IMG/VR virus record: IMGVR_UViG_3300030107_007270
Span: 1 to 21,562 of that record
Strand: one strand, 5' to 3'
Source: a virus
DNA length: 21,562 nt
Shown here: one piece after another, positions 1 to 21,562 of the stretch
Numbering within the stretch: position 1 is the first letter of the stretch
How the letters are laid out: each line of letters opens with the position of its first letter
The notes under the pieces: model-generated
The model's input: the letters and a program-made list of their open reading frames with translations, nothing else
Databases searched by the model: none
Told to the model about the DNA's origin: nothing
Made by a program: the position numbers and the translations under genes

Positions 1-3000
1 GTAATACAACAGGTGATTGCAACGTTGCTATTGGTTGTGAAGCTTTAAAATCTAATCAAACTAGTAACTATAATGTAGCTGTAGGATCTAAAGCCTTGTA
101 TGCAAATTTGGGAGGAGCGTGTAACGTAGCTGTAGGATCTTGTGCCTTAGTAAGTAATACATGCGCTGTTAATAACACCGCTGTTGGACAGTATGCTTTA
201 TGTAGTAATACAACAGGAGATAAAAATAATGCTTTTGGTACTGAAGCTTTATGTAGTAATATAGCGGGTACTTATAATACCGCTATAGGTTATAGAACTT
301 TATTTGGTAATACTTCGGGTGATTATAATATAGCTATAGGTCGACAAGCTTTAGATGATAATACTACCGGTGGGGGTAATATAGCATTAGGACGTCAAAC
401 TTTATGGAAAAATACAGAAGCCGGGTGTAATGTTGGTATAGGTCACTTTGTATTAAACAACAACACCGGTACTGCTTGTCAGAACGTAGGTGTTGGTACA
501 AATGCTCTATATACTAATACTACTGGTGTATTTAATAATGCGATTGGAGCATGCACTTTGTATTATAATTCAACCGGTTATCATAATGAAGCTATCGGCT
601 ATCATGCTCTCTACAATAATACTGGAGGATTTTATAATATTGGGATAGGACGTGAACCTCTTAAAGCAAATACCCACGGTACAAATAATATAGCTATAGG
701 ATATAGACCTTTATGCAAAAATACTACTGCTAGTAATAATATCGGTATTGGTGGGTGTGCACTACATGATAATACAACTGGTTGTTGTAACGTCGCGATA
801 GCATTTAAATCTCTCGAAAATAATACAACCGGAAATTATAATGTTGGTATAGGTCCCAGTGCCCTACTTTATAATGCAACCGGGTTAAATAATGTTGCTA
901 TAGGAGCCATGGCTCACTCCGGCGGTCATCCTTATAGCAACAGCGGGAGCAGTAATGTTGCTATTGGATATCAGGCAATGTTTTATAATCGAAATGGAAA
1001 TTGTAACGTTGCTCTAGGTTACAACGCATTGTATACAAACATATGTGGTTCACATAATACTAGTATAGGTTGGCAAAGTATGTACTATAGTACATCAGGT
1101 GACTATAACTTTAGTGCTGGTTATAGAAATCTAATGGATAATACAATTGGAAGGGATAATGTTAGTTTAGGTTATCTTGGACTAACAAACAATACAACAG
1201 GATGTTGTAATATAGCCATTGGATCTAATACTCTACATTCTAATACGACAGGAACACATAATATAGCTATTGGACCCTCATCCCTTAAGAGTGTTATTAC
1301 CGGTGGATGTAATGTTGCTATTGGAACCTGCGCGCTTACAAACGTTCTTTGCCGGGGTTATAATACAGCTGTTGGATATGAAACATTAAAGGGTGCAATA
1401 TCTGCAGCAAGTAATACAGCTGTAGGTTTTAGAGCGTTGTTAGCAGCTAATTCGAATGCTAATACAGCTGTTGGTCTTGATGCTTTACGCTGTACAACAG
1501 CTGGTGTATATAATGAAGCTTTAGGTTACCAAGCGCTTAGAACAAATACATGCGGTTATCAAAATGTTGGAATAGGAACTCATGCGCTGTATTCGAATAC
1601 TACCGGTAATAATAATACTGCAGTAGGTTTTAATTCTTCAAGATCCAATACAACCGGTCATTATAATACATCTATTGGTTTATATTCTCTCTGTAATAAT
1701 ACTGATGGAGACTGTAACGCAGCTGTAGGTTATGCAGCTGGAAGATTTGAAAATAACGGTTCTAGTGCAGTAACATCACCTGATAACAGTACATATTTAG
1801 GAGCTTGTACAAGATCATTAGCTGGTACTCCAGTAAACGAAACTGTAATTGGTTTCTGCGCTTGTGGTTGTGGTAATAATAGTGTTGTGCTTGGTAATGA
1901 TGATGTTGCCGGTACTTACTTAAAAGGTAAAGTTGGTATTGGGACTATGAATTCGACGCCACCACCGGTAGAGCTTACTGTTTCTGGTGAAATAAGCTCT
2001 AATAATTGCTTAAAGATAGGACCTAATCCTGGTAATTGTCTTACAATAACTAGTCAAACCTTATTACGTTCACAGAGTGATAACGGATATCTTGAAATTG
2101 GTGCTGCAAATGGGTCGTATGCGCATATTCAAACTGATAGAGCTAAAATTTATTTTAATAAATGTCTAGTAGTCGACACTGGAGTGGTAATGGCTTATAA
2201 TGAAGATTTGGTTTTAGGTCCAAGTGATGGTGGGACAGTAGGTAATGGTTTCTGTGATGTACAATTATGTGTAGGCGGTGCAACAAGAATGCATGTTGCA
2301 TCCGGAGGTAATATTGGTATAGGTACAACATCTCCTGGTGCAACATTAGATATACACACCGGTACTAATACTAATGGTATTTTTATTAGAGAAGATAGTG
2401 ATGATTCAATAACACATAATTTATACGTTGATAGTAACGATTCTGGTGTTATGGTTATGTACAAAGATGGTCAGACTGCCCAAGTACAGCTGCATGCTAA
2501 TGGTGATAATTATATTTGTTGTAATCTTGGTATTGGTGAAGATGACCCGGGTGAAAAATTAACTGTTGCAGGAAACATAAGCGCATTAGGTAATGTATAT
2601 CTCGGTCAAGGCAAGTCTGTATATACAGATCAAATAAGAGCAATAGATAGCGGTGGTCTTTATGTGACTGATGATGCAAGTAATGGTATCTTTATTAAAG
2701 ATGGGGGTAATGTTGCAATTGGTTCTTCTACAGCAGATGATAAATTACATATATGTGGCGGTAGTATTCAATTAAACCAAGGTTCAGGTTATGGTTTAAA
2801 ATTTAGTGATTGTTCATGTTTAGTGCAATCCGGAGACTTGTCATTGATTCAAACCGGAAATGGTCATATAAAAATTGAAAGCGGTGCCACATATTGCTGT
2901 ACTATATTTTGCGGTAATGGGGGGTCAGGTAAGGCAACTTTCGCTACAATGGATTTTGCAAACTCAGTTTTCGATATTAATGGAATGGTGAGGCAAAATA

Positions 3001-3308
3001 CTCAATTAGCTATAAATACAGCTACAGCTAAAACTTTAGTAATAGGAGACCATGGTAGGTTACTTACTCTTGATAATGGAAGTGCTATTACTTTAACTGT
3101 ACCGCCAAACAGCTCAGTAGCTTTTCCTATTGGTGCTGAGGTTACAATTGTACAGAAAGGAGCAGGACAAGTTACTATAGCTGCAGGTTCAGGAGTAACG
3201 TTGTATGCAGCTGATAATGAACTAAAAACTCGTGTCCAATACAGTTCAGCTGTATTAACTAAAATTGCAACAGACACTTGGTTAGTTGCTGGTGACTTAA
3301 CAGCATAA
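1..3308 (+). CDS. Repeat-rich phage fibre/adhesin, 5' end outside window
   Basis: The reading frame is open from base 3 and continues the same repeat seen further in, so the true start lies left of the window; 1101 residues are visible. The first ~580 residues are 34 copies of a 17-residue unit of the form N-T-T-G-x-x-N-x-A-[IV]-G-x-x-A-L, typical of left-handed beta-roll heads in trimeric adhesins and phage fibres. Next come four spaced units with a G-I-G-T-x-S-P...L-x-V-x-G pattern (near bases 1932, 2311, 2525 and 2710), common in fibre shafts. The last ~100 residues form a compact end domain with V-P-P-N-S-S-V-A-F-P-I-G, G-A-G-Q-V-T-I and D-T-W-L-V-A-G-D-L-T motifs that I know from many phage tail proteins. 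No S74 chaperone domain was seen. The likely role is tail fibre or receptor binding, as a trimer. It is unusually rich in cysteine. The next gene follows after 3 bases. Fibre identity is well supported; the exact T4 counterpart is not. Confidence 0.85.
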   Translation, partial: NTTGDCNVAIGCEALKSNQTSNYNVAVGSKALYANLGGACNVAVGSCALVSNTCAVNNTAVGQYALCSNTTGDKNNAFGTEALCSNIAGTYNTAIGYRTLFGNTSGDYNIAIGRQALDDNTTGGGNIALGRQTLWKNTEAGCNVGIGHFVLNNNTGTACQNVGVGTNALYTNTTGVFNNAIGACTLYYNSTGYHNEAIGYHALYNNTGGFYNIGIGREPLKANTHGTNNIAIGYRPLCKNTTASNNIGIGGCALHDNTTGCCNVAIAFKSLENNTTGNYNVGIGPSALLYNATGLNNVAIGAMAHSGGHPYSNSGSSNVAIGYQAMFYNRNGNCNVALGYNALYTNICGSHNTSIGWQSMYYSTSGDYNFSAGYRNLMDNTIGRDNVSLGYLGLTNNTTGCCNIAIGSNTLHSNTTGTHNIAIGPSSLKSVITGGCNVAIGTCALTNVLCRGYNTAVGYETLKGAISAASNTAVGFRALLAANSNANTAVGLDALRCTTAGVYNEALGYQALRTNTCGYQNVGIGTHALYSNTTGNNNTAVGFNSSRSNTTGHYNTSIGLYSLCNNTDGDCNAAVGYAAGRFENNGSSAVTSPDNSTYLGACTRSLAGTPVNETVIGFCACGCGNNSVVLGNDDVAGTYLKGKVGIGTMNSTPPPVELTVSGEISSNNCLKIGPNPGNCLTITSQTLLRSQSDNGYLEIGAANGSYAHIQTDRAKIYFNKCLVVDTGVVMAYNEDLVLGPSDGGTVGNGFCDVQLCVGGATRMHVASGGNIGIGTTSPGATLDIHTGTNTNGIFIREDSDDSITHNLYVDSNDSGVMVMYKDGQTAQVQLHANGDNYICCNLGIGEDDPGEKLTVAGNISALGNVYLGQGKSVYTDQIRAIDSGGLYVTDDASNGIFIKDGGNVAIGSSTADDKLHICGGSIQLNQGSGYGLKFSDCSCLVQSGDLSLIQTGNGHIKIESGATYCCTIFCGNGGSGKATFATMDFANSVFDINGMVRQNTQLAINTATAKTLVIGDHGRLLTLDNGSAITLTVPPNSSVAFPIGAEVTIVQKGAGQVTIAAGSGVTLYAADNELKTRVQYSSAVLTKIATDTWLVAGDLTA
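3..1740 (+). repeat. 34-copy 51-base coding repeat (17 aa)
   Basis: Within the fibre gene the phrase N-x-[AGS]-[hydrophobic]-[AG] recurs 34 times, mostly 17 residues (51 bases) apart. A few units are stretched, for example around bases 905-965. Copies are diverged at the DNA level, so this is an old, selected protein repeat and not a fresh tandem expansion. The array continues off the left edge. Confidence 0.9.
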
Positions 3309-3311
3309 ATT

Positions 3312-4181
3312 ATGAGAAATAAATCTGGTATAATTTCATCTACAAGGCAGTTATTAATGGATATACATCCTAATATTACAGATTATGAATTTGCAGCTTA
3401 TGGAATGTATAGCTTTAGATATTTGAACAGAAACTATAATGGTGATGTATTTTTGGGGTATTTAGATTCAAGCGGCGCTACGCAAGGCTTTACTCCAGAT
3501 GAGATTGCAGATGGTACCTTAACAACATTTGCAGCAGGTGATACAAGTAACGGTCGAGTTAGGGTAAAAACACTCTACGATCAAAGTGGTAATGGAAATG
3601 ACGCGACACAAACTTCACGGTATAGTATGCCGGTTATTGTTAATGGTGGAAGTATAAACACTTTAAACGGGTTACCTGCATTAGACTTTGATGGTGCTAA
3701 TGATTATTTACGTTTAGATACAGCTCTTCCTAATATAAGAATAGGTGATTGTAGTTCATTTCTTGTTGGTGAGTTTGATACTGTGGATCCTAACCCACAA
3801 GAGGTTATGCTTTCCTTAGGTACAACAACTAACGGTGCTAGGTGGTATGCTCCAACTCAATACTATGATGGCTTAAACTTTGGTTACGCAGGTACATGGA
3901 ATCGGGTTCAGCAAACCGGTGATACTGATCCTCATTTATTTACTGCCATTGCTGGGTCAGTACAAGGTAATTATCAGCCCTTTATTGATGGTACGTCTTT
4001 AGGTAGCTTTACTCGTGTTGAAAAAAACAGTTCAGGTTCATACGGTCTCGGTGGGTTAAACAACGCTACAACATATGCTCTTGATGGGCGAATTACTGAA
4101 TGTCTAGTTTTTGATGGTGACTGCAGTTCTCTACGAACTGCTATAGAAAAAAATATAATGGACTATTATAATATAAGCTAA
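3312..4181 (+). CDS. Concanavalin/LamG-like lectin-fold protein
   Basis: The protein has 289 residues. Residues ~35-75 and the L-Y-D-Q-S-G-N-G-N-D-A-T-Q motif, followed by a V-N-G-G...N-G-x-P-A-L-x-F-D-G-x-x-D-Y-L stretch, are characteristic of concanavalin A-like jelly-roll domains, including the catalytic-type domain of fungal arabinofuranosidase B and many phage or marine bacterial LamG proteins. The C-terminal part (G-R-I-T-E-C-L-V-F-D) is the usual last strand of such a domain. I see no signal peptide. It starts 3 bases after the fibre stop and its stop overlaps the next start (TAATG), so it is probably co-transcribed with the fibre. The likely role is glycan binding at the fibre tip or baseplate. 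Enzyme activity is possible but no catalytic set could be confirmed. Confidence 0.75.
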   Translation: MRNKSGIISSTRQLLMDIHPNITDYEFAAYGMYSFRYLNRNYNGDVFLGYLDSSGATQGFTPDEIADGTLTTFAAGDTSNGRVRVKTLYDQSGNGNDATQTSRYSMPVIVNGGSINTLNGLPALDFDGANDYLRLDTALPNIRIGDCSSFLVGEFDTVDPNPQEVMLSLGTTTNGARWYAPTQYYDGLNFGYAGTWNRVQQTGDTDPHLFTAIAGSVQGNYQPFIDGTSLGSFTRVEKNSSGSYGLGGLNNATTYALDGRITECLVFDGDCSSLRTAIEKNIMDYYNIS

Positions 4182-4423
4182 TGAAAGAATACGATTGGAA
4201 TATAACAAGGTGTGACCCTCTTAGACCTCCTCTTAGTGGTTACTACGTAGATCTTGTAGAATATACAATAGATAATAACGGGTTTAGAGTCTCAGATAAC
4301 TTTTTAGAAGAGCATTATTTTAGTGATTATGCTACAGCTTCAGCATATTGGGATAGTAATAAGCAAGATCATTATATCTTATATAACGAGATACAAGAAG
4401 AAGAAGTTGATGATGGTATATAG
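4181..4423 (+). CDS. Small hypothetical protein of the fibre operon
   Basis: An 80-residue acidic protein, rich in Tyr and Asp/Glu, ending in an E-E-E-V-D-D-G tail. I do not recognise the family. Its ATG overlaps the stop of the lectin-like gene by one base (TAATG), so the two are translationally linked. It is the last plus-strand gene before the convergent minus-strand block. By position it may be a fibre accessory or assembly factor, but no motif shows this. Confidence 0.6.
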   Translation: MKEYDWNITRCDPLRPPLSGYYVDLVEYTIDNNGFRVSDNFLEEHYFSDYATASAYWDSNKQDHYILYNEIQEEEVDDGI

Positions 4424-4424
4424 C

Positions 4425-4432
4425 TATAAATA
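4425..4432 (+). promoter_or_regulatory. TATAAATA late-promoter-like octamer, unpaired
   Basis: A perfect T4-type late octamer lies two bases after the stop of the last plus gene and points right, into the antisense of the 4479-5473 genes. No plus-strand gene follows it. It may drive an antisense RNA or be chance in AT-rich DNA. Confidence 0.3.
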
Positions 4433-4478
4433 TATACTATAACCCCGTGAGATTAAGGGAGAACACGTTAGTATTCAA

Positions 4479-4973
4479 TTAAGCGTAACCTAGTGCTACT
4501 TTACGACGTAAGTTAGGTCCTACTGCGAGATTATACCCACAGAGAACAGGAGTTACTGTACGCGAGGCGTGAGCAATTTGATATGTAACAGTAAAGTTAT
4601 CTTCACAAACGAGAGCAATAGTGTGACCATCGTAGCCTTTATTAAGATTAAATAACGACCATGCAGCTCTAAATCTACAAGAAGTAAACTCACCGTCTTC
4701 TGGATTTGTACAATGGTAGTCTAATTGTAGTGGTGCAGCTGAAGCTTCTGGCAGGTAAGTAAATAGCACTCCAGCTACTTCTCTATCAACCCCATCAACG
4801 GTAATGGCTCCACCAGAAAGCAAAACAAATGAATTGTTTAAAGCACTTAAACTAAACATTCCTCCACGTCCATCTGCTCGTGGTGAATTATTTATAGGGT
4901 CCGGACCGGTATCACCACCTAAATCTGCGGTAAAGTATAAACCTGTATCATATGTGTATTCGTAATCTGCCAT
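4479..4973 (-). CDS. Small virion-type protein, paralogue B of tandem pair
   Basis: A 164-residue protein of unknown family. It is clearly related to the gene just upstream (4988-5473). Both share an N-N-S-P-x-A-x-G-R-G-G-x-F-x-L-S-A-L-x-N-S block near the N-terminus, a G-x-L-F-x-Y block, a T-x-A-L-V...T-V-T-Y block, and a G-x-N-L-x-V-G-P-x-x-R-R-K-V-x-x-G-Y C-terminus. It has no membrane segment or signal peptide and looks beta-rich. The start is supported by TAAATA exactly five bases before the ATG. Being late-type, beta-rich and just after gp23, it may be a head decoration or minor structural protein; that is inference from position only. Confidence 0.7.
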   Translation of the reverse strand: MADYEYTYDTGLYFTADLGGDTGPDPINNSPRADGRGGMFSLSALNNSFVLLSGGAITVDGVDREVAGVLFTYLPEASAAPLQLDYHCTNPEDGEFTSCRFRAAWSLFNLNKGYDGHTIALVCEDNFTVTYQIAHASRTVTPVLCGYNLAVGPNLRRKVALGYA

Positions 4974-4978
4974 ATAAA

Positions 4979-4984
4979 TATTTA
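4979..4984 (-). promoter_or_regulatory. Late-promoter core TAAATA, N5 before ATG
   Basis: On the minus strand this reads AGACTAAATATTTATATGG. The TAAATA core ends five bases before the ATG at 4973. It lies between the stop of the upstream paralogue and this gene and shares the 12 bases AGACTAAATATT with the promoter of that paralogue. Confidence 0.65.
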
Positions 4985-4987
4985 GTC

Positions 4988-5473
4988 TTAAATGTATCCC
5001 ATTTGTACTTTTCTTCGCATATCTGGACCAACTACTAGATTAAAACCTGAAGCAACTGGTAGCATGGTACCGGCTTTAGCAGTATAGGTAACGGTCATTC
5101 CATTAAGTGCGACTAATGCAAAGGTATTATTATGGTAATCTGAATCTACTCTAATGTGTGTATTATGTGTAGCATGATCTGGTGATCTCATTGTTCTAGC
5201 AGTAACAGGAGCGCTATTTGGTGAACTACCATCGCCTCCTTTATAGTTAAATAAAAGTCCAATTACTGGTGAATCTCCAATTCTTCCTGTATTTAATAAT
5301 TGAACTGAATTATCTAACGCACTTAATCCAAAGTCTCCACCTCGACCATTTGCCAGTGGCGAGTTATTTAAATAGTGTGGAAGTTGTATTCCTGTGTTGC
5401 TAAATTCGCCCCCACTTAAGTTATAAAGACCGTGTGTAAACGATGAAAGGTTAAAAAAATTCATTGATGACAT
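4988..5473 (-). CDS. Small virion-type protein, paralogue A of tandem pair
   Basis: A 161-residue protein beginning M-S-S-M-N-F-F. The frame is open further upstream to an ATG at 5518, but I place the start at 5473. TAAATA sits exactly five bases before this ATG, as at other genes here, and the longer form would read through that promoter and into the U-tract side of the gp23 terminator. It shares the G-R-G-G, L-S-A-L, T-V-T-Y and V-G-P-x-x-R-R-K-V blocks with the next gene. The family is unknown. It is separated from gp23 by a strong terminator, so it needs its own promoter, which is present. Possibly a minor capsid or decoration protein (inference). Confidence 0.7.
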   Translation of the reverse strand: MSSMNFFNLSSFTHGLYNLSGGEFSNTGIQLPHYLNNSPLANGRGGDFGLSALDNSVQLLNTGRIGDSPVIGLLFNYKGGDGSSPNSAPVTARTMRSPDHATHNTHIRVDSDYHNNTFALVALNGMTVTYTAKAGTMLPVASGFNLVVGPDMRRKVQMGYI

Positions 5474-5478
5474 ATTAA

Positions 5479-5484
5479 TATTTA
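5479..5484 (-). promoter_or_regulatory. Late-promoter core TAAATA, N5 before ATG
   Basis: The minus strand reads AGACTAAATATTAATATG, with five bases between TAAATA and the ATG at 5473. It lies downstream of the gp23 terminator, which is where a new promoter would be needed. Confidence 0.65.
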
Positions 5485-5510
5485 GTCTGCTTGTAAAATA
5501 GTTAAGAGGA

Positions 5511-5550
5511 ATAAACAAAAAAAACAGCAGAGCTTTCGCTCTGCTGTTTT
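5511..5550 (-). terminator. Intrinsic terminator after gp23
   Basis: A perfect 13-base-pair inverted repeat (AAAACAGCAGAGC / GCTCTGCTGTTTT at 5521-5533 and 5538-5550) has a 4-base loop that reads GAAA on the minus strand, a stable tetraloop. It is followed on the minus strand by a run of eight T interrupted only later by G. It lies 45 bases past the gp23 stop. The plus strand also ends in TTTT, so weak two-way action is possible. Confidence 0.92.
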
Positions 5551-5595
5551 GTGATTATGTCTCTCGACTGCTGCTTAATCAGCGACGTTCTAATA

Positions 5596-7161
5596 TTAGA
5601 AGTACACTGACTGAGAAGCTGGAGTGAACGCAGTACCGAGTCCCTGAACAAGAATGACATGATAGTAGAGATTTGCTCCGAAGATGTTGTCAACAACACC
5701 ATAACGAGTAAGCAAGCCAACACGTGGTGCGAAGTCGTTAGGACCAATAGTTCTCTGAACCATGACAGGAATGTAAGGACAGTAAATGATACCAGTATCG
5801 TAGAATTCAGGACCTTTGTATCCGAGAAGAGCATACTCAATAGCGTCGGTACGTGTAGCACCATTCGTTGTGTAAGTTTGCTCATCATAGATGTTAGAGT
5901 TCTGAACCTCTGTACGAGTATCACGGTAAACGTTGAATCTTCCACCAAGTGAACCAACCTTAGCAATACCAACAGGTTGTGTATTTACGTCACCTTGAAC
6001 GGGTACCCACTGGAATTCAGGGAGCATTTCAAGAATGGCGGCAACACGAGGAGTACAAACAATAAAGTTTGCAGCCCCACGCCTGTTACGCACAGCAATG
6101 CGGTTAGCTTCAATGATGATACGCTGATAGAAGTCCCTATTACGCTCAACCATCCAACGGCCGTCTGCAGAAGCAGGTGACCAGAAGGAGAATCCTCTGT
6201 TAGCTCCAGCATTAAGAGAAGCCTGGATCATTCTCATGAGCATTTCACGGTCGATCTCAGCTTGAATCTCGTACGACATAGCGTTCGTGATTTCAGCATC
6301 AATATCGATACCGTTCATGTTCTTAAGGTCTTGCTCAAGCTCGACGGACCAACGTGCACCAAGGCGGCGTGTGCCGGCCTCAACAGCGGTCTTCTCGAAC
6401 TTAACCTCAACCTGAGGAATGTTACCAGTAATCTCGAAAGCGGAAAGAATTTGCGCAACACCTTTATCCTGATTCGCGAAGGCCCAAGAAGTGCCATCGG
6501 GAGTACCACTCAACCGAGTCGAAGACGTGCCGGTGAAGCGGGTATCAAGAAGCTGGTATCCAAGCTCGTCACCAGGAAGACCGGCGGATCCATCGTAAAC
6601 CTGGTTACCACCACTTAAGTTGGGGTGGCTACCGGGTGTAAACCCAGGACCTGTGGTCTGACTACGATCAGGGACATATCCTGCCCCTGCGGACGGCCGG
6701 GTGGCAGCAAGGCCACCTTTACCATCAATACCGCTACCTAAGGTGTCGGACTGATAAGCATAGCGAAGAGCAAATGCAAGTCCAACAGGACCAGACATTG
6801 GCTGAACACCGACTATCTCGTTAGTGATAAGCTCAGGGAACGTACGACGAATCATCGGAATGAGCACTTTAGGAAGACGAGCATCACCAGGAGCATAGTT
6901 ATCGTTCGACTGGGTAGTCCCAGGCGGCGAAAATATGTTCGAAGTGGAAGCCCCGCCACCGAAAGCGCCGCTGTGACCAGCGGTATTTGCTTCCTCAATA
7001 CACCACTTTTCCTGGTTCTCAAGAAGAATGGCGGTATTTAAGCGGGTGTGATCGTCCTCAATGGGTGCCACACTATCGGAAGAGTACTCAAGAACAGGTG
7101 CCCACTTCTCAAGAAGTGTATCTGCTCTATCTCTATCAATAAATGATTGTGGTTTATTCAT
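5596..7161 (-). CDS. 23: Major capsid protein, gp23 family
   Basis: A 521-residue protein that builds the hexamers of the T4-type head. The N-terminal part (L-L-E-K-W-x-P-V-L-E, then L-L-E-N-Q-E-K-W-C) is the standard gp23 propeptide. C-I-E-E followed by A (E57/A58) fits the gp21 cleavage rule ([LI]-x-E before a small residue), giving a ~57-residue propeptide. The C-terminal half has the family's F-I-V-C-T-P-R-V-A, Y-A-L-L-G-Y-K-G and G-L-L-T-R-Y-G motifs. The frame extends to 7203 through a TTG, but the ATG at 7161 has AAAGGA eight bases upstream and gives the usual N-terminus. Base composition is clearly more GC-rich than in the neighbours. It follows gp22 and is closed by a strong terminator. 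It probably relies on the co-chaperonin at 16399-16830 for folding, as T4 gp23 relies on gp31. Confidence 0.97.
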   Translation of the reverse strand: MNKPQSFIDRDRADTLLEKWAPVLEYSSDSVAPIEDDHTRLNTAILLENQEKWCIEEANTAGHSGAFGGGASTSNIFSPPGTTQSNDNYAPGDARLPKVLIPMIRRTFPELITNEIVGVQPMSGPVGLAFALRYAYQSDTLGSGIDGKGGLAATRPSAGAGYVPDRSQTTGPGFTPGSHPNLSGGNQVYDGSAGLPGDELGYQLLDTRFTGTSSTRLSGTPDGTSWAFANQDKGVAQILSAFEITGNIPQVEVKFEKTAVEAGTRRLGARWSVELEQDLKNMNGIDIDAEITNAMSYEIQAEIDREMLMRMIQASLNAGANRGFSFWSPASADGRWMVERNRDFYQRIIIEANRIAVRNRRGAANFIVCTPRVAAILEMLPEFQWVPVQGDVNTQPVGIAKVGSLGGRFNVYRDTRTEVQNSNIYDEQTYTTNGATRTDAIEYALLGYKGPEFYDTGIIYCPYIPVMVQRTIGPNDFAPRVGLLTRYGVVDNIFGANLYYHVILVQGLGTAFTPASQSVYF

Positions 7162-7169
7162 TAGACGTT

Positions 7170-7175
7170 TCCTTT
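7170..7175 (-). promoter_or_regulatory. Strong Shine-Dalgarno of gp23 (AAAGGA)
   Basis: AAAGGA lies eight bases before the ATG at 7161 and decides this start over the TTG at 7203. It is the only convincing Shine-Dalgarno sequence I found in the window. Just upstream, TATAAT (7177-7182) resembles a -10 box, but its -35 partner is poor. Confidence 0.7.
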
Positions 7176-7210
7176 CATTATACCTCATGGGATCTAGTCC
7201 CAAGATACTC

Positions 7211-7225
7211 AGGTGACAAGCACCT
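7211..7225 (-). other. Short inverted repeat in gp22-gp23 leader
   Basis: AGGTG-N5-CACCT could form a 5-base-pair hairpin in the 82-base gap between gp22 and gp23. No T-run follows it, so it is not a typical terminator. It could be an RNA-processing or stability element, or chance. Confidence 0.25.
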
Positions 7226-7243
7226 CATTGTTCAGGGTTGAAA

Positions 7244-8098
7244 TTATTTGTGAGATCTTTTTAACTCCTGTAAATAGGGGTTAGTAGGCTCAGGCTTTTT
7301 CTTCTCTGAAATCTTTTCACGAGGAGCATCAGCTTTTACTTTACGCTGTGTAAATGCCTCCTCTTTAATAACACTAAGTCTCTCTTTTTCTTTTTTATCA
7401 AAAAGTCTTTCAGTGTAATCAAAATTTTCTGCAATAAATTTAGGTGATTTATCACTAAGAATCTTTAACATATACTCTTTCTTCTTACCAGTTAAGTGTG
7501 AAGTTTTTGATTCTAATAGTAAATCAGCCTTTGTCTTTGTATAAGCTTCTTTAAGAAGCCCGTTCTCTTTTTCAAGCTTTGTTACTTTTCGAGCTAATTG
7601 ATCAATTTGTGATTTACCATCGACAACGGCTTCTTTTACAGATTCACTCATAAGAGATGAATCAACAGCAAGCACCTTTCTTAAATTACCAAGTACCTCT
7701 CTAGCAGTTCTGTTTTGAGTAGCTTCTTCAATTGATTGCATGGGCACAGCTTCATCAATATATTCCTCCAAATAATCTGAAATACTTTCAACTAATGTAT
7801 TTTTAAAGCTATTAGCTCTACCGTTAAGCTCTTTTTCATAACGCTTCACAACAGTGATAAGCTTATTGGCGTTATTAATATCAACCGCTTCAACAACTCT
7901 TTTAAGTTTAGATGTATGATCTTTATCAATTGCAGTAACCAACTCGTCAAGTTTTTCAGCATAAAGCTCATCTTGATTAGTTAGTGCAGATTCAACTGAT
8001 AATTGAATTTTTTCTTCAATAGCAGTTTCGATTTCTTTAACAGAATCTTCTGTTAAAACCTCTGCTGCTTGCTCCGGTAATGCGTTTGATTTCTTCAT
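7244..8098 (-). CDS. 22: Prohead scaffold core protein, gp22-like
   Basis: A 284-residue, highly charged protein. It is almost entirely predicted helix or coiled coil, with a K-V-T-K-L-E-K-E-N-G-L-L-K-E heptad-like stretch near the middle, few aromatics, and a Lys/Glu-rich tail with P-x-P-T-N-P-Y. This composition, the length (close to T4 gp22) and the position between gp21/gp67 and gp23 identify it as the main internal scaffold, which is degraded by the gp21 protease after head assembly. A conserved block near residues 200-225 (T-x-x-L-T-G-K-K-K-E-Y) resembles that in other T4-like gp22 proteins. The ATG lies two bases after the stop of the small gp67-like gene, with no visible ribosome-binding site, so translational coupling is likely. 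Confidence 0.85.
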   Translation of the reverse strand: MKKSNALPEQAAEVLTEDSVKEIETAIEEKIQLSVESALTNQDELYAEKLDELVTAIDKDHTSKLKRVVEAVDINNANKLITVVKRYEKELNGRANSFKNTLVESISDYLEEYIDEAVPMQSIEEATQNRTAREVLGNLRKVLAVDSSLMSESVKEAVVDGKSQIDQLARKVTKLEKENGLLKEAYTKTKADLLLESKTSHLTGKKKEYMLKILSDKSPKFIAENFDYTERLFDKKEKERLSVIKEEAFTQRKVKADAPREKISEKKKPEPTNPYLQELKRSHK

Positions 8099-8100
8099 GT

Positions 8101-8247
8101 TTAAAAGAGTGGTTTATCTGTTGCGCGATTGATTCTTTTTGCAATCTTATCTTCAATTACGCTCTTTAAATATTTATGTGCCTGAGCATAATTTTTCTTA
8201 GAAATATGCTCTACTACCTTAATAATCTTTAATTTTTCTTTGCCCAT
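8101..8247 (-). CDS. Small prohead core protein, gp67-like
   Basis: A 48-residue protein that fills the gap between gp21 and gp22. It starts M-G-K-E-K-L and contains the run H-I-S-K-K-N-Y-A-Q-A, then I-E-D-K-I-A-K-R. T4 gp67 (an 80-residue prohead core protein at the same place) has a matching pattern in its N-terminal half: a short helix, N-[DN]-[LY]-x-x-A, then a second helix with I-x-x-x-K-I-A. The T4 acidic tail is absent here, making this a minimal version. TAAATA stands exactly five bases before the ATG and overlaps the end of gp21. The stop is two bases from the gp22 start. Family assignment rests on position and a weak pattern match. Confidence 0.6.
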   Translation of the reverse strand: MGKEKLKIIKVVEHISKKNYAQAHKYLKSVIEDKIAKRINRATDKPLF

Positions 8248-8252
8248 AATAT

Positions 8253-8258
8253 TATTTA
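8253..8258 (-). promoter_or_regulatory. Late-promoter core TAAATA, N5 before ATG
   Basis: The minus strand reads ATAATAAATAATATTATGGG. It starts right after the gp21 stop codon and ends five bases before the ATG of the gp67-like gene. It could serve gp67-gp22-gp23. Confidence 0.65.
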
Positions 8259-8924
8259 TTATATAGATTTAATAAAGCTAAGGATTCTGTCACGTAAAAA
8301 GGTATCAACGTCCTTTTTAGGTAGTCTCTGTAGTGATTTTTCGAAATTTTCGTACACTTCTTCATACTTGTTATCATCAACCATTACCCATTGCTTTGAT
8401 TCTAAAATACCATTAACGAAGGCTGAAGGGTAAGACGGGTCAGCAACGCAGTCAATAGCTACGAGTTTCATATTTTGAACAACACTATGTTCGCTGCTCT
8501 CTTCTAATGTTCCTAATGCACGGGAAGACATGCCAACTTTTACACCATCGTTAATTAAAGACCTAACGATTTGACCGCAAGGGGTTGATAAAACTTTTGA
8601 CTTTCCATAAAACACGTTTCCATCTTGTGTTAACTCAGTTACCATGTGACAAGCTCTCTCTAAGTCGACATCTGCTGTAGTCGGGTGATTTAACTCACCC
8701 ATTGCTCGTCCGGGAGTGACCATTTCTTCAATATAACGAGCAGCTTCTCTTTCTAATTCTTGTAGAGGGTAAAGTCGATTGTTTTTATTAACGCCTTCAG
8801 CCATCATATATGGGCCTTTTATGTATAAATTTGCAGGCGAGTTTCTATCTACTTCTTCTTCAATGTATTCGAACTCGTCGTTTACATCAGGTTTTTCTAC
8901 AACCAAGTTAAGTTTTAAAGCCAT
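8259..8924 (-). CDS. 21: Prohead core protease, gp21 family
   Basis: A 221-residue serine protease (T4 gp21 is 212) that matures the prohead by cutting scaffold and capsid propeptides. Motifs visible: G-P-Y-M...N-K-N-N-R-L-Y-P (residues 37-53), G-E-L-N-H-P (76-81) with the probable catalytic His80, V-G-M-S-S-R-A-L-G (130-138) with the probable catalytic Ser133 or 134, and V-A-I-D-C-V-A-D-P-S (155-164) with the likely catalytic Asp. These match the His-Ser-Asp layout of herpesvirus-like prohead proteases. It sits between the gp4-like gene and gp67/gp22, as expected for the T4 head module. The start is set by the N5-spaced promoter. Confidence 0.93.
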   Translation of the reverse strand: MALKLNLVVEKPDVNDEFEYIEEEVDRNSPANLYIKGPYMMAEGVNKNNRLYPLQELEREAARYIEEMVTPGRAMGELNHPTTADVDLERACHMVTELTQDGNVFYGKSKVLSTPCGQIVRSLINDGVKVGMSSRALGTLEESSEHSVVQNMKLVAIDCVADPSYPSAFVNGILESKQWVMVDDNKYEEVYENFEKSLQRLPKKDVDTFLRDRILSFIKSI

Positions 8925-8929
8925 AATAT

Positions 8930-8935
8930 TATTTA
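8930..8935 (-). promoter_or_regulatory. Late-promoter core TAAATA, N5 before ATG
   Basis: The minus strand reads TGACTAAATAATATTATGGC. TGA is the stop of the upstream nuclease gene, and the TAAATA core ends five bases before the gp21 ATG. Confidence 0.65.
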
Positions 8936-8936
8936 G

Positions 8937-9377
8937 TCACCTCTTGGGATAAAGCTCCTTTTCTGTAATAATAATGAACGTAAACCCGCACTTTTTACAA
9001 TATTCCCGGGCTGCCTTCCATTTTGCTTGATTTGTTATAAACATTTTTTGTTCATATATTAAATGCTGCTTCTTTCTATACTTTGTTTGAGGTGGTTTTG
9101 TTTGTTTTGATGGTTTTATTTCAACAAGATAGTTTATTACCTTATTACCTTCCTTTATAGAGACAAAATTATCCACATAATATTTGTGTACTCTATTGTC
9201 AAGAGGGCTTTTATAAGGAACAACGACGTTTTCACTACCCCATTTTAAAACATTTGGATTTGTATCGCAAAATCTAAAGAACTTTAACTCTAATCCTGAT
9301 CTATATACTGCTTTTGAACCAATAAATTTTTCACAATTAGTTGGAGTAAAGACGCCTTGGCGCCATTTTTTTCTCAT
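8937..9377 (-). CDS. 4: Head completion protein, gp4/gp50 (TnsA-like nuclease fold)
   Basis: A 146-residue protein (T4 gp4 is about 150). The C-D-T-N-P-x-V-L-K-W-G-S-E motif (residues 37-49), followed by V-P-Y-x-S-P-x-D-x-x-V-H-x-Y, is diagnostic of T4-type gp4. The family has a TnsA/restriction-nuclease-like fold, and the PD-(D/E)xK set can be traced as E30, D69 and E86-I-K88. It acts on filled heads before tail joining; T4 mutants make heads that cannot accept tails. Its ATG overlaps the stop of the gp13-like gene (ATGA). In T4 this gene lies elsewhere in the genome, so its place inside the neck/head block is a local rearrangement. Confidence 0.88.
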   Translation of the reverse strand: MRKKWRQGVFTPTNCEKFIGSKAVYRSGLELKFFRFCDTNPNVLKWGSENVVVPYKSPLDNRVHKYYVDNFVSIKEGNKVINYLVEIKPSKQTKPPQTKYRKKQHLIYEQKMFITNQAKWKAAREYCKKCGFTFIIITEKELYPKR

Positions 9378-10621
9378 CCTATGAAAAACATTGGTGGTTC
9401 TGTATCGCCAAATCCGGGTGATGCTCCTTCAAATAGCTTACCTTCAAGCTCAGCTTTTCTTTCTAAACCTTCACTAAGCATATCATAGTTTAATGCTCCA
9501 CCACCTAGCAGTTGCACATTACCAAACTTACCTCTAACACGACCTATAGTTATCATACTTAGAGCTAAAGCATATTCATAAACCCATTGCTCCATAATAA
9601 CGTCTCTTATAGCGCGCTCCAAATAACAGCCAATAACACCATAAAATCTATCACCTCCCGGCTGTGGATACATTTGCATGTATTGTGTCCTAGGATCAAA
9701 TTTAACATCTTTTCGAATTGCTAAAAGCTTTTCTCTTGTATCAATCCATTCTTTAAGTGTATACCAAGAAACTAGATCAAAGCCGTAATTACCTAAAGCA
9801 TAGCTAAAGTAAGTTTGCTGCGCGAGTGTTTGCTCTAACGTAAATAATGTGTTAATCCCTGTTGTTGAACCTTCTTCAAAATCTATAACATCAACTACCT
9901 TTCTATAATTCATTACATCGTAATCAAATACATTTTGGAAGTAATATGCTTCTGTTTCCTTACCTTCGAATGTAATAGTTTGCTTAGGTGTTGCTTTAAA
10001 AAAGGATGATAATGTAGGTCTATATGCTGTTATATCTTGATACAAAGATCGATCAAAGATTTCAAAAGCTTGAATCCCGGGACCTCTACCTGCTGTTGTA
10101 TACGCAAATGTAGAGGATAGTTGAACCGAGTCAGTAAAGGCCCCGGCACTTAAAGTAGACATAGCCACATAAACTGACGCGTTTGTTCTTACGTAATTAC
10201 CTCCAGAACCAGGAGAAGCACCTGTACTTTTATTACCCGCGCTTAATATAGTGGGTGTTTGTGAGCCATAAAATTCTGGACCAGGTCCGATAGGATTGGT
10301 ACCATCTGTTTTTTGCAGTTTTGTATCTATATTTTCGTTTGCAAGAGTGTAAAGTAAATCTAATCTTATACCTCTATTTTGTTCATACATGTTAGAGTCG
10401 AATATTAAAAACTCTCTTGTATATCCTGCGTATTTAGTAAAATATTCAACTGCTATTTGAACATTTTGTCTGAGCTGGTCTGTGTGTATTTCTAGGCTTA
10501 TTAACGGATAACCTAGAGACCTCTTGATTCTATCTCCTAAATTATCATATGTTTTAATTTTATTATTTAAATTTGTTGATAAAAAAGCAGAAAGCGGTTT
10601 AATATTGCATGCAAGTGCCAT
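9374..10621 (-). CDS. Neck protein, gp13-like
   Basis: A 415-residue protein (T4 gp13 is 309). The N-terminal region has L-G-Y-P-L-I-S-L-E-I, then a helix with A-V-E-Y-F-T-K-Y. The C-terminal region runs W-V-Y-E-Y-A-L-A-L...G-x-V-Q-L-L-G-G-G-A-L-N, then E-x-K-A-E-L-E, and ends P-P-M-F-F-I-G. That end closely follows the pattern I know for gp13 of marine T4-like phages (Y-A-T-A-L-x-K-x-Q-W-G...V-Q-L-P-G-G-V-x-L-N-G...P-P-x-x-F-x-G). The middle (residues ~100-180) is a Gly/Ser/Thr-rich insert not expected in T4. gp13 and gp14 close the head and form the neck; no gp14 is visible here. The start follows TAAATA-N5, and the stop overlaps the gp4-like start. Confidence 0.68.
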   Translation of the reverse strand: MALACNIKPLSAFLSTNLNNKIKTYDNLGDRIKRSLGYPLISLEIHTDQLRQNVQIAVEYFTKYAGYTREFLIFDSNMYEQNRGIRLDLLYTLANENIDTKLQKTDGTNPIGPGPEFYGSQTPTILSAGNKSTGASPGSGGNYVRTNASVYVAMSTLSAGAFTDSVQLSSTFAYTTAGRGPGIQAFEIFDRSLYQDITAYRPTLSSFFKATPKQTITFEGKETEAYYFQNVFDYDVMNYRKVVDVIDFEEGSTTGINTLFTLEQTLAQQTYFSYALGNYGFDLVSWYTLKEWIDTREKLLAIRKDVKFDPRTQYMQMYPQPGGDRFYGVIGCYLERAIRDVIMEQWVYEYALALSMITIGRVRGKFGNVQLLGGGALNYDMLSEGLERKAELEGKLFEGASPGFGDTEPPMFFIG

Positions 10622-10626
10622 AAAAT

Positions 10627-10632
10627 TATTTA
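10627..10632 (-). promoter_or_regulatory. Late-promoter core TAAATA (leftward member of divergent pair)
   Basis: The core ends exactly five bases before the gp13-like ATG at 10621. With the plus-strand copy at 10641-10646 it forms a mirror-image pair with an eight-base centre in a 30-base intergenic region. Confidence 0.7.
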
Positions 10633-10640
10633 TTCGAGCA

Positions 10641-10646
10641 TAAATA
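10641..10646 (+). promoter_or_regulatory. Late-promoter core TAAATA (rightward member of divergent pair)
   Basis: Plus strand CATAAATAAATATATGG: five bases separate TAAATA from the ATG at 10652. The same spacing as on the opposite strand argues that it is selected. Confidence 0.7.
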
Positions 10647-10651
10647 AATAT

Positions 10652-10999
10652 ATGGCATTACCAGTACCAACATCCAACGAGGGTAGCGAATTTTTTAATA
10701 TAAATCAATGCTATTCTTTTAATGATACATATGGAACGACTCTCAACTCTTTATCATCACAACCCTGTTCTGAAGTATGGATTTGGAACCAAACCGGGCA
10801 AATCTTATATGTGTATGATCAAGATCGCTCAACAGATGATCGCAGACTAGCAATTCCGGCGGCCGCGGCTGCTACACCTCTACAGCCATATGTAATAAGA
10901 GGGCTAACAAACGCAGAGCAAGTTTCAGCAAAAACTGCTTCCGGAACTGGATTGGTTTATTGGAGAACTCAATTCTTTAGTAATAACCCATCTCGTTAA
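10652..10999 (+). CDS. Small structural-type protein on opposite strand between gp13 and gp20
   Basis: A 115-residue, beta-rich protein with a G-Q-I-L-Y-V-Y-D-Q-D motif, a central Ala/Pro patch, then Y-V-I-R-G-L-T-N-A-E-Q-V-S-A-K and Y-W-R-T-Q-F-F-S. The R-G-L-T-N...S-A...Y-x-R-T-Q-F/Y-x-S pattern reminds me of small phage virion proteins, but I cannot name the family. It is the only plus-strand gene in the head module. It has its own late-promoter core, and its stop overlaps the portal gene stop in a shared TTAA. It looks like an independently expressed late cassette dropped into the module, perhaps a head decoration or joining protein. Confidence 0.72.
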   Translation: MALPVPTSNEGSEFFNINQCYSFNDTYGTTLNSLSSQPCSEVWIWNQTGQILYVYDQDRSTDDRRLAIPAAAAATPLQPYVIRGLTNAEQVSAKTASGTGLVYWRTQFFSNNPSR

Positions 11000-12804
11000 A
11001 CTTCAGCAGGCTCTTCTACCTCGACTTCTGTCTCGGCTACCTCCTCCGGCTCTGGAGCTCCGACATCTGCCGGACCGCCGCCAAACTCTGGTATACCGCC
11101 GGTTTCACCAGCACCTGCTCCCTCACCACCCACAGCAGCTTCGCCTTCTGTTAATTCACCAGCTAAAGCTTGCTCCTTCCAGGCAGGGCCAGCAGCTTGT
11201 ATTTGGGCTAACTCCCACTGCAATTCAGCGTCTTTTCTTAAAAATTCTCTGTTAGCTAATATATCTTTGTCCTTCCAACCAAGATACTTTTTCTGTGCAT
11301 AGGTTGCAGACACAAATTCATTAGCAGCTAAATTATTATAGTTACCAGACTTAAGCTCAAGTCTTTGATTTTCTCTTAATTCGTAAAAATTAGTCGGTAC
11401 ATTAAATTCAATTTCAAGATTTTGCTCATTAAGTTCTAACTTCTCAAATATACCCATTAATGTTAAATGAGTAATAAACCCTTTCTTTAAACCAGCAGCA
11501 AATCTTTGCTGCTGTCTCATTATAAATCTAGCAAATTTAAGTTCCTCGCGTAAGATTGTTGAACCGTCTGCCGAAGCCTGATCTTCAGGGTCAAGTCTAG
11601 CAGTTGGTACTTTAAGAGCTCTATAAAGCTTTTTAATAAAGTACATTAAGTCAGCAAGTTCTCCCAGGTTTTGACCACCAGCTAGCTGATCAACAGATGT
11701 ACCTTCCGAACCTTGTCTTTTAGCAAACCAAAACGCATCGAGCATTGACTGCGGATTAAACTTTTTAACCACGTCATCTTGATCCATATCAAATGTTTTT
11801 CTGGACCAATAATTTTGAATTAGCTTTTTAAGATATGCTTCAGCCTTAGGAGGCGGCATGTTGCCGACATCAACGTTAAAAACTAATCTTTCTGGCGCTC
11901 GAACTAAGCGATATATAACAATTGCATCTTCAATTAACGATAACTGTCTATATGGTCTTCTAGCATTTTCTAAGAACGGTATAATAAAGTTTTTTGTTTC
12001 ATTATATACCCCAGAATTAACATACATGATCTGGTTTTGATCCATCGGAATGAATTCTATCTTTTCAACTTTATTTGGCTGCGTAGCACTAAAAATTGGT
12101 TTTCTATAAATATAACCCTTTACAAGCATATTTTGTATATTATTATATACAGGATCTATAATTTCTGCAGGAAGATTAATAACACCAAGTACCCCGTCCT
12201 TGACATAACCTTCATGAATTATTTGTTCGAAAAACACCTCCCCTTCAACTAGCAATTGTCTAAAGTATTGCCATCCCTTATTCTTAAGATCGTAATATTC
12301 CACGTATCTATGAAATTGACTTTCTATTTCAGCTTTTTCATCTATAGTTAAATCTATGTCTTTATAAGACACGCTTGTAATCCACCCTGTTTCATCAGGA
12401 TTAATTGTTTCATCGCAAATTTCATCTAATGCATCTGAGATTTCAGAATACGCGGCCATTATTCTATAATCTCTCAACCTACCTTGCTTATCGTCTTGTA
12501 TATTTGCATACATGACGTCACCAAAGGAAGAGTCTTTAGCAAAGTCACCAATAGGAATATTGTTATATGGGTTAGAAGAAGATACCGAAGCTTTTGCCAG
12601 TGCTTCAGCTCTTCTCATACCAGCCTTCTGGAAGAACTTATATTTTGGATTTAAAGCATCGTTTTCAGCGCGACCGTCTGTAGCGTATGGTAACCTATTC
12701 TGGATATATTGAATTAAACTTCTTCCAAAGGTTGCAGCCCGCCCATCATTTGTTACATAAGAGCGGTTTTGATCTGAGCTTGTTGATGATCCGGTTCCAG
12801 GCAT
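10996..12804 (-). CDS. 20: Portal vertex protein, gp20 family
   Basis: A 602-residue protein (T4 gp20 is 524) that forms the dodecameric ring for DNA entry and starts head assembly. Family signatures: I-S-D-A-L-D-E-I-C-D-E near residues 120-130, Q-L-L-V-E-G-E-V-F-F-E near 187-197, then N-L-P-A-E-x-I-D-P-V-Y, and V-P-T-A-R-L-D followed by S-T-I-L-R-E-E-L-K-F-A-R-F. The extra length is mainly a C-terminal Gly/Ala/Glu/Pro-rich acidic tail (about residues 545-602) with no clear fold. It follows the gp15-like gene with a late-promoter-like TAAATA seven bases before the ATG, and its stop overlaps that of the convergent plus gene. Confidence 0.95.
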   Translation of the reverse strand: MPGTGSSTSSDQNRSYVTNDGRAATFGRSLIQYIQNRLPYATDGRAENDALNPKYKFFQKAGMRRAEALAKASVSSSNPYNNIPIGDFAKDSSFGDVMYANIQDDKQGRLRDYRIMAAYSEISDALDEICDETINPDETGWITSVSYKDIDLTIDEKAEIESQFHRYVEYYDLKNKGWQYFRQLLVEGEVFFEQIIHEGYVKDGVLGVINLPAEIIDPVYNNIQNMLVKGYIYRKPIFSATQPNKVEKIEFIPMDQNQIMYVNSGVYNETKNFIIPFLENARRPYRQLSLIEDAIVIYRLVRAPERLVFNVDVGNMPPPKAEAYLKKLIQNYWSRKTFDMDQDDVVKKFNPQSMLDAFWFAKRQGSEGTSVDQLAGGQNLGELADLMYFIKKLYRALKVPTARLDPEDQASADGSTILREELKFARFIMRQQQRFAAGLKKGFITHLTLMGIFEKLELNEQNLEIEFNVPTNFYELRENQRLELKSGNYNNLAANEFVSATYAQKKYLGWKDKDILANREFLRKDAELQWELAQIQAAGPAWKEQALAGELTEGEAAVGGEGAGAGETGGIPEFGGGPADVGAPEPEEVAETEVEVEEPAEV

Positions 12805-12811
12805 TTATATA

Positions 12812-12817
12812 TATTTA
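12812..12817 (-). promoter_or_regulatory. Late-promoter core TAAATA before gp20 (N7)
   Basis: The minus strand reads ACATAAATATATATAAATG. The core overlaps the stop codon (TAA) of the gp15-like gene and stands seven bases before the portal ATG, a slight departure from the N5 rule. Confidence 0.5.
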
Positions 12818-14035
12818 TGTTAATTTAAGGATAGAGCTACTGGCTTGGTAGGAAGTTGCCCATCCAGCTTCATTTCCAGTTACGATTGTAAATTCACCAC
12901 CTGCAGCTGCACTGAGTGAAGATGCAGGGAAGAATAAGTTAACAACGTTATCGTTAACAACTTTATAAAAGTTTGTACCAAGCTCGTAACCGCTAATTGT
13001 GGAGTTTTTAGCTGAAGTTATAGCTGTGTAGTTAGTAAAGAAATTGGTAACATAAGAGCTTAAGTAAAATTTATTACTCATATCCAATCTCTTACCGTAT
13101 AGAATAAAGTTATTATTGCTTCCGGAGGCGATGTGTGTTGTTGTTCCTAATGGGAAGTTATTAATTGCATGATATGCTCCTGTTGTTGCATAAAATATGT
13201 TAGTAAACTCGGGTATACCTGATACAGTAATTGTTTCTGTGTAGTTTGTGTTTACTGTGGATTGTTCAGCGGAGACGCCTGTATGATAACTAGATAAGCG
13301 CGCGTAACCTAATTCTTGATACGTATTATCTTCAACAGGTAGTGTTGGATCTAGTGGTGAATAAATTTTATTAGCTAAATCAACAGCTATGAAGTTATTA
13401 TCTATTTTATAAATATTACCTGATGTATCTTTCTGCTCAGGAAATAACCACCCTTTAATAGTAAATGATGTATCAACTGTTACTCTAAATTTATCGTTAT
13501 ATGTAGTATCTGTAGGCGTATCGTAAGTTAGATTACCATTCCATAAAACTTCACTTCTTATCTCTTGCGGGTATTGAGCTCCAAAATCACCCGGTACCTT
13601 CCAAGTTAAAATAATATACGGATTATTATATGGTACAAAATTTGAAACAATCTGATCAACATCTTGCATATATCTTGCAAGAATTGTCATATTAACTTCC
13701 AAGTTAACCGGAACAGGCATTAAAAATTTTGAAGAAGATTTTGGATTTTCTATTTTTTGAACTGGTACATATGACGGAGCAAGTTTATTAAATACTCTAT
13801 CATTGTCACGCGACACACCAGTTAAATTAACCGCCACAACAGGTAGAGTTAAATTTTGTGCTTTATTAATGATATCATACATTACTCTTTGCTTTGGAGC
13901 AAAGACATATCGAACCTCAATATCTGATTCAGGATTTCTATCTTTATTATATCTACTAATAACAGTATTATCGAACGCTGCAATAAACTGCGTTAGTAGA
14001 TCTTTTATTTCAAAATGGAACGCTCGGTTCTTCAT
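12815..14035 (-). CDS. Tail completion/sheath stabiliser protein, gp15-like
   Basis: A 406-residue protein (T4 gp15 is 272). The first ~215 residues match the T4 gp15 plan: an N-terminal helix region with a V-x-Y-x-x-x-x-x-x-x-M strand, a V-A-V-N-L-T-G/L-P-R-I-N-type strand, P-V-P-V-N-L-E-V-N-M-T-I-L-A-R-Y-M-Q-D-x-x-Q-I-V (T4: P-x-x-x-x-Y-E-L-S-I-F-T-R-Y-x-D-D-x-x-Q-I-V), then P-Y-N-N-P, and the strand ending F-T-I-K-G-W-L-F-P (T4: F-E-V-N-G-W-M-Y-P). The C-terminal ~190 residues are an extension rich in Thr, Asn and Ser without a recognised domain. gp15 caps the tail and binds the neck. It stands directly before the portal gene, whereas T4 has 16-17-18-19 between. Confidence 0.75.
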   Translation of the reverse strand: MKNRAFHFEIKDLLTQFIAAFDNTVISRYNKDRNPESDIEVRYVFAPKQRVMYDIINKAQNLTLPVVAVNLTGVSRDNDRVFNKLAPSYVPVQKIENPKSSSKFLMPVPVNLEVNMTILARYMQDVDQIVSNFVPYNNPYIILTWKVPGDFGAQYPQEIRSEVLWNGNLTYDTPTDTTYNDKFRVTVDTSFTIKGWLFPEQKDTSGNIYKIDNNFIAVDLANKIYSPLDPTLPVEDNTYQELGYARLSSYHTGVSAEQSTVNTNYTETITVSGIPEFTNIFYATTGAYHAINNFPLGTTTHIASGSNNNFILYGKRLDMSNKFYLSSYVTNFFTNYTAITSAKNSTISGYELGTNFYKVVNDNVVNLFFPASSLSAAAGGEFTIVTGNEAGWATSYQASSSILKLT

Positions 14036-14046
14036 GCGTACTTATA

Positions 14047-14052
14047 TATTTA
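14047..14052 (-). promoter_or_regulatory. Late-promoter core TAAATA before gp15-like gene (N11)
   Basis: The minus strand reads TAATAAATATATAAGTACGCATG. The core sits right after the helicase stop and 11 bases before the ATG, so a leader of about 5-6 bases is predicted. Confidence 0.5.
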
Positions 14053-15693
14053 TTACAAAAACCTGTCGATGAAATATTTCGGTAACTTATGCTTGTTATT
14101 TACCACACTTTCAACAATAGCACCGTCTAGTATATAGGTTGTGCAATAATCTTTTTTAGATCTTACGCCGCGGCCACATGATTGTATTACAGAGCATAGC
14201 ATTTTATTCGAATACCAGTTAAAATCATCTTTCATTAGCCTTTCAATTCTTTTATCTTTTGTCGGTAAATAAGGAGCTTTAATAATAATTTGAAATCTAG
14301 CTAGATCATCCTTTAAGTCAACACCATGCGACATAGAAGGTGATATTAAAACTGTCGGTTTATCACTGGCTAGATGTTGTTCTAAGATTTCTTCATTACG
14401 TACACCTGGCTCCCTAATTAAAAATCTTTTATCAGTTTGAAAATGTTTTAATAAAAATGATGTTATAGTATTATTATGAGTATGAATAATACCTTTATCA
14501 TTTTTATGGTGCTCACAAATACTTTGTACCTGTTTAATAATTTTTGGTAAGCTTCGCTTTAAATTATGATAGTTTAACTTAACTTTTGTATTGCAATAAA
14601 TTGGAGCGTTTTTTGCTTCAAAGGATGACTCTGCTTCTACATATTTAAATTTATTAATACCTAAAGCTTTACAAAAATTAACTGGGTCAATAATAGTAGC
14701 GGACATCAATATTACTTTATCAGCATATTTAAATAAATGATTAGAAAGCTTATTTACCTTTAAAGGCATAAATGTGATACCATCCTTACTTGTTTCAAAG
14801 AGATATTCACTCTCACTCCACGTATCAATAATCAGGGAAAGTTTTGAATGTAAGTTTCTTAGACCAACAAATTGTCGTCTTGTTTCAATTAAGAATTTTT
14901 TATTATTAGTATTACTATTACTAATAACATCGCGGAGTTGATCTATTTTATCACTTAAATCTAATAATAGATTATTAATCCACTTTATAACGTTAGCATT
15001 GTTTTTTGAATAGAACGGTCTTACTAAAATATCCATTCTTTTTAACATATCAAAATTAATTTCACATGAAAATTCTTTCACTAGCTGATCTTCTAACTCA
15101 GCAGCTTCATCACAAACTAAATATTGCCTCTTTTTTATATGGTTAGGTAAAGAAAAGAACATGTTATAATTTAACGCAGCAAATTTGTTTATAAGCGCAT
15201 CTCTACGATCGTTGTGATACGGGCACTTATGGCTCCTTCTATGATCTTCTAATATATTTTTAGGTATAATTAAAGACTCTAACTCAACATCTATATTTGA
15301 ATCAATTGTACTAATATAGTTACTCTTTCCTTTAAGTATCGTTGTATCTCTAAACAGATCTTTATATTGATCTTGCAAAGCCTTTGTTATAGTAAGTGCA
15401 AAAGTACCAGCAGTATCTTCATCCTCACATTCATTTTCATGTATATACGAACCGGTTTGATCTATTTTAAATGCGGTATATGAGGTTATTAAATCTTTAA
15501 AATTCTCTGATGGCTCTTTTGAAGTGTTTGCAAGTGTCTTTGATATAAAGCTCTTACCTGATCCTGTAGGTGCATTACATACTACAAATTTATAACCATC
15601 ATCAAAGGCTTGATCAATATTCTTTAGCAATTTTACCTGCGAAGAGTTCGGAGTATATCCTTCCGGAAAACTTTTCAATAAACCACCTAACAC
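14053..15693 (-). CDS. Rad3/DinG-type superfamily 2 helicase, Fe-S site degenerate
   Basis: A 546-residue DNA helicase of the XPD/Rad3/DinG type. Motifs in order: A-P-T-G-S-G-K-S (residues 41-48, Walker A), T-x-x-x-L-Q-D-Q-Y (102-110), N-Y-N-M-F (175-179), D-E-A-A-E (195-199, the DEAH box), M-S-A-T-I (330-334), G-I-I-H-T-H-N (401-407), S-P-S-M-S-H-G-V-D-L (451-460) and Q-S-C-G-R-G-V-R-S (504-512). The segment between motif Ia and the DEAH box, where family members bind an iron-sulphur cluster through four cysteines, reads K-G-K-S-N-Y-I-S at 121-128 in place of the usual K-G-[RK]-x-N-Y-x-C and keeps only Cys157 nearby. The start is a GTG seven bases past the last base of the upstream stop. The likely role is DNA repair, recombination or transcript-linked unwinding during infection. 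Confidence 0.85.
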   Translation of the reverse strand: MLGGLLKSFPEGYTPNSSQVKLLKNIDQAFDDGYKFVVCNAPTGSGKSFISKTLANTSKEPSENFKDLITSYTAFKIDQTGSYIHENECEDEDTAGTFALTITKALQDQYKDLFRDTTILKGKSNYISTIDSNIDVELESLIIPKNILEDHRRSHKCPYHNDRRDALINKFAALNYNMFFSLPNHIKKRQYLVCDEAAELEDQLVKEFSCEINFDMLKRMDILVRPFYSKNNANVIKWINNLLLDLSDKIDQLRDVISNSNTNNKKFLIETRRQFVGLRNLHSKLSLIIDTWSESEYLFETSKDGITFMPLKVNKLSNHLFKYADKVILMSATIIDPVNFCKALGINKFKYVEAESSFEAKNAPIYCNTKVKLNYHNLKRSLPKIIKQVQSICEHHKNDKGIIHTHNNTITSFLLKHFQTDKRFLIREPGVRNEEILEQHLASDKPTVLISPSMSHGVDLKDDLARFQIIIKAPYLPTKDKRIERLMKDDFNWYSNKMLCSVIQSCGRGVRSKKDYCTTYILDGAIVESVVNNKHKLPKYFIDRFL

Positions 15694-15699
15694 ACTTTA

Positions 15700-16050
15700 T
15701 TATATTGTAAGGTCTTCAGAAGGCAATATATAGACTAGATTGTCATATAGTTTTGACTTGGATGAACTATCTAAAAATTTAACTCTGTTAATTTGTGCTG
15801 AGGGTATAAATGAACTTAGATGATAATTTAGGACGCCTTTACCTTCATTGTAGTGCATTTTAAACGGGTAAGGTATTTCATAGGATTTTATCGAGTCATT
15901 AAATTCTAAAGTTAAATTAATATAATATTGCTTTATTTGAAAAATTTTAAGTCTCCCTCGCTTTAATATTTTTTTATCTGTTCTTATAACTATGTCTTGT
16001 AATAAGAATGGTTTTAAAAAATCTGTTACTTTTTCTAGACTTACGTTCAT
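15700..16050 (-). CDS. Hypothetical protein, co-chaperonin/helicase operon
   Basis: A 116-residue basic protein with alternating hydrophobic stretches (F-L-L-Q-D-I-V-I-R, L-K-I-F-Q-I-K-Q-Y-Y-I-N-L-T-L), suggesting a beta-rich fold. I do not recognise the family. The ATG overlaps the preceding stop (ATGA) and the stop is followed closely by the helicase GTG, so it is translated as part of a coupled series. The length and the place next to a helicase would suit a small nucleic-acid-associated factor, but no motif supports this. Confidence 0.65.
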   Translation of the reverse strand: MNVSLEKVTDFLKPFLLQDIVIRTDKKILKRGRLKIFQIKQYYINLTLEFNDSIKSYEIPYPFKMHYNEGKGVLNYHLSSFIPSAQINRVKFLDSSSKSKLYDNLVYILPSEDLTI

Positions 16051-16424
16051 GAATTCATAAAATTAAATTTTTGTTCTGGAGACATTGGATATATATTTTC
16101 ATTAAAATATACCCAAAAATCATCATTAGCAGGAATCTCCTGTATTAAATCACATTGCAAGGTATTTATATTTCTATAATCCTGCATTAATATATCCCAT
16201 GCAACAGCTAGTCTATCCGGACCAAGATAAGCTTTAGGGGGACCTTTTGGTGGAAAATAATTTAATGAAATCCTACCATTAACAGAGTTAAGCAGAGATA
16301 GTGATTTCGTACAAAGCATTCTTCTTGTAGGAGCTTGACCAGGTTTAATTATCCTACGAGCGAATCTTATCTCACATACATTATCCAATAGAAGGGAATC
16401 AAGAGCTGCTTTCTGTATTATCAT
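16047..16424 (-). CDS. Small Sm/SH3-barrel (WYL-like, DUF2693-type) protein, tentative
   Basis: A 125-residue protein. The pattern V-C-E-I-R-F...R-R-M-L-C-T near the start and L-A-V-A-W-D-I-L...Y-R-N-I-N-T-L-Q-C-D-L-I towards the end resembles small phage proteins with an Sm/SH3-like barrel (V-x-F-x-K...R-x-M-x-C-T...V-W-D-x-x-x-x-x-W-R-x-x). Those proteins are common in T4-like phages and have unknown function. The coding start overlaps the end of the GroES-like gene by 26 bases, and its own stop overlaps the next ATG, showing tight coupling. The assignment is a pattern memory only; it could instead be an unrelated small protein. Confidence 0.45.
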   Translation of the reverse strand: MIIQKAALDSLLLDNVCEIRFARRIIKPGQAPTRRMLCTKSLSLLNSVNGRISLNYFPPKGPPKAYLGPDRLAVAWDILMQDYRNINTLQCDLIQEIPANDDFWVYFNENIYPMSPEQKFNFMNS

Positions 16425-16830
16425 CTTTTACTTTACAGATTCCAAACATCCTCTCTTCGTTTAAAAAGATGCCCTTTTCTACCGTCCCTTTACCTGGTAC
16501 AGAGACACCGGAAATAGTAACACCCATGTTGTTTGGAAAAAGAACAATATCTCCTTCTTTGGCGTATTTAGCATCTGGACCTGATAAAATAACTTTACCC
16601 TTTCGCCAGGCCATAGTAATTTGATTTGTTGGAATTAAGATACCATTTCGCTCAATAGCATCGCCTCCATTATCAAAATTTTCTGCTAAATCAACATATT
16701 CAATTAATAGAATATCATCAAAAAGAAATGTTAAGTCATAATCGGTCAGACCGAAGTCTCCTTTATCAGAATTAGATAAGTCAATTAAACTCTTTGTAGG
16801 TGCTAAATTATCTATAGATGCCATTGCCAT
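16399..16830 (-). CDS. GroES/gp31-like co-chaperonin
   Basis: A 143-residue protein with a ~30-residue N-terminal extension, then a GroES-like fold: F-D-D-I-L-L-I (37-43, the usual x-D-R-V-L-V), a mobile-loop-like region (about 47-62), G-I-L-I-P (63-67), K-G-K-V-I-L-S-G-P (77-85), E-G-D-I-V-L-F-P (92-99) and I-F-L-N-E-E-R-M-F-G-I (121-131). In T4 the phage co-chaperonin gp31 replaces GroES so that host GroEL can fold gp23, and the same role is likely here. An in-frame ATG exists at 16845, but the start at 16830 is preferred because TAAATA lies exactly five bases before it and the longer form would run through the promoter. It heads the co-chaperonin/helicase operon. Confidence 0.75.
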   Translation of the reverse strand: MAMASIDNLAPTKSLIDLSNSDKGDFGLTDYDLTFLFDDILLIEYVDLAENFDNGGDAIERNGILIPTNQITMAWRKGKVILSGPDAKYAKEGDIVLFPNNMGVTISGVSVPGKGTVEKGIFLNEERMFGICKVKDDNTESSS

Positions 16831-16835
16831 GAAAC

Positions 16836-16841
16836 TATTTA
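16836..16841 (-). promoter_or_regulatory. Late-promoter core TAAATA, N5 before ATG
   Basis: The minus strand reads GTTAAATAGTTTCATGGC. The core is five bases before the co-chaperonin ATG, in the 36-base gap after the sugar operon. It sets the start at 16830. Confidence 0.6.
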
Positions 16842-16866
16842 ACAATATAGTTCCTTTTATCCAATA

Positions 16867-17691
16867 TTAGACGGGCTTATAGTGAACGTTTTGCTCCTTT
16901 TCTCTAGCATCAAGTTCATAATTTTTTCTATATTCATTATTTGCTTTTATAGATTCATTAAGAATTGAAAAGCATGATGCAAATGTATTAAACGCTGCGG
17001 TATCTTTTGGAAAGCATGCTCCTCCAAATCCTCTCTTATTATCAAAGCCCGGTACAGTCGTATGTGAGTGCGTAATTCGAGGATCTGATCCTATAGCACT
17101 TACAATAGTATTATAATTAGCTCCATGTTTTTTTGCTATATCATACATTTGATTAAAGAATGTAACTTTAGTAGCTAGAAAAGTATTAATACCGTATTTA
17201 ACAAATGATGCTTCTGCGGCTGACATATGAAAAACAGGGCACGGACGACATATACTAAATTCGTTGTATATCTCTTGAAGCTCTTGTGTGTTATGACCTG
17301 CACCTCCTAATACAAGCATAAACTGATTTACAAAATCTTCATTAGCGTTTTTTTCAGTTAAAAATTCCGGATTATAAACAAAGTCTTTAAATTTATTAGA
17401 TAGTCTATCTGCAATATCCGGTGTCACCGTTGATTTGAGAACAATTAATGCATTAGTAAAGTCGTTAACTTCTGTACAGCACTGCTCTACTATTGACGCG
17501 TCGATGCTACCGTCATCTCCCATAGGTGTTGGCGCACATATAAAAACAACATCTGGTTTAAAAGACAATAAATCTTCACACGTAGTGTTGTAATTTGGAT
17601 CTATTAACTTCTTTTTAACCCTATTACTAAATCCATAGTCAACAGCTTTACCAACAAAGCCGTGACCTACGATTCCAACTTTAAGATCCAT
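16867..17691 (-). CDS. UDP-glucose/GDP-mannose dehydrogenase family, C-terminally short
   Basis: A 274-residue protein of the NAD-dependent nucleotide-sugar dehydrogenase family (usual length 390-450). Seen: G-H-G-F-V-G (9-14, NAD binding), P-T-P (54-56), K-S-T-V (86-89), Y-N-P-E-F-L (106-111), K165 and N169 of the central helix, and G-F-G-G-A-C-F-P-K-D (221-230) with catalytic Cys226. It ends soon after the central dimer helix, so the usual C-terminal UDP-binding Rossmann domain is missing. Full enzymes oxidise UDP-glucose to UDP-glucuronate (or a related sugar) in two steps. Whether this short form is active or has another substrate is open. It overlaps the epimerase gene by 11 bases and is the last gene of the sugar operon. 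Confidence 0.85.
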   Translation of the reverse strand: MDLKVGIVGHGFVGKAVDYGFSNRVKKKLIDPNYNTTCEDLLSFKPDVVFICAPTPMGDDGSIDASIVEQCCTEVNDFTNALIVLKSTVTPDIADRLSNKFKDFVYNPEFLTEKNANEDFVNQFMLVLGGAGHNTQELQEIYNEFSICRPCPVFHMSAAEASFVKYGINTFLATKVTFFNQMYDIAKKHGANYNTIVSAIGSDPRITHSHTTVPGFDNKRGFGGACFPKDTAAFNTFASCFSILNESIKANNEYRKNYELDAREKEQNVHYKPV

Positions 17692-18592
17692 ATGATTTAA
17701 TCCAATCTGCTAAATCGATACTTGGCTCATAACCAAGAAGGTTTTTAATTTTTGTTAAATCAGCTAATGTTTCTCTTGCTTCGCCGGGTCGATTTTCGAT
17801 AAACTTAGTTTCACCGCCAATAATATCTGCAACGTCTAGAACACTATAGTTTTTACCAGTACCCACGTTAAATACCTCTCCTAGAATATCCGGATTATCA
17901 CTATGTGCTGCTAGAATATTAGCTTTAACAACATCACCCACATATGTAAAATCTCTTGTCTGTTTACCGTCGCCAACAACAGTCATAGGCTGACCAGCAT
18001 CTTTTTGTTTTTGAAAAATACCAATTAATGGAGCATATTGTCCTTTTAGAGGTTGCCGTTCACCATAAACATTAAAATATCTAAAAATAACTGTTTCAAG
18101 ATCAAACAAATTATAATACATTTTACATAGATCTTCAGCTGCAGCTTTTGATACTGAATATGGATTGAGACAGTCTCTAGGCATGTCTTCATTTAATGGA
18201 CATTTATTTTTAAGGCCATATACTGAAGACGTAGATGAAAACATAAATCTCTTAACACCATGCTCTCTACTTTGTTGTAACATGTTACATGTACCAACGA
18301 CGTTAACATCACACGATTCAATTGGATTCTTAATTGCAATTGGAATTCTAGAATGTGCGGCTAAATGAAATACATAATCTGGTTTAAAGCTAGAAAAAAT
18401 CTTACTACACTCTCTTTGATCTGTTATATTAATTAGATAATTATGTTGTGCTTTATCGTTCCAGTAAAATTGGGAATTAACTGATGAACTTTCATTATCG
18501 ATAACTGCGACTTCATATCCCTTTTTAATAAGCGTATCAACTAAATTTGATCCTATAAACCCTGCTCCTCCTGTTACTAATGCTCTACTCAT
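17681..18592 (-). CDS. NAD-dependent sugar-nucleotide epimerase (GalE-like SDR)
   Basis: A 303-residue extended short-chain dehydrogenase. T-G-G-A-G-F-I-G (7-14) binds NAD, H-L-A-A-H (76-80) and S-S-T-S-S-V-Y-G (119-126) line the active site, and Y145-S-V-S-K149 is the catalytic pair. R-Y-F-N-V-Y-G and R-D-F-T-Y-V-G-D-V-V match UDP-glucose/UDP-GlcNAc 4-epimerases and the related UDP-glucuronate 4-epimerases; TDP-glucose dehydratase is less likely. With the dehydrogenase that follows (11-base overlap) it could make a galacturonate-type donor. It overlaps the end of the clamp-loader-like gene by 8 bases. The substrate cannot be read from the sequence. Confidence 0.85.
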   Translation of the reverse strand: MSRALVTGGAGFIGSNLVDTLIKKGYEVAVIDNESSSVNSQFYWNDKAQHNYLINITDQRECSKIFSSFKPDYVFHLAAHSRIPIAIKNPIESCDVNVVGTCNMLQQSREHGVKRFMFSSTSSVYGLKNKCPLNEDMPRDCLNPYSVSKAAAEDLCKMYYNLFDLETVIFRYFNVYGERQPLKGQYAPLIGIFQKQKDAGQPMTVVGDGKQTRDFTYVGDVVKANILAAHSDNPDILGEVFNVGTGKNYSVLDVADIIGGETKFIENRPGEARETLADLTKIKNLLGYEPSIDLADWIKSYGS

Positions 18593-18950
18593 ATTCTTTT
18601 ATATATTTTTTAAGTTCTCTGACAGAAATATTTTTATTTTTCGCGAAGGTAGATAAATCTATTTCGTCATCCTTTTTATCCTTTTTATTCTTCTTGATAT
18701 AAGAAATCTTTTTCCACTTTAGACGGGGAATAAGGTGATAATATAATTTATACGTGTCTTGTTTATCTTCAAATATTGTACTAAATTTATTGAGCGTCTC
18801 GTTTGTAAAAATAGCCATGTCGTTATTATAAAAAGACAACCAACGATTAAACAAAAACGGTACAAAAGCTTGCTCACCTTCTGCATCTAAATTGTCTACT
18901 TTTTCTTTCTTCGAATAAAAGAGTTTGTTTTGTAGTTGAAAAAAGTTCAT
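18585..18950 (-). CDS. Clamp-loader small subunit, gp62-like (tentative)
   Basis: A 121-residue basic protein beginning M-N-F-F-Q-L. The ATG overlaps the stop of the upstream gene (ATGA at 18947-18950), which favours this start over the in-frame ATG at 18965. The pattern P-F-L-F-N-R-W-L-S-F-Y, then a middle helix, L-Y-Y-H-L-I-P-R-L-K-W-K-K-I-S-Y-I-K-K and a final short helix (V-R-E-L-K-K-Y-I) resembles the short gp62 proteins of marine T4-like phages (P-[YF]-x-x-N-R-x-L-S...F-L-x-x-x-I-R-x-x-K-R-x-x-x-W). gp62 works with gp44 to load the gp45 sliding clamp. Its place inside a sugar-nucleotide operon is unusual and no gp44 or gp45 is in view. Identification is by remembered pattern, not by search. 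Confidence 0.5.
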   Translation of the reverse strand: MNFFQLQNKLFYSKKEKVDNLDAEGEQAFVPFLFNRWLSFYNNDMAIFTNETLNKFSTIFEDKQDTYKLYYHLIPRLKWKKISYIKKNKKDKKDDEIDLSTFAKNKNISVRELKKYIKEYE

Positions 18951-19927
18951 AGTTTTTGATCCCAATATTCTATCATTTCATCAAGCATACTTTCAAAAGT
19001 ATACGTCGGTTCCCACCCTATTGCATTTTTTAACTTAGTACAATCACCTTTTAGATCATTCAATTCTTCTGGTCGAAGAAACTTTTGATCCGTTCCAACG
19101 CAGTCCTTACTTATTTTAAGCTTTGAAAAAGTATAATCAACTAGATCTTCAACTGAATGCGATATACCTGTAGCGCATACAAAATCATCTGGGGTATCAT
19201 GTTGTAATATTTGCCACATTGCACGTACATAATCTTTCGCATGCCCCCAGTCTCTAGTAGCGTTTAAATTTCCTAGTGTTAATTCTTTTTTAATACCTTT
19301 TTTAATCTGCATAGCCGTCTTTACGACTTTTGACGTTACAAAGTTGCTACCTCTTCTCGGAGATTCATGATTAAATAAAATACCATTTGATACAAATAAA
19401 TTATACGACTGGCGATAGTTTTTACATATATTATAAGAGTATACCTTAGAGCATCCGTATGGAGATACCGGATTCATTGGCGTTGTTTCGCGTTGATAAC
19501 CATCACTATCAACACTATTACCAAACATTTCAGAAGAAGATGCTTGATACATCTTAATAGTTGGATCAATAATACGAATTGATTCCAATAAATTTAAGGT
19601 ACCTAAACCTGTACTAAGTGTAGTGTATATTGGTTGATCAAAGCTGATTCTAACATGTGACTGTGCAGCTAGATTATATATTTCTGTTGGTCTAGATTTA
19701 TGAATTGCTGATATTAACGAAGACTGATCGCATAAATCTGCATAAAATAAATTTTCTCTTATCTCTTTATATACGTTATCTAACCTAGCAGTTTGGTTTT
19801 CTGAAACAGAATTACGCTTAATAGTACCAAAAACTTCATACCCCTTTTCTAGTAAAAATTCAGCCAAGTACGAGCCATCTTGTCCATTTATACCTGTAAT
19901 TAACGCTCTATTTCCGTGTTTGTTCAT
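18947..19927 (-). CDS. gmd: GDP-mannose 4,6-dehydratase
   Basis: A 326-residue extended SDR enzyme. T-G-I-N-G-Q-D-G-S-Y-L-A-E (11-23), N-L-A-A-Q-S-H-V (85-92), S-S-S-E-M-F-G (130-136), Y157-G-C-S-K161 and F-N-H-E-S-P-R-R-G (185-193) are diagnostic of GDP-mannose 4,6-dehydratase, which makes GDP-4-keto-6-deoxymannose using tightly bound NADP. The neighbouring gene upstream encodes the next enzyme, GDP-fucose synthase, so the pair forms a complete GDP-L-fucose route. It overlaps that gene by 20 bases and the clamp-loader-like gene by 3. The length is slightly below the usual 345-370, with no missing motif. Confidence 0.95.
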   Translation of the reverse strand: MNKHGNRALITGINGQDGSYLAEFLLEKGYEVFGTIKRNSVSENQTARLDNVYKEIRENLFYADLCDQSSLISAIHKSRPTEIYNLAAQSHVRISFDQPIYTTLSTGLGTLNLLESIRIIDPTIKMYQASSSEMFGNSVDSDGYQRETTPMNPVSPYGCSKVYSYNICKNYRQSYNLFVSNGILFNHESPRRGSNFVTSKVVKTAMQIKKGIKKELTLGNLNATRDWGHAKDYVRAMWQILQHDTPDDFVCATGISHSVEDLVDYTFSKLKISKDCVGTDQKFLRPEELNDLKGDCTKLKNAIGWEPTYTFESMLDEMIEYWDQKL

Positions 19928-20813
19928 AGTTTTTATTAAACCATTCTACTGTTTCTTCGAGACCGTCTTTTAGATTTGTAAACTTAAAATCTGGAAACAA
20001 CTCCTTTACCTTAGAATTATCAGTTGGTTTTTTATACTGACCATCAGGCTTATCTGTATTCCAAACAACCTTACCTTTAAATTTAAACACATCTACCAAA
20101 ATATCAACAACCTCTCTAATTGAAATTTCTTCACTCGTTGACAATATTACTGGTTCTGTTTCTTTATATTCATCAAGTAACCTCTCAGTAAGCACAGCTA
20201 CGTCTTTAGCGAAAATAAACTCCCTTAAAGGTTTACCGGTTCCCCATACTTCAAAATCTTTATTATATTTTTTTGACTTATACATTTTATGTATAAGCAT
20301 AGGAACGACGTGACCGTGTTCTAAGGAAAAATTATCACTAGGACCGTAAATATTTGTTGGAATAACACAAAAGTATTCTTTACCATATTGCTCATTAATA
20401 GTTCTTATTTGAACTTCTGACATTCTCTTCGCATACGCATATCCAAAATTTGATTCATGCGGAGGTCCGTCGTGAAGATACTGTGGTCTTATAGGATACT
20501 TTACTACATTTGGAAAAATACACGTAGTTAAAAAACAAGCCAATCTTTCGACGTCATTTTTTAGGCACTGATTTATTACATTAGTATTAATGCTGATATT
20601 TTCATAATAATAATCAGCCTTATACGTCATATTTGACCCTAAGCCACCAACTCTTGCCGCTGTGTGAATAACACGGCTAGGTTTAACTTCTTTAAAAAGC
20701 TTTGTTGTTTCAATATTGGATATAAGATCGTAATCTTTAGAAGATACCTTAATAAAATCTTTATTAAAATGACTTCCTACTAATCCAGTTCCTCCAGTTA
20801 CTAATGTACTCAT
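19908..20813 (-). CDS. fcl: GDP-L-fucose synthase
   Basis: A 301-residue SDR enzyme that epimerises and reduces GDP-4-keto-6-deoxymannose to GDP-L-fucose with NADPH. T-G-G-T-G-L-V-G (6-13), A-A-R-V-G-G (52-57), T-T-C-I-F-P (96-101, the usual S-[ST]-C-I-Y-P), Y125-A-Y-A-K129, and I-P-T-N-[IV]-Y-G-P-x-D-N-F are the family hallmarks. The ATG overlaps the stop of the DUF366-like gene (ATGA). It works with the gmd product encoded next. GDP-fucose is a donor for fucosylated surface glycans or LPS; no fucosyltransferase is in the window. Confidence 0.95.
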   Translation of the reverse strand: MSTLVTGGTGLVGSHFNKDFIKVSSKDYDLISNIETTKLFKEVKPSRVIHTAARVGGLGSNMTYKADYYYENISINTNVINQCLKNDVERLACFLTTCIFPNVVKYPIRPQYLHDGPPHESNFGYAYAKRMSEVQIRTINEQYGKEYFCVIPTNIYGPSDNFSLEHGHVVPMLIHKMYKSKKYNKDFEVWGTGKPLREFIFAKDVAVLTERLLDEYKETEPVILSTSEEISIREVVDILVDVFKFKGKVVWNTDKPDGQYKKPTDNSKVKELFPDFKFTNLKDGLEETVEWFNKNYEQTRK

Positions 20814-21391
20814 ACAATTACTTTTGTAGTCGCAATAAATTGATCTTGTACTTCATTGTTAAAGTAATCAATTACTGCTTTCATAAATTCATCACTTGCT
20901 GCCTCTGTTAAATTACTAGAATAAGCAAATGCAGGCGCCTTATCACCTGCTAGAATATTAATACCGGTATGACCTACAGCGATATTATCGTTCGAGTAGG
21001 TGATAGAAACACTTACTTTACCGGATTTTCTAATCTTTTCATCAGTACCAACAAATTCATCTTGCACTAATAAATCATCTCCATCTACAATAATAGGTTT
21101 TTGTATAATATTAGATAGTATATTAGCTACAGCTGTATTAAAAAGCCTTTGAAATGATACTGCTCCAAACGGGCATAGGTTTGGGATCTCCCAACAAAAA
21201 TTTATAGCATTCTGACTGTGAATAAAGTCGTCGCTTAGTGAATCCTCTAAGTCAATTAGGGCATCTGACACATACATCGGTGCCTTGAATGCGACAATAT
21301 TACCATATGGTGAAACATTTTTTCGAAAATATTTGTAGGCAAATCGTTCGTGAATTAGTTTGCCATCATATACACTCTGCTTAATAATCAT
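20810..21391 (-). CDS. DUF366-like protein heading the sugar operon
   Basis: A 193-residue protein. The order A-Y-K-Y-F...I-V-A-F-K-A-P...A-L-I-D-L-E-D (residues 18-50), Q-R-L-F-N (81-85), G-D-D-L-L-V (104-109), G-K-V-S-V-S-I (124-130), H-T-G-I-N-I (141-146) matches my memory of the DUF366 family of archaea and some bacteria, which has a fold related to biotin/lipoate ligases but no proven function. It heads the GDP-fucose operon, downstream of a sigma-70-like promoter, and its stop overlaps the fcl start (ATGA). A role in modifying a cofactor or small molecule is possible but unsupported. Recognition of the family is moderate. Confidence 0.55.
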   Translation of the reverse strand: MIIKQSVYDGKLIHERFAYKYFRKNVSPYGNIVAFKAPMYVSDALIDLEDSLSDDFIHSQNAINFCWEIPNLCPFGAVSFQRLFNTAVANILSNIIQKPIIVDGDDLLVQDEFVGTDEKIRKSGKVSVSITYSNDNIAVGHTGINILAGDKAPAFAYSSNLTEAASDEFMKAVIDYFNNEVQDQFIATTKVIV

Positions 21392-21398
21392 ATAGTAT

Positions 21399-21426
21399 AT
21401 TATATACGATAATGACTAGCTTTCAA
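21399..21426 (-). promoter_or_regulatory. Sigma-70-like promoter of the sugar operon
   Basis: The minus strand reads TTGAAA, a 16-base spacer, then TATAAT, five of six and six of six matches to the bacterial consensus. TATAAT ends seven bases before the ATG at 21391, so transcription should start within about one base of the start codon. This suggests early or middle expression by host polymerase and a nearly leaderless mRNA. Confidence 0.65.
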
Positions 21427-21562
21427 CTACCCGAAGTGATTTAAGTATTCTTCAAAGCGCCATTTCTGACCGCCGGCGAAATGTCTTAAAATAGTTTTAT
21501 CTCTAGTGGAATGACATATATCATAGCCATCTCTTAACCCATTTTGAATATTCCAGTCACCA
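21427..21562 (-). CDS. C-terminal end of unknown protein, runs off right edge
   Basis: An open frame enters from the right edge and ends at a TAG at 21427-21429, giving 44 visible residues (G-D-W-N-I-Q-N-G-L-R-D-G-Y ... K-W-R-F-E-E-Y-L-N-H-F-G). There is no ATG within the visible part. The residue mix is normal for a globular enzyme, but I cannot assign a family. The sigma-70-like promoter of the next operon overlaps its last bases and stop. Confidence 0.55.
   Translation of the reverse strand, partial: GDWNIQNGLRDGYDICHSTRDKTILRHFAGGQKWRFEEYLNHFG

Follow-up and report, generated by a model that had tools for sequence, protein, structure and literature searches.

Late transcription in phage T4 depends on gp55, gp33 and gp45 and starts from promoters with the consensus TATAAATA, whose box spans positions -13 to -6 (PMC2988020). 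The late promoters of the cyanophages S-PM2, Syn9 and P-HM2 follow this consensus except that its first base is free, NATAAATA (PMC2984593). The lineage studied here shares with T4 the 8-bp box NATAAATA, an AT-rich stretch downstream of it, its placement at structural genes and, in relatives, a gp55 gene. However, the T4 core lies mostly 19-30 nt from the ATG, with a leader that carries a Shine-Dalgarno (SD) sequence in between, whereas in this lineage it lies 5 nt from the ATG, with no SD and, as predicted from this spacing, no leader. The cyanophages differ in the same respect: their cores are mostly 19-40 nt from the ATG, and the stretches of S-PM2, P-HM2 and P-TIM40 examined contained no core at five bases (N5).

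The Pelagibacter phage HTVC008M, a cultured SAR11 phage, resembles the present lineage in having a distinct group of 11-12 genes at N5 and a mirror pair of its own at gp025/gp026 (L138:18917-18942). This pair reads CAT-GTTAC-TATTTA-TATC-TAAATA-AGGAT-ATG, with only 4 bases between the cores. The phage differs in that N5 is limited to a subset of its late genes and in that 46% of its genes have an SD; its gp13 was not found by tblastn with the protein described below.

Two further systems place opposed promoters close together. T4 genes 4/53 and 26/51 are divergent late pairs in which the two late boxes lie within a few bases of each other (L140:2326-2395 and 41421-41490), but these boxes overlap, facing inward or sharing the palindrome TATTTATAAATA, because long leaders push them inward, whereas the present pair stands back to back. 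The bidirectional promoters of E. coli (Warman, Grainger) also hold two polymerase orientations, with steric exclusion, on one short symmetric AT-rich site. They are built on one shared -10, however, and the distance between their transcription start sites (TSSs) is in most cases 10, 18 or 23 bp (PMC12825309); the locus described here has two separate cores and predicted TSSs 31 bp apart, and is therefore not of the shared -10 type.

The divergent region at 10622-10651

The window, by which we mean the whole stretch of DNA analysed, is a single IMG/VR record of 21,562 bases and is a fragment from an uncultured T4-like phage of the ocean. Between a minus-strand ATG at 10621 and a plus-strand ATG at 10652 it reads AAAAT-TATTTA-TTCGAGCA-TAAATA-AATAT, so that each core lies five bases from its own start codon and eight bases separate the cores. 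A preliminary description had given this layout as N5-TATTTA-N8-TAAATA-N5, with the same spacing on both strands; its sequence and coordinates are exact. The features of the region and its flanking genes are as follows.

9374..10621, minus strand: gp13-like head-tail adaptor Ad2, 415 aa (phrog_211, E 9.6e-16)
10621, minus strand: predicted +1 of the gp13 mRNA (A of ATG), from the T4 late box at -13 to -6 (PMC2988020)
10622..10651, no strand: the whole divergent intergenic region, 30 bp, AAAATTATTTATTCGAGCATAAATAAATAT
10627..10632, minus strand: gp13 T4-type late promoter core TAAATA (TATTTA on plus), N5 to ATG; full box AATAAATA, upstream G at -14
10633..10635, minus strand: GAA, positions -14 to -12 of the gp13 promoter (from the logo and the list of spacers)
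10638..10640, plus strand: GCA, positions -14 to -12 of the plus-gene promoter (from the logo and the list of spacers)
10641..10646, plus strand: plus-gene T4-type late promoter core TAAATA, N5 to ATG; box CATAAATA
10645..10650, plus strand: second TAAATA, at N1, overlapping the plus core
10652, plus strand: predicted +1 of the plus-gene mRNA (A of ATG), from the T4 late box at -13 to -6 (PMC2988020)
10652..10999, plus strand: small beta-sandwich protein, 115 aa, uncharacterised, without a family match (structure model, pLDDT 80)

The gp13-like gene belongs to a T4-type cluster with gp20 (portal), gp15, gp21 and gp23. The product of the plus-strand gene is probably a virion component. Searches of PDB and PHROG gave it no confident identity, although its homologs have N, C, G, S and R positions conserved in common, and its modelled fold appears similar to those of many uncharacterised tailed-phage proteins of 85-100 aa. 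Neither gene has a homolog in the annotated phage collection, and a search of genome contigs with the portal protein, aimed at identifying the host, found no relative. Elsewhere in the window, a 1070 aa repetitive frame near the left contig end (96-3308, listed start TTG) encodes a tail-spike or structural protein, and a nucleotide-sugar cluster with a UDP-glucose dehydrogenase and several epimerases occupies 16867-20813.

Both AATAAATA and CATAAATA fit the -10 box TATAAATA/NATAAATA. As the T4 box ends at -6 and five further bases follow, +1 is predicted on the A of each ATG, which puts the two starts 31 bp apart and back to back. The two full promoters leave 2 free bases between them (10636-10637). 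The second TAAATA at 10645-10650 is probably not functional, because it is absent in many relatives. An 18-nt inverted repeat, 89% complementary, spans 10616-10657 and takes in both ATGGCA starts; comparison with relatives explains it as the two promoters plus the Met-Ala starts. The region contained no terminator-like site, and matches to host sigma-70 promoters (3, against 2.0 expected) were not in excess.

Late cores and start codons

Late cores also sit upstream of other genes in the window, including those for gp21, gp20 and gp15, as is the case for gp13.

4979..4984, minus strand: late core, N5 to ATG 4973
5479..5484, minus strand: late core, N5 to ATG 5473
8253..8258, minus strand: late core, N5 to ATG 8247
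8930..8935, minus strand: late core, N5 to ATG 8924 (gp21 protease)
12812..12817, minus strand: late core, N7 to ATG 12804 (gp20 portal)
14047..14052, minus strand: late core, N11 to ATG 14035 (gp15)
16836..16841, minus strand: late core, N5 to ATG 16830 (143 aa ORF)

Over the whole window, TAAATA occurs no more often than chance predicts (50 times, against 50.4 expected), and a plain motif count would have dismissed any claim of selection; what counts is its position relative to the ATG. In the window alone, TAAATA stands at precisely N5 before six of the 24 listed starts, where 0.03 are expected (P about 3e-13), and ATG 16830 is a seventh if ORF 16399-16845 begins there. By comparison, among 300,000 shuffles of the 30 bases at 10622-10651, 9 reproduced the exact layout, and both hexamers were present somewhere in 1.7%. 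Thus, although selection on the motif is supported, the region by itself is weaker proof of it than the preliminary description claimed in calling it the strongest single one. The real proof is the N5 rule, which holds across genes and relatives.

In 38 non-redundant relative loci, with ORF starts called mechanically, the core stood at N5 before 159 starts and at N2, N3 and N4 before 1 each, while N6 to N11 had 19, 12, 10, 10, 2 and 33. A further 23 starts were at N1, many of them from the overlapping tandem TAAATAAATA, as at 10645-10650. The near-empty N2-N4 class together with the tail at N6-N11 gives the lopsided profile that would be expected if the start site cannot lie beyond the AUG. 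Anagram controls all fell below TAAATA-N5; the highest of them, ATAAAT at N6 and AATAAT at N3, overlap with the TAAATA sites themselves. Since most of the relatives have a common ancestry, locus counts are non-independent; we therefore also give counts by family and by distinct sequence, which are less affected. With homologs collapsed, N5 was the modal spacing in 23 of 36 gene families, and every other spacing was modal in two families at most. In six large relatives TAAATANNNNNATG occurred 43, 30, 40, 16, 16 and 15 times (total 160), compared to 7, 5, 2, 3, 3 and 1 (total 21) for its reversed control.

The gene context of the core is that of a promoter. In a greedy, mechanical ORF set, 66 starts had no upstream neighbour in the same direction; of these, 58 had the core at N5 and 6 more at N6-12 (64/66 within 12 nt), although many of the divergent starts represent a single gene pair found in related contigs. 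Where a start overlaps an upstream gene, a core within 12 nt was seen in only 1 of 118 cases. A core that is common at divergent starts and rare at overlapping ones has a promoter-like distribution, not that of a ribosome-binding signal. In one relative the plus gene is followed directly downstream by a tandem paralog (L002, 2873-3214), which has no late core and is preceded by AAAAGAGAGTAGAT. A logo with one site per family gave [G/T]-N-A-TAAATA-A-T-T, which equals NATAAATA; 75% of families have A at -12. A profile search found the late sigma factor gp55 encoded in all six large relatives (E 1e-25 to 1e-27). The same approach found gp33 in 0/6 and gp45 in 1/6, with poor sensitivity for these divergent sequences and in records that may be fragments.

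Conservation of the mirror pair and alternative readings

Both cores were present in all 104 relative loci that keep both genes (22 distinct intergenic sequences). The preliminary description had named the loss of a core in such loci as what would refute it, and none of them lacked one. The distance from each core to its own ATG in these loci was 5, rarely 6. The gp13 core was at N5 in 38/38 non-redundant gp13 homologs and the plus core at N5 or N6 in all 22 distinct sequences; N6 was confined to the plus core of one relative group and the gp13 core of one relative. The gap between the cores was less constant. Over the 104 loci and the window it was 8 in 80, 7 in 17, 9 in 3, 6 in 1, 27 in 3 and 47 in 1, and in the gap-27 and gap-47 cases each core remained beside its own gene. 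In L050 and L051 the plus homolog has been relocated and is encoded on the gp13 strand, where it retains its own TAAATA-N5-ATG, and the gp13 core is retained without a divergent partner in L055-L062, L135 and L137. Thus, the two cores are independent of each other. Further mirror pairs occur at other genes. Five of the six large relatives have a second one, with 10 bases between the cores, between genes of 108-118 aa and 144-145 aa (L145:4186-4223, L146:4363-4400, L148:3990-4027, L150:5228-5265 and L151:4043-4080). One relative has a third (L147:3367-3425), with 31 bases between the cores, which separates an amidase-like endolysin from an 84 aa hydrophobic, possibly holin-like protein.

Two complete promoters, with -14 to -12 included, need 28 bp together with their N5 spacers, and the region measures 29-31 bp in nearly every relative, so that the symmetry amounts to the minimal tiling of two predicted leaderless promoters. 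We consider it likely that the region holds two independent, complete T4-type late promoters back to back, which would give leaderless mRNAs and fire alternately, as a matter of packing and not as a switch. Each promoter would be a gp55-type -10 box (consensus about G-N-A-TAAATA) with its last base 5 nt from its own start codon. Transcription would start on the A of the AUG, and the boxes must adjoin the ATGs because there would be no leader to separate them. In a compact genome, divergent genes would then be left with two mirrored promoters and 0-3 free bases (2 x 14 + 0-3 = 28-31 bp). A bound polymerase would block the other promoter during its occupancy, the promoters would alternate, and over many genome copies both late genes would be expressed.

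It had also been proposed that two polymerases could not bind at once and that gp13 and the plus-strand gene fire in a mutually exclusive manner. The first point is plausible. In the activated T4 late complex the sliding clamp is pressed on RNAP from upstream (footprint +13 bp; PMC2988020), and with predicted starts 31 bp apart and a clamp directly upstream of each RNAP, simultaneous binding of two late complexes at 10622-10651 would be implausible. However, steric exclusion in time is not regulation, and regulated mutually exclusive firing is not supported. That the mirror is kept so that the firing of one gene excludes that of the other seems to us quite unlikely, even though 101 of the 105 sequences (104 loci and the window) have 6-9 bp between cores, double occupancy is implausible, and strongly activated bidirectional promoters of E. 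coli repress the divergent partner (PMC12825309). Such repression was seen only under strong one-way activation, and at basal activity promoters with even closer starts did not compete (PMC12825309). In addition, the gap varies between 6 and 9 and widens to 27 or 47 in loci that retain both genes with their cores, each core follows its own ATG, the gp13 core does without its partner, and the two genes look like late structural genes that are needed together. We rejected regulated exclusion on the unheld core-core spacing and the rearranged relatives.

The remaining readings concern the motif itself. TAAATA-N5 could act in the mRNA as a translation-initiation signal that replaces the SD, and not as a promoter, as its fixed distance to the ATG and the lack of SD in the lineage might suggest. 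We regard this as unlikely and rejected it on its wrong distribution over gene contexts: the motif is nearly universal at divergent starts and nearly absent where a start overlaps an upstream gene. The spacing is also asymmetric (2-4 almost never, with a tail above 5), and the sequence is identical to the T4 late box. Kozak-like bacterial initiation signals are expected to have A at -3, where these starts have T (60-68%). An operator palindrome bound by a phage repressor or activator would account for the inverted repeat about the centre and for the perfect palindrome TATTTATTCGCGAATAAATA in the L017 and L019 groups. It is nonetheless very improbable, since the sequence and length of the centre vary freely in relatives, the symmetric arms are merely two promoters plus ATGGCA, and the same core stands singly at many genes; the lack of a conserved centre led us to reject it. 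Chance in AT-rich DNA, with which the window-wide frequency of TAAATA agrees, is scarcely credible given the N5 excess in the window alone, and was already refuted by conservation in 22 distinct sequences.

Proposed leaderless late transcription in a marine T4-like lineage

The reading as two tiled late promoters has consequences for translation. In the window lineage an SD signal was found at 7% of 385 starts and at 7% of random positions, that is, at random level, compared to 46-59% of starts in HTVC008M, Mosig, Melnitz and T4. Its absence from the window and relatives suggests a host or an initiation mode without SD. With T4 geometry, N5 leaves no room for a leader or an SD, and the fixed distance suggests leaderless late mRNAs in this phage group. 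Late cores lie mostly 19-40 nt from the ATG in T4, S-PM2, P-HM2, P-TIM40 and Melnitz, and Mosig is mixed; the leaderless layout of late promoters is thus lineage-specific. Ribosomal protein S21, present in HTVC008M, was not found in the six large relatives. We found no published leaderless late mRNAs of T4-like phages in an incomplete coverage of the literature.

On balance, we favour the view that a whole marine T4-like lineage, and in part the SAR11 phage HTVC008M, moved its gp55 late promoters flush to the start codons, giving a leaderless late programme in an SD-free setting, with mirror pairs as its signature at divergent genes. Mirror promoters would then be explained as packing rather than as a switch. 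Promoter prediction has failed in pelagimyophages (PMC7029224), and flush promoters are a possible reason. HTVC008M on Pelagibacter provides a cultured system in which leaderless late translation by a T4-type phage can be tested directly, and NATAAATA-N5-ATG offers a simple rule for locating late genes and their correct start codons in marine T4-like phages that have not been cultured.
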